From NCBI RefSeq assembly GCF_029962485.1, contig NZ_CP073638.1:868001-932000 (forward strand): DNA of 64,000 nt, written 5' to 3'. Source of the DNA: Burkholderia cepacia (GTDB lineage Bacteria > Pseudomonadota > Gammaproteobacteria > Burkholderiales > Burkholderiaceae). This document shows positions 1 through 64,000 of the stretch, in pieces (the stretch's first letter is position 1; each line of letters begins with the position of its first letter). The translations under genes and the position numbers were made by a program. The notes under the pieces are model-generated. The model saw only the letters and a list, made by a program, of their open reading frames with translations. It had not been told where the DNA came from and did not search any database.

Positions 1-147
1 GCGGTGTGCGGTGTGCGGTGTGCGGTGTGCGGTGTGCGGTGTGCGGTGTGCGGTGTGCGGTGTGCGGTGTGCCGTGTGCCGTGTGCCGTGTGCCGTGTGC
101 CGTGTGCCGTGTGCCGTGTGCCGTGTGCCGTGTGCCGTGTGCCGTGT
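1..147. repeat. Heptamer tandem repeat, two variants
   Basis: A perfect 7-bp tandem array: ten copies of GCGGTGT (1-70) followed directly by eleven copies of GCCGTGT (71-147). It begins at the window edge, so the true left end is unknown. The single base difference between the two blocks (G to C at the third position) and the clean switch suggest a variant unit that spread by slippage. All reading frames stay open through it, so short Cys/Val/Arg-rich frames here are artefacts of the repeat. It is followed by the 3' end of the MFS gene on the other strand. Confidence 0.95.
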
Positions 148-216
148 GGCAGCATGCGAGCGGTTGCGGGACGGGCAAACGCAGCGGCTGTATCAGCGCC
201 CCGCCCGCTCACCCGA

Positions 217-1473
217 TCACACGCCGTCGAACCGGTCGCGCGCGCCGTCGGCTTGCGCTAGCGCGCGGCTGCGCTTCACGAAATGCGTGGCGACCAGCGC
301 CGCGGCAAAACCGGACGCCGCGCCGACGCCGAGCGCCCAGCGCGGGCCAAGATGGTTCGCGACCCAGCCGGCCACCGGCGCGCCGATCGGCGTGCCGCCG
401 AGCGCGACCGCGAGGCGCAGCGCCATCACGCGGCCGCGCATCGCCGGCTCGGTGGACAGCTGCATCAGGCTGTTGGTCGAATTCATGAAGGTGATCGCGG
501 CGATCCCGGTCAGCACGAGCGCGGCGGCGAACAGCCAGTAGCCCGGCGCCAGCGCGGCGAACGTGCAGCCGAGCCCGAACAGCGCCGCGCCGAACCACAG
601 ATGCCGGAAGCGCGGCTGCTCGCGGCGTGCCGCGAGCAGCGCGCCCGACACTGTGCCGACCGCCATCATCGACGACAGCACACCGAACCCGCGCGCATCG
701 ACATGAAACACGCTGGCCGCCATCGTCGAGATGAACAACTGGAAATTGAGCCCGAACGTGCCGATCAGGAACAGCATCACGAGGATCGCCTTCAGGTCGT
801 CGCGCCGCCACACGTAGCGGAAGCCGTCGAGCAGGCCACCTCGCGAACGCCCCGCCCGCAGGTTCGCGCGCAGTTCGTCCTCCCGCAGCATCAACAGCGA
901 CACCAGCACCGCGAAGAAACTGAGCCCGTTGGCGACGAACGCCCAGCCGGTGCCGACCGACGCGATCATGAAACCCGCCGCGGCCGGGCCGATCATCCGC
1001 GCGGCGTTGAACGACGTCGAATTGAGCGCGACGGCATTCGCGAGCTCGCGATCGCCGACCAGTTCCGCGACGAAGGTCTGCCGCACGGGCGCGTCGAACG
1101 CCGACGCGCAGCCGAACAGGAACGCGAACACGTAGACATGCTCGAGCCGCGCGACACCCGTGACCGTCAGCGCGCCGAGCGCCAGCGCCAGCACGCCCAT
1201 CAGCGCCTGCGTCGTCATCAGCAGCTTGCGCTGGTCGAAGCGGTCGGCTGCGTAACCGGTCCACGGCAACAGCAGCAGTTGCGGCCCGAACTGCAGCGCC
1301 ATCACCGTGCCGACGGCGGACGCATCGTGATGCGTCAGCTGCGTGAGCACGAGCCAGTCCTGCGCGGTGCGCTGGACCCAGGTGCCGATGTTCGACACCA
1401 GCGAACCGATCGCCCACACACGATAGTTGAAACTGCGAAGCGAACGAAACACGCCTGCCGCCGGTACGCTCAT
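217..1473 (-). CDS. MFS exporter, EntS-like (MFS_3)
   Basis: A 418-aa polytopic inner-membrane protein of the major facilitator superfamily. Twelve hydrophobic segments are visible, and the loop after the second (GYAADRFDQRKLL) is the MFS A-motif type G-x-x-x-D-R-x-x-R. It most resembles the enterobactin-exporter-like MFS_3 branch, drug or siderophore exporters driven by proton motive force. The start ATG at 1473 was chosen because it overlaps the stop of the upstream small membrane-protein gene by 4 nt (ATGA), which indicates translational coupling. An open extension upstream has no membrane or family character. It is the last gene of a marR - membrane protein - MFS operon, so its product is probably induced by a ligand of the MarR protein. 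The substrate is unknown. Confidence 0.9.
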   Translation of the reverse strand: MSVPAAGVFRSLRSFNYRVWAIGSLVSNIGTWVQRTAQDWLVLTQLTHHDASAVGTVMALQFGPQLLLLPWTGYAADRFDQRKLLMTTQALMGVLALALGALTVTGVARLEHVYVFAFLFGCASAFDAPVRQTFVAELVGDRELANAVALNSTSFNAARMIGPAAAGFMIASVGTGWAFVANGLSFFAVLVSLLMLREDELRANLRAGRSRGGLLDGFRYVWRRDDLKAILVMLFLIGTFGLNFQLFISTMAASVFHVDARGFGVLSSMMAVGTVSGALLAARREQPRFRHLWFGAALFGLGCTFAALAPGYWLFAAALVLTGIAAITFMNSTNSLMQLSTEPAMRGRVMALRLAVALGGTPIGAPVAGWVANHLGPRWALGVGAASGFAAALVATHFVKRSRALAQADGARDRFDGV

Positions 1474-1805
1474 GGCCGCTCCCGGTCGGGCTCGTTGCCG
1501 CCGTGCAGTTCGCCGAATCGCCGCGCGAGGAACAGGCCGAGCGCGAGGATGCCGAGCCCGAGCGCCGCCGCATCGGCCGTGACCCGGAGGTCGAAATCCC
1601 CGACCCGGCACACCAGCACGTAAGCCATCACGAGGTTCGCAACACCCCACACGACATTCACGGTGGACGACGACAACCCGTGCCCGGGCGGATTCGCGAA
1701 CGGCGTCTGGAACGGCTCGCCGCGCAACCCGCTGACGAGATGCGGCACGACGTTCGCGAGAAACGCGCCGCCGAAGAAGTACGACACGAGATGCGGGAGG
1801 TTCAT
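1470..1805 (-). CDS. Small integral membrane protein
   Basis: A 111-aa hydrophobic protein with about three predicted membrane segments (roughly residues 5-25, 45-65 and 75-95) and a charged C-terminus. It begins MNLPHLVSYFFGGAFLANVV. The ATG at 1805 follows an AAGGACTG ribosome site. It lies 37 nt downstream of the marR gene and overlaps the exporter gene start by 4 nt, so the three are co-transcribed. I do not recognise a characterised family. Position suggests an accessory to the exporter, but this is inference. Confidence 0.8.
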   Translation of the reverse strand: MNLPHLVSYFFGGAFLANVVPHLVSGLRGEPFQTPFANPPGHGLSSSTVNVVWGVANLVMAYVLVCRVGDFDLRVTADAAALGLGILALGLFLARRFGELHGGNEPDRERP

Positions 1806-1842
1806 GGTCAGGCAGTCCTTTCGGCGTGCGGGTCGATGCGGT

Positions 1843-2313
1843 TCACGGGCGGGCGGGATCCTGGAATTCGGCAAGCCGCTGCAGCAGCTTCACGGCCGCC
1901 GCGAGCTCGGCCTGTTCCGCCTCCGACAGTTGCGCGTGCAGCGCACGGAACAGCCAGTCGTCCTTGGCCGCACGGTTGGCCTGCAGCACCTTGCGGAAAC
2001 CGGGCGTGAGCGCGATCAGCGTCTGGCGGCCGTCGGTCGGATCGGGCTCGCCGCCGACAGCGCCGAGCGCCTCGAGCGTCGCGACCGTCACGCGCATCGA
2101 CTGCGGGCGCACGCTTTCGGCACGGGCCAGCGCGGACACCGTCGCCGGGCCGTCGCGGTCGAGCCGCAGCAGTACCGATTTCTGCGACGAAGTGAGGTCG
2201 TTCGGATGGGTCTGCTCCCGCATGCGCCGCATCAGCTTGCTGACCGAAATGCGGAGTTCGCCGGCGAGACCGGCAAGCGGGAGCGCGTCGGAGGGGGACG
2301 ATGGCGTGTTCAT
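1843..2313 (-). CDS. MarR-family transcriptional regulator
   Basis: A 156-aa protein with a winged helix-turn-helix of MarR type: LTSSQKSVLLRLDRDGPATV, the recognition helix around SVRPQSMRVTVATLEALG, and a wing with DPTDGRQTLIALT. The length is normal for the family. The ATG at 2313 was preferred over an open extension to 2361 because the extension would place coding sequence over the tandem palindromes upstream. It is the first gene of the operon with the small membrane protein and MFS exporter. MarR proteins usually repress their own operon and release DNA when they bind phenolic or other small ligands. The two palindromes 21-46 bp upstream of the start fit autoregulation. Confidence 0.92.
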   Translation of the reverse strand: MNTPSSPSDALPLAGLAGELRISVSKLMRRMREQTHPNDLTSSQKSVLLRLDRDGPATVSALARAESVRPQSMRVTVATLEALGAVGGEPDPTDGRQTLIALTPGFRKVLQANRAAKDDWLFRALHAQLSEAEQAELAAAVKLLQRLAEFQDPARP

Positions 2314-2333
2314 GGCGCCACGATAGCATGTCG

Positions 2334-2359
2334 ACAGTTTAACTGTACAGTTTGACTGC
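2334..2359. promoter_or_regulatory. Candidate MarR operator, tandem palindromes
   Basis: Two adjoining 13-bp units: ACAGTTTAACTGT (2334-2346, perfect palindrome with one central base) and ACAGTTTGACTGC (2347-2359, one arm degenerate). They lie immediately upstream of the marR start at 2313 in an otherwise GC-rich region. That is where an autorepressor site is expected. The link to this MarR protein is inferred from position. Confidence 0.7.
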
Positions 2360-2481
2360 ATATTTCAGACTGTAAGAATCGTGCCTTCTACGCCGCCTGT
2401 GTCGACGAGAGCGACCGCGTTCGGCCGTACGATCCGGCTCTGCGATAATGCGGGCTCTCCATTTCCGCTCCGCCTCCCGCC

Positions 2482-2973
2482 ATGACGCAGCCGTCCGCCC
2501 CGCTCTCCACCGACTTGCCGCCGATCTCGTGCCTGCCCGGCGACGCGCTGCCGTGGCTGCCGATGAGCGCCGACCTGCCGGGGCTCGCGATCAAGTACCT
2601 GCACATCAATGCGGCCGAGGACACGCTCACCGCGCTGCTGAAGATGCCGGCCGGCGGCACGCTGCCGCGCCACCGTCACGACGGCGAGGTGTTCGTTCAT
2701 ACGCTGCAGGGTGCGTGGCGCTACCTGGAATACGACTGGGTCGCGCACGCCGGCTCGACGGTGCTCGAACCGGCCGGCTCGGTGCACACGCCGGAAACGC
2801 TCGGCGCGCCCGGCGAGGACGTGATCACGCTGAACGTGATGCGCGGCGATCTCGTGCTGCTCGACGACGATGGTAACGAGACCGCGCGCGAGAACTGCCG
2901 CGTCGCGCTGCTGCGCCAGCGCAAACATGCGCGCACCGCGCCGGACGACGCCGCGCCGTTCGTCACGCGATAG
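2482..2973 (+). CDS. Cupin-fold dioxygenase-like protein
   Basis: A 163-aa single-domain cupin. The metal-binding set is readable: H64, H66 and E69 in LPRHRHDGEVFVHTLQG, and H102 in the second cupin motif (GSVHTPETL). The protein resembles the acetylacetone-cleaving enzyme / 2,4'-dihydroxyacetophenone dioxygenase group of non-haem metal dioxygenases, cytosolic enzymes that cut C-C bonds with O2. It stands alone, divergent from the marR operon. No strong ribosome site is visible before the ATG, although the preceding CGCCTCCCGCC context is common here. Substrate assignment is inference from the family. Confidence 0.82.
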   Translation: MTQPSAPLSTDLPPISCLPGDALPWLPMSADLPGLAIKYLHINAAEDTLTALLKMPAGGTLPRHRHDGEVFVHTLQGAWRYLEYDWVAHAGSTVLEPAGSVHTPETLGAPGEDVITLNVMRGDLVLLDDDGNETARENCRVALLRQRKHARTAPDDAAPFVTR

Positions 2974-3073
2974 GACAGGAGGCCGTTCGGCGCGATCCGC
3001 ATGGTGCCGGCATCCCGTCGATGCCCGGTTGGCCGCCGGCGGACTTCGCCGGCCTCCCGGATCGACCCGCGCG

Positions 3074-4222
3074 TTACCGAAAACGCCGGAAAAATCGCCG
3101 AATATCGTTGGCCAGCAGATCCGGCTCCTCCAGCGCAGCAAAATGGCCGCCGCGCGGCATGTCGGTCCACTGCGCGACGTCGAACACCCGTTCGAGCCAG
3201 CTGCGCGGCGGGCAGCTGATTTCCTTCGGAAAACGCGCAAACGCGACGGGCACCGCCACGCGCTGCCCGGCCTCGAAGCGCATGGGCTGCAGCCGGTTTT
3301 CCCAATACATCTGCATGGACGAACCGATGCAGCCGGTGAACCAGTAGAGCGAGATTCCGGTCAGCAGCGTGTCGTGCGAAAACCGCCGCGCGACGTCACC
3401 GTCGCAATCGCTCCACGCGCGGAATTTCTCCGCGATCCACGCGGCCAGCCCGGCCGGCGAATCGTTGAGCGCGACGGCCAGCGTCTGCGGCTTCGTCATG
3501 TGTACATGCGCGTATCCGCCTTCCAGCGCGGCCCATTCGCCGCGCTGCGTCACGAAGGCCCGTTCGTCCTCGGTCAGCGGCGCAGCCGCGTCGGTCGGAG
3601 GTTCGTAGCTGCCGGGCAAATAGTTGAGGTGAATCGCGTCCACCACGTCGGCATGTCGCGCGCCGAGCGCAATCGACACGCCTGCGCCGAGGTCCCCGCC
3701 TTGCGCACCGAAGCGGCGATAGCCGAGGCCGGACATCAGCGCCGCCCAACGGTCGGCGACCTGAAACGCCGCCATGCCGGGCGCCTCGGGCGCCGGCGAG
3801 AACAGGAAGCCCGGCAGTGACGGCACGACGACGTCGAACGCGTCGTCCGGATCGCCGCCGAACGCCGCCGGGTCGCAGAGGCGATCGATCAGCGCCTCGA
3901 ATTCGAATACGGAACCCGGCCAGCCGTGCGTGATGACGAGCGGATACGGCCTCGGTCCGACGCCGCGTCGATGGATGAAATGCACGCGCTTCCCACCGGC
4001 GTCGGCGACGAATTGCGGCAACCGGTTCAGCGCGCGCTCCGCCGCACGCCAGTCGAAGCGTTCGGCCCAGTATGCGGTCAGCTCGCGCAGCCATGCGCCG
4101 TCGACGCCCTGCTGCCACGCCCCGGCCGGTGTCAGCATCGGTGCGCGCGTGTCTCGCAGGCGTCGGCGCAGGTCATCGAGCGCGTGATCGGGAATCGCAA
4201 TGTCGAACGGGGCGGCGTACAT
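3074..4222 (-). CDS. Epoxide hydrolase (alpha/beta hydrolase with EHN domain)
   Basis: A 382-aa soluble epoxide hydrolase of the microsomal-type family. The N-terminal epoxide-hydrolase domain (about 1-110, IPDHALDDLRRRLRDTRAP) precedes an alpha/beta-hydrolase core. The oxyanion motif HGWPGS is at 99-104, the nucleophile D177 is in GGDLGA, and the catalytic His is about 360 in GGHFAALEEP. Such enzymes hydrolyse epoxides to vicinal diols through an Asp-ester intermediate. A GAGGAG ribosome site precedes the ATG. The gene lies 76 bp downstream of, and on the same strand as, a GlxA/AraC-type regulator that probably controls it. The substrate is unknown; xenobiotic or terpenoid epoxides are possible. 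Confidence 0.92.
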   Translation of the reverse strand: MYAAPFDIAIPDHALDDLRRRLRDTRAPMLTPAGAWQQGVDGAWLRELTAYWAERFDWRAAERALNRLPQFVADAGGKRVHFIHRRGVGPRPYPLVITHGWPGSVFEFEALIDRLCDPAAFGGDPDDAFDVVVPSLPGFLFSPAPEAPGMAAFQVADRWAALMSGLGYRRFGAQGGDLGAGVSIALGARHADVVDAIHLNYLPGSYEPPTDAAAPLTEDERAFVTQRGEWAALEGGYAHVHMTKPQTLAVALNDSPAGLAAWIAEKFRAWSDCDGDVARRFSHDTLLTGISLYWFTGCIGSSMQMYWENRLQPMRFEAGQRVAVPVAFARFPKEISCPPRSWLERVFDVAQWTDMPRGGHFAALEEPDLLANDIRRFFRRFR

Positions 4223-4298
4223 CGTGTCTCCTCACGAAGCATATCGACGAGATTCTGCGCGTTTTTTTCAAACCGCACCGAACGCCTCGCGCCCGCGC

Positions 4299-5258
4299 TC
4301 AGGCCGGCTCCCGCTCGTCCGCCCGCGCGTCGCGCCGCATCGCCTGCGGCGGCACGCCGAACCCGCGTACGAACACCTCGCGCATGTGCCGGCGGTCGCG
4401 AAAACCGTTCTCCTTCGCGATCACGTCGAGCGGATGGCGGCTCTGCTCGATCATCAGCCGCGCGGATTCGAGCCGCAGCCGCTCGATCGCCTTCGCCGGC
4501 GACTGCCCCGTTTCGAGCGTGAACACGCGGCTGAACTGGCGCGGGCTCAAGTGGACGGCTTCGGCCAGATCCTCGACGGTCAGCGCACGGCCGAGGTTCT
4601 GCCGCGCATAGTTCAGCGCGTTCTGGATCCGGTCGGATTTCGGCGCGAGATCGAGCATTTCCGAATGCTGCGACTGGCCGCCGGCGCGGCGCTGATGCAT
4701 CACGAGCTTGTGCGCGACCGAGCGCGCGGCATCGGCGCCCAGATCCTTTTCCACCATCGCGAGCGCAAGGTCCAGCCCGGCCGTCATCCCGGCCGAAGTC
4801 CAGATCGGACCGTCGACGATGTAGATCCGGTCTTCCTCGACGCGAATCTCCGGGTACTGCCGCTGCATGTCGCGGCCGAACGCCCAGTGGGTGGTTGCGC
4901 GGCGCTGCGCGAGCAGCCCGGCCTCGGCCAGCACGAACGCCCCCGTGCAGATGCCGGCGATCCGCCGCGCACGCGCGTTCGTACGCCGCAGGTAGGTGAC
5001 GACGCCGGCCGGCGCCGGCGCGGCGAGCGGATCGTTGACGCCCGCGACGATCCACGTATCGACGTCGATCCGCCCGCGCAGCGCACGCGTCGCGACCGAC
5101 AGCCCAAGCGACGAGCACACGTCGCCGCCGTCGACCGAATAGTTGTCCATCACGTAGAACGGCTCGCGCATGCCCATGTTCGCGTACTCGAACACCGACT
5201 GCGCGGCGAGCGCCATGATCTGGAAGCCGTCGCTGATCAGAAAGCCGATTCGGTGCAT
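4299..5258 (-). CDS. GlxA-family (DJ-1/AraC) transcriptional regulator
   Basis: A 319-aa two-domain regulator. The N-terminal DJ-1/PfpI-like ligand domain (about 1-180) has the sensor loop GICTGAFVLAEAG around C104. The C-terminal AraC-type double helix-turn-helix (about 215-310) has the typical LSPRQFSRVFTLETGQSPAKAIERLR recognition region. These proteins usually activate nearby catabolic genes. It is upstream of and co-oriented with the epoxide hydrolase gene and divergent from an SDR gene. The 135-bp divergent region carries a 12-bp perfect palindrome. The start at 5258 has a GGAGAA site 6 nt upstream. Confidence 0.92.
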   Translation of the reverse strand: MHRIGFLISDGFQIMALAAQSVFEYANMGMREPFYVMDNYSVDGGDVCSSLGLSVATRALRGRIDVDTWIVAGVNDPLAAPAPAGVVTYLRRTNARARRIAGICTGAFVLAEAGLLAQRRATTHWAFGRDMQRQYPEIRVEEDRIYIVDGPIWTSAGMTAGLDLALAMVEKDLGADAARSVAHKLVMHQRRAGGQSQHSEMLDLAPKSDRIQNALNYARQNLGRALTVEDLAEAVHLSPRQFSRVFTLETGQSPAKAIERLRLESARLMIEQSRHPLDVIAKENGFRDRRHMREVFVRGFGVPPQAMRRDARADEREPA

Positions 5259-5324
5259 GGGGTTCTCCGGTCCCGGGCGCGGTGGTCGGCCCGATGTCCT
5301 GAATCATACCCATCTACGTCATTT

Positions 5325-5336
5325 GTGTCGCGACAC
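5325..5336. promoter_or_regulatory. Palindrome GTGTCGCGACAC between divergent genes
   Basis: A perfect 12-bp palindrome located 67 bp upstream of the GlxA-type regulator start and 58 bp upstream of the SDR start. It is a candidate operator for the adjacent regulator. TGTCG half-sites are plausible for this regulator class, but the assignment is by position only. Confidence 0.5.
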
Positions 5337-5393
5337 TTCGGCGCCAGAATGGCTTCACGCCATCCGGCCAACCCCACCGAAACGGAGCACATC

Positions 5394-6188
5394 ATGACGC
5401 AAGCACATCGCGGTACCGCCCTCATTACCGGCGCATCGTCGGGCATCGGCGCCGTCTACGCAGACCGCCTCTCGCGCCGCGGCTACGACCTGATCCTGGT
5501 CGCACGCAATCGCGACCGGCTGAGCGCCCTTGCCGAGCGCATCACGAACGACACGCAGCGCAGCGTCGAGATCGTCGACGCGGACCTCAACGACCGCTCG
5601 GCGCTCGCCGCCGTCGAGGCGAAGCTGAAACAGGACGCGAGCATCACGCTGCTCGTGAACAACGCCGGTATCGGCACGCATGCGCCGCTGCTCGACAGCG
5701 ACGTCGACGCAATGACGCGCATGATCGACCTGAACGTGACCGCGCTCACGCGCCTGACCTACGCGGCCGTGCCCGGCTTCGTCGCACGCGGCGGCGGCGC
5801 GGTGATCAACATTTCGTCGATCGTCGCGATCTCGCCGGAAACGCTGAACGGCGTGTACGGCGGCAGCAAGGCCTTCGTGCTCGCGTTCAGCCAGTCGCTG
5901 CACCACGAACTCGCCGGCAAGGGCGTACGGGTGCAGGCCGTACTGCCGGGCGCAACCGCCACCGATTTCTGGCAAACGGGCGGCCTGCCGCTCGAACACC
6001 TGCCGAAGGAAATCGTGATGGCCGCGCCCGACATGGTCGATGCGGCACTCGTCGGCTTCGAGCGCGGCGAACTCGTGACGATCCCGTCGCTGCACGCGGG
6101 CGACGAATGGGAGGCTTACGAGACCGCACGTCGCACGATGGCGCCGCACCTGTCGGCCGATACGCCCGCGCCGCGCTACGCCAGCTGA
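5394..6188 (+). CDS. Short-chain dehydrogenase/reductase
   Basis: A 264-aa classical SDR. The NAD(P) motif TGASSGIG is at about 11-18, NNAG near residue 90, and the catalytic Ser and YxxxK occur in NISSIVAISPETLNGVYGGSK. It is a cytosolic NAD(P)-dependent oxidoreductase whose substrate cannot be read. An ACGGAGCACATC ribosome region precedes the ATG at 5394. The much longer open frame extending upstream is antisense to the regulator and not coding. It is divergent from the GlxA-type regulator and followed by a strong hairpin. Confidence 0.92.
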   Translation: MTQAHRGTALITGASSGIGAVYADRLSRRGYDLILVARNRDRLSALAERITNDTQRSVEIVDADLNDRSALAAVEAKLKQDASITLLVNNAGIGTHAPLLDSDVDAMTRMIDLNVTALTRLTYAAVPGFVARGGGAVINISSIVAISPETLNGVYGGSKAFVLAFSQSLHHELAGKGVRVQAVLPGATATDFWQTGGLPLEHLPKEIVMAAPDMVDAALVGFERGELVTIPSLHAGDEWEAYETARRTMAPHLSADTPAPRYAS

Positions 6189-6197
6189 TCGATCGCG

Positions 6198-6222
6198 CCG
6201 GCCCCGTGTCGATCGGGGCCGG
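6198..6222 (+). terminator. GC-rich hairpin after the SDR gene
   Basis: A 9-bp perfect stem (CCGGCCCCG / CGGGGCCGG) with a 7-nt loop, starting 10 nt after the SDR stop. There is no long U-tract, so it is a terminator-like hairpin and not a textbook intrinsic terminator. Confidence 0.6.
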
Positions 6223-6521
6223 TCATCACATCGAACCCCGGGCGCGTCGTGGGAAACGGGGCCGCACGGCGAATCGGCCGCCGGTCATCCGGCGTTCGAC
6301 GGCACGTTTCCGGGCGCGCGCCGAACGCTCGATTCGTCTGCGGGAACGCGCGCCGGATTCGTTCGCCGCCGGCACAAATGACCGGCGCCAGCGACCGATT
6401 TCGACTCGCTTGCCACGCATTCCGCGCGACAGTAAGCTCTGCGATTGCAGTCCCCCAAGCAGCCTCGTTCGATCGGCATTCGTCCGATCACGAGGGCAAT
6501 CGTCCGTTGCGGAATTCGACC
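6223..6521. other. Non-coding leader before the cyclase gene
   Basis: About 300 bp of GC-rich sequence with no recognisable gene. It becomes slightly more AT-rich at 6420-6500. The promoter of the diguanylate cyclase must lie here, but I cannot assign -35 and -10 boxes with confidence. Some of it could be coding if the cyclase starts upstream of 6522. Confidence 0.5.
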
Positions 6522-8318
6522 ATGCGGTTCCGTATGTTCATCACCGAGACCGGCGACGCGCCGGCCTCTGCGCACGATTCCGCCGACGGCCAGCCGGCGC
6601 TGCCGTCGCTGCCCGAACTCGTCGCCGTTTGCCGCATTGCGCGTGCGCAGGCACGCACGGCCGGCGCGTTCGTCGCGCGCGCCGAGGCCGGCACGCAACG
6701 CGTGCTCGCCGCCGACGGCACCTTGCCCGATCCGCTTCCTGCCGTCTGCCTTCCGCCGCACGTCGAACGCGATCCGTCTGCCGGCAGACGATACGTCGTA
6801 CACGCCCCGCAATGCGACGACGCCCTGCTTCCCGCACCGCAAATCGTCGCGGCCTGTGAGCTGGCCGCGCCCGACGGCACGACACTCGGCACGCTGTGCA
6901 TCGTCAACGACACCCGCCTGACGCTCGACGCCACGCAATGCGCGCTGCTGCTCGACCTCGCGGTCGTGGCCGAGCGCGCGCTGGCCCGCGCCATCGCGGA
7001 AGCTGCGTTGCGCAACCGGCTCGCGCGCGTCGAGGAGCACAGCACGCTGACATCGCTTGCACTGACCGAAAGCGGCACCGGCGTGTGGGACCGCAACGTG
7101 GAGAACGGCGAGATCCGTTACTCGCCGGCGTGGAAGGCGATGCTCGGCTATGCGCCGCACGAACTGAGCAGCCGGATCGAGGACGCTTACGAACGCCTGC
7201 ATCCGGACGACGTCGACGGCGTGAAAGCCGCGATGCTCGCGCATTTCGAAAGCCGCACCGACAGCTACGAAGTCGAACACCGCATCCGCTGCAAGGACGG
7301 CACGTACCGGTGGATCCGCAGCCGCGGCAAGGTGATCACGCGCGACTGCCACGGCCGTGCGCTGCGGATGGTCGGCACGACCACCGACATCACCGCGCTG
7401 CGCGAACTCGCCGCGCGATTGCGCGACTCGGCCGCGCTCGTCACGGATCTCACCGACCAGGTGCCGGGGCTCGTCTTTCAACTTCGTCAGACGGCCGGCG
7501 GACGCCGCTTCTTCTCGTATGCGAGCGCCGGTGTCCGCGACATCTACGAACTGACGCCCGAGCAGCTCGCTCGCCATGCGGAGACGGTCGAGATGCGGAT
7601 CCATCCGGCCGACCTGGTCGCCTATCGGCAGTCGCTGCAGGATTCGTCGGTGCACCTGACACCGTGGCGTCTCGAGTATCGCGTGCTGCTGCCCGGCCAG
7701 GGCCTGCGCTGGCGCGAAGGCGATGCACGCCCGCAACGCACGGCCGACGGCGGCACCGTATGGCACGGCTTCATCACCGATGCGACCGACCGCAAGCACA
7801 TCGAGGCCGAACTGCACCGGATGGCGACGACCGATCACCTGACGCAACTGTCGAACCGTCATGCGTTCATGCGGCAAAGCGAAGCGGCGCTGCGCGGCGT
7901 GCGCGCGACCGGCCGGGCCGCCGCCGTGCTGATGCTCGACCTCGATCACTTCAAGGCGCTGAACGACCGCTGGGGCCACCCGCTCGGCGATCGCGCGCTC
8001 CGTCATTTCGCGCGGCTGCTGCTTGCGGAAACCGGGCCGGACAGCATCGTCGGCCGGGTCGGCGGCGAGGAGTTCGCGATCGTGCTGCCGGGATCGGATC
8101 TCGATACGGCGCTGGCCTTCGCGCGGCGCGTGCAGCAGCGCGCGCTGCAGACGCAGCTCACGCACGAGGACGAGCAGGTCGTGGTGACCGTCAGCATCGG
8201 CATCGACGCGATGCGCGAATCGGACTTCGGCGCCTACCAGTCGCTGTCGCGCGCCGACAAGGCGCTCTATCTCGCGAAGGAACGCGGCCGCAACCGGATC
8301 GAGGTGTATCGGGCCTAG
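6522..8318 (+). CDS. Diguanylate cyclase, GAF-PAS-PAS-GGDEF
   Basis: A 598-aa cytosolic signalling protein. A degenerate GAF-like domain (about 30-155) is followed by a first PAS/PAC (about 175-290, ending MVGTTTDITALREL), a second PAS (about 303-422, ending GFITDATDRKHIEAEL) and a GGDEF domain (430-598). The active-site signature is GGEEF at 514-518, with the metal and substrate residues LDLDHFKALND upstream, so it should make cyclic di-GMP. The allosteric RxxD inhibitory site expected just before GGEEF is absent (ETGPDSIVGRV), so classical product feedback is unlikely. No membrane segment is present. The start is uncertain: the frame remains open to 6249. The product probably senses an intracellular cue and affects motility or biofilm. 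Confidence 0.9.
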   Translation: MRFRMFITETGDAPASAHDSADGQPALPSLPELVAVCRIARAQARTAGAFVARAEAGTQRVLAADGTLPDPLPAVCLPPHVERDPSAGRRYVVHAPQCDDALLPAPQIVAACELAAPDGTTLGTLCIVNDTRLTLDATQCALLLDLAVVAERALARAIAEAALRNRLARVEEHSTLTSLALTESGTGVWDRNVENGEIRYSPAWKAMLGYAPHELSSRIEDAYERLHPDDVDGVKAAMLAHFESRTDSYEVEHRIRCKDGTYRWIRSRGKVITRDCHGRALRMVGTTTDITALRELAARLRDSAALVTDLTDQVPGLVFQLRQTAGGRRFFSYASAGVRDIYELTPEQLARHAETVEMRIHPADLVAYRQSLQDSSVHLTPWRLEYRVLLPGQGLRWREGDARPQRTADGGTVWHGFITDATDRKHIEAELHRMATTDHLTQLSNRHAFMRQSEAALRGVRATGRAAAVLMLDLDHFKALNDRWGHPLGDRALRHFARLLLAETGPDSIVGRVGGEEFAIVLPGSDLDTALAFARRVQQRALQTQLTHEDEQVVVTVSIGIDAMRESDFGAYQSLSRADKALYLAKERGRNRIEVYRA

Positions 8319-8388
8319 CCGCGGTGCCCGCTTCCTTCGCGAACGGGACGACGGCATCGCACCGCCGCCCGCCCGTGCGGCATCGCCG

Positions 8389-9750
8389 TCAACGCGCAGC
8401 TTCTGCCCGCGCGCCGGCCTCGCCGCGCCGCACACCCAGCAGCATCGCGACCGCGCACGCGGCCAGCAGCGCCGCGATCATCAGCATCGCAGGGTCCATG
8501 CTGCCGGTGCGCGTGCGGATCAATCCGACGAGCCAGGGCGTGATCATCCCGCTCGACACGCCGATGCTGCTGATCAGCGCGATCCCGCCCGCCGCGCCGG
8601 CGCCCGAGAAATACCCGGACGGCACGGCCCAGAACACCGGATGCGCGGCGAAGATCAGCATCGCCGCGATCGACAGCAGCGCCATCATCGCGACGATGCT
8701 CGGCAGGTGCAGCGTCAGCAGCGCGAGCGCCACCGCACCGCCGAACGCGCACGCGGCGAAGTGCCGGCGCCGTTCGCGCTTGCGGTCCGAGCGTCGCGCG
8801 ATCACGATCAGGCCGGCCGCGCCGATCGCATTCGGCACGACCGACAGCAGGCTGATCTGCACGACGTCGCGGATGCCGAATTCGCGGATCATGAGCGGCA
8901 TCCAGAACAGCAGCATCAGCAGCGCGGTGGTCAGCGAGAAATAGATGAACGCGAACAGGTACGTGCGCGGTTCGGCCAGCACCTGCCGCAGCGAATGCGG
9001 CGCCTGCGTGCCCGCGCCGGCGCGGTCCGCGGCCAGGTCGGCCGCGAGCCGCTGACGGTCGGCGTCGGACAGCCAGCGCGCGTGCTCGGGGCGATCGCAC
9101 AGCCAGAACCACGCGATCACGCCGAGCAGGATCGCGGGCGCGCCTTCGATCGCGAACATCCATTGCCAGCCGTGCAGCCCCATCACGCCGGACATCCCGC
9201 GCATGAGCCAGCCCGACAGCAGCCCGCCGACCATCCCGGCCACCGCGACGCCCGCGTAGAAGATCGACAGCACCGACGCGCGCCGCCGCGCCGGATACCA
9301 GTAAGTCAGGTAGAACACCACGCCCGGAAAGAATCCGGCCTCGAACAGCCCGAGCAGGAAGCGCAGCACGTAAAAGTGCTTCGCGCTGTCGACGGTGATC
9401 ATCGCGACCGACACCGCGCCCCACAGGAACATGATCCGCGCGAACGTGCGGCGCGCGCCGAAGCGGCGCAGCAACGCGTTGCTCGGCACCTCGAACAGCA
9501 CGTAGCCGACGAAGAACAGTACCGCGCCGAGGCTGTACATCGCATCGGTCAGGCCGAGATCCTGCCGCATCTGCAACTGCGCGAAGCCGATGTTGCTGCG
9601 ATCGAGGATCGACACGATGTAGCAGATGAACAGGAACGGGATGATCCGCATGCCGATGCGGCGATACAGCGCGTCGTCGCCGGCCGCGTCCGTTGACCCG
9701 GCGCCGGACGCGACGGCCGGTGCGGCGTGCGCTTGAAGAGGGGCTGACAT
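8389..9750 (-). CDS. MFS transporter, ACS (anion:cation symporter) family
   Basis: A 453-aa, 12-TM major facilitator of the ACS type, like phthalate, glucarate or tartrate permeases. After a 30-residue cytosolic head come FLFICYIVSILDRSNIGFAQLQM and the GWQWMFAIEGAPAI segment characteristic of this family. It probably imports an organic acid with protons. A GGAGACG ribosome site precedes the ATG at 9750. The next gene upstream (9837-11189) encodes a close paralogue in the same orientation, 86 bp away, so the pair arose by tandem duplication. Both lie downstream of a metallohydrolase and probably share its promoter and the divergent IclR-type regulator. Confidence 0.93.
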   Translation of the reverse strand: MSAPLQAHAAPAVASGAGSTDAAGDDALYRRIGMRIIPFLFICYIVSILDRSNIGFAQLQMRQDLGLTDAMYSLGAVLFFVGYVLFEVPSNALLRRFGARRTFARIMFLWGAVSVAMITVDSAKHFYVLRFLLGLFEAGFFPGVVFYLTYWYPARRRASVLSIFYAGVAVAGMVGGLLSGWLMRGMSGVMGLHGWQWMFAIEGAPAILLGVIAWFWLCDRPEHARWLSDADRQRLAADLAADRAGAGTQAPHSLRQVLAEPRTYLFAFIYFSLTTALLMLLFWMPLMIREFGIRDVVQISLLSVVPNAIGAAGLIVIARRSDRKRERRRHFAACAFGGAVALALLTLHLPSIVAMMALLSIAAMLIFAAHPVFWAVPSGYFSGAGAAGGIALISSIGVSSGMITPWLVGLIRTRTGSMDPAMLMIAALLAACAVAMLLGVRRGEAGARAEAAR

Positions 9751-9836
9751 CGAACGTCTCCTCGATGAATTCGGGTGCGGACGGAGATGAGGCGCCGGTC
9801 GCCGCTGCCCGCGGGCATCGACCGGCCCTGGTTCAC

Positions 9837-11189
9837 TCAGCCGCGTTGCACGCTTTCACTCTTCACGCCGAGCATCAGCGCGGCGCCGCTCGCCACCAGC
9901 AGCGCGGCCAGCAGGTACACGGCGAGATCCATGCTGCCCGTGCGCGTGCGGATCATCCCGATCACCCACGGGCTGACGATGCCGCTCGTGATCCCGATGC
10001 TGCTGATCAGCGCGATCCCGGCGGCTGCCGCGTTGCCCGACAGGTAGCGGGTCGGCACGGCCCAGAAGATCGGCAGCGCGGCAAAGATCAGCGTCGCCGC
10101 GATCGACAGGCACGCGAGCATCGCCGCGAAACTATGCAAATGCAGCGTCAGCGCCGCGAGCGCGAGCCCGCCGCCGATCGTGCAGCACGCGAAGTGCTTG
10201 CGGCGCTCGCCGGTGCGGTCCGAGCGGCGCGCGATCAGGACCAGCCCGATCGCGCCGACCGCGTTCGGCACGACCGTGTAGAGACTCACCGCAACGACGT
10301 CGGTCACGCCGAAGTCGCGGATCATCAGCGGCATCCAGAAGTTGAGCGTCAGCGACGCGCAGGTCAGCGAGAAATAGATGAACGCGAACAGGTACACGCG
10401 CGGATTCGCGAGCGCGGCCATCACGCTGCGTCCGTCGTGCGCGCTGCCGTGCCCGCGCCCTTCGCCACACAGCGCGGCAACGCGTGCCTTTTCGTCGGAC
10501 GTGAGCCACGCGGCGTCCTGCGGCCGGTCGACGAGGAACGTGAACGCGGCGAACGCGAGCAGGATCGCCGGCGCGCCTTCGATCGCGAACATCCATTGCC
10601 AGCCGTGCAGCCCGAGCACGCCGCTCATGTCGCGCATGATCCAGCCCGACATCAGGCCGCCGAGCACGCCGGCCACCGCGACGCCCGCGAAAAACACCGA
10701 GATCGCCGCCGCGCGCCGGTTCGCCGGGAACCAGTAGGTCAGGTACAGCACGATGCCGGGAAAGAAACCGGCCTCGAACACGCCGAGCAGGAAGCGCAGC
10801 ACGTAGAAATGCGACGGCTGCGACACGAACATCATCCCGGTCGACGCAATGCCCCACAGCAGCATGATCCGTGTAAAAGTCCGGCGCGCGCCGAACCGCG
10901 CGAGCAGCATGTTGCTCGGCACCTCGCAGAACACGTAGCCGACGTAGAACACCGCGGCGCCGAGGCCGTACATCGCATCGCTGAAACCGAGATCGTGCTT
11001 CATCTGCAACTGCGCGAAACCGATGTTGATGCGGTCGAGAAACGACACGACGTAGCAGAGGAACAGGAACGGGACGATCCGCCACGCGATCTTGCGGAAC
11101 AGCTGCGCGTCGCTGAATTCGGATGCGGAAGTCGGCGCCGAGGCACTCGCGTGCGCGAGCGTCGCTTCGGCGGGAAGCGATTGGGGCAT
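9837..11189 (-). CDS. MFS transporter, ACS family (paralogue)
   Basis: A 450-aa ACS-family major facilitator, clearly paralogous to the next gene downstream. Identical stretches include GWQWMFAIEGAPAILL, RVYLFAFIYFSLT-like and GIALISSIG blocks. The N-terminal cytosolic head differs. The ATG at 11189 has a GGAGAG site 4 nt upstream; an in-frame alternative start lies 12 nt further upstream. It is 181 bp downstream of the metallohydrolase gene, with a large hairpin in the gap. The two transporters may import related organic acids with different affinity or specificity (inference). Confidence 0.93.
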   Translation of the reverse strand: MPQSLPAEATLAHASASAPTSASEFSDAQLFRKIAWRIVPFLFLCYVVSFLDRINIGFAQLQMKHDLGFSDAMYGLGAAVFYVGYVFCEVPSNMLLARFGARRTFTRIMLLWGIASTGMMFVSQPSHFYVLRFLLGVFEAGFFPGIVLYLTYWFPANRRAAAISVFFAGVAVAGVLGGLMSGWIMRDMSGVLGLHGWQWMFAIEGAPAILLAFAAFTFLVDRPQDAAWLTSDEKARVAALCGEGRGHGSAHDGRSVMAALANPRVYLFAFIYFSLTCASLTLNFWMPLMIRDFGVTDVVAVSLYTVVPNAVGAIGLVLIARRSDRTGERRKHFACCTIGGGLALAALTLHLHSFAAMLACLSIAATLIFAALPIFWAVPTRYLSGNAAAAGIALISSIGITSGIVSPWVIGMIRTRTGSMDLAVYLLAALLVASGAALMLGVKSESVQRG

Positions 11190-11276
11190 GTCTCTCTCCA
11201 AACGGGCCGCGCGATTCGAGCGCGCAGCAGTCTCCGAGGGCGTGCATGCGCCCTGCTTTCTTGTGAGACCGGATAC

Positions 11277-11319
11277 GGCTGCGGCGCCGCGGCGCAGTGC
11301 CGCCGCGGATGCCGCAGCC
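11277..11319 (-). terminator. Large GC hairpin between hydrolase and MFS genes
   Basis: A two-part stem: GGCTGCGGC pairs with GCCGCAGCC (outer 9 bp) and CCGCGGCG pairs with CGCCGCGG (inner 8 bp), around a short loop. It has no U-tract. It may reduce read-through into the MFS genes or stabilise the upstream hydrolase message. Confidence 0.45.
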
Positions 11320-11370
11320 CTCAGGGAAACGGCGAAGCGTTTATCTCAACGCCCCGCCGCCGCGTGCCGC

Positions 11371-12330
11371 TCAGTCCTGCAGCGCGGCCCACATGTCCTT
11401 GTCGCGCTGCGCGGTCCAGATGCGCGGATGCGTGATGCCGCTCGCCTCGTCGAATGCGCGCGACACGTCGAACGGCAGGCAGTGTTCGTAGATGAACACG
11501 TGGCCGAACTTCGGGTCCATCGCTTCGCGCGTGAGCGCCATCGACGCCTTCAGGTCGAGATTGCGCTCGACCGCCTTGCGGCCTTGCGCGAGCAGCGTCG
11601 TCACGAAGTCCTTCGTGTAGTCGAGACCCTTGTCGACTTCAGCCGGATTCAGCAGCGCGGGGCCGCGACCCGGCACGAGCTTCTCGGCGCCGAGCGCGCG
11701 CAGCGCCTCGAGCGTGGCCGGCCATTGTTCGAGCTGCGCGTCGCCGCAGTAGCACGCGGCGTCGTATTCGACCAGGTCGCCCGAGAACAGCACCTTCTGC
11801 GACGGGATCCACACGATCGTGTCGCCCTTCGTGTGGCCCGAGCCGACGTGCATGATCTTCACTTCGAGCTTGCCGAGGAACAGCGTGATCTCGCGCTCGA
11901 ACACGAGCGTCGGCCAGGTCAGGCCCGGCACCGTCTCGACACCGGCGAACAGGCGCGGGAAGCGTTCGATCTCCGACTTCATGTCGGCCTCGCCGCGCTC
12001 GACGATCATCTCGTACGTGCCGCGGCTCGCGATCACGTGCTGCGCGCCTTCGTCGAAATACGCTGAAGCGCCGAGCACGCGCACCGCGTGGTAGTGCGAC
12101 AGCACCACGTGCTTGATCGGCTTGTCGGTGACGCTGCGGATCTTCGCGATCAGGTCCTGCGCCATCGCGGGCGTCGCGGTCGTGTCGACGATCAGCACGC
12201 TGTCGTCGCCGATGATCACGCCCGAGTTCGGGTCGCCTTCGGCGGTGTACGCGTACGCGTTCTCGGACAGCTTCGTCCAGGTGACTTTCTTCTCTTCCAG
12301 ATCGGCTTGGGAGGCGAATGCTTTGGCCAT
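11371..12330 (-). CDS. Metallo-beta-lactamase-fold hydrolase, altered metal motif
   Basis: A 319-aa MBL-fold protein. The fold landmarks are present: GVIIGDDSVLIVDTTATP, then VVLSHYHAVRVLGAS, HVGSGHTKGD and FSGDLVEYD. The usual HxHxDH zinc motif reads H79-Y-H81-A-V83-R84, so the Asp and following His that hold the second metal are Val and Arg. It may bind a single metal or act differently from classical MBL hydrolases. The start at 12330 has a GGAACG site; a longer frame to 12390 is possible but unsupported. It heads a leftward unit with two MFS transporters and is divergent from the duplicated IclR regulator. Confidence 0.85.
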   Translation of the reverse strand: MAKAFASQADLEEKKVTWTKLSENAYAYTAEGDPNSGVIIGDDSVLIVDTTATPAMAQDLIAKIRSVTDKPIKHVVLSHYHAVRVLGASAYFDEGAQHVIASRGTYEMIVERGEADMKSEIERFPRLFAGVETVPGLTWPTLVFEREITLFLGKLEVKIMHVGSGHTKGDTIVWIPSQKVLFSGDLVEYDAACYCGDAQLEQWPATLEALRALGAEKLVPGRGPALLNPAEVDKGLDYTKDFVTTLLAQGRKAVERNLDLKASMALTREAMDPKFGHVFIYEHCLPFDVSRAFDEASGITHPRIWTAQRDKDMWAALQD

Positions 12331-12396
12331 GTTGCGTTCCGTGGCTGCGAGCCATGTGTTGAGGGGAGTGAGCGGATCATCTTCCCGCACCGAATA

Positions 12397-12411
12397 TTTG
12401 TCAATGACAAA
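12397..12411. promoter_or_regulatory. Perfect palindrome, candidate IclR-type operator
   Basis: TTTGTCAATGACAAA: two 7-bp arms around one base in the AT-rich 177-bp gap between the metallohydrolase (start 12330) and the double IclR gene (start 12508). The position fits one site controlling both divergent promoters. A possible -10-like TATTGTTTAATA stretch lies just to the right (12421 onward). Confidence 0.6.
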
Positions 12412-12507
12412 GTCGCTTGCTATTGTTTAATACGGGTAAACCTGCGGGCTGGCGCGATAAATGGCGTCGGATACCATGCGGGGTTTCGTCAACGGAAGAA
12501 CCATCGC

Positions 12508-14166
12508 GTGCAGAACCACGAAGTCAGCGCAGACGACGCGCCGCCCAAGGCGCAGCGCGGGATCCAGAGTGTCGAGGTCGGTGGCCGGCTGCTCGACGCG
12601 CTCGCGCGCCGACGCAAGCCGCTCGGGCTGTCGGAGCTGGCGGCGGCGGCCGACCTGTCGACCGCGCAGGCGCATACCTATCTGGTCAGCCTGACGCGGC
12701 TCGCGCTCGTGAAGCGCGATGCGATCACCGGCAACTACGAGCCGGGCCCGTTGTCGCTGCGGCTCGGGCTGATGTCGATCGAGCGCCAGCCGGCCTACCG
12801 CGCGGCGCTGCCGCACGCGGTGCAGCTCGCCGAAGCCGTCGGCCTGAGCGTCGCGCTGTCGGTGCCGGGCGCGCTCGGCCCGACGATCGTGCGCATCGAG
12901 CACGGCGGTTATCCTTTGCACGTGAACCTGCACGTCGGCTCGGTGATGTCGCTCGATACGACGGCCACCGGCCGCGTGTTCCGCACGTTCGGCGACACCG
13001 CGCAGCTCGACGCGATGGCGGCCAGCCAGGCCGGCGCGGGCGATTCGCTCGCGGGCGCCGAGGACGAGGAAAACGCACCCGACGCCGACGCGCGGCAAGC
13101 CGAGCGCGAAGCGATTCGCACGCGCGGTATCGAGCGCAGCATCGACCGGCCGAGCCCCGGCGTCAGCGCGATGTGCGTGCCCGTATTCGACGCGAATGGG
13201 CATCTGCAGCTTGCGTTGACGGTAATTGGTTCAAGCGGGTCGATCGATGTCGACTGGGACGGACCGATTGCGACGGCCTTGCGCGAAGCCGCACGGCAGG
13301 CCACCGCGTCGCTCGGCGCGGAAAGCTCGAACCAGGCTGAACCGCCACCCGCGCCGGCAGTTGGCGCGACTCACGTGCCGCCGGCATTGGGCGACGACGC
13401 GAAGGCGCAGCGCGGGATCAATGCGCTCGACAGCACCGGTGAACTGCTGCTCGCGCTGGTGTCGGCCGGCCGCGCGCTGCCGCTGCGCGATCTCGCGGCA
13501 GCGGCCGGCATGCCGGCCGCGAAGGCATTTCCGCATCTGGTCAGCCTGCAGAAGATCGGCCTGCTGGGCCGCGACGACGCCAGCTGTTTCGACGGCGGCC
13601 CGCTCGCGCAGGCGCTCGGCCTGATCGCCATGCAGCGCGTGTCGCCGACGCGCGACGCGGAAGCCGAGATCATCGCCCTGGCCGCCGCGACCGACATGAG
13701 CGTTGCCGCCGCGACGCTCGGCCCGCTGGGCCCGACCGTGATCCGTCTCGAAGAATCGGCGCGGCCGCAGCACGTGAGCCTGCAGGTCGGCACCGTGATG
13801 TCGCTCGTCAATACGGCGATCGGCCGGATCTTCGCGTCCGGCATGTCCGACGACGTGCTGGCGGACCTGCTCGCCAACGAACCCGTGCGTCTCGCGGGCA
13901 GCCGCACCGCGCCGGACGATGCCGCATTCCGCGCGCGGCTCGCGGCGATCCGCGCGGACGAACTCGATTTCGCGTTCGACGCGCCGGTACCGGGCATCGG
14001 CACGGTCGCCGCGCCCGTGTTCGATCACACCGGCAGCATCCGGCTGGTGATCGCGATCATCGGCTCATCGCGCGGCTTCCCGCGCGGGCCGGACAGCGAC
14101 CTCGCGCAGACGCTGCTCGCCGCGACGCGGCGACTGTCCTGGCGGTTCGGGTGGATCGGGCAGTAA
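12508..14166 (+). CDS. Tandem-duplicated IclR-family regulator
   Basis: One open frame of 552 aa containing two complete IclR-like proteins joined head to tail. Unit 1 (about 15-270) has a winged helix (LGLSELAAAADLSTAQAHTY) and effector domain. Unit 2 (about 297-545) repeats the plan (LPLRDLAAAAGMPAAKAFPH). Parallel landmarks are KAQRGI at both unit starts, GPTIVRIE / GPTVIRLE, HVGSVMSLDTTATGR / QVGTVMSLVNTAIGR, and VIGSS / IIGSS near each unit end. A proline-rich linker (about 272-295) joins them. Typical IclR proteins are 240-280 aa and act as dimers or tetramers; a fused pair could act as a built-in dimer. No ATG is near, so I chose GTG at 12508 with GGAAG upstream. It is divergent from the metallohydrolase/MFS unit, its likely target. 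Confidence 0.88.
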   Translation: MQNHEVSADDAPPKAQRGIQSVEVGGRLLDALARRRKPLGLSELAAAADLSTAQAHTYLVSLTRLALVKRDAITGNYEPGPLSLRLGLMSIERQPAYRAALPHAVQLAEAVGLSVALSVPGALGPTIVRIEHGGYPLHVNLHVGSVMSLDTTATGRVFRTFGDTAQLDAMAASQAGAGDSLAGAEDEENAPDADARQAEREAIRTRGIERSIDRPSPGVSAMCVPVFDANGHLQLALTVIGSSGSIDVDWDGPIATALREAARQATASLGAESSNQAEPPPAPAVGATHVPPALGDDAKAQRGINALDSTGELLLALVSAGRALPLRDLAAAAGMPAAKAFPHLVSLQKIGLLGRDDASCFDGGPLAQALGLIAMQRVSPTRDAEAEIIALAAATDMSVAAATLGPLGPTVIRLEESARPQHVSLQVGTVMSLVNTAIGRIFASGMSDDVLADLLANEPVRLAGSRTAPDDAAFRARLAAIRADELDFAFDAPVPGIGTVAAPVFDHTGSIRLVIAIIGSSRGFPRGPDSDLAQTLLAATRRLSWRFGWIGQ

Positions 14167-14214
14167 TCGCGCCCCTTTTCCCCGACGCTCGAATCCGCTT
14201 TGCTCTCTTCCCCT

Positions 14215-14236
14215 GAGGCCGTGCTGGCACGGCCTC
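14215..14236 (+). terminator. Hairpin after the double IclR gene
   Basis: Perfect arms GAGGCCGTG / CACGGCCTC with a CTGG loop, 49 nt after the regulator stop. No U-tract follows, so only a terminator-like structure is claimed. Confidence 0.5.
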
Positions 14237-14355
14237 GGCACGCCCGTGCGTCACGCAAAGGCAGCCGTTATTCATGTTGCGCGGCAGCAACATAAGTGTC
14301 AGGAATTCTCATATAACGAAATCGCATTTCACAAGGCGGTGACGTTTCGCTATGA

Positions 14356-14371
14356 TTAGGGTTATCCCTAA
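14356..14371. promoter_or_regulatory. Inverted repeat TTAGGG-TTAT-CCCTAA
   Basis: A 6-bp perfect inverted repeat in a short AT-richer patch, 26 bp upstream of a small open frame. It could be an operator or part of its 5' leader. No regulator can be assigned. Confidence 0.4.
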
Positions 14372-14396
14372 CTCGCCACCTATATGGGGCTTCGTC

Positions 14397-14540
14397 ATGC
14401 AAACGTCTAATGTCTCCAACCGTTCCACCGAATCCACTGGCTGGCTCGCACGTGTGAGCGAGCTGCTTGCAGAAGCGTGGGCGCTCCACCTCGAGAACTG
14501 CGAAGTCATCGCTGAAGCACACGCGCGCCTGCCGCGCTGA
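14397..14540 (+). CDS. Possible small protein (47 aa)
   Basis: A 47-aa frame starting ATG at 14397 (MQTSNVSNRSTESTGWLARV), with an amphipathic helix-like C-terminal half (ELLAEAWALHLENCEVIAEA). Support comes from an AT-richer promoter-like patch and an inverted repeat upstream, and from the lack of any other gene over 700 bp. The ribosome site is poor (a GGGG 8 nt upstream). I do not recognise a family. It could be a genuine short membrane-peripheral peptide or chance. Confidence 0.4.
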   Translation: MQTSNVSNRSTESTGWLARVSELLAEAWALHLENCEVIAEAHARLPR

Positions 14541-14923
14541 GCGGAACGACCGGCCGCCAACCAGCGGCAAACCCTCCGCCTGATCCGCTTGCCCGGACGC
14601 GCGCCGCCAGTGGCCGCTGCGTCGGGCATCGGAATGCGGTGGTGTTGACTGACGTGGAAATATGCCGGGCGAGCCCCGGCTGATGAATGCGCTCACCGCG
14701 TCGGGAGCGTTTCAAGCTTGTTTTACGGCCGCGTCAAGCGCCGATACCAGGCGAGAGGCAACGTCGCCCTACCGCCAACGGAAGATTCATCCGTTTTCCG
14801 CACCACCTCGCCATCACATCCGGCGAGCCTTCCCTGTCGGCCCTTTGGCGGCTTTTACCGCACCCACGCGCAGCCGCACGCGCCGTCGTTTCAACGACGG
14901 CCGCACGTCATCCCCGCCTCCCG
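14541..14923. other. Intergenic region, nothing recognised
   Basis: About 380 bp between the small open frame and the 3' end of the Lrp gene. It has no convincing gene, no tRNA-like fold and no direct repeat of note. Short open frames here lack ribosome sites and family resemblance. Confidence 0.5.
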
Positions 14924-15406
14924 TCACACCTGGATCGAAGGCACATCCTTCATGCAGCGCAGCGCGAACATCGAACGGCTGTGACGGATGCTCGAAATCC
15001 GGTACAGCTTTTCGCGCAGGAAGCGTTCGTAGCCGGCCGTGCCATCCACCGCGACCTTGATCCAGTAGTCGTACTCGCCCGACACCAGATATGCCTCGAG
15101 CACTTCGGGCAGCGCCGCCAGTTCCGAGCCGAAACGCGCGAGCGCGTCGTCCTCGTGGCGATCGAGCGTGACTTCGAGAATCACGATGTCCGCGTAGCCG
15201 AGCATGCGCTGGTTGACCAGCGCGACGTAACCGTCGATGTAACCGTCGAGCTCGAGTTGCCGCGTGCGGTTCCAGCATGCGGTGGTCGACATGCCGATCT
15301 GTTCGGCGAGTTCGGCGTTCGACAGGCGCGCATTTTTCTGCAATGCACCAAGGATCTTGCGGTCCTGATTGTCGAGCGTTTTCGGCATGCGTTCGCGGGT
15401 AGCCAT
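14924..15406 (-). CDS. Lrp/AsnC-family transcriptional regulator
   Basis: A 160-aa Lrp-type regulator. The N-terminal winged helix-turn-helix (about 10-65: LDNQDRKILGALQKNARLSNAELAEQIGMS) is followed by an alphabeta-sandwich RAM domain (about 75-150) that binds amino acids and drives octamer formation. It is divergent from a LysE-type exporter gene 285 bp away, the common pairing in which Lrp senses an amino acid and switches on its export. The ATG at 15406 is used; ATG at 15388 (MPKTLDN) is equally possible and closer to the family N-terminus. A perfect inverted repeat sits 5 bp upstream of the start. Confidence 0.92.
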   Translation of the reverse strand: MATRERMPKTLDNQDRKILGALQKNARLSNAELAEQIGMSTTACWNRTRQLELDGYIDGYVALVNQRMLGYADIVILEVTLDRHEDDALARFGSELAALPEVLEAYLVSGEYDYWIKVAVDGTAGYERFLREKLYRISSIRHSRSMFALRCMKDVPSIQV

Positions 15407-15410
15407 GATG

Positions 15411-15423
15411 AGAAGAATCTTCT
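15411..15423. promoter_or_regulatory. Inverted repeat AGAAGAATCTTCT at the Lrp start
   Basis: A perfect 6-bp inverted repeat with one central base, directly before the lrp-like start codon. Binding here would block ribosome or polymerase access, so it is a candidate autoregulatory site. It is inferred from position only. Confidence 0.5.
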
Positions 15424-15691
15424 ACTGAAAATCGGCATTCTATCTGAACAGGATTCCGGTTTCAGGCCCGTTTTACCGGAAAACAGGAAGCCTTTTAACC
15501 GGGCCGCTTGATACATTTTCTCCATGCCTGCTGCCCGGCACGCTCCCCGCGACAACCCCTTCGCACCGGGACGCACGGCCGCAATCACAAGTTGCGGTGC
15601 CGGGCGGCAGACATGCGATTCCCCGCCGCCCGCACGCCTATCCGACCGCGTGCGGGGCCGGTGCCTGCGGCCCTGTTCCTGCACTCCCGTC

Positions 15692-16342
15692 ATGTCGTTC
15701 AAGCTTTATCTGTCGTTCCTCGCTGCCTCCGTCGTCCTGATCTACGCCCCCGGTCCCGTCAACCTGCTCACGATGAACCAGGCGCTGCGCGCCGGCTGGC
15801 GCCGTGCGCTGCCCTGCGTCTGGGGCGGCACGCTCGCCGTGCTGCTGCAACTCGCGCTGACCGCGCTGTGCCTGAATTCACTGGTGCATCTCAACGAGCA
15901 CGCGCTGACCGTACTGCGCTGGGCCGGCGCCGCGTATCTCGTGTGGCTCGGCGCCAAGCAATGGCTCAGCCGCGCGCCGGCAAACGCACCGGCTGCCGCA
16001 ACCGATGCCGCAACCGAAACGGCCATCCCCCGGCAGGACAGCGACCGCGCGCTGTTCTGGCGCGGCGTCGCGACCTCCGGCCTGAATCCGAAGACGCTGC
16101 TGTTCTTTCCGTCGTTCTTTCCGCAGTTCATCAGCCCGAATGCCGACTGGAGCCTGAACCTTCAATTCCTGCTGCTCGCGACGACGTTCGCGTTGCTGTT
16201 CGCGGGCGGCGTCGCGTCGATGGCCCTGTTTTCGCACCGGCTGAGCCGCGCGCTGCAGCGGCCGGCACGGATGCGCGCGATGAATCGCCTGACGGGTGGG
16301 CTGCTCGTCGGGATGGGCGCGATCATGGTCGGCTGGAACTGA
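15692..16342 (+). CDS. LysE/RhtB-family amino-acid exporter
   Basis: A 216-aa inner-membrane protein with about six hydrophobic segments. The family signature at the start is MSFKLYLSFLAASVVLIYAPGPVNLLTMNQALRAGWRRAL, with GLNPKTLLFFPSFFPQF in the middle. Members export amino acids such as lysine, threonine or homoserine by proton antiport. The ATG at 15692 gives the canonical N-terminus; the open frame upstream is not membrane-like. It is divergent from the Lrp regulator, which probably controls it. Confidence 0.93.
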   Translation: MSFKLYLSFLAASVVLIYAPGPVNLLTMNQALRAGWRRALPCVWGGTLAVLLQLALTALCLNSLVHLNEHALTVLRWAGAAYLVWLGAKQWLSRAPANAPAAATDAATETAIPRQDSDRALFWRGVATSGLNPKTLLFFPSFFPQFISPNADWSLNLQFLLLATTFALLFAGGVASMALFSHRLSRALQRPARMRAMNRLTGGLLVGMGAIMVGWN

Positions 16343-16463
16343 AAGACCAGGGCTGCCGGCTTCGTCACGGCCGCCATCAGGCCCCGCGAAAAAGCAGCCG
16401 ATCGCGGAATGCTTTAGGGTAGCGGCTGGTTCGTTGGACATGCCCGGCCCGCCGGGCGACTGA

Positions 16464-17639
16464 ATGAAGCACGTCACTACCCGCCTGCGGCGCCTGTTCG
16501 CGCCAATCGGCCTGCACTGGTATCTCGCCCTCCTACTCGCGCTCGATGCGCTCATGGTGCTGCGCCCCGTCGTCGAGCATGCCAGGCTCGGCCTGCATCA
16601 CGCGTGGCTCGCCGATGCGCTGAACCTCGTCGACAACGCAGGGCTCGTCGTGCTGCCGCAAGTCGTCGTCGCGGCCGGCCTCGCCACGATGGCCATCGGC
16701 ATCGTGCTGCGCGCCCGCGTCGCGTGGGTGCTGTCGATCGTGCTGCTGGTCGCGGCCGCCGCGATCAGCTTGCTCGGCGGCTATCAAAGCCACGCGGTGT
16801 TCGTCTACACGGCCGTGCTGGTGGTTGCGCTGCTGTATTACTGGCGGCACTTCGACCGCGCGAGCGTGGCCGCAAGCAGCCTGTTTGCGTTGCTGAGCAT
16901 CGTGTCGCTGCTGATCTACGCGACCTTCGGCGTGCTGTACCTCGGCGACGAATTCACGCCGCCCGTCCACGACCTCGCCACCGCCGTCTATTTCTCGATC
17001 GTGTCGATGTCGACGGTCGGTTACGGCGACATCGTTCCGCACGCACCGACCGCACGCCTGTTCACCGCCTCGGTGATCGTCCTCGGCATCACGGTATTCG
17101 CGACGTCGATCAGCGCGGTCGTCGGCCCCGTGATCGGCGGCAATCTGAAACGGATCGTCAAGGGAGGCCTTTCGAACGTGATCCGCAAGCATCATTTCCT
17201 GATCGTCGGCGCGACGCCGGTGGCGCACGCGGTACACGACGGGCTGCGCAAGCGCGGCTACGCGGTGACCGTCATCGTGCCGGCCGGCGTCGAGCACAAC
17301 TACGCGGCCGCGACCGACCTGATCGTCGGCGACGCGACCGACCACGCGGTGCTGGAAAGCGCCGGCACGGCGACCGCGCGTGCCGTGCTGGCGCTGCGCT
17401 CCGACGACGCCGAAAACGCCTTCATCATCCTCGCGATCCGCGAGATCGCGCCGGCGGTGCGCACGGTCGCGCTCGTGAACCAGCAGCGCAACCTCGAACG
17501 GCTGCGCCTGCTGAAACCCGACATGGTGTTCTCGCCGCAGCAGCTCGCGGGCGAACTGCTTGCCAGCACGCTCAACGACGAACCAGTCGACAAGTCGGTG
17601 ATCTCGCACCTGCTGTTCGGCACGGCCGACGCCACCTAG
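16464..17639 (+). CDS. Kch-type potassium channel with RCK domain
   Basis: A 391-aa ion-channel protein. About six membrane segments (residues 15-225) include a pore loop with the potassium selectivity filter TVGYGD at 184-189. A cytosolic RCK/TrkA-N Rossmann domain begins at about 243 (HHFLIVGATPVAHAVHDGLRKRGY). The layout matches E. coli Kch and related ligand-gated potassium channels. It is a single gene. The stop codon lies inside a 10-bp tandem duplication (GCCACCTAGC at 17631 and 17641), a small slippage scar with no effect on the protein. Confidence 0.93.
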   Translation: MKHVTTRLRRLFAPIGLHWYLALLLALDALMVLRPVVEHARLGLHHAWLADALNLVDNAGLVVLPQVVVAAGLATMAIGIVLRARVAWVLSIVLLVAAAAISLLGGYQSHAVFVYTAVLVVALLYYWRHFDRASVAASSLFALLSIVSLLIYATFGVLYLGDEFTPPVHDLATAVYFSIVSMSTVGYGDIVPHAPTARLFTASVIVLGITVFATSISAVVGPVIGGNLKRIVKGGLSNVIRKHHFLIVGATPVAHAVHDGLRKRGYAVTVIVPAGVEHNYAAATDLIVGDATDHAVLESAGTATARAVLALRSDDAENAFIILAIREIAPAVRTVALVNQQRNLERLRLLKPDMVFSPQQLAGELLASTLNDEPVDKSVISHLLFGTADAT

Positions 17640-17710
17640 CGCCACCTAGCGCCGCGAGCCTGTGACCGTATGACCCGGGCCGGCCGGCGTGCGGCCGGTA
17701 CAATCGCGCG

Positions 17711-18142
17711 ATGTCCGAATTGCTCACTTACGGCGGCCTGTTCGCCGTGTCGATGGTCGCCGCGACCCTGTTTCCGCTCCAGTCCGAAGCCGTGCTCGCG
17801 GGCCTGCTGCTCGCCGGGCGCGAACCCGTGTGGGCGCTGGTGCTCGTCGCGAGCATCGGCAACGTCGCCGGATCGGCGATCAACTGGGCGCTCGGGCGCG
17901 GCATCGAGCACTTCCGCGACCGCCGCTGGTTTCCGGTCAAGCCGTCCGCGCTCGCGCGCGCCGAGCGCTGGTACGGGCGCTATGGCCGCTGGTCGCTGCT
18001 GCTCAGCTGGGCGCCGGTGATCGGCGATCCACTGACGATGATCGCCGGCGTGCTGCGCGAACCGCTGCCGACCTTTCTCGTCATCGTGACCATCGCGAAG
18101 GTCGGCCGCTATCTGGCCGTCGCGTGGCTCGTGACGCACTGA
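17711..18142 (+). CDS. YqaA/DedA-family membrane protein
   Basis: A 143-aa integral membrane protein of the short YqaA branch of the DedA/SNARE-associated family. It has the family core VLAGLLLAGREPVWALVLVASIGNVAGSAINWALGRGI and the C-terminal GVLREPLPTFLVIVTIAKVGRYLAVA. DedA-family proteins are linked to membrane lipid recycling and proton-motive-force homeostasis; the role of YqaA itself is not known. The ATG at 17711 has no strong ribosome site, but the N-terminus matches the family. It is 71 bp after the potassium channel gene on the same strand. Confidence 0.88.
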   Translation: MSELLTYGGLFAVSMVAATLFPLQSEAVLAGLLLAGREPVWALVLVASIGNVAGSAINWALGRGIEHFRDRRWFPVKPSALARAERWYGRYGRWSLLLSWAPVIGDPLTMIAGVLREPLPTFLVIVTIAKVGRYLAVAWLVTH

Positions 18143-18253
18143 CGCCCGCGGTCTTCTCCCGCGCCCGCCGGCCGTCGATCGACGGCATTCCGCTAAAGAT
18201 TTCGCCAAAGTTGCCGCATTCAGCGGACGACTGGCGGTGACGCGCGCGGCACG

Positions 18254-18496
18254 ATGCGCGACATCGTCGCGCGGGTCGACCAGGTCAGCACGCTGATCGG
18301 CGAGATCAGCGCCGCGTCGCGCGAACAATCGACCGGCATCGAGCAGGTGAACCTGGCCGTCGCGCAGATCGGCGACGCGACGCAGCAGAATGCGATGCTG
18401 ATCGCGGATGCCGAACGCGCGGCCGTCGCGCTGCGCGACCAGGCCGCGCAACTGTCGGACGCGGTCAGCGTGTTCCGGCTCGCACGCGACGCATGA
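18254..18496 (+). pseudogene. C-terminal remnant of a methyl-accepting chemotaxis protein
   Basis: An 80-aa frame that matches only the distal signalling helix of chemotaxis receptors: MRDIVARVDQVSTLIGEISAASREQSTGIEQVNLAVAQIG, then DATQQNAMLIADAERAAVAL and a receptor-type C-terminus. The rest of the receptor (ligand domain, membrane segments, HAMP and most of the hairpin) is absent. The preceding gene is an unrelated YqaA protein only 111 bp away. This is best read as a decayed fragment left by deletion. Expression is possible but no promoter is apparent. Confidence 0.82.
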
Positions 18497-18533
18497 CGGA
18501 CGCAGGATGATCGGCCACGGCCGGGCGCGCCGC

Positions 18534-20186
18534 CTACTTCTTGTCGCCCGCCAGGTCGATCGCCTTGTCCGAGCCGACCGCATTGCGCAGCTGGAACTTC
18601 TGGATCTTGCCGGTCGACGTCTTCGGCAGTTCGCCGAAGCGCACGGCCTTCGGCACCTTGAAGCCCGCGAGCAGTTGCCGGCAGTGCGCGACGATCTCCT
18701 CCTCGGTCGCGCTCGCGCCTTCGCGCAACTCGACGAACGCGCACGGCACTTCGCCCCATTTCGGGTCGGGCATCGCGACGACGGCCGCGACGGCGACGGC
18801 CGGATGGCGGTACAGCGCGTCCTCGACCTCGATGCTCGAGATGTTCTCGCCGCCCGAGATGATGATGTCCTTCTTGCGATCCTTGATCCGGATATAGCCG
18901 TCCGGCATCAGCACCGCGAGGTCTCCGGTATGGAACCAGCCGCCGTGGAACGCCTCGTCGGTCGCCTTCGGGTTCTTCAGGTAGCCCTTCATGCAGATGT
19001 TGCCGCGGAACATGATCTCGCCGAGCGTCTCGCCGTCGGCCGGCACCGGCGCCATCGTGTCGGGATCGAGCACCGTCGCGCCCGCTTCGAGGTGGTAACG
19101 CACGCCCTGGCGCGCATTGAGCCGCGCACGCTCCTCGTCGGACAGCTCTTCCCAGTGCGACTGCTTCGCGCACACGGTCGCCGGGCCATACACCTCGGTC
19201 AGCCCGTACACGTGCAGCAGGTCGAAGCCGATCTCCTTCATCTTCGCGATCACGGCCGGCGCGGGCGCCGCGCCCGCGACCATCGCGTGCACCGTGTGGT
19301 CGATCCCTTCACGGAATTCCGCCGGTGCATTCGCGATCGCGCTCTGCACGATCGGCGCGCCGCAGTAATGCGTGATGCGCTCGCGGCGGATCAGGTCGAA
19401 CACGGTCTTCGCGTCGAACTTGCGCAGGCACACGTTCACGCCCGCGCGCGCCGCGACGGCCCACGGGAAGCACCAGCCGTTGCAATGGAACATCGGCAGC
19501 GTCCACAGATACACCGCGTGCTTCGGCATGTCCCATTCGAGGAGGTTGCTGATCGCCGCGAGATACGCGCCGCGATGATGGTAGACGACGCCCTTCGGGT
19601 CGCCGGTCGTGCCGGACGTGTAGTTCAGCGCGATCGCATCCCATTCGTCGGCGGGCGGCGTCCATGCGTAGTCGGCGTCGCCGCCGGCCACGAACGCCTC
19701 GTAATCGGTCGCGCCGGCGAAACGGTCGGGATCGGCGGGCATCGCGTCGGCCACGCTGACGATCTTCAGGCCCGGCACCTCGAGCGCCGCGCGATGCGCG
19801 AACTCCGCGTATTCGGTGTCGACGATCAGCACCTTCGCCTCGCCGTGACGGAGCATGAACAGCACCGACGACACGTCGAGCCGCGTGTTGATCGTGTTCA
19901 GCACCGCGCCGGCCATCGGCACGCCGAAGTGCGCCTCGACCATCGCCGGAATGTTCGGCAGCATCGCCGCGACCGTGTCGCCGCGCTCGACGCCGGCCTG
20001 CACGAGCGCGCTCGCCAGCTGCTTCGCACGCGTGTAGGTCTCGCCCCAGGTGCGCCGCACGTCGCCGTGCACGATCGCGAGGCGCTCGCCGTAGACTTCG
20101 GCCGTCCGGACCAGGAAATCGATCGGGGTGAGCGGCACGTAATTGGCGTCGCGGCGGCCGAGTCCGGCCTCGAACATCTGCGTCAT
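18534..20186 (-). CDS. Acyl-CoA synthetase (AMP-forming, medium/long-chain)
   Basis: A 550-aa member of the acyl-adenylate-forming superfamily. The AMP/ATP motif YTSGTTGDPKGVVYHHRGAY, the GLTEVYGP motif, the TGDL hinge region and the catalytic lysine near the end (PKTSTGKIQKFQLR) are all present. It activates a carboxylic acid, typically a fatty or aryl acid, to its CoA thioester for beta-oxidation or synthesis. The ATG at 20186 follows GGAGACAGG. It is divergent from a Crp/Fnr-family regulator across a 168-bp gap with an inverted repeat, so co-regulation is plausible. Confidence 0.94.
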   Translation of the reverse strand: MTQMFEAGLGRRDANYVPLTPIDFLVRTAEVYGERLAIVHGDVRRTWGETYTRAKQLASALVQAGVERGDTVAAMLPNIPAMVEAHFGVPMAGAVLNTINTRLDVSSVLFMLRHGEAKVLIVDTEYAEFAHRAALEVPGLKIVSVADAMPADPDRFAGATDYEAFVAGGDADYAWTPPADEWDAIALNYTSGTTGDPKGVVYHHRGAYLAAISNLLEWDMPKHAVYLWTLPMFHCNGWCFPWAVAARAGVNVCLRKFDAKTVFDLIRRERITHYCGAPIVQSAIANAPAEFREGIDHTVHAMVAGAAPAPAVIAKMKEIGFDLLHVYGLTEVYGPATVCAKQSHWEELSDEERARLNARQGVRYHLEAGATVLDPDTMAPVPADGETLGEIMFRGNICMKGYLKNPKATDEAFHGGWFHTGDLAVLMPDGYIRIKDRKKDIIISGGENISSIEVEDALYRHPAVAVAAVVAMPDPKWGEVPCAFVELREGASATEEEIVAHCRQLLAGFKVPKAVRFGELPKTSTGKIQKFQLRNAVGSDKAIDLAGDKK

Positions 20187-20285
20187 GATCCTGTCTCCCG
20201 TGTTCTGTCGACCGGCGTGCATGCACCCCGGATCGTTTTGATGTGGTTCAATTGCCGACAGCCTAACGGGCGCTATTGTGAGCCG

Positions 20286-20305
20286 TCTGTCATCGAAACG
20301 ACAGA
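20286..20305. promoter_or_regulatory. Inverted repeat TCTGTC-N8-GACAGA
   Basis: A perfect 6-bp inverted repeat with an 8-bp spacer between the divergent acyl-CoA synthetase and Crp/Fnr genes, 49 bp before the regulator start. Its symmetry is compatible with a dimeric Crp/Fnr-fold protein, though it is not the standard E. coli Crp or Fnr consensus. Confidence 0.45.
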
Positions 20306-20354
20306 GTGCCTTTCGAGCGCTGCGCGTTATCCCTATCCTCGCAAACCCGCACCC

Positions 20355-21110
20355 ATGCACGACCACTCCGTTGCGCCGCCCGACGCGGCCGCCCGCCCGG
20401 CCGACCAGCCTCCCGAACCGGGCCCGCTGCCCGCCCTGTCGACGCTGTTCGGCCAGTGCGCGTGGTTCCGCACGCTGGCGCCCGAACACCAGGCGCTCGT
20501 GCTCGCGCAGTCGCGCGTCGAGCAGTGCGAGGCCGGCGACGTGATCGCGCACCGGCTCGCGCCGTCCGAGTACTGGATCGGCGTGCACCAGGGGTTGCTG
20601 AAGCTCGCGATCTTCAACGTGTCGGGGCGCGGCTGCACGTTTTCCGGCGTGCCGTCGGGCGGCTGGTTCGGCGAAGGCAGCGTGATCAAGCGCGAGCTGC
20701 GCAAGTACGAAGTCGTCGCGATCCAGCGCTCGAGCGTGCTGTTCGTGCCGGTCGACACTTTCCATGCGCTGCTCGATACCAGCCTGCCGTTCACGCGCTT
20801 CGTGATCCATCAGTTGAACAACCGGATGGGCGAATTCATCGCGTCGATCCAGAACAGCCGGCTGCTCGACGTCGACGCGCGCGTCGCGCAGGCGCTCGCG
20901 CAGCTCTTCAACCCCGACCTGTACCCGGATACCGGCCCGTCGCTATCGATCTCGCAGGAGGAACTCGGGATGCTCGTCGGCGTGTCGCGGCAGCGGATCA
21001 ACCAGGCGCTGCAGCAACTCGAGAAGCTCGGCGCGTTGCGGCTCGCGTACAACCAGATCGAGGTCGTCGATCTGCATGCGCTCGCGCGCTTCGGGATGGA
21101 GCAGCTGTGA
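20355..21110 (+). CDS. Crp/Fnr-family transcriptional regulator
   Basis: A 251-aa regulator. The cyclic-nucleotide-binding-like beta-roll (about 30-150) and dimer helix are followed by a Crp-type helix-turn-helix (about 185-245: LSISQEELGMLVGVSRQRINQALQQLEKLGAL). The N-terminal cysteine cluster of oxygen-sensing Fnr is absent (only isolated Cys at the start of the sensor domain), so it is not an Fe-S Fnr. It is divergent from the acyl-CoA synthetase gene. The start ATG at 20355 was chosen for the domain boundary; the long open frame upstream is antisense to the synthetase. Confidence 0.9.
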   Translation: MHDHSVAPPDAAARPADQPPEPGPLPALSTLFGQCAWFRTLAPEHQALVLAQSRVEQCEAGDVIAHRLAPSEYWIGVHQGLLKLAIFNVSGRGCTFSGVPSGGWFGEGSVIKRELRKYEVVAIQRSSVLFVPVDTFHALLDTSLPFTRFVIHQLNNRMGEFIASIQNSRLLDVDARVAQALAQLFNPDLYPDTGPSLSISQEELGMLVGVSRQRINQALQQLEKLGALRLAYNQIEVVDLHALARFGMEQL

Positions 21111-21296
21111 GCGCAGCGCGATCGGTGCAATCGCAGCCATCGCGACGCAGGCATTCCGTCTGCGGAATCGGCGGACGACCCGCGCGCCCCAAACTGACAG
21201 TTCCGCCAGTTTCGCGACAGTAACCCGTTCCACGCCGACGCCTATCATTCGGGTTCCCTTCACCGACGCCTGATCACCGCCTGTCCCGCTGCCTCC

Positions 21297-24200
21297 ATGT
21301 GGATCGTCAATCTCGCGCTCAAGCGCCCCTACACGTTCATCGTCATGGCCATCATGATCGTGCTGGCCACGCCGCTTGCGCTGATGCGCACACCGGTCGA
21401 CGTGCTGCCCGCGATCAACATCCCCGTCATCAGCGTGATCTGGAATTACAGCGGCTTCTCCGCGACGGAGATGACCAACCGGATCACCTCCGTCCATGAA
21501 CGGATCCTGACGACGACCGTCAACAACATCCAGCACGTCGAATCGACGTCGCTGCCCGGCATCGCCGTCGTGAAGGTGTTCCTGCAACCGGGCGCGAACG
21601 TGCAGACGGCGATCGCGCAGACGGTCTCCTCCGCGCAGGCGATCGTGCGGCAGATGCCGCAGGGCGCGACACCGCCGCTCGTGATCACCTATTCGGCCTC
21701 GAGCATCCCGGTGATCCAGCTCGGGCTGTCGAGCAAGACGCTCAGCGAACAGTCGCTCGCCGACATCGCGCTCAACTTCCTGCGCCCGCAGCTGATCACG
21801 GTGCCGGGCGTGCAGATCCCGTTCCCGTACGGCGGTCGCACGCGCGTGGTCGCGATCGACCTCGATCCGCAGGCGCTGCTCGCGAAGGGCCTCACGCCGG
21901 CCGACATCGTCAACGCGGTCAACGCGCAGAACCTCGTGCTGCCGACCGGCACGGCGAAGATGGGCCAGACCGAATACCGGATCGACACCAACGCGTCGGC
22001 CGATACCGTCGCCGACATCAACAACCTGCCGGTCCAGACCGTCAACGGCGCCACGACCTACCTGCGCGAAGTGGCGGCGGTGCGCGACGGCTTCGCGCCG
22101 CAGACCAACGTCGTGCGGCAGAACGGCCAGCGCGGCGTGCTGATCTCGATCCTGAAAAGCGGCGACGCGTCGACGCTCAAGGTCGTGTCGGACCTGAAGT
22201 CGCTGCTGCCGAAGGTGATCCCGACGCTGCCCGAGGGGCTCACGATCACGCCGTTGTTCGACCAGTCGGTGTTCGTCAACGCGGCCGTCCAGGGCGTGAT
22301 CCACGAGGCGCTGATCGCCGCCGTGCTGACCGCGATGATGATCCTGCTGTTCCTCGGCAACTGGCGCAGCACGCTGATCATCGCGATCTCGATTCCGCTG
22401 TCGATCTTCACGTCGCTGATCGCGCTGTCCGCGCTCGGCGAGACCATCAACATCATGACGCTCGGCGGGCTCGCGCTCGCGGTCGGGATCCTGGTCGACG
22501 ACGCGACCGTCACGATCGAGAACATCGAGCGGCACCTGCATCTCGGCACCAACCTGCACGACGCGATCCTCGAAGGCGCGGGTGAAATCGCGGTGCCTGC
22601 GTTCGTGTCGACGCTGTGCATCTGTATCGTGTTCGTACCGATGTTCTTCCTGACGGGCGTCGCGCGCTTCCTGTTCGTGCCGCTCGCGGAAGCCGTCGTG
22701 TTCGCGATGCTCGCGTCGTACGTGCTGTCGCGCACGCTGGTGCCGACGCTGGCGATGCTGCTGTTCCGCCCGCAGCAGGCCAGCACCGGCCCCGACCATT
22801 CGACGTCGCGCTTCGCGCGCATCCATCACGCGTTCAACCACGCGTTCGAACGGCTGCGTGCGTGGTACATCGTGTTGCTGAGCATCCTGCTCGTGCGCCG
22901 CCGCTTCTACGCGATGTGCTTCCTCGGCTTCTGCGTGCTGTCGACGGGCCTGGTATTCGTGCTCGGCCGCGACTTCTTCCCGAACGCCGATTCCGGCAAC
23001 ATCCGGCTGCACATGCGTGCGCCCACCGGCTACCGGATCGAGGAAACCGCGCGCCTCGCCGACCAGGTCGAGCGCGTGATCCGCGAAACCGTACCGCCCG
23101 ACGAGCTCGGCGCGATCGTCGACAACCTCGGCCTGCCGGTGAGCGGCATCAACCTGTCGTACAGCAACGCCGGCACGATCGGCACGCTCGACGGCGAGTT
23201 GCTGATCGCGCTGAAACCTGGCCACCGCGCGACCCAGCATTACGTGCAGACACTGCGCACGCTGCTGCCCGAGCGCTTCCCGGGCGTCGAGTTCTTCTTC
23301 CAGCCATCGGACATCATCACGCAGATCCTCAACTTCGGTCAGCCGGCCGCGATCGACGTGCAGGTGCTCGGCAACGATCTCGCGAGTAACATGACTATCG
23401 CGAGCAACCTGATGAAAAAGTTCAGGCAAATCCCCGGCGCCGTCGACGTGCACGTGCTGCAACGCAACGACGAGCCGACCCTGCTGGCCGACATGGATCG
23501 TACGCGCATGCAGCAGCTCAATCTCTCCGCGCAGAACGTCGCGCAGAACATGCTGATCTCGCTGTCCGGCAGTTCGCAGACGACGCCGTCGTTCTGGATC
23601 AACCCGCGCACCGGCGTGCAGTACCCGCTGCAGATCCAGACCCCGCAATACAGCATCTCGTCGGTCGACGACCTGCTCGGCACGCCAATCTCGGCGAGCG
23701 GCCGCACGGGCATGCCGCTGCAACTGCTCGGCAACCTCGTGCAGGTGCGCAGCACCGCGAACCCGGCCGTGATCACGCACTACAACATCCGCCCGGCGAT
23801 CGACGTGTACGTGAGCGTCGAAGGCCGCGACCTCGGCTCGGTCGCGGGCGAGATCGACCGCATCGTGTCCGACGCACGCGCCACGCTGCCGCGCGGCACC
23901 GACTTGACATTGCGCGGCCAGGTCGAAACGATGCGCACGTCGTATATCGGCCTCGGCGCGGGTGTCGCGATGGCGATCGTGCTCGTCTACCTGCTGATCG
24001 TCGTCAATTTCCAGTCGTGGCTCGACCCGCTGATCATCATCAGCGCGATGCCGGCCGCGCTCGCCGGCATCGCGTGGATGCTGTTCATCACCGGCACGCA
24101 CCTGAGCGTGCCCGCGCTGACGGGCGCGATCATGACGGTGGGTGTCGCGACCGCGAACAGCATTCTGGTCGTGTCGTTCGCGCGCCAGCGTCTCGCGGCC

Positions 24201-24464
24201 GGCGCGCCGCCGCTCACCGCCGCGCTGGAAGCCGGCGCGACGCGGATCCGGCCGGTGCTGATGACGGCGCTCGCGATGATCATCGGGATGGTGCCGATGG
24301 CGCTCGGTCTCGGCGAAGGCGCCGAGCAGAATGCGCCGCTCGGCCGCGCGGTGATCGGCGGGCTGCTGTTCGCGACCGTTTCGACGTTGCTGTTCGTGCC
24401 GCTCGTGTTCGGCGGCGTGCATGCGCGGCTGGCCCGCCGGCGCGCGCGCCAGGCTGGACACTGA
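21297..24464 (+). CDS. RND efflux inner-membrane transporter
   Basis: A 1055-aa proton-driven RND pump of the AcrB/MexB/MdtB type. It has 12 membrane segments and two large periplasmic loops (after TM1 and TM7). The N-terminus is MWIVNLALKRPYTFIVMAIM and the TM4 relay region is LALAVGILVDDATVTIENIE, with the paired Asp expected for proton coupling. It captures drugs, solvents or metabolites from periplasm or membrane. It heads a pump - adaptor - channel operon with a two-component system immediately after. Unlike mexAB-type operons, the transporter gene precedes the adaptor gene. Confidence 0.95.
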   Translation: MWIVNLALKRPYTFIVMAIMIVLATPLALMRTPVDVLPAINIPVISVIWNYSGFSATEMTNRITSVHERILTTTVNNIQHVESTSLPGIAVVKVFLQPGANVQTAIAQTVSSAQAIVRQMPQGATPPLVITYSASSIPVIQLGLSSKTLSEQSLADIALNFLRPQLITVPGVQIPFPYGGRTRVVAIDLDPQALLAKGLTPADIVNAVNAQNLVLPTGTAKMGQTEYRIDTNASADTVADINNLPVQTVNGATTYLREVAAVRDGFAPQTNVVRQNGQRGVLISILKSGDASTLKVVSDLKSLLPKVIPTLPEGLTITPLFDQSVFVNAAVQGVIHEALIAAVLTAMMILLFLGNWRSTLIIAISIPLSIFTSLIALSALGETINIMTLGGLALAVGILVDDATVTIENIERHLHLGTNLHDAILEGAGEIAVPAFVSTLCICIVFVPMFFLTGVARFLFVPLAEAVVFAMLASYVLSRTLVPTLAMLLFRPQQASTGPDHSTSRFARIHHAFNHAFERLRAWYIVLLSILLVRRRFYAMCFLGFCVLSTGLVFVLGRDFFPNADSGNIRLHMRAPTGYRIEETARLADQVERVIRETVPPDELGAIVDNLGLPVSGINLSYSNAGTIGTLDGELLIALKPGHRATQHYVQTLRTLLPERFPGVEFFFQPSDIITQILNFGQPAAIDVQVLGNDLASNMTIASNLMKKFRQIPGAVDVHVLQRNDEPTLLADMDRTRMQQLNLSAQNVAQNMLISLSGSSQTTPSFWINPRTGVQYPLQIQTPQYSISSVDDLLGTPISASGRTGMPLQLLGNLVQVRSTANPAVITHYNIRPAIDVYVSVEGRDLGSVAGEIDRIVSDARATLPRGTDLTLRGQVETMRTSYIGLGAGVAMAIVLVYLLIVVNFQSWLDPLIIISAMPAALAGIAWMLFITGTHLSVPALTGAIMTVGVATANSILVVSFARQRLAAGAPPLTAALEAGATRIRPVLMTALAMIIGMVPMALGLGEGAEQNAPLGRAVIGGLLFATVSTLLFVPLVFGGVHARLARRRARQAGH

Positions 24465-24500
24465 CTTTCGCCCCACTACCCGGTTGAATTGGTTGAATTC

Positions 24501-25730
24501 ATGGAAGAGAAACATCACAGCTCCGTCGGCATCCAGGTGGACGAACACGGCATGCACCTGCCGACGCGCACGTCGGTATCGCGGCGCGGGCGCATCGTCC
24601 TGATCGTGATCGGCGTGCTGCTGGCCGCCGGCGCCGCGCGCACGATCGTCGTCAACGTGCTGAACCGCAACCGGCTCGACGCGGTCGCCGAGCAGAACAC
24701 GCGCCAGTACGTGAACGTCGTGCATCCGGTCGACGCGGCCACCGGCGGCAAGCTGACGCTGCCCGGCACGCTGCGCGGCTTCGTCGAGGCGCCCATCTAC
24801 GCGCGGGCGAGCGGCTACGTGCTGCGCTGGCAGGCCGACATCGGCGCGCACGTGAAGCAGGGGCAGACGCTCGCCGAACTCGATACACCCGAGCTGAACC
24901 AGGAACTCGCGCAGGCCACCGCGCAACGCCAGCAGGCGCAGGCCGCGCTCGCGCTCGCGAAGACGTCGTTCGACCGCGCGCAGCAGCTGCGCCAGCGCGA
25001 TGCCGTGTCGCAGCAGGAACTCGACGACCGGCAAGGCGCGTTCAACCAGGGCAGCGCGAACCTCGCCGCGGCCGATGCGAACATGCGCCGGCTCACCGAG
25101 CTGAAGGGTTTCCAGCGGATCGTCGCGCCGATCGACGGGATCGTCACGCAGCGCAACGTCGACGTCGGCGATCTCGTCAATTCGGGCAACGCGGGCCGCT
25201 CGCTGTTCACGGTCGTGCAGGCCGACCGGCTGCGCCTCTACGTGCAGGTGCCGCAGGCGTACGCGCAGCAGGTGAAGGTCGGCCAGCACGTGAGCGTCGC
25301 GCAGGCCGAACTGCCGGGCAAGACGTTCGACGGCACGATCACGCGCACGTCCGAGGCGATCGACGTCGCGACGCGCTCGCTGCAGATCGAGATCACGCTG
25401 CCGAACCCGGACGGCCGGCTGCTGCCCGGCGCCTACGTGCAGGCCACGCTGCCGATGACGCCGGTCGGCCGCCTGCAGGTCCCGGCCAATACGCTGCTGT
25501 TCCGCGGCGAAGGCCCGACGGTCGCGACCGTCGATGCGAACGGGCAAGTCCATCTGAAGCAGGTGACGGTCGTGCGCACGATCGGCCAGACGCTCGAAGT
25601 CGACGGCCCGCTCACGCCGGCCGACCGCCTCGTCGCGAACCCGAGCGACGCGCTTGCGAACGGCGACAAGGTCGTCGTGCAGGCACCGGCCGCGCAACCG
25701 GCATCGGCCGCCTCGGGAGCGAAGTCGTGA
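24501..25730 (+). CDS. RND efflux periplasmic adaptor (MFP)
   Basis: A 409-aa HlyD/AcrA-type membrane-fusion protein. It has a cytosolic head, one N-terminal membrane anchor (about 32-53) and no lipobox, then a barrel-sandwich lipoyl domain with ASGYVLRWQADIGAHVKQGQTLAELDT, a coiled-coil hairpin rich in Gln/Ala (about 130-195) and a beta-barrel. It links the inner-membrane pump to the outer-membrane channel. The ATG at 24501 is 36 nt after the pump gene; a TTG at 24489 is an in-frame alternative. Its stop overlaps the GTG start of the channel gene. Confidence 0.93.
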   Translation: MEEKHHSSVGIQVDEHGMHLPTRTSVSRRGRIVLIVIGVLLAAGAARTIVVNVLNRNRLDAVAEQNTRQYVNVVHPVDAATGGKLTLPGTLRGFVEAPIYARASGYVLRWQADIGAHVKQGQTLAELDTPELNQELAQATAQRQQAQAALALAKTSFDRAQQLRQRDAVSQQELDDRQGAFNQGSANLAAADANMRRLTELKGFQRIVAPIDGIVTQRNVDVGDLVNSGNAGRSLFTVVQADRLRLYVQVPQAYAQQVKVGQHVSVAQAELPGKTFDGTITRTSEAIDVATRSLQIEITLPNPDGRLLPGAYVQATLPMTPVGRLQVPANTLLFRGEGPTVATVDANGQVHLKQVTVVRTIGQTLEVDGPLTPADRLVANPSDALANGDKVVVQAPAAQPASAASGAKS

Positions 25731-27238
25731 CCGCGATGCGTATCCGCGTGCGGCCCGTCGCGCTCGCCGCCGTCGCGGCAGCCGCCCTCGCCGGCTGTGC
25801 CGTCGGCCCGGACTACCAGCGCCCGGCCGTCGACACGCCGGCCGCATGGCGGCTCGACCCGGCCGACGCGTACTGGCATCCGGCCGCGCCGGCCCGCGCG
25901 CCGCTCGATCCCGCGTGGTGGACCGCGTTCGGCGATCCGCAACTCGACGCACTGGAAACCGACGCGCTGCGCAACAACCAGAACCTGAAGGCCGTGGCCG
26001 CGCGCTACGACCAGGCGAAGGCGACGCTCGCGTCCGTCGCATCCGCGCAATATCCGGCTGTCGGCCTGAACGCGAGCGGCCAGCGCTTCAAGATCTCCGC
26101 CGACCGGCCGCAGACCAACTACGCGACGCAAAGCATGTCGACCGTGCAGAACGACGTCCAGGTCGGTGCGGCCGTCAGCTACGAGCTCGACCTGTTCGGC
26201 CGCGTGCGGCGCAGCGTCGAATCGGCACAGGCGACCACCGAGCAGGCGCACGACGATTTCGCGAACGCTCGCCTCGTGCTGACGGCCGACCTTGCGTCGA
26301 GCTATTTCGCGCTGCGCGAACTCGATACCGAGATCGATGTCGTCAAACGTTCGATCGACCTGCAGCAGAAGGCGCTCGACTACGTGAGCGCGCGCCACGA
26401 CCTCGGCGCGGTGTCGGGCCTCGACCTGCTGCAGCAGCGCTCGCAGCTCGACGCGACGCGCACGCAGGCGCAGTTGCTGCTCCAGCAGCGCGCGCAGGTC
26501 GAAACCGCGATCGCGACGCTGGTCGGCACGCCGGCCCCCGAATTCTCGCTGCCGTCGCGCGTGGTGCCGATCAACGCGCCCGCGCTGCCGACCGGCATGC
26601 CGAGCGACCTGCTGCAGCGGCGCCCCGACGTCGCGTCGGCCGAGCGCGCGATGGCGGCCGCGAACGCGCAGATCGGCGTCGCGCGCGCCGCGTATTTCCC
26701 GCGCATCACGCTGTCGCCGGACATCGGCTGGGATGCAACGCGCTTCGCGAGTCTGTTCAGCGTGCCGGCGCTGCTGTGGTCGGTCGGCGGGTCGCTCAGC
26801 CAGCCGCTCTTCGAAGGCGGCAGGCTGAAGGCTGGCGTCGATTTCGCGCAGGCCGGCTACGTCGCCGCGCAGGCCAGCTACCGGCAGACCGTGCTCACCG
26901 CGTTCCAGGAGGTGCAAAATGCGGTCACGGGCCTGTCGGTCCTCGCCGACGCCGCGCAGCAGGCATCCGCGGCCGTCGACGACGCGCGCAAGCTCGTGTC
27001 GCTCGCGCAGGACCGCTACGCGGGCGGCCTGACGCCGTTCATCGACGTGCTGACGGCCCAGCAGCAACTGTTGACGAGCGAGCGACAGGCCGTGCAGATC
27101 CAGGGCCAGCGCGCGGCGCTCGTCGTGTTTCTCGCGAAGGCGCTCGGCGGCGGCTGGGACGGCGCCGCGACGAGCGGCGCCACGCCGTCCGACGTCGCGG
27201 CGGCGGGCCCGCAGCGCACCGCGGGCGTCGGCCCTTAA
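25727..27238 (+). CDS. Outer-membrane efflux lipoprotein (NodT/OprM family)
   Basis: A 503-aa TolC-like channel. A signal peptide with lipobox ALAGC is followed by VGPDYQRPAVDTPAAW, typical of NodT-type lipoproteins, then two outer-membrane-efflux repeats with long helices. It forms the exit duct of the tripartite pump. I used GTG at 25727, which gives a 4-nt overlap (GTGA) with the adaptor stop and a GGGAG site upstream; ATG at 25736 would also give a functional signal peptide. It is followed 22 nt later by the response regulator gene. Confidence 0.94.
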   Translation: MTAMRIRVRPVALAAVAAAALAGCAVGPDYQRPAVDTPAAWRLDPADAYWHPAAPARAPLDPAWWTAFGDPQLDALETDALRNNQNLKAVAARYDQAKATLASVASAQYPAVGLNASGQRFKISADRPQTNYATQSMSTVQNDVQVGAAVSYELDLFGRVRRSVESAQATTEQAHDDFANARLVLTADLASSYFALRELDTEIDVVKRSIDLQQKALDYVSARHDLGAVSGLDLLQQRSQLDATRTQAQLLLQQRAQVETAIATLVGTPAPEFSLPSRVVPINAPALPTGMPSDLLQRRPDVASAERAMAAANAQIGVARAAYFPRITLSPDIGWDATRFASLFSVPALLWSVGGSLSQPLFEGGRLKAGVDFAQAGYVAAQASYRQTVLTAFQEVQNAVTGLSVLADAAQQASAAVDDARKLVSLAQDRYAGGLTPFIDVLTAQQQLLTSERQAVQIQGQRAALVVFLAKALGGGWDGAATSGATPSDVAAAGPQRTAGVGP

Positions 27239-27260
27239 CCCGGTTACGCGGAATACGAAC

Positions 27261-27956
27261 ATGAAAGTGCTGATCGTCGAAGACGAACCGAAAGTCGTCG
27301 AATACCTGAAGAGCGGCCTGACCGAGGAAGGCTGGGTCGTCGACACCGCGCTCGACGGCGAGGACGGCGCATGGAAGGCCGTCGAATTCGACTACGACGT
27401 GGTCGTGCTCGATGTGATGCTGCCAAAGCTCGATGGCTTCGGCGTGCTGCGTGCGTTGCGCGCGCAGAAGCAGACGCCCGTCATCATGCTGACCGCGCGC
27501 GACCGCGTCGACGATCGCGTGCGCGGGCTGCGCGGTGGCGCCGACGACTACCTGACCAAGCCCTTCTCGTTCCTCGAGCTGATCGAGCGGCTGCGCGCGC
27601 TGACGCGCCGCGCGCGCGTGCAGGAATCGACGCTGATCTCGATCGGTGACCTGCGCGTCGACCTGATCGGCCGCCGTGCGACCCGCGACGGCACGCGGCT
27701 CGACCTGACCGCGCAGGAGTTCCAGCTGCTCGGCGTGCTCGCGCGGCGCAGCGGCGAAGTGCTGTCGAAGACGACGATCGCCGAACTCGTGTGGGACGTG
27801 AACTTCGACAGCAACGCGAACGTCGTCGAGACGGCGATCAAGCGGCTGCGCGCGAAACTCGACGGCCCGTTCGCGGACAAGCTGCTGCACACGATCCGCG
27901 GGATGGGCTACGTGCTCGAGGCGCGCGAGGACGGTGACACCGAGAGGACGGCATGA
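27261..27956 (+). CDS. OmpR/CusR-type response regulator
   Basis: A 231-aa two-domain regulator. The receiver domain carries phospho-acceptor D51 (VVVLDVMLPKLDG) and conserved K100 (DDYLTKPF). The C-terminal winged helix (about 130-222) carries the OmpR transactivation-loop pattern LTAQEFQLLGVLARRSGEVLSKTTI. It resembles the CusR/CzcR/IrlR branch that controls metal or drug efflux. The gene is 22 nt after the efflux channel gene and overlaps the sensor kinase start by 4 nt (ATGA), so it is probably in the same operon as the pump it regulates. Confidence 0.95.
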   Translation: MKVLIVEDEPKVVEYLKSGLTEEGWVVDTALDGEDGAWKAVEFDYDVVVLDVMLPKLDGFGVLRALRAQKQTPVIMLTARDRVDDRVRGLRGGADDYLTKPFSFLELIERLRALTRRARVQESTLISIGDLRVDLIGRRATRDGTRLDLTAQEFQLLGVLARRSGEVLSKTTIAELVWDVNFDSNANVVETAIKRLRAKLDGPFADKLLHTIRGMGYVLEAREDGDTERTA

Positions 27957-29401
27957 AACGCTCGATCGTCCTGCGGCTGTCGGCGATGTTCGGCATCGTG
28001 TCGCTGCTCGTGTTCACGCTGGTCGGCTGCGGGCTGTTCGTGATGATGGAGCGCCAGCTGTTCGCCGAGTTGCGCGCGACGATCGACACGCGCGCGAAGG
28101 TCGCCGAGATGATCGTGTCGCATGCCACCACGGCCGCACGCGGCCGCCTGATGCAGGAAAAGCTCGCCGATCTCGAACCGCCCGACGGCTCGACGCACTA
28201 CCAGGTCGTCAGCGACAACCCGGCGTTCCGCTTCGGCAGCCCCGTCAACGGCGTGCCGCTCGACCCGCCGTTCGGCGCGTACCAGCGCTACGAGCTCAAC
28301 GACAGCAGCTACGCGGTGATGACGAAGACCGTCTCGCTGGCCGGCGCCGGCGAACGGCCGCCACTGCAGCTGGTGGTCGCGACGTCGTGCGAGCGCACGC
28401 AGCGGATGCTGCGCCGCTTCGGCTGGACGCTCGCCGCGCTGATCGCGACGGCCACCGTCATCACGCTGCTGCTGAGCCGCGCGGTCGCGCGCTTCGGGCT
28501 CGCGCCGCTCGACCGGTTGTCGCAGGACGCGGCGAGCGTGAGCGCGACCAACCGCCGCCAGCGGTTGCAGACCGATGCGCTGCCGACCGAGCTGCGCGAC
28601 CTCGCGACGTCGTTCAACGGCGCGCTCGAACGGATCCAGCAGACCTACGCGCGGCTCGAAGCGTTCAACGCGGACGTCGCGCACGAGCTGCGCACGCCGA
28701 TCAGCATCCTGATCGGCCAGACCCAGGTCGCGCTGACGAGCCGCGACCAGTCGGTCGACCGGATGCGTCAGACGCTGCAGTCGAACCTCGAGGAATTCGA
28801 GCGGCTGCGCGTGATCATCAACGACATGCTGTTCCTGTCGCGCAGCGATCGCGGCGAGCGAGCGACCGACCTGAAGGACGTGTCGCTTGCCGACGAGGTG
28901 CGGCGCATGCTCGATTTCCTCGAAATTCCGCTCGACGAGGCGCAGTTGCATGCCGAACTGCACGGCGACGCACGCGCGGCCGTCGATCCATCGCTGTTCC
29001 GCCGCGCGATGACGAACCTGCTGATCAACGCGATCCAGCATTCGGCGCCCGGCGCGACGGTGAACGTGACGATCACGCGCCGCGACACACTCGTCGACAT
29101 GGCTGTGTCGAACCCCGGCGAGCCGATCGATCCGGTGCAGCGCCCGCACGTGTTCGAGCGCTTTTACCGGCTCGAGGAAGCGCGTGCGAACAGCAAGGAG
29201 AACCACGGGCTCGGGCTGTCGATCGTCAAGGCCGTGGCCGAGATGCACGGCGGCGGCGTGTTCGTCGCGTGTTCGGGCGGCGTCAACACGTTCGGCTTCT
29301 CGGTGTCGACGGAACCCTGCGCGGGCGGACCGCTGCGCGTGGCCGACGTAACCGGCCCGGCCGAGTCGCAGCCGGCCCACGCACCGCGCGCGCTGCACTG
29401 A
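27953..29401 (+). CDS. Heavy-metal-type sensor histidine kinase
   Basis: A 482-aa membrane sensor. TM1 is about 9-31, a periplasmic loop spans about 32-155, TM2 about 157-177, then HAMP and HisKA with phospho-accepting H244 in FNADVAHELRTPISIL. The ATPase domain has N-box NLLINAIQHS and G-box GLGLSIVKA. This is the IrlS/CusS-like architecture. The start overlaps the response-regulator stop. It would sense a periplasmic signal (metal, envelope stress or pump substrate) and phosphorylate the partner regulator. The ligand is not readable. Confidence 0.95.
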   Translation: MKRSIVLRLSAMFGIVSLLVFTLVGCGLFVMMERQLFAELRATIDTRAKVAEMIVSHATTAARGRLMQEKLADLEPPDGSTHYQVVSDNPAFRFGSPVNGVPLDPPFGAYQRYELNDSSYAVMTKTVSLAGAGERPPLQLVVATSCERTQRMLRRFGWTLAALIATATVITLLLSRAVARFGLAPLDRLSQDAASVSATNRRQRLQTDALPTELRDLATSFNGALERIQQTYARLEAFNADVAHELRTPISILIGQTQVALTSRDQSVDRMRQTLQSNLEEFERLRVIINDMLFLSRSDRGERATDLKDVSLADEVRRMLDFLEIPLDEAQLHAELHGDARAAVDPSLFRRAMTNLLINAIQHSAPGATVNVTITRRDTLVDMAVSNPGEPIDPVQRPHVFERFYRLEEARANSKENHGLGLSIVKAVAEMHGGGVFVACSGGVNTFGFSVSTEPCAGGPLRVADVTGPAESQPAHAPRALH

Positions 29402-29500
29402 CGGCGACCGCACTCTGCCGAGGGCAGTTTTCTTCAATACCGGCCGAAACGGCTCCCGTAGTCTCGATGCGACTTTCGACATTTCGCATGGAGACACCTG

Positions 29501-30088
29501 ATGAGCATGCTGGTTTCGATGGCCGCGTTCGCGCTGGCCTCGTCGATCACCCCCGGTCCCGTTAATATCGTCGCGCTCAGCGCGGGCGCCCGTCATGGCC
29601 TCGGCGCGAGCCTGCGCTATGCGGCCGGCGCGACGCTCGGCTTCGTCGCGCTCTTTCTGCTGATCGGCCTCGGCCTGCACGCGGCGCTCGCGCGCTGGCC
29701 CGTGCTGACGACGGCCACGCAGTGGTCGGGGATCGCGTTCCTGCTGTATATGGCGCTGCGGCTCGCGCTCGACGACGGCCGGCTGTCGGCCGACCCGGAC
29801 GTGGCCGGCCCGTCGGCGGCGGCCGGCGCGGCGATGCAGTGGCTCAATCCGAAGGCATGGCTCGCGTGCGTGGCCGCGATGGGCGCCTATGCGGCCGACG
29901 GCGACCGCACACAGGTCTGGCAATTCGCCGCGCTGTATCTGGTGATCTGCTTCGCGTCGATCGCATGCTGGGCGTATGCGGGGGCGTCGCTGCGGCATCG
30001 GCTCGCGAACGCGCGGCGCATGCGCATGTTCAACCGGCTGATGGCGCTGCTGCTGGCAGGCAGCGCGTTGTTCCTGCTCGACGTGTAG
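29501..30088 (+). CDS. LysE/RhtB-family exporter
   Basis: A 195-aa inner-membrane protein with about six hydrophobic segments and the N-terminal signature FALASSITPGPVNIVALSAGARHGLGAS, then AMQWLNPKAWLACVAAMGAYA. It is a member of the amino-acid or metabolite exporter family, distinct from the copy at 15692. A GGAGACACCTG ribosome site precedes the ATG. It converges on an AraC-type gene whose stop is only 13 bp away. That regulator might control it, but the orientation does not show it. Confidence 0.93.
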   Translation: MSMLVSMAAFALASSITPGPVNIVALSAGARHGLGASLRYAAGATLGFVALFLLIGLGLHAALARWPVLTTATQWSGIAFLLYMALRLALDDGRLSADPDVAGPSAAAGAAMQWLNPKAWLACVAAMGAYAADGDRTQVWQFAALYLVICFASIACWAYAGASLRHRLANARRMRMFNRLMALLLAGSALFLLDV

Positions 30089-30100
30089 CCACGCTGCCGG

Positions 30101-30946
30101 TCAGCGCATCGCGCTGCGATACTGTCCGGGCGTCGCGGCCGCGATGCGCCGGAAAGCGCGCTGGAAATGGGCCTGGTCGGCAAAGCCGGCGTCGAGCGCG
30201 ACTTCGGCGATCGGCCGGCCACGGCGCAGCTCGGTGCGGCCGTACTGCACGCGACGATCGATCAGGAATGCATGCGGCGTCATCCCGTAGCGGGCGTTGA
30301 AGGCGCGGATCAGATACGACGGCGACAGGTCGGCCGCCGCGCAGATCGCATCGAGCGTCACGCCGTCGCGACAATGTGCGGCGATGTAGTCGGCCGCGCG
30401 CGCGAGCTTCGCATTGTCGTCGCCCGGCCGCGGGGCGGACGGTTCGCGATCGAGCGCGCCATGCAGTTGCGTGAAGAATTCGACCGCCGCGCTTTCCTTG
30501 CCGAGCGGATCGACCGATGGCGACACGAGCGTGCGATAGAACCCGCCAAATTGCGCGAACAGGTCGCTCCGCTCCGTCAACTTCGGCGAAAAGCCGTGAA
30601 AATCGCCGTTCGGATCGCGACCCAGCGAATGCTGCAGCCGCGCGAGCCACGGCACGTCGACATAGACCATCCGGTACGCCCACGCATCGGGGCCGTACGG
30701 ATTGCATGCATGCACCTGTTCCGGATCGATGATCACGAGCACGCCGCGCCCGACGTGTGCATTCGTCGCACCGTTCACGTAGGTGCTCGTGCCGCCGACG
30801 ATCGCCCCCACCGAAAACGTATCGTGCGTGTGCTTCGCGTAGCAGATCTCGCGTCCGTCGTCGACCGTGCGCGCCTCGATGAACGGCAGCGCGGCGTCGC
30901 GCCAGAACGGCGACGGGTCGATGGATCGGTTGGCGGTACGGCTCAC
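30101..30946 (-). CDS. AraC-family transcriptional regulator
   Basis: A 281-aa regulator. The N-terminal cupin-like ligand domain (about 20-150) contains HTHDTFSVGAIVGG and PEQVHACNPYG. The C-terminal AraC double helix-turn-helix (about 175-280) has DLSPSYLIRAFNARYGMTPHAFL and EVALDAGFADQAHFQRAFRR. This arrangement is frequent beside LysE exporters in proteobacteria. The start is GTG at 30946, chosen for the GGGAG site 9 nt upstream and because upstream in-frame residues have no family character. Confidence 0.9.
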   Translation of the reverse strand: MSRTANRSIDPSPFWRDAALPFIEARTVDDGREICYAKHTHDTFSVGAIVGGTSTYVNGATNAHVGRGVLVIIDPEQVHACNPYGPDAWAYRMVYVDVPWLARLQHSLGRDPNGDFHGFSPKLTERSDLFAQFGGFYRTLVSPSVDPLGKESAAVEFFTQLHGALDREPSAPRPGDDNAKLARAADYIAAHCRDGVTLDAICAAADLSPSYLIRAFNARYGMTPHAFLIDRRVQYGRTELRRGRPIAEVALDAGFADQAHFQRAFRRIAAATPGQYRSAMR

Positions 30947-31070
30947 GCGGCGGGCTCCCGGTTCGGACGGCGAACGCTCACCGTACAAGACTGTGAGGCG
31001 GCGCGCAACCGGAGCCCGGCCTGCGGGACTCGCAACGGCAAAAATCGAAGTCGCTACCGTCAAACATGAA

Positions 31071-31100
31071 TCGTGCCCACGAAAATTCTCGTGGGCACGA
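31071..31100 (-). terminator. Strong hairpin downstream of the leftward AidA-like gene
   Basis: Perfect 12-bp arms TCGTGCCCACGA / TCGTGGGCACGA around a 6-nt loop, 100 bp past the stop of the leftward AidA-family gene. In the leftward direction it is followed by a moderately T-rich stretch (TTCATGTTTG). It is the probable terminator for that gene and separates it from the AraC gene. Confidence 0.7.
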
Positions 31101-31199
31101 TCCTGCCTCCGCCGACGCGTCAACACGCGTGGCGGAGAATTTCACGCGTACGGTGAAACGGCTCCTGCGTGCCCCCGCGCGTGAGTCGAGCCGATGGGG

Positions 31200-31757
31200 T
31201 CAGGCCGGAACGTAGATCTTCGGATCCCACCAGTAGTAGCCGAACAGCTCTTGCTTCTGCCCGCCGACCAGCTTGTAGAGCGCGAAGCAAACGCCGAAGA
31301 ACTCGGTGCCGCTGTTCCTGACCGACGAGTCGAAGGTCGCGAACGTCAGCTGTTTCTGCTTCGCCGGGAGGCCATTTCGGCTGGACGACTCCGGATCGGG
31401 TTCCACCGCACCGTTGCGCACGACCGTGTTGCAGTTGAACTGGTTGAACACCATGTCACCCTTGTAGTGCTTGATGTCGTAGATGATCACGGCGTCATCG
31501 GAGTTGTCGTAGATCGACACGCCGGTGAACATGATGCGGTCGCGCGGGTAGGCGGTGATTTCCAGGTCGGCCGTACCCTGCCCCTTGATGCCGCGCGCGC
31601 CGGTGCAAATCATGAACTGGCCATTGTGAGCGATGCCCGTCGGATTGCCCTGAACCTGGCTCGGATTCGGGTAGGTTCTCTTGACCCATTCCGTGTCGAT
31701 AACCACGAGAATGTTGATGTCCTGCGCGCTTGATGCAAGGGTGACTTCGGAAGCCAT
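31200..31757 (-). CDS. AidA/PixA-family inclusion-body protein (paralogue 1)
   Basis: A 185-aa cytosolic protein of the PixA/AidA family, known from Xenorhabdus inclusion bodies and from quorum-sensing-controlled AidA of Burkholderia and Ralstonia. Family features visible here are INILVVIDTEWVKRTYPNPS near the start, DDAVIIYDIKHYKGDMVFNQF in the middle and GVCFALYKL with ELFGYYWWD at the end. There is no signal peptide. A GGAGG site lies 6 nt before the ATG. It is divergent from two further paralogues across an AT-rich region. Codon bias looks optimal, as for a highly expressed protein. Its molecular role is unknown; AidA is needed for nematode killing in B. cenocepacia (literature knowledge). 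It has the longest C-terminal tail of the three. Confidence 0.92.
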   Translation of the reverse strand: MASEVTLASSAQDINILVVIDTEWVKRTYPNPSQVQGNPTGIAHNGQFMICTGARGIKGQGTADLEITAYPRDRIMFTGVSIYDNSDDAVIIYDIKHYKGDMVFNQFNCNTVVRNGAVEPDPESSSRNGLPAKQKQLTFATFDSSVRNSGTEFFGVCFALYKLVGGQKQELFGYYWWDPKIYVPA

Positions 31758-32266
31758 GGTTAACCTCCAATCATTCAGCGTTGGGAATTGAAATCCGACG
31801 ACACGTCATTAGTGCGTCACGGTCAATATCGTCATTTTTAGCGGAACAATCAATTACACCCGATTACACGATGACGATCACCGGAATCCACACGCAATAA
31901 TCGAATTTTCGTTAGTACAAAAACCACGAAAATCAATTACAACCAATTACACCAATCGAAGCGCGCCCGCGTCCCGCCCACGAACGATAGTGAACTCGTA
32001 ATCAATGGGTGGCACCATTACCACCGGCACGTCAATCTCAAGGTCTTGCACCGGCTTGCGCCGGGCGAACCTGAAAATCCGGGCCTTTCCCGTTTGACCA
32101 GAAGCAGTTTCCGCCCCTAAAAAATCAAAATACGCCCTATTAAAATAGATCCCCCATCAAAGCTGACAGGTACAAAGACGAATATAAATTGACGATACTA
32201 AAAGAGCGCATCGCCGATGCGTCATTCGTATCGAACGGGAAATTGACCCACCACGGAGGCATTCCA
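31758..32266. promoter_or_regulatory. AT-rich divergent promoter region of the AidA cluster
   Basis: A 509-bp gap, distinctly richer in A+T than its surroundings at 31790-31960 and 32100-32210. It carries four near-identical TGTAATTG/GTAATC motifs (reverse strand) at about 31851, 31862, 31934 and 31944. On the right side, ACCTGTCAGC (reverse of 32162-32171) resembles a LuxR/CepR half-site; the full 20-mer 32152-32171 is only a partial dyad. A possible -10 GATACT at 32194 would centre this box about 44 bp before the transcription start. Ribosome sites GGAGG flank both ends. Confidence 0.55.
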
Positions 32267-32821
32267 ATGAAAATCGACCCGGATAACATCAACCTGGAAA
32301 AAGCCGCTCAATTCATTCACATTCTTGCGGTTATCGACACGCATTACGTAAAGACAAATTATCCCAATCCCAGCAAGAACGCATCCAATCCGACGGCCAT
32401 CTCCAGCAATGCCGCGTTCATGCTCAGCAGCCGCCTGCCCGGCGTGAGCAGTTCGGAAGGAACGGGCACGCTGGGCCTGAAGCTGCAGGTTCGCGACAGC
32501 GTGTCCCTGATGGGGACGTCGCTGTCCGACAACTCGGGCGACTCGGCAGTGATTTACAACGTGCGGCACTTCTCGGGTGATCGAGTCTTCAGCCAGTTTG
32601 CCGTGCATAACATCGTACAGGCCGACGCACCGAGTGCCGCAGAGACGCCCGATGTCGTTGCGATCTCGGCGCAATCCCAGGCGTTTCAAAGCCTCAACGC
32701 CGTCGCAAGCTCTTCCGGATCCGAGAACCTCGGCGCGTGTTTTGCACTTTATACGCGGGATCAAAACAAGAAGACGCTGTTCGGCTACTTCTTCTGGACC
32801 TGGCAAGCCACCGCCAGTTGA
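32267..32821 (+). CDS. AidA/PixA-family inclusion-body protein (paralogue 2)
   Basis: A 184-aa member of the AidA/PixA family: FIHILAVIDTHYVKTNYPNPS, SGDSAVIYNVRHFSGDRVFSQF and LGACFALYTRDQNKKTLFGYFFW. The ATG at 32267 was chosen over an upstream in-frame start at 32189 because GGAGG lies 7 nt before it and the product then matches the family N-terminus and the lengths of its neighbours. It is the first of two rightward paralogues and probably co-transcribed with the next, with a hairpin in the 130-bp gap. A possible quorum-sensing box lies about 100 bp upstream. It is cytosolic by sequence. Confidence 0.92.
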   Translation: MKIDPDNINLEKAAQFIHILAVIDTHYVKTNYPNPSKNASNPTAISSNAAFMLSSRLPGVSSSEGTGTLGLKLQVRDSVSLMGTSLSDNSGDSAVIYNVRHFSGDRVFSQFAVHNIVQADAPSAAETPDVVAISAQSQAFQSLNAVASSSGSENLGACFALYTRDQNKKTLFGYFFWTWQATAS

Positions 32822-32892
32822 GGCAAGCGCCCCGACCACTCGCTCCGAAGCCGGACGGGAGCGATTCGAGCCAGCAGCCAGCAGGTCTTGCG

Positions 32893-32912
32893 CGGCGCCT
32901 CGCAGGGCGCCG
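32893..32912 (+). terminator. Hairpin between the two rightward AidA-like genes
   Basis: Perfect arms CGGCGCC / GGCGCCG with a 6-nt loop followed by CCCCCTTT. This is a weak terminator or attenuator position. It could reduce expression of the distal paralogue or protect the upstream message from 3' decay. Confidence 0.45.
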
Positions 32913-32951
32913 CCCCCTTTCCGCGACAAAGCCCGAATGGAGGCACCACGT

Positions 32952-33506
32952 ATGACAGCCGATCTTGGAAGCATCAGTCTCGACCCGAGCGCGCAGCAGA
33001 TCGACATCCTGGCCGTAATCGACACGGAATACGTCAAGAGGAGGTACCCGAATCCGAGCAAGCAGCCCGAGAGACCGACCGCCGTCGATCATCGCGCCGT
33101 GAACCTGCTTTACACCGGGGCACGAGGTGAGGCGCTCGGAAATGGCGCCGCTGAATCACGTCTGACGCTGGTCCCGGGCGACACCGTTTCACTCAGGGCG
33201 GTATCCCTGTACGGGAACGCGGACGAGGCCGTGCTCGTTTATCAGGTTTCGCACCTTTTCGGCCAGCAGGTTTTCAACCCGTTTACGCAGGAGTTCCTTG
33301 AAGTGAAGGCCGTGCAACTGAACCCTGAAACGTCCGACGGCCTGCCGCCGGTGACGAAGTTGCAAACTTTCGTCAGCATTGGCGCCAAGGCGAGAACGAG
33401 CGGGATAGAAACGCTTGGCGCCTGCTTCGGACTCTATACGCTGGAAAGAAGCACGCAGGAGCTGCTGGGATACTACTGGTGGGACTGGTTCGTCATGTGC
33501 TCCTGA
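32952..33506 (+). CDS. AidA/PixA-family inclusion-body protein (paralogue 3)
   Basis: A 184-aa family member: IDILAVIDTEYVKRRYPNPS, ADEAVLVYQVSHLFGQQVFNPF and LGACFGLYTLERSTQELLGYYWWD. The start ATG at 32952 has GGAGG 8 nt upstream; an ATG at 32937 (MEAPRM) lies before that site and is less likely. The open frame extends far upstream without family resemblance. It follows paralogue 2 on the same strand. Sequence divergence among the three is high outside the conserved blocks, so they are old duplicates, not recent copies. They may co-assemble (inference). Confidence 0.92.
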   Translation: MTADLGSISLDPSAQQIDILAVIDTEYVKRRYPNPSKQPERPTAVDHRAVNLLYTGARGEALGNGAAESRLTLVPGDTVSLRAVSLYGNADEAVLVYQVSHLFGQQVFNPFTQEFLEVKAVQLNPETSDGLPPVTKLQTFVSIGAKARTSGIETLGACFGLYTLERSTQELLGYYWWDWFVMCS

Positions 33507-33911
33507 TAATTGCCTGCCGTTGCCGTGCTTCGCAAAGGCTGCGAGCGCGGGTCGCGAGGCAGGCAGGCGGCAGGCGCGAAATCCGCCAGCGGCGCCTGTG
33601 GCGCCGATCCATTCGGACCGGATGCACGCACGCTCCCATCGCAGCCCGCGAACGCGTCATCGGGTTGGTTCCCTGCGGGCGAAGCACACGCGCGAGATTC
33701 CGACCTCGGCTCAGTCCACCTGAGCCGACCGGGATCTCGCGCGTGTGCGACTCACGAACAGGCTGCGCTTCACGTCCGCATCCGGAACGTATACATCAAC
33801 GCCGCCGCCTCACGCGCGGAATGGCCTGTTGATCGAAATTCTCCTAAGCTTTGAATTCCGTCCGCCGCGGCGCGCGCGGCGGCTTCCATTCACTCCTCCC
33901 CCGTCACGCTC
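33507..33911. other. Intergenic region after the AidA cluster
   Basis: A 405-bp gap without a convincing gene. It contains one exceptionally large hairpin (listed separately) and, near 33840, a short AT-richer patch with AATTCTCCTAAGCTTTGAATT that may be the promoter of the following SDR gene. Confidence 0.55.
33684..33748. terminator. Long imperfect hairpin downstream of the AidA cluster
   Basis: The outer stem is 15 bp perfect (GCACACGCGCGAGAT with ATCTCGCGCGTGTGC) and the inner stem 9 bp perfect (TCGGCTCAG with CTGAGCCGA) around a TCCAC loop, separated by a small internal bulge. Total span is 65 nt. No U-tract follows in either direction. It lies 178 bp past the last AidA-like stop and could be a 3'-end stabilising structure, a Rho-assisted terminator or a protein-binding site. 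Confidence 0.6.
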
Positions 33912-34706
33912 ATGCACATCGATCTGAAAGGCAAGACCGCGGTCGTCACCGCCTCCACCGCCGGCATCGGGCTCGCGATCGCCGAAGGGCTCGCGCGCGC
34001 CGGTGCGCGCGTCGTCGTCAACGGCCGCAGCGACACGTCGGTGCAGTCGGCGCTCGCGCAATTGCGCGCGGCCGTGCCCGGCGCGAGCTTCGACGGCGTC
34101 GCCGCCGACCTGTCCGACGCGGCCGGCGTCGCGCGTATCACGCAGCACACGCCGGAGGCCGACATCCTCGTCAACAATGCGGGCATCTACGGGCTGAAGG
34201 CGTTCTTCGAGATCGACGACGCCGAGTGGGAACATTACTTCCAGATGAACGTGATGTCCGGCGTGCGGCTCGCGCGGCATTACCTGAAGGGGATGATCGA
34301 ACGCAATGCCGGGCGCATCGTGTTCATTTCGTCGGAATCGGGCCTGAACATCCCGGTCGACATGATTCATTACGGGTTCACGAAAACCGCGCAGCTGTCG
34401 ATCGCGCGCGGCCTCGCCAAGCTCGCGGCCGGCACCCAGGTGACCGTCAACTCGGTGCTGCCGGGGCCGACGATGTCGGAAGGCGTGCGGGCGATGCTGA
34501 AGGCGCAGGCCGACGAAACGGGCCGCAGCATCGACGACGTCGCGGTGGATTTCGTCCGCACGCAGCGTGCGACGTCGATTATCCAGCGGCCGGCGTTGCC
34601 CGAGGAAATCGCGAACCTGGTCGTGTACGTGTGCTCGCCGCTGGCGTCGGCGACCACGGGCGCCGCGCTACGCGCGGACGGCGGCGTGCTCGACACGATC
34701 GCGTAA
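33912..34706 (+). CDS. Short-chain dehydrogenase/reductase
   Basis: A 264-aa classical SDR: cofactor motif TASTAGIG at about 13-20, NNAG near residue 90, catalytic Ser in FISSESG and Tyr/Lys in YGFTK. The middle of the glycine motif is TASTAGIG instead of TGxxxGIG, a common variant. It is an NAD(P)-dependent oxidoreductase of unknown substrate. It stands alone, downstream of the AidA cluster, and converges on a lipoprotein gene whose stop is 39 bp away. Confidence 0.92.
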   Translation: MHIDLKGKTAVVTASTAGIGLAIAEGLARAGARVVVNGRSDTSVQSALAQLRAAVPGASFDGVAADLSDAAGVARITQHTPEADILVNNAGIYGLKAFFEIDDAEWEHYFQMNVMSGVRLARHYLKGMIERNAGRIVFISSESGLNIPVDMIHYGFTKTAQLSIARGLAKLAAGTQVTVNSVLPGPTMSEGVRAMLKAQADETGRSIDDVAVDFVRTQRATSIIQRPALPEEIANLVVYVCSPLASATTGAALRADGGVLDTIA

Positions 34707-34745
34707 CGCCCCCGGGCAACGGCTGGCGCGGCCCATGCGGCTGCG

Positions 34746-35120
34746 CTAGCGCGAAGCGGCCTTGCCCGGCTGGAGCGTGCCCTTGCGGTCGGCGTTCATG
34801 CAGGAATCGAAGCCGTATTGCGTGACGACGCCGGCCCTGTCGAACACGACGAAATACTCGCGGTGATCGTTGCCGTGCTCGATGAAGTAGTTGTAGCAGA
34901 CGCCGCTGCCGTTGCGGACCATCCATACGCTGCGCGGGTTGCCGCCGGCGCGGACGACGTCTGCGCGCGTCGCGCCATGCCGCGATGCGGCCCGCGCGAG
35001 CGGCGTGCGTGAATACGAGAACGGCAGCCACGAGTCGAACCACGCGCAGCCGTGCAACATCAGGCAACTCGCGGCCAGGGACAGCGTCGCGGCGGGTCGG
35101 GACATCGAAATCAATCGCAT
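34746..35120 (-). CDS. BamE/OsmE-like small lipoprotein
   Basis: A 124-aa precursor with a type-II signal peptide ending in LMLHGC, so an outer-membrane or periplasmic lipoprotein. The mature part shows the SmpA/BamE-like pattern: ATRADVVRAGGNPRSVWMVRNG, then a beta-hairpin YFVVFDRAGVVTQYGF. It may stabilise outer-membrane assembly or belong to the osmotically induced OsmE group. Which one cannot be decided. The start is ATG at 35120, with ATG at 35105 (MSRPAAT) as an alternative. Two Cys in the mature part (GVCYNY and DSCMN) could form a disulfide. Confidence 0.78.
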   Translation of the reverse strand: MRLISMSRPAATLSLAASCLMLHGCAWFDSWLPFSYSRTPLARAASRHGATRADVVRAGGNPRSVWMVRNGSGVCYNYFIEHGNDHREYFVVFDRAGVVTQYGFDSCMNADRKGTLQPGKAASR

Positions 35121-35332
35121 GCTTGGGGAAATCTGCTGCGCCGTGCCGGCGTGATCGAAAGCCCCATGCTACTAGACCTTTGGGTCCGGATCGAAAAGAA
35201 ATGTAGAGATCTTTATACGAATCCCTGCATGGCATGCCCGCGCGCAAGCCGGATCGTTCCGGCCGGCGCATGCTTGTACGCGCATCGATGCCGCTGCGCC
35301 GCTCCCTCGAACCGGCGCAACGGCGCGCGTCG

Positions 35333-36403
35333 TCACGCGATCCACTCGGCCCACAGCATCGTCAGCACCGTCATCAGCGCGGGACCGACGAACAGCCCGA
35401 TCAGGCCGAACGTCTCGGCGCCGCCCAGGATGCCGAACAGCACCAGCAGGAACGGCAGCCGCGCCGAGCTGCCGATCAGCACCGGCCGCACGAAATGCTC
35501 GGCGACGAACACGACGATGAACCCGAGCACAGCCACCACCACGGCCCACATCGTCGCGCCCTGCACGAACAGCCAGAGCGCCGCGCCGCAGAACACGATC
35601 GGCGCGCAGAACGGCAGCATCGCGGCAATCGCCGTGACGAGGCCGAGCAGCGCCGCATGCGGAACGCCGGCCAACGCATACGCGATGCCGAGCAGCGCGC
35701 CCTCGCCGAGCCCGACGACGACGAGCCCCGTCACCGTGCCGTACACGGCCTTGACCATCCGGTCGATCAGTTCCGCGCCGTTGGGCCCGAACGCGCGCCG
35801 CGCGCCCTGCAGCAACGCGCCTGACAGCTTGTGGCCCGCGCGCAGGATCACGAACAGCGTGACGAGCATGAAGCCGAATTCGAGCAGCACATGCGCGAGT
35901 TTCGTGCCGAACTGCCGGCCGAACGCGAGGAATTTCTCGCCGTTCACGCCGTGCATCGCGCTGGACGCATGCAGCGGGTGACCGAGATTGGCCTGCCACC
36001 ATGTGGTGATCTGCGCCGACCCGTAAGGCAGCCGGCTGACGACGTCCGGCAACGGAATGCCGTTGTCCTGAACCGTCCTCAGCCACTCGCGCAGGTCGTG
36101 CGCCTGCCCGATCGCCTGGGTCGCCGCGACGGCGATCGGCAGCACGACGAGCAGCGAGATCCCGGCCGTGATGACGGTCGCGATGAGCGTCGGGCGGTCA
36201 CGGAACAGCCGGTGCGATTCGAAGCATTTGAGCAGCGGCCACATCGCGATGGCGATCACGCAGGCCCATGCGATGGCGGGAATGAAGTCGCGGATCACCC
36301 ACAGCGCGAGCACCAGCAGCGCCGCATACAGCACGATGCGGGCAATCTGCTGCGCGCGCGGCCGTGCGGCGGAATCGTGAGACGACGGGACATGTGCGCC
36401 CAT
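35333..36403 (-). CDS. AI-2E family transporter-like membrane protein
   Basis: A 356-aa integral membrane protein of the AI-2E (UPF0118/YdiK) family. Two N-terminal membrane segments (about 23-60) are followed by a third at about 75-95, a long hydrophilic stretch (about 100-165) and a cluster of five or so C-terminal segments with ALLGIAYALAGVPHAALLGLVTAIAAMLPF and GPALMTVL. Members have been proposed as exporters of small molecules or as sodium/proton antiporters; the AI-2 label is historical. A GAGGTGCC site precedes the ATG. It is monocistronic; the strong terminator upstream isolates it from the ene-reductase gene. Confidence 0.9.
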   Translation of the reverse strand: MGAHVPSSHDSAARPRAQQIARIVLYAALLVLALWVIRDFIPAIAWACVIAIAMWPLLKCFESHRLFRDRPTLIATVITAGISLLVVLPIAVAATQAIGQAHDLREWLRTVQDNGIPLPDVVSRLPYGSAQITTWWQANLGHPLHASSAMHGVNGEKFLAFGRQFGTKLAHVLLEFGFMLVTLFVILRAGHKLSGALLQGARRAFGPNGAELIDRMVKAVYGTVTGLVVVGLGEGALLGIAYALAGVPHAALLGLVTAIAAMLPFCAPIVFCGAALWLFVQGATMWAVVVAVLGFIVVFVAEHFVRPVLIGSSARLPFLLVLFGILGGAETFGLIGLFVGPALMTVLTMLWAEWIA

Positions 36404-36421
36404 GGCACCTCTGTCGAAATG

Positions 36422-36469
36422 AAAAAAATGGCGGTTCGCGCAGGCAACCGGCCTGCACGAACCGCCATT
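36422..36469 (-). terminator. Textbook intrinsic terminator of the ene-reductase gene
   Basis: Read leftward, a stem of about 19 bp with one mismatch (AATGGCGGTTCG arm, GCAGGC inner arm, 5-nt loop) is followed directly by seven T residues. It lies 74 bp after the stop of the ene-reductase gene (36543) and just upstream of the AI-2E gene start. This is the clearest Rho-independent terminator in the window. Confidence 0.92.
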
Positions 36470-36542
36470 CTATCCATCGGCGCCGGATCGGCGGCGCGCA
36501 TCATGCGCGGGCCGCGCCGGCGCGGCGTGTCGCCACGGCCGC

Positions 36543-37652
36543 TCAGGCCACCTTGTCGGCGATCCGGTAACGCTCGAGCCAGTGCGCGTACGGCGCGGGC
36601 AGCGTCCACGACGGACGCTCGACGCCGAGCTGCTTGGCCGCGTAGTACGGCCAGTGCGGATCGGCCAGATGCGCGCGGCCGACCATCACGAGATCGAGCT
36701 GCTCTTCGGCCACCACGCGGTTCGCCAGTTGCGGCGTGTCGATCCCCCATGCGGACGACACCGGCAGCCCGGCCTCGCGGCGCACGCGCTCGGCGATCGG
36801 CGCGAGGAACGCCGGGCCCCACGGAATCTGCGCGGTGGGCGTCGAGAAGCCGACCGACACGCTCAGCATGTCGAGCCCTTCCTGCTTCATCCGCTGCGTG
36901 AGCGCGATCGACTCGGCGAGCGTCTCTTCGTCGCGGCCGTCGTATTCGATCACGCCGAGGCGCGCGGTCAGCGGCAGGTGCTCGGGCCAGACCTTGCGGA
37001 CGGCCGCGAGCGTATCGACGAGGAAGCGGCCGCGATTCTCGGCCGAGCCGCCGTATTCGTCGGTGCGGTGGTTCGAATGCACCGAGAAGAAGCTCTGGCC
37101 GAGGTAGCCGTGCGCGAAGTGCAGTTCGAGCCATTCGAAGCCGAGGTCGCGTGCGCGCTTCGCCGACGCGACGAAATCGGCCTGCACGCGGGCGATGTCG
37201 TCGTGCGTCATTTCATGCGGCACCTTCGGCAGGTGCGCGCCGAACGGCACGGCCGACGGTGCGATGGTCTGCCAGCCGTGCGGATCGCCGGCGGCGATAT
37301 GGTCGTCGCCTTCCCACGGGCGGTTCGCGCTCGCCTTGCGGCCTGCATGCGCGATCTGGATGCCGGGCACCGAGCCGGCCGCCTTGATCGCCGCGACCGA
37401 CGGCGCGAACGCTTCGGCCTGCGCATCGTTCCACAACCCGGCGCAGCCCGGCGTGATGCGCCCTTCCGGCGACACGGCCGTCGCCTCCGCGATCACGAGG
37501 CCCGCGCCGCCGCGCGCGATGCCGGCCAGATGCACGTGATGCCAGTCGTTGACGACGCCGTCTTCGGCGACGTACTGGCACATCGGCGGCACCGCGATGC
37601 GGTTGCGCAGCGTGACATCCTTGAGTTTGAACGGTTCGAACAGGGCAGACAT
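36543..37652 (-). CDS. Old Yellow Enzyme, XenA/YqjM type ene-reductase
   Basis: A 369-aa FMN-dependent NADPH oxidoreductase of the thermophilic-like OYE class. Cys25 in VPPMCQYVAEDG tunes the flavin as in XenA and YqjM. The substrate-binding His are in HFAHGYLGQSFFS, and C-terminal Trp and Tyr in LADPHWPYYAAKQLG complete the pocket. It reduces activated C=C bonds of enones, quinones, nitro-compounds or glyceryl trinitrate, so it detoxifies reactive electrophiles. The ATG at 37652 gives the family N-terminus; an extension to 37679 is unsupported. It lies 136 bp downstream of a DJ-1/PfpI gene on the same strand, and the pair lies downstream of NemR-like palindromes. Confidence 0.94.
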   Translation of the reverse strand: MSALFEPFKLKDVTLRNRIAVPPMCQYVAEDGVVNDWHHVHLAGIARGGAGLVIAEATAVSPEGRITPGCAGLWNDAQAEAFAPSVAAIKAAGSVPGIQIAHAGRKASANRPWEGDDHIAAGDPHGWQTIAPSAVPFGAHLPKVPHEMTHDDIARVQADFVASAKRARDLGFEWLELHFAHGYLGQSFFSVHSNHRTDEYGGSAENRGRFLVDTLAAVRKVWPEHLPLTARLGVIEYDGRDEETLAESIALTQRMKQEGLDMLSVSVGFSTPTAQIPWGPAFLAPIAERVRREAGLPVSSAWGIDTPQLANRVVAEEQLDLVMVGRAHLADPHWPYYAAKQLGVERPSWTLPAPYAHWLERYRIADKVA

Positions 37653-37788
37653 CCACGACTCCTTTGCTTGGTTCTGCAAAACGACTGGGGACTCGCCGCG
37701 CGATGCGCACGGCGGAACGATCGGGACCGTCGCCGGTCATGCCCGGCGACGGAGCGGGAACGGCGCCGGCCCGGCCGGCGCCATGCCA

Positions 37789-38475
37789 TTACTGGTGGCC
37801 GAGCTTCGCGAGCAATGCCTCGGCAGCCGGCTCCGACGACGCGGGGTTCTGCCCCGTGATCAGCAGCCCGTCGGTGACGACATGCGGCGCCCAGTCGGCG
37901 CTGCGCTCGAATTCCGCGCCGTTGGTCTTCAACATGTCCTCGACGAGGAACGGCACGACTTCCGTCAGTTCGACGGCCGCTTCCTCGCTGTTGGTGAAGC
38001 CCGTCGCCCGCTTGCCGCGCACGACCGATTCGCCGGTCTGCGGGTTCTTCACGTGGCGCAGCACACCCGGCGCGTGGCAGACGGCCGCGACCGGCTTGCC
38101 GGCGGCGAGCGCGCGCTCGATCAGGCCGATCGAATGCAGATCCTCGGCGAGATCCCACAGCGGGCCGTGGCCGCCCGGGTAGAACACGGCGTCGTAGTCG
38201 TCCACCGATACGTCGGCCAGCTTGCGCGTCGACGCGAGTTCGGCCTTGGCCGCTGCGTCCGCCTCGAAGCGGCGCGTCGCATCGGTCTGCGCGGCCGGAT
38301 CGCTGCTTTTCGGGTCGAGCGGCGGCTGGCCGCCCTTCGGCGACGCGAGCGTCAGCTCGACGCCCGCATCCTTGAACGTGTAGTACGGCGCGGCCAGTTC
38401 CTCGAGCCAGAAGCCGGTTTTCTTGCCGGTGTCGCCGAGCGTGTCGTGCGAGGTCAGGACAACCAGAATCTTCAT
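37789..38475 (-). CDS. DJ-1/PfpI-superfamily (Hsp31-like) protein
   Basis: A 228-aa class-I glutamine-amidotransferase-like protein. The nucleophile elbow is AVCHAPG with C133-H134, and a conserved acidic residue is in GFWLEELAAPYYTF (E25/E26). Family members act as glyoxalase III/deglycase enzymes or chaperones that handle methylglyoxal and other reactive carbonyls. A GGAGTG site lies close to the ATG. It is co-oriented with the OYE gene downstream. The pair resembles electrophile-stress operons, where carbonyl and enone defence enzymes are co-induced. Confidence 0.9.
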   Translation of the reverse strand: MKILVVLTSHDTLGDTGKKTGFWLEELAAPYYTFKDAGVELTLASPKGGQPPLDPKSSDPAAQTDATRRFEADAAAKAELASTRKLADVSVDDYDAVFYPGGHGPLWDLAEDLHSIGLIERALAAGKPVAAVCHAPGVLRHVKNPQTGESVVRGKRATGFTNSEEAAVELTEVVPFLVEDMLKTNGAEFERSADWAPHVVTDGLLITGQNPASSEPAAEALLAKLGHQ

Positions 38476-38611
38476 GATCGGACACTCCTTCGAAAATGGA
38501 CGGGGGACCGGGGCCGCGCAACCGGGGTGAGCCGGCGCGGCACGCCTGTCGGTTAGTCAGCGCTGGCGCGTCAAGGTGCGATTCATTACGTCGAATGCCG
38601 TGCGCACCTAT

Positions 38612-38626
38612 TAGACCAGTCGTCTA
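38612..38626. promoter_or_regulatory. Palindrome TAGACCAGTCGTCTA (NemR/TetR-like box)
   Basis: Arms TAGAC / GTCTA with a 5-bp spacer, 137 bp upstream of the PfpI start. The core resembles operators of NemR-type TetR repressors, which control OYE and glyoxalase genes in enterobacteria. That matches the OYE + DJ-1 genes downstream. No such TetR gene is adjacent. Confidence 0.65.
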
Positions 38627-38758
38627 GAAACAGGCCAAATAAAACGACGGCGTCTCGCTGCCTGGACAGCATCGCAGCGAGAAATGGCATTTTCGCGTCT
38701 TGGTGGTCCGGGCCCGAATACGTCGTCGCATTCATGAGGACGGATGATAGCGCCGGAT

Positions 38759-38773
38759 TAGACCGGTCGTCTA
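38759..38773. promoter_or_regulatory. Palindrome TAGACCGGTCGTCTA (second copy)
   Basis: The same arms as the box at 38612 and one spacer base different; the centre-to-centre distance is 147 bp. It may serve a second promoter or a remnant of a deleted regulator gene. Confidence 0.6.
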
Positions 38774-38973
38774 GGAAAATGGGCATTCGTCCCTGCCGGC
38801 GTCATGGCCTTTTTGTCGCCCCGACGCGGGACGCGGCCCGGCAACGCTCGTGGCCGATCGCGCCCCGCACCGCTCCCGCGCCGGCCAGCCTCGCAGCGGG
38901 CCGTCCCGCGGACGACGGGGACCGTCCGCCCGGCGTCGCGTCGCCCGGTAACGGTCCCCGCCAGTGCCGCGAC

Positions 38974-39723
38974 TCAGAGCAAGCCCATCCCGCCCGACGC
39001 GATGATTTCCGCGCCGACGATGAACGCCGATTCCGCCGCGCTCAGGTGCAGCACCGTCGACGCGATTTCTTCCGGCGTACCGAAGCGGCCGACCGGAACG
39101 AGGCCCTTGATCTTGCCGGCCGTCTCGTCGAGCGTCGCGGCATCGAGCCCGAGCTTGCCGTAGAGCGGCGTCTGCACCGGTCCCGGGCTCACGACGTTCA
39201 CGCGCACGCCGTGCGGCAGCAGCTCCGTCGACAGCGTCTTCGCGAACGAATTGACGGCCGCCTTGCTCGCCGCGTACACCGACGAGCCGGGCATCCCGAT
39301 GTGCGCGTTGATCGAGCCGTTGATCACGATCGACGCGCCGCGGTTCAGCAGCGGCACCAGCGACTGGATCTGGAAATACGCGCCCTTCACGTTGGTGTTG
39401 AACACGAGGTCCCACATGGCCTCGTCGCTGTCGGCGAACGGCGCGAGCTTCGCGACGCCCGCGTTGATGAACACGGCGTCGAGCCTTGCGCCGGCCGTCG
39501 CGATCGCATCCGCCAGTGCGCGGGCCGACGCGACGCTGCCGGCCTCGTTGCGGATCGCCAGCGCGCCTTCGCCGAGCGATTGCCGGGCGGCTTCCAGCGT
39601 CTCGACGTCGCGCCCGGTGATGATGACCCGCGCGCCTTCGGCCGCGAATGCCCTGGCGGCCGCCAGGCCGATGCCGCTGTTGCCGCCCGTGACGAGGACC
39701 GTTTTTCCTTCGAAGCGTTGCAT
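38974..39723 (-). CDS. Short-chain dehydrogenase/reductase
   Basis: A 249-aa classical SDR: TGGNSGIG cofactor motif at about 12-19, INAG, catalytic Ser in INGSINAHIG and YAASK. The C-terminal GAEIIASGGMGLL is typical of the 3-oxoacyl-ACP-reductase-like group. The ATG at 39723 has an AGGAGAACATC site. The gene is downstream of, and on the same strand as, a LysR gene, and its 122-bp promoter region has two identical palindromes. A LysR-activated quinone or carbonyl reductase is plausible. Confidence 0.93.
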   Translation of the reverse strand: MQRFEGKTVLVTGGNSGIGLAAARAFAAEGARVIITGRDVETLEAARQSLGEGALAIRNEAGSVASARALADAIATAGARLDAVFINAGVAKLAPFADSDEAMWDLVFNTNVKGAYFQIQSLVPLLNRGASIVINGSINAHIGMPGSSVYAASKAAVNSFAKTLSTELLPHGVRVNVVSPGPVQTPLYGKLGLDAATLDETAGKIKGLVPVGRFGTPEEIASTVLHLSAAESAFIVGAEIIASGGMGLL

Positions 39724-39803
39724 GATGTTCTCCTGTGAACCGGTGGGTTGACCGTGAACACAGGATGCGCGCGGCGCGCGGCCTTGCCGTACGACGGGCG
39801 TGA

Positions 39804-39834
39804 CGAACATGTTCGAAAACATCGAACATGTTCG
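39804..39834. promoter_or_regulatory. Twin identical palindromes CGAACATGTTCG
   Basis: Two perfect 12-bp palindromes at 39804-39815 and 39823-39834, centres 19 bp apart, about two helical turns, so both face the same side of DNA. They lie 81-111 bp upstream of the SDR start and next to the LysR stop codon. They are the likely binding sites for a regulator of the SDR, most simply the LysR protein. Confidence 0.75.
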
Positions 39835-39845
39835 GGCGGCCGCTT

Positions 39846-40763
39846 TCAGCCGGTCACGTCGATCCCGTCGAGCAGTCGCTGCGCGAGGCGCGGCTCGCGC
39901 AGTTGCTCCAGCCACCATTGCAGCGCGCGGCCGTCGCGGTCGCCATGCCACGCGACGTAAAGCAGGTTCGGCTCGCGCGGATCGGCCGTCTGTTTTTCGA
40001 CCAGTTCGCCGCGCGCCAGCAGCGAAGTCACGCGCCGGCGCGGCACCCAGCCGACGCCGAGCGCGTCGCGCTGCGCGAGGATCTTCGCGCGCATCGACGG
40101 CACCGCGAGCACGGCCTGCCCGCCGAGCAACCCATACGCACGGCCGGCCGCGCGCCGCGACGAATCGGCGACGACGACCGCGCGATGCGCGCCGATCGCG
40201 TCGCGCGTCAGCACGCCGTCCGCGGATGCCAGCGGATGACGTGGCGACACCGCGAACACCCACTCCATCGCGCCAAGCTCGAACCATTTGAAGCCGGGAA
40301 TCGCCGGCGGCTCGTTGGTCGCGCCGACCACCAGGTCCGCGCGGCCGTCGCGCAACGCTTCCCAGGTGCCGCCGAGCACTTCGTGGGTGAAGCGCAGCGA
40401 CACACCCGAATCGAGCGCGTCGAACGCGCGGACGACCGGCAGCAGCGTGTCGAACTCCAGCACCTCGTCGCTGACGATCGACAGCCGGTCTTCCCAGCCG
40501 CTCGCGACCTGCCGCACGCGCTGCGTGAGCCGCGCGACGTCCAGCGCCAGCCGTGCCGCCTCGTCGGTCAGCAACTGTCCGGCCGGCGTGAGCTGCAGCC
40601 GGTAGCCGCGCCGGTCGAACAGCAGCGCGTCGAACCGCGTTTCGAGCTGGCGCGCCGCGTGCGACACCGTCGACGGCGCCTTGCCGAGCCGCGCGGCCGC
40701 ACGCGACAGGCTGCCGGTGGCACGGATCGCGTCGAGCAACGCCAGTTCGTCTTCGGACAGCAT
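39846..40763 (-). CDS. LysR-family transcriptional regulator
   Basis: A 305-aa LysR regulator. The N-terminal winged helix (about 1-62: ELALLDAIRATGSLSRAAARLGKAPSTVSHAARQLETRF) is followed by a periplasmic-binding-protein-like effector domain (about 90-295). It is co-oriented with the SDR gene (122 bp apart) and divergent from a MocR gene (163 bp). The SDR promoter region immediately downstream contains the twin CGAACATGTTCG palindromes, so the SDR is the likely target. Confidence 0.93.
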   Translation of the reverse strand: MLSEDELALLDAIRATGSLSRAAARLGKAPSTVSHAARQLETRFDALLFDRRGYRLQLTPAGQLLTDEAARLALDVARLTQRVRQVASGWEDRLSIVSDEVLEFDTLLPVVRAFDALDSGVSLRFTHEVLGGTWEALRDGRADLVVGATNEPPAIPGFKWFELGAMEWVFAVSPRHPLASADGVLTRDAIGAHRAVVVADSSRRAAGRAYGLLGGQAVLAVPSMRAKILAQRDALGVGWVPRRRVTSLLARGELVEKQTADPREPNLLYVAWHGDRDGRALQWWLEQLREPRLAQRLLDGIDVTG

Positions 40764-40926
40764 GAGGTCGCTCCGGTATGAGGTTGTCGTGGATCGTAAG
40801 GCAGCGGAGGGCTGCGGTCCAATCGGGCGACAAAGGCGACGCTCACGCCGGCAAGCCGCCGATCGGCCCGTCGACTTCCGGTATCCTGACCGGCATCAAA
40901 TCATCATGATCAAGGTAACCACTGCG

Positions 40927-42411
40927 ATGGACATCGCGATCCGCATCGAAGGCCGTCACGACCTGACGGGACAGATCTTCCGGCAGCTGCGCACCGCGAT
41001 CGTCGACGGGCGTCTCGAAGGCGGCGCGCGGCTGCCGTCGACACGCGATCTCGCGAAACAGCTCGGCGTGTCACGCAAAACGACGCTCGACGCGTTCGAG
41101 CGCCTCGTCGCCGAGGGTTATCTGAGTACGCGCGCGGGCGACGGCACGTTCGTCGCCGACGGCCTCGCGCGTGTGCCGCACGCCGCGGCAATGTCGGCGC
41201 CGTCGATCGTCGACGGCACGCCGCGCCTCGACGCGGTCGACGCGCGCGCGCTCTGGAACGACCTGCCCGACGCGCTCGCGATGCCTACGCCGCAGGATTC
41301 GCCGGGCTTCGACTTCCGCGGCGGCGTGACCGACAAGACGCTGTTCCCGTTCGACGCGTGGCGGCGCTGCCTGCATCATGCGCTGCGCCAGCAGGCGCGC
41401 GGCCCCGGCCAGTACCACGACCCGGCCGGCGACGCGCAGTTGCGCGGCGCGATCGCGCGCTATGTCGCGTTCAGCCGCGCGGTCGCGTGCAGCTGGGATG
41501 ACGTGCTCGTCACGCAAGGCGCGCAACAGGCGCTCGATCTGCTCGCACGCGTCGTCGTGCGGCCGGGCGATGTCGTCGCGGTCGAGGATCCCGGCTATCC
41601 GCCCGCGCGCGCCGCGTTCGCGTCGCTCGGCGCGACGGTGATCGGCGTGCCGGTCGATGCGCACGGCCTCGTCACCGAACGGCTGCCCGACGAAGCCCGG
41701 CTCGTCTACGTGACACCGTCGCACCAGTTCCCGCTCGGGATGCCGATGACGCTGGACCGGCGCGTCGCGCTGCTCGAATGGGCGCAGCGCCGCCGCGCGG
41801 TGATCATCGAGGACGACTACGACGGCGAGTTCCGCTTCGAAGGCCGGCCGGTCGAATCGCTGAAGAGCCTCGACCGCACGGGCCTCGTCGCGTACGTCGG
41901 CACGTTCTCGAAGACGATCTTTCCCGAACTGCGGATCGGCTACGTGATTCCGCCGCGCGCACTGCGCGGCGCGCTGGCCAAGGCCAAGCAGATCGTCGAC
42001 TGGCACACCTGCACGCTGACGCAGGCGGCGCTCGCGCGCTTCATGCTCGAAGGCGATTTCGCGCGGCACCTGAAGCGCGTGCAGAAGCACTACGACGCGC
42101 GCCGCAAGATGCTGATCGCGCACCTGCGCAGCGAACTCGCGCCGTGGTTCGACGCGATCGTGCCGACGGCCGGCATCCACCTCGCCGCGCACCTGAAACC
42201 GGAGATCGACGAAGCGGCGCTGGTCCGCACCGCGCGTGCGCAGGACATCGGCCTGTACGGAATCTCGGCGTTCCATGTCGGCGTGCCGGTCCGCGCGGGG
42301 CTGCTGTTCGGCTATGGCGGGATCGACGCGCTGCGCATCGACACGGCGCTCGCGAAACTGGCCGGGCTGCTCGGTTCGGGCATCGCCGGTGAATCGCCAC
42401 TGGTCACCTGA
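40927..42411 (+). CDS. MocR-type (GntR-HTH + aminotransferase) regulator
   Basis: A 494-aa PdxR/MocR-class regulator. A GntR winged helix (about 10-78: LTGQIFRQLRTAIVDGRLEGGARLPSTRDLAKQLGVSR) is linked to a fold-type-I aminotransferase domain (about 115-490) with PLP-binding K329 in GTFSKTIFPELRIGYV and the Asp in IIEDDYDGEFRF. Such proteins sense PLP or a PLP-amino adduct and control neighbouring genes. The start is ATG at 40927; ATG at 40906 (MIKV) is an alternative with no better site. It lies 97 bp upstream of the AhpD-like/cupin pair on the same strand, its probable targets. Confidence 0.93.
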   Translation: MDIAIRIEGRHDLTGQIFRQLRTAIVDGRLEGGARLPSTRDLAKQLGVSRKTTLDAFERLVAEGYLSTRAGDGTFVADGLARVPHAAAMSAPSIVDGTPRLDAVDARALWNDLPDALAMPTPQDSPGFDFRGGVTDKTLFPFDAWRRCLHHALRQQARGPGQYHDPAGDAQLRGAIARYVAFSRAVACSWDDVLVTQGAQQALDLLARVVVRPGDVVAVEDPGYPPARAAFASLGATVIGVPVDAHGLVTERLPDEARLVYVTPSHQFPLGMPMTLDRRVALLEWAQRRRAVIIEDDYDGEFRFEGRPVESLKSLDRTGLVAYVGTFSKTIFPELRIGYVIPPRALRGALAKAKQIVDWHTCTLTQAALARFMLEGDFARHLKRVQKHYDARRKMLIAHLRSELAPWFDAIVPTAGIHLAAHLKPEIDEAALVRTARAQDIGLYGISAFHVGVPVRAGLLFGYGGIDALRIDTALAKLAGLLGSGIAGESPLVT

Positions 42412-42508
42412 ATTTCCCCAGAATTGGTTATTCAAGCAGGCCAGTCCAGGTCTTAAAGTGGGTCCTGTCGCGCCACCCGGGCGCTACCCAACCGAACAAG
42501 GACCTGCC

Positions 42509-42946
42509 ATGCAACCGCGCCTGAACTTCTATACCGCCAGCCCGAATGCCATCAAGGTGATGCGCAACGCCGAGGATTTCATCGCGAAAAGCTCGATCGA
42601 GAAGCCGCTCGCCGAACTCGTCCGCCTGCGCGCATCGCAGATCAACGGCTGCGCGTTCTGCGTCGACATGCACACGACCGACGCACGCAAGGGTGGCGAA
42701 ACCGACCGCCGTCTCGCGACCGTCGTCACGTGGCGCGAAACGCCGTTCTTCACCGAGCGCGAACGCGCGGCGCTCGAATGGACCGAGGCGCTGACGCTGG
42801 TGGCCGGCAACCATGTGCCCGACGCCGTCTGGGAAGCCGTGAAGCCGCACTTCACCGACGAAGAGCTGTTCGACCTGTCGATGCTGATCGCGACCATCAA
42901 CACGTGGAACCGCTTCGCGATCGCGTTCCGCAAGATGCCCGAGTAA
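42509..42946 (+). CDS. Carboxymuconolactone decarboxylase/AhpD-family protein
   Basis: A 145-aa AhpD-like protein. It has the redox motif C48-x-x-C51-x-x-x-H55 in INGCAFCVDMHTTDARKGGE, the alkylhydroperoxidase signature, not that of a true decarboxylase. It probably acts as a peroxidase or disulfide reductase. A strong pairing with the secreted cupin gene (10 nt downstream) suggests a shared detoxification function. Its promoter probably lies in the 97-bp gap after the MocR gene. Confidence 0.92.
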   Translation: MQPRLNFYTASPNAIKVMRNAEDFIAKSSIEKPLAELVRLRASQINGCAFCVDMHTTDARKGGETDRRLATVVTWRETPFFTERERAALEWTEALTLVAGNHVPDAVWEAVKPHFTDEELFDLSMLIATINTWNRFAIAFRKMPE

Positions 42947-42956
42947 GGAGGCGACG

Positions 42957-43376
42957 ATGATCCGCTCCCCGCTCCATCGCGCCGTTCTGTGCACGGCGCT
43001 CGTGCTCGGCGCCGCCCTGCCGGCAGCAGCCCACGCGCACGATGCCGGCGACAACGTGCACGCGATCATGCAGCAGGCCGTGCCCGAAGCACCCGGCAAG
43101 CTCGTCGTGGTCGCGACCGTCGACTATGCGCCCGGCCAGGCGTCCGAAGCGCACCAGCACCTCGGCTCGGTGTTTGCCGTCGTGTCGAAAGGCGAAGTGC
43201 TGTCGCAGGTGAACGGCGGCCCGCTGCACCGCTACCGCGCCGGCGAAGGCTGGTACGAGGCGCCCGGTTCGCGCCACCAGGTGTCGCGCAACGCGAGCGC
43301 GACCGAGCCCGCACAGCTCGTCGTGTTCGGGCTGACCGGCGAACACGTGCCGCTCACGTCGCCGATCGATCAGTGA
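42957..43376 (+). CDS. Exported small cupin protein
   Basis: A 139-aa protein with a cleavable signal peptide (MIRSPLHRAVLCTALVLGAA, cleavage after HAHA or AAAHA) and a single cupin barrel. Metal ligands are probably H66 and H68 in SEAHQHLGSVFAV and H107 in GSRHQVS. Periplasmic cupins of this kind are often annotated as quercetin-dioxygenase-like; the reaction is unknown. A strong AAGGAGG ribosome site overlaps the AhpD-like stop region, so it is translated from the same message. Confidence 0.9.
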   Translation: MIRSPLHRAVLCTALVLGAALPAAAHAHDAGDNVHAIMQQAVPEAPGKLVVVATVDYAPGQASEAHQHLGSVFAVVSKGEVLSQVNGGPLHRYRAGEGWYEAPGSRHQVSRNASATEPAQLVVFGLTGEHVPLTSPIDQ

Positions 43377-43384
43377 CGACGTTT

Positions 43385-43418
43385 CGGGGGTGCGGGCCCG
43401 ATCGGGCCCGCACCCCCG
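43385..43418. terminator. 34-bp perfect palindrome, bidirectional terminator-like
   Basis: A perfect palindrome centred at 43401/43402: the left half begins CGGGGGTGCGGGCCCG and the right half is its exact complement. It folds to a stem of up to 15 bp with a 4-nt loop, 8 bp after the cupin stop. No U-tract. A perfect palindrome this long is rare by chance, so it is likely a 3'-end structure. Confidence 0.75.
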
Positions 43419-43626
43419 CTTCGCGACCAGCTTCCCTGCCATTCCGTACCGTTTCCTCGCAGCTTTCCTTCCGCCGGCTTCGCACCGCCGTTCCGCATTA
43501 ATCGCTTCCTACACTGCACCACCGACACGCTGCCCGCCGTCGCGTCACTTCCCTGCCCGTCCGCGCCGCCACTCGACGCTCGCCTGATCCCGATCAATGG
43601 CGGCGAAAACCCTTCCTTGAAATTAA

Positions 43627-43642
43627 CTAACTCATCAATTAG
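43627..43642. promoter_or_regulatory. Imperfect palindrome CTAACT-CATC-AATTAG before tetR
   Basis: Arms match at five of six positions; the box ends 10 bp before the TetR start in an AT-rich patch inside GC-rich DNA. This is the normal place for a TetR autorepressor site controlling the exporter operon. Confidence 0.6.
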
Positions 43643-43652
43643 CGTCGATTTC

Positions 43653-44345
43653 ATGAACGCGAAATCCACCGTCGCCAGGCCGCGCGGGCGCCGCCCGTCG
43701 GTAGACGATTTCGACCTGCGCGGCCACATGCTCGACGTCGCGATCCAGTTGTTCGCCGAGCGCGGCATCGCCGCGACGACGGTCGCGCAGATCGCCGCCG
43801 CCGCCGGCGTCACGTCGGCGATGGTCCACTACTACTTCACGAACCGCGAACAATTGCTCGACGCGATCGTCGAGGAACGGATCGCGCAGGCCATCGCGTT
43901 CGTGTGGCGGCCGACCGAGCCGCAGATCGAAAGCGATTCGGTCGCGCTCGTCGCCGAACTCGTCGACCGCTTCTTCGACGTCACGCGCCGCATGCCGTGG
44001 CTGCCGTCGATCTGGCTGCGCGAGATCATCCACGAAGGCGGGCTGCTGCGCGAGCGGATGGTCCGGCGCATTCCGCTCGAGCATGTCGGGCGTTTCGCCG
44101 AACGCATCCGCGGCGCACAGCAGGCCGGCACGCTGAACCCCGCGCTCGAACCCGCGTTCCTGTTCCATTCGATCATCGCGCTCGTGATGCTGCCGCTCGC
44201 GACCGCGAAGCTGTGGCAAAGCGCGCGCGGCCTGCCGCCGATCGATCGCGACGTGCTGCACCGGCACGTCCGCGCGCTACTCGGTTCCGGCCTGCAACCG
44301 CCGACCGCCGCGCCGCGCGCCCGCTCGCCGCGGAGGCCTTCATGA
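43653..44345 (+). CDS. TetR-family regulator of the ABC exporter (CecR-like)
   Basis: A 230-aa TetR repressor. The N-terminal helix-turn-helix (about 20-65) has IQLFAERGIAATTVAQIAAAAGVTSAMVHYYFTNREQLLDAI. A C-terminal ligand domain follows. It is the first gene of an operon with a YbhG-like adaptor, ATPase and permease, each overlapping the next by 4 nt, the same order as E. coli cecR-ybhGFSR. The start at 43653 was chosen for the normal N-terminus; a GTG/TTG-type extension to 43617 would cover the operator. Confidence 0.93.
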   Translation: MNAKSTVARPRGRRPSVDDFDLRGHMLDVAIQLFAERGIAATTVAQIAAAAGVTSAMVHYYFTNREQLLDAIVEERIAQAIAFVWRPTEPQIESDSVALVAELVDRFFDVTRRMPWLPSIWLREIIHEGGLLRERMVRRIPLEHVGRFAERIRGAQQAGTLNPALEPAFLFHSIIALVMLPLATAKLWQSARGLPPIDRDVLHRHVRALLGSGLQPPTAAPRARSPRRPS

Positions 44346-45307
44346 ACGCGGCCCGCGCGCTGCCGCTCGCGCTGGCCGCCGCCGTCGCGCTGCTCGCCGG
44401 GTGCGGGCGGTCGACCGGTAACGGGACGACCTACCAGGGCTATGTCGAAGGCGAATTCGTGTACCTGTCGTCGTCGCAATCGGGCACGCTGACGCAGTTG
44501 TCGGTCGCACGCGGTCAGGCCGTCGCCGCCGGCGCACCGGCGTTCTCGCTCGAAGCCGTCAGCGAAACGGCCGCGCTGCTGCAGGCGCAGCATCAGCTCG
44601 CGGCCGCCCGCGCGCAGCTTGCCGACCTGCAGACCGGCAAGCGTCCGCCGGAAGTCGCGGTCACGCAGGCGCAGCTCGCGCAGGCCAGCGCACAGGCCGC
44701 GCGCGCCGCCGCGCAACGCGCGCGCGACGAACGCCAGTACGCGGCCGGCGGCTTGTCGAAGCAGCAGCTCGACGATTCGCGCACGTCCGCGCAGACCACC
44801 GCCGCGCAAATGCGCGAACTGCAGAAACAGGTCGACGTCGCGCGCCTGCCGGGCCGCGCGCAACAGGTCGCCGCCCAGGCCGCGCAGGTCGACGCCGCGC
44901 AGGCCGCCGTGGCCGAAGCGCAATGGAAGCTCGACCAGAAACGCGTCGCCGCGCCGGCGACCGGGCGCGTGTACGACACGCTGTACCGCGTCGGCGAATG
45001 GGTGCAGGCCGGCAATCCAGTCGTGCAGATGCTGCCGCCGCAAAACCTGAAGGTGCGCTTCTTCGTGCCGGAAGCCGCCATTGCATCGCTCGCGCCGGGG
45101 CGCGCGGTCGCGATCCATTGCGACGGCTGTGCGGCCGACGTGCCCGCGCACATCACCTACGTGTCGAGCGAGGCCGAATACACGCCGCCCGTGATCTACA
45201 GCAACGAGAGCCGGACCAAGCTCGTGTTCATGATCGAGGCGCGCCCCGCCGTCGCCGACGCAGCGAAGCTGCATCCGGGCCAGCCCGTCGCCGTGAGCGT
45301 GCAATGA
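44342..45307 (+). CDS. HlyD/YbhG-like efflux adaptor lipoprotein
   Basis: A 321-aa membrane-fusion protein. The signal peptide has a lipobox (VALLAGC), so it is anchored by lipid instead of a membrane helix. A lipoyl half-motif (GEFVYLSSSQSGTLTQLSVARGQAVAAG) is followed by a long Ala/Gln-rich coiled coil (about 75-200) and the second lipoyl half with RVAAPATGRVYDTLYRVGEWV. It links the ABC permease to the outer-membrane channel encoded downstream. Its start overlaps the tetR stop (ATGA) and its stop overlaps the ATPase start. Confidence 0.93.
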   Translation: MNAARALPLALAAAVALLAGCGRSTGNGTTYQGYVEGEFVYLSSSQSGTLTQLSVARGQAVAAGAPAFSLEAVSETAALLQAQHQLAAARAQLADLQTGKRPPEVAVTQAQLAQASAQAARAAAQRARDERQYAAGGLSKQQLDDSRTSAQTTAAQMRELQKQVDVARLPGRAQQVAAQAAQVDAAQAAVAEAQWKLDQKRVAAPATGRVYDTLYRVGEWVQAGNPVVQMLPPQNLKVRFFVPEAAIASLAPGRAVAIHCDGCAADVPAHITYVSSEAEYTPPVIYSNESRTKLVFMIEARPAVADAAKLHPGQPVAVSVQ

Positions 45308-46251
45308 ACGCGCCGCCCGCACCGTACGCGATCGACGTCGACCGGTTGAACAAGCGGTTCGGCGACAAGCACGTCGTGAAGGACGTGTCGCTGCGCGTCG
45401 CGCGCGGCGAGATCTTCGGCTTTCTCGGGCCGAACGGCAGCGGCAAGACGACGTCGATCCGCATGATGTGCGGGCTGCTCACTCCCGACTCGGGCAGCGG
45501 CACCTGCCTCGGCTACGACATCGTGCGCGACAGCGCGCAGATCAAGCGGCGCGTCGGCTACATGACGCAGCGCTTCTCGTACTGGGAAGACCTGTCGATC
45601 CGCGAGAACCTCGACTTCGTCGCACGCGTGTACGGGATGCGCGACCGCAAGGCGGCCGTCGCGCGCGCGCTCGACGGGCTCGGCCTCGCCAGCCGCGCCG
45701 ACCAGCTCACGGGCGCGCTGTCGGGCGGCTGGAAGCAGCGCCTCGCGCTGGCCGCGTGCATGCTGCACGAACCCGAGCTGCTGCTGCTCGACGAGCCGAC
45801 CGCCGGCGTCGACCCGGCCGCGCGCCGCGACTTCTGGGAGGAACTGCACCGGCTCGCCGCGCAGGGCATCTCGGTGCTCGTCAGCACGCACTACATGGAC
45901 GAAGCCGAGCGCTGCCACAAGCTCGCATACATCGCGTACGGCGAACTGCTCGCGCAGGGCACGTCGGCGGAGATCGTCGCATCGCAGCACCTGTCGACCC
46001 GCACGATCACCGGCGCTCGCCTGACCGAACTGTCCGCGCGGCTGCGTACGATGCCGGGCGTCGACCAGACGGTCGTGTTCGGCTCGGCGCTGCATGTGAG
46101 CGGCCGCGATCGCGCGCGGCTCGACGCGACGCTCGACGAGGTTGCCCGCGACACGTCGCTGCAGGTCGCGCCGATCGACACCGGGCTCGAGGATGTCTTC
46201 ATCTTCATGATGGGCCGCGCGGCCGCGCCGCCCGGCGGGGTGTCGTCATGA
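45304..46251 (+). CDS. ABC exporter ATP-binding protein (CcmA/YbhF-like)
   Basis: A 315-aa single-domain ABC ATPase. It has Walker A GPNGSGKT, signature LSGGWKQRLALA, Walker B LLLLDEPTAGVDP and the H-loop STHYMDEA, with a C-terminal extension typical of drug-type exporters (DrrA/YbhF). E. coli YbhF carries two ATPase domains in one chain; here there is only one. It powers the ABC-2 permease encoded next. It is translationally coupled at both ends. Confidence 0.94.
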   Translation: MNAPPAPYAIDVDRLNKRFGDKHVVKDVSLRVARGEIFGFLGPNGSGKTTSIRMMCGLLTPDSGSGTCLGYDIVRDSAQIKRRVGYMTQRFSYWEDLSIRENLDFVARVYGMRDRKAAVARALDGLGLASRADQLTGALSGGWKQRLALAACMLHEPELLLLDEPTAGVDPAARRDFWEELHRLAAQGISVLVSTHYMDEAERCHKLAYIAYGELLAQGTSAEIVASQHLSTRTITGARLTELSARLRTMPGVDQTVVFGSALHVSGRDRARLDATLDEVARDTSLQVAPIDTGLEDVFIFMMGRAAAPPGGVSS

Positions 46252-47402
46252 ACGCGTGGGCAAGCCTGCGCGAATCGTTCTCGGTCGCGCGCTGGTGGAG
46301 CATCGTGCTGAAGGAATTCCTGCAGCTGCGCCGCGACCGCGTGACGTTCGCGATGATCGTCGGCGTGCCGATTATCCAGCTCACGCTGTTCGGCTTCGCG
46401 ATCAACACAGATCCGAAGCACCTGCCGACCGCCGTGATCGTCGCCGATGCGAGCCCGTTCACGCGCAGCTTCATCGCCGCGATGCGCAATTCCGCGTACT
46501 TCGACATCGTCGAGACGCTGCCCGACGAAGCGGCCGGCCGCCATGCGCTCGCACGCGGCGACGTGCAGTTCGTGCTGAGCGTGCCGGCCGATTTCTCGCG
46601 GCGGCTGCTGCGCGGCGAGCGTCCGTCGCTGCTCGTCGAAGCGGACGCGACCGATCCCGTTGCCACGGCGTCGGCGATCGGCGCGCTGCCGGGGCTCGTG
46701 CAGCCCGTCGCGGACAAGGACCTGACGGGCCCGCTTGCGCGCCTGAACGGCCGCCCGGCCGCGTTCGACGTCGTGCTGCACCGGCTGTACAACCCGGAAG
46801 GCATCACGCAGTACAACGTCGTGCCGGGCCTGATGGGCGTGATCCTCACGATGACGATGGTGATGATGACGGGCCTCGCGATCACGCGCGAACGCGAGCG
46901 CGGCACGATGGAGAACCTGCTCGCGACGCCCGTGCGGCCGCTCGAGGTGATGACCGGCAAGATCGTTCCGTACGTACTGATCGGGTTGATTCAGGTGTCG
47001 ATCATCGTCGCCGCGTCGCGGTTCGTGTTCGACGTGCCGTTCGTCGGCGGCGTGTTCGCGCTCTACCTGTCGGCGCTGCTGTTCATCGCTGCGAACCTGA
47101 CGGTCGGCATCACGCTGTCGTCGCTCGCGCAGAACCAGTTGCAGGCGATGCAGCTCGCGGTGTTCTACTTCCTGCCGAACATCCTGCTGTCGGGCTTCAT
47201 GTTCCCGTTCGCCGGGATGCCGAAGTGGGCGCAGTTCATCGGCAACCTGCTGCCGCTCACCTACTTCAACCGCCTCGCGCGCGGCATCCTGCTCAAAGGC
47301 AACGGCTGGGCCGACCTGTGGCCGTCCGTTTGGCCGGTCGCGCTGTTCACCGTCGTCGTGATGGGTGTCGCGCTGCGCTTCTACCGGCGCACGCTCGATT
47401 AG
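46248..47402 (+). CDS. ABC-2 type permease (YbhS/YbhR-like)
   Basis: A 384-aa inner-membrane permease of the ABC-2 family. TM1 is about 32-52 (FAMIVGVPIIQLTLFGFAI), a long periplasmic domain spans about 55-190, and five membrane segments follow in the C-terminal half with the ERERGTMENLLATPVRPLEVMTGKIVPY cytoplasmic motif. As the only permease gene present, it must work as a homodimer. In E. coli two permeases (YbhS, YbhR) are used. It exports drugs or amphiphiles. It is followed 10 nt later by its outer-membrane channel gene. Confidence 0.94.
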   Translation: MNAWASLRESFSVARWWSIVLKEFLQLRRDRVTFAMIVGVPIIQLTLFGFAINTDPKHLPTAVIVADASPFTRSFIAAMRNSAYFDIVETLPDEAAGRHALARGDVQFVLSVPADFSRRLLRGERPSLLVEADATDPVATASAIGALPGLVQPVADKDLTGPLARLNGRPAAFDVVLHRLYNPEGITQYNVVPGLMGVILTMTMVMMTGLAITRERERGTMENLLATPVRPLEVMTGKIVPYVLIGLIQVSIIVAASRFVFDVPFVGGVFALYLSALLFIAANLTVGITLSSLAQNQLQAMQLAVFYFLPNILLSGFMFPFAGMPKWAQFIGNLLPLTYFNRLARGILLKGNGWADLWPSVWPVALFTVVVMGVALRFYRRTLD

Positions 47403-47412
47403 GCGGCACGCG

Positions 47413-48900
47413 ATGAAACCGGCCTCACCTCGCGCCTCCCATGCCACCCGCGGCTGCGCATTGGCCGCCGCGCTGCTCGTCGCCGGCTGTGCGGTCGGGC
47501 CGGATTTCCGCACACCGGATGCGCCGGCCACGCAGCGATACACGCATGGCGAGCCGCCCACGACCACCGCCGGTGCGAGCGGCCCGGCCGGCGACGCGCA
47601 GACTTTCTCGTCGGCCACGCACACGCCGCAGCGCTGGTGGACGCAGTTCGGCTCCGCACCGTTGAACCGGCTCGTCGATACCGCGTGGCAGAACAGCCCC
47701 ACGCTCGCCGAGGCCCGCGCGCGGCTCGACGAAGTGCGACAGAACCATGCAGCCGAAGCCGGCGCGACGATGCTGCCGCGCGTCGACGCGAACCTGTCCG
47801 CCACGCGCGAGCAGGTCGACACCACCGCGTTCGGGCTGCCGGCCAACCTGCCGAGCCCGGGGCCGTTCACGCTGTACGACGCGTCGGTGAGCGTGTCGTA
47901 CGTGCTCGACGTATTCGGCGGCAACCGGCGCGCGCTCGAAGCGCTGCGCGCGCAGGTCGACTATCAGGCATACACGCTCGACGCCGCGCGGTTGACGCTC
48001 GCGGGCAATGTCGTCGCCACCGCGATCCTGCGCGCGTCGCTCGCGCAACAGGTCGCGCTCACGCGGCAGCTCGTCGACGCGCAAACGCGGCAGTTGCGTA
48101 TCGTCGAAGCGCGCCATGCAGCGGGCGGCGTATCGCTGGCCGACGTGCATGCGCAACGCGCGCTGCTCGCGCAGACGCAGGCGTCGCTGCCGCCGCTCTC
48201 GGCCCGCCTTGCGCAAGCCGGCCACCGGCTCGCGATCCTGCTCGGCGCGCCGCCGTCCGACGCCGCGCTGCCAGATCTCTCACTCGATGCGCTCGCGCTG
48301 CCGCGTACGCTGCCCGTCACGTTACCGTCGACGCTCGCGCGCGAACGGCCCGACATCCGTGCGGCGGAAGCCGTGCTGCATCAGGCGAGCGCGAACGTCG
48401 GCGTCGCCACCGCGAACCTGTACCCGCGTTTTTCGATTTCGGCGGGGATCGGTTCGGAACGCACGCGCATCGCGGATATCGTCAGCGGGCTCAACGTGTG
48501 GAATGTCGGCCTCGGTCTCACGCAGCCGCTCTTTCACGGCGGCGAGCTGCGCGCAAAGAAACGCGCGGCTGAAGCGGCCTATGACGCCGCGTTCGCGAGC
48601 TATCGGGAAACCGTGCTGCAGGCGCTGCAACAGGTGGCCGACGCGATGCGCGCGGTCGAACAGGATGCGGCCGAACTGCAGGCGAGCGATATCGCCGCGC
48701 GGGAAGCGGCGGCCAGCAATACGATTGCCGGCGACCGTTACGCGGCGGGCGGAATCAGCACGTTCGACCTGCTCGACGCGCAACGGCAGGCGTTGCAGAC
48801 GTCGCTCGACCGCACCCGCGCGCAGGCCGACCGGCTTGCCGATACGGCGGCGCTGTTTCAGGCGCTGGCGGGGCGCTGGACGGATGAGGCTGCGCAGTGA
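47413..48900 (+). CDS. Outer-membrane efflux lipoprotein (NodT family)
   Basis: A 495-aa TolC-like channel. The signal peptide lipobox is LLVAGC, followed by VGPDFRTPDAPAT and two outer-membrane-efflux domains. It completes a tripartite ABC export system within the same operon, so no separate TolC is needed. It is a paralogue of the channel at 25727 but belongs to a different subgroup (conserved start VGPDFR versus VGPDYQ). The ATG at 47413 follows the permease stop by 10 nt. Confidence 0.93.
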   Translation: MKPASPRASHATRGCALAAALLVAGCAVGPDFRTPDAPATQRYTHGEPPTTTAGASGPAGDAQTFSSATHTPQRWWTQFGSAPLNRLVDTAWQNSPTLAEARARLDEVRQNHAAEAGATMLPRVDANLSATREQVDTTAFGLPANLPSPGPFTLYDASVSVSYVLDVFGGNRRALEALRAQVDYQAYTLDAARLTLAGNVVATAILRASLAQQVALTRQLVDAQTRQLRIVEARHAAGGVSLADVHAQRALLAQTQASLPPLSARLAQAGHRLAILLGAPPSDAALPDLSLDALALPRTLPVTLPSTLARERPDIRAAEAVLHQASANVGVATANLYPRFSISAGIGSERTRIADIVSGLNVWNVGLGLTQPLFHGGELRAKKRAAEAAYDAAFASYRETVLQALQQVADAMRAVEQDAAELQASDIAAREAAASNTIAGDRYAAGGISTFDLLDAQRQALQTSLDRTRAQADRLADTAALFQALAGRWTDEAAQ

Positions 48901-49048
48901 TCAGTCGTCCGGCGCCGGTACCGATTGAACACTGCGTCATGCACTTCATGAGCGGCGCGCCTGTCAGGCTCGACGGGTGTCGCCGCCCGCTTCCATTCGA
49001 CGCCCGCTGATGACGGAACCTGCACTGCGCGCAATGCGTGCCGCCCAT

Positions 49049-49076
49049 AAAAAAACCGGCCCGAAGGCCGGTTTTT
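49049..49076. terminator. Bidirectional intrinsic terminator
   Basis: Symmetrical A5-CCGGCC / GGCCGG-T5 stem-loop with a CGAA tetraloop. Both strands end in a run of five or more T, so it terminates both the ABC exporter operon (rightward) and the porin gene (leftward, stop at 49118). Confidence 0.93.
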
Positions 49077-49117
49077 CATACCGCATGCCGTAAGCGGCGC
49101 TCGCGCGCCGCGCGACA

Positions 49118-50317
49118 TCAGAAGCGGTGGATCATGCCGACGCCGACTGCAACCTGGTTCTGGTTCGAACCTGCTGCCACGCCGTCGCCGATCTGCGTCG
49201 TCGCTGCCTGGATGCCGCCCGTCTTGCTCAGCGTATTGCCGGTTGCGTGCTGGTAAGCCTCGAGTGCGTACAGGCCCGTGCGCTTCGACAGGCTGTAGTA
49301 CTGCGACAGCGTGACCTGATGGTACTTGGCCGCGCTCGTGATGCCGTTCGACTGCGTCGCCGCCGTGTACGAGTAGCCCACCGCGAAGTCCCACTGTGCC
49401 GCTGCCTTCCAGTGCAGCACGGCGCCAGCCGTGTTGAAGATCGCCGAGTTGCGGAACGCCGAGCCGACACCCGGGGTGTACTTGACGTTCGTGTACGACG
49501 CCGACACATCCCACGCCGGCGTGAACTGGTAGCCGGCCGTCACGCCGATGCGCTGCTGCGACTGTGCCGTCTGATAACCGGCGTTGATCGCCGACACGGC
49601 CGGCTGGCCGCCGCTCGTGACCGTCGAGTTGTCGCCCCACACGCCGCCGCCGAGCGTCGAGTTGTTGACCTTCTGATAGCCGACCGAGATACCTGCCGGA
49701 CCGTTCAGGTACTGGACCGCCGCGCTCCACGTCGAGCCGCGGTTCACGCTGCCCGGCACGCCGCCGAACGAGTACGAACCACCGACCGTGAAGCCGTAGA
49801 ACTTCGGCGACATATAAACAAGCGAGTTGTTCGCGCGGTAGCTGGTATCCAGCGAATCGATATCGCCCGGGTGCGCGCCGTATGCGCCCGTCAGCCACGT
49901 CGTCGGGCTATACGGCGACAGCAGCGTGTAGTACGCCGTGTACTGACGGCCAGCCGTCAGCGTACCGTATGCCTGGTTCGTCATCCCGACCCATGCTTGA
50001 CGGGTGAAGATGCCGCCTGCCCATTGCGACGCACCGGTCGCCGAGTTCACGCCTGCTTCCAACTGGAAGATCGCCTTCGTGCCGCCACCGAGATCTTCGC
50101 TGCCCTTCAGGCCGAAGCGGCTGCCCGCCCATACGCCAGTGGACATCGACACCTTCGAGTGACCGCCGGACGTCGCACCGGTCGACGGTGCTGCATTGTT
50201 CTGGTATGCCAGGCCGTTGTCGACGATACCGTACAGGGTCACGCTGCTCTGGGCGTGGGCGGCGGTAGCGGCTGCAAGGCCCACTGCCGTCATGGCGAAA
50301 GCGACGCGCTTTTTCAT
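49118..50317 (-). CDS. Gram-negative OmpC-type porin
   Basis: A 399-aa precursor. Signal peptide MKKRVAFAMTAVGLAAATAAHA, then QSSVTLYGIVDNGLAYQNN, the typical mature start of Burkholderia and Neisseria trimeric porins. Alternating beta-strand residues run throughout and the C-terminal Phe (VGVGMIHRF) needed for BAM recognition is present. It forms a general diffusion pore in the outer membrane. A GGACGGAGAATC ribosome site precedes the ATG. It has its own terminator and a long AT-richer upstream region, fitting independent, probably environmental, regulation. Confidence 0.96.
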   Translation of the reverse strand: MKKRVAFAMTAVGLAAATAAHAQSSVTLYGIVDNGLAYQNNAAPSTGATSGGHSKVSMSTGVWAGSRFGLKGSEDLGGGTKAIFQLEAGVNSATGASQWAGGIFTRQAWVGMTNQAYGTLTAGRQYTAYYTLLSPYSPTTWLTGAYGAHPGDIDSLDTSYRANNSLVYMSPKFYGFTVGGSYSFGGVPGSVNRGSTWSAAVQYLNGPAGISVGYQKVNNSTLGGGVWGDNSTVTSGGQPAVSAINAGYQTAQSQQRIGVTAGYQFTPAWDVSASYTNVKYTPGVGSAFRNSAIFNTAGAVLHWKAAAQWDFAVGYSYTAATQSNGITSAAKYHQVTLSQYYSLSKRTGLYALEAYQHATGNTLSKTGGIQAATTQIGDGVAAGSNQNQVAVGVGMIHRF

Positions 50318-50793
50318 TGATTCTCCGTCCTCAAAGAATGATTTCTTTTCTGGTGTGGTTTTATGACTGACACATGTGCGAGTACATGCCGACGCGATTC
50401 TGACGGATTACCAATTGTTTCCCAATACGTGCAGTCGGTCATCGTATGATCGACGCAACGCACGGGTTCACCAAGCAGTTACATAACACCTTGAAACGCT
50501 TGTGCGGCGGGCCTTTCCGGCATTTCCCGGTGAAAACCCTAGCTTTACATTTTTACGGGTGCAACGCGACCGTCCAATGTCGTCAGACGCCTTCGGCAAA
50601 AATCATCTTACAAATGCGCAATCGCAGCTGACACCGCGATTCACGCCGCCGCGCAGGATCGCTGACATTCATGACACCCATGTTTCGTGAAACGAAATCA
50701 TGAAAACGTTTCAGTGCGTGTGGGGGAAATCGGACGGGGACGGCCCGGCGAATGCGGGCCGAGGAGGATGCCGGCGCGACGCGCCGGCGATAG
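50318..50793. promoter_or_regulatory. Porin promoter region, long intergenic
   Basis: 476 bp, AT-richer near the porin (50340-50460), with several short T-rich and A-rich runs suited to -10/-35 boxes that I cannot assign precisely. Near the far end, GCCGGCG / CGCCGGC (50770-50788) forms a hairpin just after the squalene-synthase stop, its probable terminator. No gene or conserved RNA motif is recognised in between. Confidence 0.6.
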
Positions 50794-51858
50794 TCAGCGC
50801 GATGCCGGGTCGGCGAGCCGCGCGGTCACTGCATCGGCGAGCGCGGCCATGCGCGCGCGGATCGCCGCGTTCGAACCGACCAGCGCGAGCGACGACGCCA
50901 TGATCCGGTAGATGCGCTTTCTCGGCACCTTGGCCGGCTTCGCCGGATCGAGCCACGCATCGTGGCCGGCCAGCAGTTCGAGCGTTTCGAGGCCGATCAT
51001 GATCGGCCACAGGCACGCGAGCCGCAGCCGCACGAAGCGGCGCGGGATCGCGAGCGTATACAGGCACGCGTCGCGATACTGGTCGAGCGTCACGCGCAAC
51101 AGGTCGACCAGCACGCTGCGCGCGCGCGCCGACGCACCGGGTTGCATCAGGTCGGCCATGGCCAGCCCATGCGCGCCCAGTACGTCGTCCGGCAGATAGC
51201 AGCGGCCGATGCGCAAGTCCTTCGCGCAGTCGCGCAGGATGTTGGTCATCTGCAGCGCCTTGCCGAAACGGATGCCCTTCTCGCGCATGTCCGGCAGGTC
51301 CCAGCCGCGCGCGGCGCGTGTGTGCGCGCCCGTCATGTCGGTCCAGAACTCGCCGACGCAGCCGGCGACGAGGTACGTGTAGCGGTCGAGTTCGTCGCGC
51401 GTCGGCAGCGACGCGACCTGCCCCGACTGCTCGTCGGGGAACGTGCGCAAATCGAATTCCATCCCCGACGTGAGCGTCGCGACGACCTTGCGGATCGACG
51501 CGCGATCGGCGTCCGGCTGCGCGCGCAGCAGCGCGAGCATCGGCGCCATCGAGCCGAGCAGCACATGCTCGTGCGAATCGGTCTGCATCCGCGTCACGTC
51601 CTCGAGCGAATGCGACAGCGCCACGCCGTCGCCGAGCCGCTCGACCTCGTCGCGCAAGTCGGTCAGCAGCGCCGCGCGGCGATCGGGCGCGACGAGCGCG
51701 GTGTCGGCGATCGTGTCGGCCGCGCGCGCGAGCAGGTACGCAAGGCCGACCGGGTCGCGCATGCCGTCGGGCAGCACGCGCAGCGTCAGGTAGAAGGAGC
51801 GGGAAACGTTCTTCAGCAGGTCGCCGAGCAGGAAGGCGGAATCGGTTCGAGTCGTCAT
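50794..51858 (-). CDS. Squalene/phytoene synthase family protein
   Basis: A 354-aa all-helical head-to-head prenyl synthase. Both Asp-rich metal sites are readable: DTIAD at 48-52 and DCAKD at 210-214 within QMTNILRDCAKDLRIGRCYLP. The start SFYLTLRVLP and the C-terminal half with a hydrophobic stretch fit squalene synthases more than phytoene synthases. It condenses two farnesyl-PP to presqualene-PP/squalene, the entry to hopanoids. Unlike hopanoid clusters (hpnCDE), no partner genes are adjacent here, so its pathway must be completed elsewhere. The ATG at 51858 matches the family N-terminus. Confidence 0.9.
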   Translation of the reverse strand: MTTRTDSAFLLGDLLKNVSRSFYLTLRVLPDGMRDPVGLAYLLARAADTIADTALVAPDRRAALLTDLRDEVERLGDGVALSHSLEDVTRMQTDSHEHVLLGSMAPMLALLRAQPDADRASIRKVVATLTSGMEFDLRTFPDEQSGQVASLPTRDELDRYTYLVAGCVGEFWTDMTGAHTRAARGWDLPDMREKGIRFGKALQMTNILRDCAKDLRIGRCYLPDDVLGAHGLAMADLMQPGASARARSVLVDLLRVTLDQYRDACLYTLAIPRRFVRLRLACLWPIMIGLETLELLAGHDAWLDPAKPAKVPRKRIYRIMASSLALVGSNAAIRARMAALADAVTARLADPASR

Positions 51859-52232
51859 GGGTCGGGAAAAATCGGCCGGCGCGGGCCCCGGTCGCACACG
51901 GGCGCCGGACGCCCGCGCCGGCCCGCGAGTCGCCGCATCGTCGCGCCGGATGGGCGTTGGCCCCGGTGCAGCGATGCAAAATTCCCGCAAGTTTAGTGCA
52001 TCCGGCGCGCGGCCTGCCTGCGGCGGCCGGATTGCGGCACGCGCCCGGTCATCGCCAGCGGTCCGGTCACGGGCATCGCGCCCTAAAAAACAACAACAGA
52101 AAGGTCGAAGTAATAAATATGTAATTATTCGATGCGACGATCGCGCACCGTTCGATTCCCGCCGCACGGCACGACAGCCGCGCCGCCGGAGCGAGCGCCC
52201 TTTTCCGACTCCCGTTTCGAAGGTTCATCGAC
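51859..52232. promoter_or_regulatory. Divergent promoter region, AT-rich island
   Basis: 374 bp between the squalene-synthase and phosphodiesterase genes. An AT-rich island at 52083-52135 contains an inverted repeat AATAA-N8-TTATT and an A-rich run, a good place for both promoters. The remainder is GC-rich with nothing recognised. Confidence 0.55.
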
Positions 52233-53378
52233 ATGCTCTTCAAGCGCCCGACCTCCCTGAGCTACGTCCCTCTCGCCTGTGCCGCCGCGTTTCTGCTCGC
52301 CGCGTGCGGCGGCGACGACGATGTGGCGTCCGATCCCACGCAGCCGATTTCCGCGAAGGTCCAGGTGGTCGGCCATCGCGGCGCGAGCGCGCTGCGCCCC
52401 GAACACACGCTGGCGTCGTACCGCAAGGCGATCGAGGACGGCGCGGACGTGATCGAGCCCGATCTCGTGTCGACGAGCGACGGCGTGCTGGTCGCGCGCC
52501 ACGAGAACGAGATCTCGGGCACGACGAACGTGTCCGTGCTGCCGCAGTTCGCGAGCCGCAAGGCGACCAAGACGATCGACGGCGCGCAGCTGACCGGCTG
52601 GTTCACCGAGGATTTCACGCTGGCCGAGCTGAAGACGCTGCGTGCTCGCGAGCGCATTCCGCAGATCCGCCCCGCGAACACCGCGTACAACGACCAGTTC
52701 GAGATCCCGACGTTCGACGAGATCGTCGCGCTCGCGAAGCAGATGTCCGCGCAGACCGGCCGCACGATCCACCTGTACCCGGAAACCAAGCACCCGACCT
52801 ACTTCCAGTCGATCAACCTGCCGCTCGAGGATCGCCTCGTCGATGCGCTGCTGAAGGATACGTACACGTCGCGCACGGCGACCGTCTACATCCAGTCGTT
52901 CGAGGTCGCGAACCTGAAGACGATCCGCAACCGGATCAAGTCGAGCCAGCCGAACTGGAAGCTCGTGCAGTTGATGGACGACGCCGGCCAGCGCCCGTAC
53001 GACTTCGTGAAGGCGAACGACAAGCGCACCTACGGCGACCTGTCGACGCGCGACGGCATGCGCGAAATCGCGACCTACGCGAATGGCGTCGGCCCGTACA
53101 AGACGTCGATCATCGCGGTTGCCGCGGACGGCACGCTGCAGCAGCCGACGCCGTACGTGCGCTATGCGCACGAGGCCGGCCTGGTCGTGCATCCGTACAC
53201 GTTCCGCCCGGAGAACAACTTCCTGCCCGCATCGCTGAAGGACGGCGGCACGCCGGCCACGCGCAACACGGCCGGCTCGGTGCGCGAGATCCAGGCATAC
53301 CTGCGCGCGGGCATCGACGGCTTCTTCACCGACGATCCGGCCGTCGGCCGCACGGCCGTCGATACGTTCAAGCGCTGA
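52233..53378 (+). CDS. Glycerophosphodiester phosphodiesterase lipoprotein (GlpQ-like)
   Basis: A 381-aa precursor with lipobox LLAAC25, so lipid-anchored in the periplasm or outer membrane. The catalytic triad region VGHRGASALRPEHTL contains H48-R49-G50, the metal ligands E75/D77 are in VIEPDLVSTSDG, and H90 is the general acid/base. It hydrolyses glycerophosphodiesters to glycerol-3-phosphate and an alcohol, providing phosphorus and carbon from phospholipid head groups. A long Gly/Asp spacer after the lipobox is normal for the family. It is monocistronic, with a hairpin after the stop. Confidence 0.94.
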   Translation: MLFKRPTSLSYVPLACAAAFLLAACGGDDDVASDPTQPISAKVQVVGHRGASALRPEHTLASYRKAIEDGADVIEPDLVSTSDGVLVARHENEISGTTNVSVLPQFASRKATKTIDGAQLTGWFTEDFTLAELKTLRARERIPQIRPANTAYNDQFEIPTFDEIVALAKQMSAQTGRTIHLYPETKHPTYFQSINLPLEDRLVDALLKDTYTSRTATVYIQSFEVANLKTIRNRIKSSQPNWKLVQLMDDAGQRPYDFVKANDKRTYGDLSTRDGMREIATYANGVGPYKTSIIAVAADGTLQQPTPYVRYAHEAGLVVHPYTFRPENNFLPASLKDGGTPATRNTAGSVREIQAYLRAGIDGFFTDDPAVGRTAVDTFKR

Positions 53379-53386
53379 CATGCGCG

Positions 53387-53423
53387 AACCGGGCGTTGCG
53401 CGATGCGCGCGTTGCGCCCGGTT
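53387..53423. terminator. Hairpin between convergent genes
   Basis: Arms AACCGGGCG / CGCCCGGTT around a GC-rich inner loop, between the convergent phosphodiesterase and rhodanese genes. It probably separates them in both directions. Confidence 0.6.
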
Positions 53424-53435
53424 GCAACGACTCGG

Positions 53436-55060
53436 TCAGATCACGTTGAAGTGGTGCGTACCGTCCCGCTTCAGCTGATCGACCAGCCCGTATTCCCAGT
53501 CGAGATACGCCTGCATCGCGGCCGCCGCGTTGTCGGTGCCTTCGTACGGGCGCCGGTAGCGGTCGACACGCGCTGACGCGAGATGCGTCTCGCCGCTTTC
53601 GAGCGGCAGCCCGGCATCGATCCACGCGGCCGTGCCGCCGGTCAGGACCGAGATGCTGGCCGACGCCGGCAGCAGTGCACGCGCATCGTCCGCCGCAAAC
53701 CGCGCCAGCAGGCTCGATCCGCACGTGAACACATAGCGCTTCGCCGGCGGGATCGCCGCGAGCGCGTCGCGCAACCGCGCGCGCACGGTGAACCACGCGC
53801 CCGGAATATGGCGCTTCACGTAATTCGCGCTGGCCGTCACGTCGACGATCGCGAGTTCGCCGGGCGCAGCCTCCTTCAGCCAGCCCGCGAGCGTCGCGGG
53901 CGACACGTCGGTCGCGGGCGGCGCACCGGCACGTCGCGCGGCGGCTGGCCGCGCTCGCCGGACGCCGCCTCGCCGGCCGGTTCCACGACGCGCACGTCCC
54001 AGCCCATCTGCGCGAGCCATGAGGCGGTCATGTCCGCGCGCACGCCGTCGTCGTCGGCGAGCACGATCCGTGCGCCGCGCACGGCCGCGTGATGATCGGT
54101 TTCCTGCACGAGCTGGCCACCCGGCGTGCTCAGAAAGCCCGACAGGTGGCCGGCTTCGTATTCCTCCGGCGTGCGTACGTCGAAGCGGTACAGCGTGCGG
54201 CCCGGCTCGTCGAGCGCGGCGACGTCGGCCAGCGCGATGCGCGGCACGCCGGCGCGTTCGGCCACCGCGCGTGCGGCCTGACGCGCGTGCGCGCGCTGCG
54301 TCGCGTCGATCTCGTCCGGAAAACGGCGTGCAGCGCCGCGCTCGAGCGTCTGACCCGCGAGCGTCCAGCCGATCGTGCCGTTGCGCAGTGCCGCGACCGG
54401 ATTCGGCAGCCCCGCGTTGACGAGCGACTGCGTGCCGATGATGCTGCGCGTGCGGCCCGCGCAGTTGACGACCACCTGCGTTTGCGGATCCGGCGCAAGC
54501 GCACGCACGCGCAGCACGAGTTCCGCGCCCGGCACGCTCGTCGAGGTCGGAATGTTCATCGTCTGGTATTCGTCGAACCGGCGCGCGTCGACGATCACGA
54601 CATCGGCCTTCGCATCGATCAGCGCCTGCACCTCCTGCGCGGACAGCGACGGCGTATGGCGCTCGGCCTCGACCCATTCGCCGAACGATTTGCTCGGCAC
54701 GTTCACGTCGATGAACAGTTCGCCGCCCGCGGCCTGCCAGCCGGCGAGACCGCCGTCGAGCAACCGCACGTCGGTGTAGCCGAGCTGCGCGAGCTTCTCG
54801 GCCGCGCGCGGCGCGAGATCCTCGCCGAGCGCTTCGCCGAACACGACGATCGGCGTGTCGCGGCGCGGAATGCGCGTCCACGCGTCGAGTTCGAGCTTCG
54901 ACAGCGGAAAGTTGGCGGCCCACAGTGGATGGCCCTGCGCGTACGGATCTTCCTCGCGTACGTCGATCAGCGCGAGCTCGTCGCGGGCGAGCAGGCGTGC
55001 GCGTACGTCCTGGTACGACGCGACGGGAAAACGGGAAAGGGAATCGGCGGATTGCGTCAC
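53436..55060 (-). pseudogene. Multi-domain rhodanese, apparent frameshift
   Basis: A rhodanese-related protein of about 540 codons with four homologous domains, split between two reading frames. From GTG 55060 the first frame runs through domains 1-3 (FPVASYQDVRARLLARDELALIDVREED; the second domain has the persulfide loop CAGRTRS; the third has FDVRTPEEYEAGHLSG), then stops at 53876. Domain 4, with the loop CGSSLLARFAA, continues only in the -1 frame, ending at 53436. The crossover must lie at about 53910-53970 in a GC-run-rich stretch. It is an authentic frameshift, a sequencing error or recoding. It sits downstream of a thiol dioxygenase gene, so both act on cysteine-derived sulfur. Confidence 0.85.
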
Positions 55061-55165
55061 GATGTCTCGGTGTTGAATACGTTGAAGTCGGTGAAGAAAG
55101 CGAAACGGATCGATCTTGAGCCTGCCGGCGCGCACCCGCAACGGGCCACGCCGACGAGCGTTGCG

Positions 55166-55732
55166 TCAGGCATTCGAATAGCCTGACACGAAAGGCTTCA
55201 CGGTGCCGTCGTCCAGGAACACCGCGCGCTCGACCTTGCCGATGTTCGCGCCGTACACGTGGATGCTGATCGACACCTGGTCGGCAAACGCGTTGGTCAC
55301 GCGATGGACATCGCCGATGCGCGGCGACACGGCCTCCACCTCGCCCGGCGCCAGCCGCACGGCGTCGCCCGCCGCCACCGGCTTGCCCGCGGCGTCGAAC
55401 CGGTACGGCTGCGAGAACTCGCCACCGCGGAGCATCCCGATCAGCCCCCACACCGTGTGGTTGTGGATCGGCGTCGTCTGGCCGGGCCCCCACACGAAGC
55501 TGACGACCGAGAACCGCTCGTCCGGGTCGAGATGCAGCAGGTATTGCCGATAGCGCTCGGGATCGGGCTGCGCGAACGCGTCGGGCAACCAGTCGTCGTG
55601 TTCGACGAGGGCGGCGAGCAGTGCGCCGCCCTCGTCGAGAATGCGCGCCTCGTTCGCGCCGGATGCGAGCAGCGCGCCCAGACCGTCGACGAACGGACGC
55701 AGCGGCGTCTGCTGCAACGAAAGCGTACTCAT
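55166..55732 (-). CDS. Cysteine/3-mercaptopropionate dioxygenase
   Basis: A 188-aa mononuclear iron thiol dioxygenase of the CDO superfamily. The three iron ligands are H90 and H92 in TTPIHNHTVWGLIGML and H143 in GDVHRVTN, with a conserved Tyr at about 160. It oxidises cysteine or 3-mercaptopropionate to the sulfinate. A bacterial Arg that selects 3-mercaptopropionate is not decidable from sequence alone. The ATG at 55732 has an AGGAGACAG site. It is upstream of and co-oriented with the rhodanese gene, a common CDO-rhodanese pairing, and divergent from a LysR gene. Confidence 0.92.
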   Translation of the reverse strand: MSTLSLQQTPLRPFVDGLGALLASGANEARILDEGGALLAALVEHDDWLPDAFAQPDPERYRQYLLHLDPDERFSVVSFVWGPGQTTPIHNHTVWGLIGMLRGGEFSQPYRFDAAGKPVAAGDAVRLAPGEVEAVSPRIGDVHRVTNAFADQVSISIHVYGANIGKVERAVFLDDGTVKPFVSGYSNA

Positions 55733-55744
55733 CGGCTGTCTCCT

Positions 55745-55767
55745 CGAATATGATGCCGAATATGATG
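55745..55767. promoter_or_regulatory. Direct repeat CGAATATGATG x2
   Basis: Two copies of CGAATATGATG, 12 bp apart (55745-55755 and 55757-55767), just upstream of the thiol dioxygenase start and 40-62 bp before the divergent LysR start. A tandem direct repeat with one-turn spacing suits a LysR-type or other activator site. Confidence 0.6.
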
Positions 55768-55806
55768 GAACGTCATGATGCACCCGAAAGACCATGCAGA
55801 ACAAAC

Positions 55807-56724
55807 ATGAAAATTAGCGATATCGACGCTTTTGCAGCGGTCGTCCGCTGCCAGACCCTGAGTCAGGCCGCGGCCGAGCTCGGGATGACGCAGCCCGCGA
55901 TCACGCGGCGCGTCCAGAATCTCGAGGAAGCGCTCGGCGTGATCCTGCTCGACCGCAACACGAAACCGCCGCGCCCGACCGACATCGGCCGGCAGGTCTT
56001 CGAGCAGTGTCGCGCGATCCTGCGCGAGGTCGATGCGCTGCGCGAGCTGACGGCCGGCGAGCAGCCGCCCGCCGGCGAATTCCGGATCGGGCTCACGCAG
56101 GGGCTCGGCGAACTGATGCTGCCCGCGCTGATCGCCGAACTCGCCACTCAATGGCCCGCCCTCGCGACCCAGGTCACGACGGCCTGGGGCGGCATGCTCG
56201 TCGAGCGTGTCGCGCGCCGCGAACTCGACGCGGCGCTCGTGTTTCTCGCGCGCGAAATGGTGTTGCCGGCGCAGGTCGTGGGCGAACGGCTGCTGGCCAC
56301 GCGGCTCGTCGCGGTCGGCCGCAAGGGCGACTGGCCGCGACGCAGCTACCGGCTCGCCGACTGCCACGCGCGCGGCTGGGTACTCAATCCCGACGGCTGC
56401 GGTTTTCGCGCGGGCCTGCGGCGTGCGCTCGACGCGCAGGGCCTGCCGATGCCGGTCACGCTCGACACCTACGGCCGCGACCTGCAACTGCAGAGCGTCG
56501 CGAACGGCTTCGGCATCGGGCTGATGCCGCTGCCGCTCGTCGAAGGCAGCCCGCTGCGCGATGCGCTCGACATCGTGCCGCTCGCCGATTTCAAGCCGCA
56601 GATCGACCTGTGGCTGCTGCGCCGGCACGATGCTGCCCGCTTCGATGCGCCGCTTGCGGCCGTCGCCGCGCATGCGCGCACGGCGTTCTCGTTGCCCGAA
56701 CAGACGCACGGCAAGGCTGCTTGA
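55807..56724 (+). CDS. LysR-family transcriptional regulator
   Basis: A 305-aa LysR regulator. The N-terminal winged helix (about 1-62: DIDAFAAVVRCQTLSQAAAELGMTQPAITRRVQNLEEAL) is followed by a ligand-binding domain (about 88-295). It lies 74 bp from the divergent thiol-dioxygenase/rhodanese pair and very probably controls it. The sensed ligand may be a sulfur metabolite (inference). The ATG at 55807 lies directly after the direct-repeat box. Confidence 0.93.
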   Translation: MKISDIDAFAAVVRCQTLSQAAAELGMTQPAITRRVQNLEEALGVILLDRNTKPPRPTDIGRQVFEQCRAILREVDALRELTAGEQPPAGEFRIGLTQGLGELMLPALIAELATQWPALATQVTTAWGGMLVERVARRELDAALVFLAREMVLPAQVVGERLLATRLVAVGRKGDWPRRSYRLADCHARGWVLNPDGCGFRAGLRRALDAQGLPMPVTLDTYGRDLQLQSVANGFGIGLMPLPLVEGSPLRDALDIVPLADFKPQIDLWLLRRHDAARFDAPLAAVAAHARTAFSLPEQTHGKAA

Positions 56725-56785
56725 CCGTACCGGGCGGCGGCGACATTGCGCCGCCCGATCAACGCCCGCGCCAGCGCTGCTCCAG

Positions 56786-58117
56786 TCACGCATCGCTGCG
56801 GCCGCCTCCGGTCTCGCTGACCGACGCCCCGCTCTTCGTTTCGCTCTTCGTTTCGCCCCGGCTCGCCGCGTCGAGCACCGCCCGCCCCGCCGCCACCGCG
56901 ATCGCGTCGTCCTGTGGCGTATGCACGCGGCTGCACAGCACGTCGCGATAGTGGCGCTCGAGCGGATTGGTGCGACTCAGCCCGTGATTGCCCGACAGCT
57001 TCAACGCCTGCTCGACCGCGCGGATCGCCTGCTCGGTCACGGTGCGCTTGACGAGGCCGCTCGTCGTGACCGACGGCGCATTGCCCGCGTCGGTGCGCAC
57101 GATGTGATCGTCGAGCAGCACGCGGTTCGCATGCAGCCAGCCCTCGATTTCGCCGATCGCTTCCTGCACGCGCGGCAGCGTCGCGAGCGGCGCACCGAGC
57201 CCGCTCGGCGCACGTGTCGTCGCGAATCCAACCAGCCAGTCGCGCGACGCGCGCGCCACCGCGTCGTACAGGCTGCCGAGCAGCGCGACCATCCACGCCT
57301 GCTGGTCGGCCTGCGCGTCGGCATCCGCATGGGTTGCAGTCGACACGGCCCACGCGTCCGGCGCACGTACATCGACCGCGTGATCGGCTGGCAGCCGCAC
57401 ATCGTCGAACACGACCTCGTGGCTGCCCGACGCACGCAGGCCGAGGTGGTTCCAGCTTTCGATCACGCGGATGCGGTCGCCATCGGCGTCGCGGTCGCGC
57501 GGCACGAGGAACACGCCGACGCGCGGCGCCGGCTCATCGGTGCGCGCCCACACGGCCAGCCAGCGCAGCGCCGGGATGCCGGTGCTGTACAGCTTGTGAC
57601 CGGACAGCCGCCAGCCGTCACCGTCACGCCGAGCAATGGTCGCAGGCAGCCCACCGCGTGACGGCGAGCCGAGCGCCGGCTCGACGCGTAGCGCGTTGAT
57701 CAGCGCGCCGTGCACGACCGCGCTGTCGAACACCGCGCGCCGCACCTGCGCGGGCCAGCGGTTGTCGGCACGGCCGAGCGCGCGATGCTGCAGGTACGTC
57801 ATCGTCAGCACCAGCGCCGTTGCCGGATCGGCTCTCGCGACGGCGGCCACGATCCGGCTCGCCCGAGCGAGCGTCGCACCGGCGCCGCCATGCTCGCGCG
57901 GCACGACCTGCGCGATCAGCCCCGCGCGATGCAGCCGTGCGAAGTTCTCGTGCGGAAAACGGCCGCCGACGTCATTGCGGGCCGCATCCGCGGCGAGTTC
58001 GGGCGCGAGGCGGTCGAGCAGCGCGGCGACGCGCGCGTCGTCGACATCGTCGGTGGGCAGGAGGCGCAGCGAAGGCGGCTGCGGAGACGGCGAGGAAGCG
58101 GCAAGGCTGGCGGACAT
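56786..58117 (-). CDS. Acyl-CoA-dehydrogenase-fold flavoprotein (SfnB/DszC-like)
   Basis: A 443-aa flavin enzyme of the acyl-CoA dehydrogenase fold, from the branch that includes SfnB and the DszC desulfurisation monooxygenase. Landmarks are the N-terminal helix domain with FARLHRAGLIAQVVPREHGGAGATL, the middle beta domain DGDGWRLSGHKLYSTGIP and SWNHLGLRASGSHEVVFDDVRLP, and a C-terminal helix bundle with LKLSGNHGLSRTNPLERHYRDVLCSRVHTPQDD. DszC-like members use FMNH2 and O2 on sulfur atoms. It is divergent from the LLM monooxygenase operon and next to the thiol-dioxygenase genes. Start: ATG at 58117 (MSASLAAS), with an in-frame MSM alternative nearby. Confidence 0.88.
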   Translation of the reverse strand: MSASLAASSPSPQPPSLRLLPTDDVDDARVAALLDRLAPELAADAARNDVGGRFPHENFARLHRAGLIAQVVPREHGGAGATLARASRIVAAVARADPATALVLTMTYLQHRALGRADNRWPAQVRRAVFDSAVVHGALINALRVEPALGSPSRGGLPATIARRDGDGWRLSGHKLYSTGIPALRWLAVWARTDEPAPRVGVFLVPRDRDADGDRIRVIESWNHLGLRASGSHEVVFDDVRLPADHAVDVRAPDAWAVSTATHADADAQADQQAWMVALLGSLYDAVARASRDWLVGFATTRAPSGLGAPLATLPRVQEAIGEIEGWLHANRVLLDDHIVRTDAGNAPSVTTSGLVKRTVTEQAIRAVEQALKLSGNHGLSRTNPLERHYRDVLCSRVHTPQDDAIAVAAGRAVLDAASRGETKSETKSGASVSETGGGRSDA

Positions 58118-58431
58118 CGAAACGGATTCCCTGGGTAATACGGACAGGCGGCAAGCGCGACGGAAAGACGGCACGCGCGGCAATCGATCGCCGCGCCGCA
58201 CGGCTTCTCGTGAAGCCGGCGATCCGGAACGCGCGGCGCCGGATTCGCTGGCGCCCGCGCGCCCGATCGTTCGTGAGCCCACAGCGTATGCGCAGCGCAC
58301 ACGCGCCCAAACCATGCAAATCTGATATTCAAATCGGGATTGATTATTTCCATTCCGCATGATCGCGGCGTTAACCTGCGCTCCATTCCTGCCCGGCCGC
58401 GTGCCGGGACATCCCTGCACCGGAGACCCAG
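58118..58431. promoter_or_regulatory. Divergent promoter region of the sulfur module
   Basis: 314 bp; GC-rich to about 58310, then an AT-rich tract 58318-58370 (AAATCTGATATTCAAATC and ATTGATTATTTCC) likely to hold the promoter of the monooxygenase operon. No sigma-54 -24/-12 pair was found. Confidence 0.5.
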
Positions 58432-59517
58432 ATGAGCGTCGAATTCATCGGCATGATCCAGAGCCAGAAGCAGTCGGAGATTCACCCGGCGTCCGGCCCC
58501 GTGGTCGATCCCGACTACGTGCGCGACTTCGCGCGCGCCCACGAAACGGCCGGCTTCGACCGGATCCTCGTGCCGCACCATTCGACCGGCCCGTCGGCTA
58601 CGCTGACGATCGGGTTCGCGGCCGCCGCGACCGAGCGCATCCACTTCATGCTCGCGCATCGTCCGGGCTTCACCGCGCCGACGCTCGCCGCTCGGCAGAT
58701 CGCGACGCTCGACCAGTTCAGCCGCGGCCGGCTCGCCGTGCACTTCATCTCCGGCGGCTCGGACAGCGAGCAGCAACGTGACGGCGACTTCCTCGACCAC
58801 GACGCGCGTTACGCGCGCACCGACGAGTATCTCGGCATCCTGCGACGGATCTGGACCGAGGCGCAGCCGTTCGATCACGACGGCGCGCATTACCGCTTCA
58901 AGCAGGGCTTTTCGGAAGTGAAACCGTTCCAGCAGCCGCATGTGCCGATCTACTTCGGCGGTGCGTCGGAAGCCGCGCTCGCGGTGGCCGGCAAACACGC
59001 GGACGTCTATGCGCTGTGGGGTGAATCGCTCGACCAGGTGCGCGACCTGACGACCCGCGTGCGCGCCGAAGCCGCGAAGCACGGCAGGCAGGTGCGCTTC
59101 TCCGTGTCGTTCCGCCCGATCCTCGCCGCGACCGAGGACGAAGCGTGGGCGCGCGCACACCGCATCCTCGACGAAACGCGCCGGCTGCGCGAAGCGGCTG
59201 GCCTCGGCGCCGGCGGCCCGCAGCAGAGCGAAGGCGCGCGCCGCCTGCTCGCCGCCGCCGATCGCGGCTCGCGCGTCGACAAGCGACTGTGGACCGAGAT
59301 CGCGAAGCTCACCGGCGCGCGGTCGAACTCGACGGCACTGGTCGGTACGCCCGAACAGGTCGCCGATGCGCTGCTCGACTACTACGACCTCGGTGTGACG
59401 ACATTCCTGATCCGCGGCTTCGACCCGCTGGAAGACGCGATCGACTACGGCCGCGAACTGATTCCGCGCGTGCGCAGCGCCGTCGCCGCACGCGACGCGG
59501 CGCGCCACGCTGCCTGA
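58432..59517 (+). CDS. LLM-class FMN-dependent monooxygenase (SsuD-like)
   Basis: A 361-aa luciferase-like TIM-barrel monooxygenase. SsuD-type features include the N-terminal MSVEFIGMIQSQKQSEIHPA, HHSTGPSATLTIGFAAAATERI and LDQFSRGRLAVHFISGGSDSEQQRDGD, and the C-terminal LVGTPEQVADALLDYYDLGVTTFLIRGFDPLEDA. It uses reduced flavin and O2 to cleave the C-S bond of alkanesulfonates, releasing sulfite and an aldehyde. No flavin reductase (SsuE) gene is within the window, so reduced FMN must come from elsewhere. It is the first gene of the operon with an aldolase and ABC importer, 23 nt upstream of the next gene. Confidence 0.93.
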   Translation: MSVEFIGMIQSQKQSEIHPASGPVVDPDYVRDFARAHETAGFDRILVPHHSTGPSATLTIGFAAAATERIHFMLAHRPGFTAPTLAARQIATLDQFSRGRLAVHFISGGSDSEQQRDGDFLDHDARYARTDEYLGILRRIWTEAQPFDHDGAHYRFKQGFSEVKPFQQPHVPIYFGGASEAALAVAGKHADVYALWGESLDQVRDLTTRVRAEAAKHGRQVRFSVSFRPILAATEDEAWARAHRILDETRRLREAAGLGAGGPQQSEGARRLLAAADRGSRVDKRLWTEIAKLTGARSNSTALVGTPEQVADALLDYYDLGVTTFLIRGFDPLEDAIDYGRELIPRVRSAVAARDAARHAA

Positions 59518-59540
59518 GCCCAACGGAGCGATACCTCATC

Positions 59541-60380
59541 ATGTCCGCTGTCCTTTCCTCGCCCGTCCGCACTGCGTCGGGCCTCGAACTCGCCGAAGCA
59601 CCGCGCCAGCATTTCTGGTTCGACGCGCCCGCGCCGCGCATCGACATCGCCGCCGAACGCCGCCACCGTCAGGAGCGGCTCGCGGCCGCGTTCCGCCTGT
59701 TCGCGCGCTTCGGTTTCGCGTCGGGCCTCGCCGGCCACATCACCGCGCGCGACCCCGAACTGCCCGACCATTTCTGGGTGAATCCGCTCGGCGTGCATTT
59801 CTCGCAGATCAAGGTGTCCGACCTGCTGCTCGTGAACGCGCGCGGCGAAACCGCCATCGGCACGCGGCCGCTGAACAAGGCCGCGTTCGCGATCCATGCG
59901 GCGATCCACGAAGCCCATCCGCACGTCGTCGCCGCCGCGCACACGCATTCGACCTACGGCAAGGCGTGGTCGACGCTCGGCCGCCCGCTCGATCCGCTCA
60001 CGCAGGACGCCTGCGTGTTCTACGAGGATCACGCGCTGTTCGACGACTTCACGGGGATGGTCGTCGACACGAGCGAAGGCGCACGGATCGCCGATGCGCT
60101 CGCGAAACCGGACGGCACCACGCACAAGGGCGTGATCCTGAAGAACCACGGGATCCTGACGGCCGGCCCGACGGTCGAGGCCGCCGCGTGGTGGTACATC
60201 GCGCTCGACAACGCCGCGCACACGCAGTTGCTGGCCGAAGCGGCCGGCACGCCGCAGCCGATCGATCACGCCACCGCGCGCCACACGCACGGCCAGATCG
60301 GCGGCCCCGAGGGCGCGCTGCATGCGTTCGACAGCCTGTTCGCGCGCGTCGTCGCCGACGAACCCGACCTGCTCGACTGA
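59541..60380 (+). CDS. Class II aldolase/adducin-family protein
   Basis: A 279-aa class II aldolase-fold protein. Probable zinc ligands are in AAHTHSTYGKAW and in GVILKNHGILTAGPTVEAAAWWY, with the fold signature RFGFASGLAGHITARDP near residue 60. The closest family is the adducin-like aldolases often found with FMN monooxygenases in sulfur and other catabolic operons. It probably cleaves or isomerises a carbonyl product of the preceding reaction. It is 23 nt after the monooxygenase gene and 32 nt before the binding-protein gene. Confidence 0.92.
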   Translation: MSAVLSSPVRTASGLELAEAPRQHFWFDAPAPRIDIAAERRHRQERLAAAFRLFARFGFASGLAGHITARDPELPDHFWVNPLGVHFSQIKVSDLLLVNARGETAIGTRPLNKAAFAIHAAIHEAHPHVVAAAHTHSTYGKAWSTLGRPLDPLTQDACVFYEDHALFDDFTGMVVDTSEGARIADALAKPDGTTHKGVILKNHGILTAGPTVEAAAWWYIALDNAAHTQLLAEAAGTPQPIDHATARHTHGQIGGPEGALHAFDSLFARVVADEPDLLD

Positions 60381-60412
60381 GCGCCTTTCCGTACGACCGG
60401 AGACCAGACCAC

Positions 60413-61447
60413 ATGACCCGAACCACCGCACCCGCGCCTGTCCCCGCGCACGACGACACACGCCGCAAGCTGCTGCGCGCGGCCGGCGCCGCCGCGCTCG
60501 CCGTGCCGGCGATCACGCTCGGCCGCAAGGCATGGTCCGCGCCGCCGCTGAAGAAGCTCACCTTCGCGTGGAACCAGAACGCGTTCTGCCTGACGCCGAT
60601 CGTCGTCGCGCAGGAGCGCGGCTTCTTCGAGAAAAACGGCCTGAAGGTCGAGCTGATCAACTACAGCGGATCGACCGACCAGCTGCTCGAATCGATCGCA
60701 ACCGGCAAGGCCGACGCGGCGGTCGGCATGATCCACCGGTGGCTGAAGCCGCTTGAAGCCGGCTTCGACGTGAAGATCATCGGCAGCTCGCACGGCGGCT
60801 GCGTGCGGCTGCTCGGCGCGAAGGCGGCCGGCGTCACGACGCTGCAGGCGCTGAAGGGCAAGACGGTCGGCGTCAGCGATCTGGCCGCGCCCGGCAAACA
60901 CTTCTTCTCGATCCTGCTCGCGAAGAACGGGATCGATCCCGAGCGCGACATCACGTGGCGGCAGTATCCGGCCGACCTGCTCGGCGTCGCGGTCGACAAG
61001 GGCGAGATCCACGCGATCGCCGACGGCGACCCGAATCTCTATCTGCTCGAAAAGCGCAGCAACGGCGCGTACACGGAACTCGCGACGAACCTGTCCGGCG
61101 AGTACGCGCGCAAGGTGTGCTGCGTGATCGGCGCGCGCGGCGATCTCGTCCGCAACGACCGGCCGTCGGCCGCCGCGCTCGCGCGCTCGATCGTGCAAGC
61201 CACCGAATACACGCACGACAACCCGAACGAAGCCGCGAAGGTGTTCGCGAAGTATTCGCCGAAGATCAGCCCCGAGGATCTGCGCAAGCTGTACGCGACG
61301 CTCACCTACACGCATCACCCGACCAACGTCGATCTGCAGCAGGAAATCGCGTTCTATGCGGACGATTTCCGCCGCATCAGCGTGCTGAAGAAGAGCACGG
61401 ACCCGCAGCGCTTCGCGCAGCAGGTCTACGCCAACGTACTGGGGTAA
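60413..61447 (+). CDS. SsuA/NrtA-like ABC substrate-binding protein
   Basis: A 344-aa periplasmic binding protein of the NMT1/SsuA/NrtA-type fold. The N-terminus DDTRRKLLRAAGAAALAVPA carries twin arginines before a hydrophobic stretch, so Tat export is likely. The mature domain has LTFAWNQNAFCLTPIVVAQERGFFEKNGL and GSTDQLLESIATGKADAAVG. It should capture a small anion such as a sulfonate. The remainder of the transporter is encoded immediately downstream. The internal C near residue 57 (NAFCLT) may contact ligand. Start ATG at 60413. Confidence 0.92.
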   Translation: MTRTTAPAPVPAHDDTRRKLLRAAGAAALAVPAITLGRKAWSAPPLKKLTFAWNQNAFCLTPIVVAQERGFFEKNGLKVELINYSGSTDQLLESIATGKADAAVGMIHRWLKPLEAGFDVKIIGSSHGGCVRLLGAKAAGVTTLQALKGKTVGVSDLAAPGKHFFSILLAKNGIDPERDITWRQYPADLLGVAVDKGEIHAIADGDPNLYLLEKRSNGAYTELATNLSGEYARKVCCVIGARGDLVRNDRPSAAALARSIVQATEYTHDNPNEAAKVFAKYSPKISPEDLRKLYATLTYTHHPTNVDLQQEIAFYADDFRRISVLKKSTDPQRFAQQVYANVLG

Positions 61448-61451
61448 CGCG

Positions 61452-62543
61452 ATGTCGACGATCGAACACGCTTCCACGGCCCGCACCGCCTCGGCGCCTG
61501 CCGGCGGCAAACCAGCCGCGCCCGCGCGCATCGCCTGCACGGCGTGCGAAGCCACGCTGGCCGCCGAAGCGCGCCGCGCGCGCACCTGGCCGACCGGGAT
61601 CGCGGCCGCGCTCGCCTGGGCGGCACTCGGCGCGCTCACGCACCTGTGGCCGAACCGCGTCGTCGGCTTCAGCGACTGGGCGTATACCGATACGTTCGGC
61701 ACGGCCGCGTGGACGATCGCCGCGCTGCTGCTCGCCGCCGCGACACTCGGCCATCTCGCCCCCGCGACGCGCACGCGGCTCGCACGCGTGCGCCCGGCCG
61801 GCCCGTGGCTCGTCGCGCTACCGCTCGTGCTCGCCGCGTGGGAAATCGCCACCGCGAAAACCGGCTGGCTGCCGACGCCGTTCTTCGCGCCGCCGCAGGC
61901 GCTGATCGAGGTCTACGTCGACGACTGGCCGCGCCTGCTGGGCAGCGCCGGCAATACGCTGAAGCTGCTCGCGCTCGGATTTGCCTACGGCGTCGCGGTC
62001 GGCTTCGCGGTAGGCGTGTCGATCGGCTGGTCGCGCCGGATCGGCTACTGGGTGCATCCGGTGCTGCGCGTGCTCGGCCCCGTGCCGGCCACCGCACTGC
62101 TGCCGCTCACCTTCTACTTCTTCCCGTCGAGCTATTCGGCCGCCGCGTTCCTGATCGCGCTCGCCACCGGTTTCCCGGTCGCGGTGCTCACGTGGTCGGG
62201 CGTCGCGAGCGTCAACAAGCAGTATTACGACGTCGCGCGCACGCTCGGCGCGAACGCGCGCTTCCTCGTGCTGCGCGTCGCGATTCCGGCCGCGCTGCCG
62301 CACGTGTTCGTCGGCATCTTCATGGGGCTGAGCGCATCGTTCACCGTGCTGGTCGTCGCCGAGATGATGGGCGTCAAGTCAGGGCTCGGCTGGTACCTGA
62401 GCTGGGCGCAGGGCTGGGCGTCGTACGTGAACATGTATGCGGCGCTGATCGTGATGGCGCTGCTGTTTTCCGGGTTGATCGCGCTGCTGTTCACGGTGCG
62501 CGACCGTGTCCTCGCGTGGCAGAAAGGAACCGTCAAATGGTAA
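61452..62543 (+). CDS. ABC permease with CxxC-containing N-terminal extension
   Basis: A 363-aa SsuC-like permease. The conserved core (about 110-355) has the EAA-loop region VASVNKQYYDVARTLGANARFLVLRVAIPAALPHVF and six membrane segments. In addition there is a long N-terminal extension (about 1-110) with the cytosolic motif CTAC (IACTACEATLAAEARRA) and two extra hydrophobic segments. Family proteins average 250-270 aa. The extension might bind a metal or a partner, or sense redox state. It overlaps the ATPase gene start by 7 nt. Confidence 0.9.
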   Translation: MSTIEHASTARTASAPAGGKPAAPARIACTACEATLAAEARRARTWPTGIAAALAWAALGALTHLWPNRVVGFSDWAYTDTFGTAAWTIAALLLAAATLGHLAPATRTRLARVRPAGPWLVALPLVLAAWEIATAKTGWLPTPFFAPPQALIEVYVDDWPRLLGSAGNTLKLLALGFAYGVAVGFAVGVSIGWSRRIGYWVHPVLRVLGPVPATALLPLTFYFFPSSYSAAAFLIALATGFPVAVLTWSGVASVNKQYYDVARTLGANARFLVLRVAIPAALPHVFVGIFMGLSASFTVLVVAEMMGVKSGLGWYLSWAQGWASYVNMYAALIVMALLFSGLIALLFTVRDRVLAWQKGTVKW

Positions 62544-63364
62544 GCGCCGCCGTACTCGAACCGTCCGTTACCGCAGCGCCCGCCGCTTCTTCCACCAGCA
62601 CGCCGCCGCGCGGCGCGCGCATCGACATCCGCCGCGTGAGCCATGCGTTCGACGGCCCCGGCGGTGCGCTGCCGGTGCTCGACGACGTCACGCTGTCGGT
62701 CGCGGCCGGCGAATTCGTCGCGCTGCTCGGCCCGAGCGGCTGCGGGAAATCGACGCTGCTGCGCCTCGTCGCGGGGCTCGATGCCGCGCGGCAAGGCGCA
62801 ATCGCGCAGGACGGCGTGCCGATCGAACAACCCGATCCGTCGCGCATCGTCGTGTTCCAGGACCCGACGCTGTACCCGTGGCGGCGCGTGCGCGCGAACG
62901 TCGCGCTCGGCCTCGAAGCGCGCGGCGTGGCGCGAAGCGCGCAGCATCGCGTCGACGATGCGCTCGCGCGCGTCGGGCTGCAGGACTTCGCGAACGTGTT
63001 CCCGCATCAGTTGTCCGGCGGGATGGCACAGCGTGTTGCGCTCGCCCGCGCGCTCGTCAACGATCCACGCCTGCTGATTCTCGACGAGCCGCTCGGCAAG
63101 CTCGATTCGCTGACCCGCCTCACGATGCAGGCCGAGCTGACCGCGCTGTGGCAACGCGACGGGTTCTCGGCGCTGCTCGTCACGCACGATGTCGAGGAAG
63201 CGTTGTTCCTCGCGCAGCGCGTGATCGTATTCGGGCCGCGCCCGGCACGAATCGTCGCCGAACTGCACGTCGACCTGCCCTACCCGCGCCATCGCGGCGA
63301 CCCGCGCCTCGCCGCATTGCGTCACGACGCGCTGCGGCATCTCGGGCTCGACGCGAGCTGGTAA
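62537..63364 (+). CDS. SsuB-like ABC ATPase
   Basis: A 275-aa ABC ATPase. It has Walker A GPSGCGKS, Q-loop VFQDPTLYPWRRVRANVALG, signature LSGGMAQRVALARAL, Walker B LLILDEPLGKLDSLTR and the switch His in LVTHDVEEAL. The sequence pattern is that of the nitrate/sulfonate/taurine importer ATPases. The N-terminus carries an Ala/Thr/Ser-rich stretch of about 25 residues not seen in most members. It overlaps the permease stop by 7 nt. Confidence 0.94.
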   Translation: MVSAAVLEPSVTAAPAASSTSTPPRGARIDIRRVSHAFDGPGGALPVLDDVTLSVAAGEFVALLGPSGCGKSTLLRLVAGLDAARQGAIAQDGVPIEQPDPSRIVVFQDPTLYPWRRVRANVALGLEARGVARSAQHRVDDALARVGLQDFANVFPHQLSGGMAQRVALARALVNDPRLLILDEPLGKLDSLTRLTMQAELTALWQRDGFSALLVTHDVEEALFLAQRVIVFGPRPARIVAELHVDLPYPRHRGDPRLAALRHDALRHLGLDASW

Positions 63365-63414
63365 ATGCGGGGAGCCGTTCGACGTCCGGTTGCTGCACGG
63401 CTCAGGCGCGCGCG

Positions 63415-64000
63415 ATGAACGCACCGCCATTCGCCGACTGGGCCATCGCCTTCCTGCAACTGCTGTATCGCGCGCAAATCGCGTTGGCACGTGTGCTGCA
63501 CGCGGCCGGCCTGACCGGTGACGCCGACGGTCAGGCTGCCTGGCCGTGGACGCACCGCGTCGCGCTCGAAACGCTGCGCATCGATGCCGGACTGACGCGG
63601 CAACTCGCGTTCGCCAGTGCAGTGACGGCGCTCGCCGTCGTGCTCGCCGGCATCGCGCTCGCTTCGCGCAAGTGGCGTATTGCATCGGCGATCGCCGCGC
63701 TGGCCGTCGCGTGGTTCACCCCGTGGCCACCGTCGTCGCTGTGGCTCGCGCCCGCCGTGCCGACGAGTTTCCAGCGCAATCCCGCGCCGTTTTCCGTAGC
63801 GAACGTGATGCGCGGCGCACACCTGTATGCGCAACACTGCGCGGCCTGCCACGGTGCGGACGGCCGGGGCGAAGGGCCGCTCGCGGCCACGCTCGCGCAC
63901 TGGCCGCCGACCTTTGCCGGTGCGCTGCTTGCGCGTCGCCTCGACGGCGAACTGTTCTGGCGTGTGCGGCACGGCACGCACGATGAGCACGGCGCTTCGA
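63415..64000 (+). CDS. Membrane-anchored c-type cytochrome (partial)
   Basis: The gene begins at ATG 63415 and runs off the window, with 195 codons visible. About two hydrophobic segments (residues 60-80 and 85-105) precede the haem-binding motif CAACH in AQHCAACHGADGRGEGPLA, the typical CxxCH plus GxxGxG pattern of monohaem cytochrome c. It is 50 bp after the ATPase gene on the same strand, so it probably belongs to the operon. A periplasmic redox partner next to an SsuABC importer is unusual. Confidence 0.85.
   Translation, partial: MNAPPFADWAIAFLQLLYRAQIALARVLHAAGLTGDADGQAAWPWTHRVALETLRIDAGLTRQLAFASAVTALAVVLAGIALASRKWRIASAIAALAVAWFTPWPPSSLWLAPAVPTSFQRNPAPFSVANVMRGAHLYAQHCAACHGADGRGEGPLAATLAHWPPTFAGALLARRLDGELFWRVRHGTHDEHGAS

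Follow-up and report, generated by a model that had tools for sequence, protein, structure and literature searches.

PixA/AidA proteins are under strong regulation and have been linked to the killing of nematodes and to survival at low oxygen, yet they are called poorly understood. The accessible text of a 2022 paper (PMC9060813) counts five PixA proteins in strain J2315, names BCAM1412 and BCAM1414, and reports that all five fell when bnr1 was deleted in B. cenocepacia K56-2. The aidA-bnr1 operon (BCAS0293-BCAS0292) likewise encodes PixA-family proteins, and direct CepR binding is reported for it in the available part of PMC3502180. The aidA genes of Photorhabdus and Ralstonia lie beside LuxR-type regulators, where a luxR-type gene stands across the intervening region and lux-box-like sites occur; for P. 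luminescens aidA, the available portion of PMC10143992 describes a divergent, bidirectional promoter region.

We analysed a 64,000-nt stretch of Burkholderia cepacia DNA (the window) in which three PixA-family (PF12306) genes, the triad, lie side by side (Table 1). All three ORFs are intact and each protein exceeds the curated cut-off of 21 bits that, as a whole-protein match, defines membership here. One gene runs leftward and two rightward, and GGAGG stands ahead of every start codon, as an earlier note on this DNA had described. The triad belongs to the AidA family, as do the Photorhabdus and Ralstonia proteins, but what lies across its divergent region is another PixA gene. No other PixA genes occur on its contig (C2); aidA and a bnr1-like gene form an adjacent pair on C3, and the aidA-bnr1 products are 20-29% identical to the triad proteins.

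As a kind of protein, the triad products are already known. Gene 2 shares 66% identity with BCAM1413 (4lzk; E 2.8e-75), from which a jelly-roll fold for the triad proteins would follow. As for BCAM1412-1414, gene 2 of a second genome, G007, matches 4lzk along its full length when compared by eye, and in G007 the three genes are arranged and placed as in the window. The novelty that the earlier note supposed is divided: the five J2315 proteins are already in print (PMC9060813), while the block, its site, the two predicted promoters and the box were found here, the accessible text of that paper naming the proteins and not describing block, site or promoter.

Table 1. Features of the PixA locus and its flanks (positions in the window).
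Feature	Position	Strand	Details
AraC-family regulator	30101..31018	-	left flank of insertion site; start uncertain
PixA cassette	31013..33842		G056, which is labelled as the same species, and 43 other AraC/SDR loci lack it
Hairpin past gene 1	31070..31101	-	z -8.5; kept by paired changes in relatives
Gene 1	31200..31757	-	185 aa; PF12306 152.7 bits; PixA family, leftward
Divergent AT-rich region	31758..32266		509 bp, 47.5% GC
Predicted gene 1 core promoter	31825..31853	-	read from sequence; putative function
Box copy A	31848..31868	-	TGTAATCGGGTGTAATTGATT; 111 bp before the start codon of gene 1; score 35.9
Box copy B	31931..31951	-	TGTAATTGGTTGTAATTGATT; 194 bp before the start codon of gene 1; score 28.8
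Predicted gene 2 promoter	32163..32190	+	CTGACA ... TATAAAT, second conserved block
Palindrome GCGCATCGCCGATGCG	32206..32221		predicted gene 2 leader
Gene 2	32267..32821	+	184 aa; PF12306 114.7 bits; BCAM1413 / PDB 4lzk ortholog
Gene 3	32952..33506	+	184 aa; PF12306 127.0 bits; PixA family
Hairpin past gene 3	33684..33748	+	z -9.8; place not conserved
Short-chain dehydrogenase-like protein (SDR)	33912..34706	+	right flank; family read from sequence by eye

The gene set and its insertion site

The triad occupies a block of about 2.83 kb between a divergent AraC/SDR gene pair. This block is present at 7 of 51 Burkholderia loci and absent from the other 44, and not one of the 51 holds just one or two of the genes; counted by genome, all three occur in 7 of 65. 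Homology to the empty site of G056 stops at about 31012 and picks up again at 33843, and two of the AraC/SDR loci carry a deletion scar. Conservation of the three-gene arrangement in other Burkholderia is therefore borne out, and neither a missed family match nor a pattern of only scattered single copies, which the earlier note had named as counting against its reading, is what we find. The set is not intact everywhere: in G026, gene 1 is split across two frames, and genes 2 and 3 are still open.

The three paralogs share 37-44% identity and fall into three old, separate clades of the PixA gene tree (support 99, 99 and 100). The gene 1 orthologs form one clade (99), joined with genes from other genera. 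All three triad genes are under purifying selection (dN/dS 0.23, 0.40 and 0.28). A three-gene divergent PixA cluster also exists in another genus of the family (G076), where g1-like and g2-like genes diverge as in the triad; unlike in the triad, it is the g1-like gene that has the third gene next to it, this third gene is from a different PixA clade, and no box score exceeds 8 in the 10.5 kb around that cluster.

There are signs of exchange of the block between Burkholderia species. On the flank tree the carriers do not form one clade (p 2.4e-8). No boundary repeats are evident and no transposase or integrase lies between the flanks in the stretches read, which speaks against a mobile element; since the block sits at one site, a better fit is exchange via the flanks combined with deletion. 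What the set does could be probed by comparing the empty, filled and scarred sites, which form natural presence/absence pairs.

The protein lengths lie inside the PixA range of about 173-191 aa given in the accessible text of PMC9060813. The family is also characterised by inclusion bodies that become more abundant towards stationary phase. The same text proposes DNA-mimic criteria for Bnr1, namely a pI below 5 and a mass below 25 kDa; the predicted pI values of genes 1, 2 and 3 are 5.34, 6.03 and 4.88, so that gene 3 alone is below 5.

Promoter blocks and the TGTAAT box

The region between the divergent start codons has exactly the length claimed for it earlier and is AT-rich as described there, at 47.5% GC against 68.1% for the window. 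Nowhere else in the window is the GC content so low: the 0.3% of 509-bp windows that come down to this level all overlap the region. The idea of one promoter shared by the triad did not survive: alignment of the seven intergenic regions argues against it, revealing two blocks that are each conserved on their own and, between them, a stretch that varies freely.

In the leftward block, a tandem TGTAAT-N4-TGTAAT box abuts a -35-like hexamer. The predicted gene 1 promoter would consist of a -35 TTGATT (31848-31853), a 17-bp spacer and a -10 GATATT (31825-31830); CAATATC is retained in six of seven triads, G058 differing by one base. Two exact box copies stand before gene 1, 83 bp apart and on the gene's strand, and every triad has at least one copy (that of G027 only with a mismatch). 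For comparison, the maximum matrix score in a null of 713,548 positions was 12.3.

The second block carries the predicted gene 2 promoter, where TGACAGGTA is found in all seven triads and TATAAAT or a near form in six (not G027); a promoter search of the region found two sites against 0.9 expected. The GCGCATCGCCGATGCG palindrome is likewise present in six, and G058 retains its inner stem with outer and loop bases changed. As the gene 2 promoter has no TGTAAT box of its own, joint control of all three genes is hypothetical. Gene 3 begins 130 bp past gene 2, has no box directly before it (same-strand score upstream -11.6, L003), and probably forms an operon with gene 2.

The exact box occurs at 122 sites in 46 of 65 genomes, and the reversed pattern at none. 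On the gene's strand, a score of at least 19.8 was obtained upstream of 16 of the 22 PixA genes that are neither aidA nor triad; eight of those 16 are not among the matrix sequences, and the scores leave out the tested locus with near-identical orthologs still in the matrix. Thirteen of 15 measured sites sit 194-200 bp before the Pfam match. The box is absent before the second genes of both tandem PixA pairs and at the lone PixA genes of G013 (twice), G036 and a G037 fragment. It also stands upstream of some lectin-like genes in the genus; of the proteins behind this link, one exceeds the Pfam cut-off, another looks alike by eye, and two fall short of the cut-off. The PixA genes of the genus are thereby split into two promoter groups, one of them tied to some lectin-like genes. 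We did not find a TGTAATC direct repeat in the Burkholderia literature among open-licence PMC papers; in a paper where TGTAAT does occur, it stands in cep-box primers only.

With up to three mismatches allowed, the long form of the box is found in the source genome only at the triad locus and at one site with three mismatches. Being nearly confined to the triad, it could define a regulon that in this strain is the triad locus alone.

Candidate readers of the box and roles of the set

The triad is most likely a selected PixA set with one promoter under a putative activator. The explanation as a whole, a cassette with an activator at the gene 1 box and an operon of genes 2 and 3, we hold with modest confidence. 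It supposes that three anciently diverged PixA-family jelly-roll proteins were retained as one set; that a putative activator reads the tandem repeat abutting the -35-like hexamer of gene 1, and may also serve further PixA genes of the genus and some of its lectin-like genes; and that genes 2 and 3 would be transcribed from their own promoter. The triad products are probably small proteins, mostly acidic, that stay soluble or form inclusions as they accumulate. The programme to which they belong is probably one of stationary phase or of facing hosts or predators, and lectin-like proteins would share it.

CepR is probably not what reads the box, because its best-known direct target, aidA, is boxless at all 22 aidA-type loci (best score 13.6, on the opposite strand), unlike triad gene 1. 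The triad could still belong to the CepR quorum-sensing regulon, as aidA does, by way of a diverged or indirect site, which we consider unlikely, though the idea keeps some weight. According to the accessible texts of PMC2753556 and PMC3426421, few genes depend on CepR as strongly as aidA and bnr1, and the fall of all five PixA proteins in the bnr1 mutant fits too. Four triads have cep-box scores of 15.1-16.2, reached by 1.5-3% of shuffles, and in G001, G007 and G026 such a place is held in common near the gene 1 start. Yet 13% of shuffles attain the best score in the window, 13.2, there is no one place at which all seven triads score well, and BCAM1412-1414 are absent from the main texts of PMC2753556, PMC3502180, PMC3426421 and PMC3356288. 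With the full matrix, the triads score 12.3-16.2 against 18.7 for aidA of the source genome, 21.6 for that of G056 and 15.9-28.3 for the training sites, a matrix that contains the aidA site, so that aidA is not an independent control. Leaving that site out makes the contrast disappear: the triads then reach 11.3-16.5, no lower than the source-genome aidA (13.7) and overlapping the 22 aidA-type loci (8.4-19.3).

It is also conceivable, though improbable, that the three proteins are kept together by co-assembly into a mixed inclusion or oligomer, a reading compatible with the selected set under a putative activator. The all-or-none state of the triad in seven loci, the adjacency of genes 2 and 3, and the dimeric state of Bnr1 given in the accessible text of PMC9060813 suit it; identity of 37-44% among the paralogs, the broken gene 1 of G026 beside open genes 2 and 3, and the commonness of lone PixA genes do not.

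A narrower form of the activator reading, to which we give a low probability, would have the box bound by a response regulator of the OmpR/PhoB type, perhaps the product of the gene at 27261-27956. The 10-bp direct repeats near the -35 fit that class, although the class is deduced from the shape of the site alone; the CpxR box, for example, is GTAAA-N5-GTAAA. The gene appears to occupy the position of BCAM1418, whose expression is altered in cepR and cciR mutants (available part of PMC2753556), but no box site is listed near its operon in the source genome. Among the best 25 of 89 families, none occurs in more than three of 72 ORFs neighbouring box sites. A LuxR-type gene with a box of its own (G022, L110) was set aside as regulator, its best match in the source genome being 27% identical; that match is presumably CepR.

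Ordinary local duplication, with clustering of no functional meaning, stands only a slim chance: PixA genes are often paired in this bacterial family, but the three old clades, the g1-like and g2-like genes of another genus and the purifying selection on all three genes tell against it.

Returning to the selected set under a putative activator, we tentatively propose a wider and so far undescribed Burkholderia regulon, with odds a little short of even. An activator binding TGTAAT-N4-TGTAAT next to the -35 would switch on PixA proteins together with H-type and ricin-type-like lectins and further small proteins. This regulon would be the counterpart of the CepR-driven aidA/lectin programme, and the triad would be one of its modules, passed between species when the conserved flanks recombine. 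Finding what binds the box should lead to the condition in which these PixA proteins are made.

Flanking hairpins

The strong hairpins described earlier on both sides of the locus were recovered (z from 200 mononucleotide shuffles). As there is no T-run after either hairpin in the window, they can be called terminators only putatively. The place and sequence of the best hairpin past gene 3 vary between triads. The left hairpin lies 97-136 nt past the gene 1 stop in all seven, with all 11 core pairs kept and three of them altered on both sides.

The PixA-family triad and its published relatives

From sequence comparison, we conclude that the triad is probably a set of PixA proteins kept by selection and served by two promoters, of which that of gene 1 would be controlled by a putative activator reading the TGTAAT box, a tandem TGTAAT-N4-TGTAAT upstream of this gene. 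The three open reading frames that the earlier note had assigned to the AidA/PixA family are confirmed as members of PF12306 (152.7, 114.7 and 127.0 bits). Also confirmed are the hairpins on both sides of the cluster and the AT-rich region between the divergent starts, which measures exactly 509 bp and is the AT-richest spot in the window (47.5% versus 68.1% GC). The genome (7.7 Mb, three contigs; the window is C2:868001-932000) has five PixA matches, i.e., the triad and an aidA/bnr1-like pair on contig C3. In many genomes, the bnr1-like gene (G000:C3:538820 and orthologs) sits in a longer open frame, ~319 codons, that extends past the PixA domain.

Genes in and around the block (positions in the window)
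Feature	Position	Strand	Basis
OmpR-type response regulator	27261-27956		named by eye
Sensor kinase	27953-29401		named by eye
AraC (flank; start uncertain)	30101-31018	-	
Gene 1	31200-31757	-	PF12306
Gene 2	32267-32821	+	PF12306
Gene 3	32952-33506	+	PF12306
SDR (flank; family read from sequence)	33912-34706	+	

Gene 2 matches PDB 4lzk (E 2.8e-75), identified in PMC9060813 as the B. cenocepacia protein BCAM1413. According to the available text of that paper, J2315 has five PixA proteins, BCAM1412 and BCAM1414 are orthologs of AidA, and deletion of BCAS0292 (bnr1) lowers every one of the five, by up to 17-fold; therefore, these proteins and their number are already in print. A full-text search of open-licence PMC papers for the locus tags returned PMC9060813 alone, and its available text contains no account of the block (the ~2.83-kb stretch holding the triad between the AraC and short-chain dehydrogenase-like SDR genes), its insertion site or its promoter.

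The triad proteins are 37–44% identical to one another and 20–29% to AidA and Bnr1. In a quick tree that includes long branches, each forms one clade (support 99, 99 and 100), gene 1 groups with the second genes of pairs from other genera and gene 2 with a gene of G076, a genome of another genus. Estimates of dN/dS were 0.23 for gene 1 (15 pairs), 0.40 for gene 2 (21) and 0.28 for gene 3 (21); gene 1 of G026 is divided between two frames. PixA matches at E ≤ 1e-15 occur in 80 of 398 genomes drawn from the bacterial family, and the sole other three-gene cluster noticed in that table, in G076 (locus L131), has likewise divergent gene 2-like and gene 1-like members and a different third gene, which suggests an older, larger cluster.

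Presence, absence and history of the block

PixA matches occur in 36 of 65 genomes of the genus, and the triad in seven. The AraC flank was matched in 54/65 and the SDR flank in 63/65; counted from match tables, the two are adjoining and divergent in 51, and in G012, G025 and G053 both are present and not neighbours. The triad is present at seven of the 51 loci (2748–3504 bp between flank matches) and missing from 44; of the latter, we fetched and measured 39 (47–437 bp) and took five (G040, G041, G048, G062 and G063) from match tables. G056, labelled as the same species as the window, has an empty site and, used as reference, places the block junctions at ~31012/31013 and ~33842/33843. In both G042 and G055 (loci L056 and L060), the two outer block ends are kept and all three genes are gone; we read the two sites as deletion scars. 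At the cassette position, some empty gaps (L050, L052, L054) contain stretches of a short, GGATCGSYG-like tandem repeat.

A flank tree of 46 loci places all carriers within one 28-member clade (100/100) and none in its 18-member sister clade. A single clade of carriers is ruled out on this tree (p 2.4e-8), and triad presence requires seven changes, at least four by strong branches. Between G001 and G007, gene 1 is 96.4% and gene 2 93.3% identical, versus flank values of 90.5% and 91.5%. Gene 3 is 90.1% identical between the two, and here G001 is nearer to G026 (93.0%). Given the flank tree and these identities, the best account of the distribution would be one gain, repeated loss and exchange via the conserved flanks, an order of events that we infer.

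Predicted promoters and the TGTAAT box

Alignment of the seven triad intergenic regions (354–712 bp, 45–48% GC) reveals conservation at both ends, in a left block beside gene 1 and a right block beside gene 2, with a variable stretch between them. In the window, the left block has two copies, 83 bp apart, of AATCAATTACA..ATTACA, i.e., TGTAAT-N4-TGTAAT in the direction of gene 1; immediately past the gene 1-proximal copy come TTGATT, 17 bp and GATATT, a plausible predicted −35/−10. The right block contains CTGACA..TATAAAT and a palindrome.

The exact pattern occurs at 122 sites in 46 of the 65 genomes, and a reversed control pattern at none in the same genomes. By our own count, 64 sites form two near one-per-genome groups with spacers CGCC and CAAA, 10 lie in triads, eight precede other PixA genes and 40 are others. 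In the window's genome, the CGCC- and CAAA-group sites (L099 and L100; C1:2088943 and C2:1338944) adjoin genes that resemble, by eye, an aminotransferase gene and a flagellar-hook gene.

With a matrix built from 28 sites (clean null maximum 12.3 over 713,548 positions), 16 of 22 upstream regions of PixA genes of neither aidA nor triad type score at least 19.8 on the gene's strand (G062, 33.5), eight of them lying outside the matrix. The distance from box to Pfam match is 194–200 bp in 13 of 15 measured cases, and 187 and 224 bp in the remaining two. Genes without the box among the 22 are two second genes of pairs, two in G013, one in G036 and a G037 fragment. At 22 aidA-type loci, the best score is at most 1.2 on the gene's strand and 13.6 on the other; in other genera, one of 14 loci has the box, a gene 1-like gene of G096 (19.5, ~226 bp before the Pfam match). 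Upstream of a G049 PixA gene (L033), a box of 38.1 on the gene's strand is accompanied by a weaker one (27.0) on the opposite strand.

The next gene was inspected at 21 of the 40 remaining sites (20 fetched and one in L098), with none visible beside the box at L105; nine box-adjacent proteins were Pfam-scanned and others judged by eye. At least four sites (L106, L107, L114 and L122) adjoin a 96–97-aa family (MSNENFSE...), of which a single member was scanned and gave no Pfam match. Other neighbours are an H-type lectin at L103 (PF09458, 29.7 bits) and a protein similar by eye at L121; two further proteins match ricin-type lectins below threshold, one is a NUDIX protein and one a LuxR-type regulator, and several belong to no named family. 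Because of this lectin-like company and the analogy with AidA and Bnr1, we infer that the triad may help to form inclusions or to protect the cells from grazers.

Quorum sensing and a candidate regulator

Quorum-sensing control, raised in the earlier note and possibly direct through CepR, was addressed with a matrix of cep boxes derived from PMC1766932 (Table 2). The full matrix, which includes the aidA site, gives aidA 18.7 in the window's genome and 21.6 in G056, and the triads 12.3–16.2; minus that site, aidA of the window's genome scores 13.7 and the triads 11.3–16.5. Four triads score 15.1–16.2, a level that shuffles reach in 1.5–3%, and three of these (G001, G007 and G026) have a common cep-box-like place near the gene 1 start. 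The TGTAAT box itself is probably not the CepR site, since it is absent at aidA. The tags BCAM1412-1414 are absent from the main texts of PMC2753556, PMC3502180, PMC3426421 and PMC3356288.

Close to the triad, an RND-type pump outer-membrane factor, named by eye, lies with the response regulator and the sensor kinase at 25727-29401, probably the BCAM1417-1419 region of J2315. The OmpR-type regulator is a possible candidate reader of the box.
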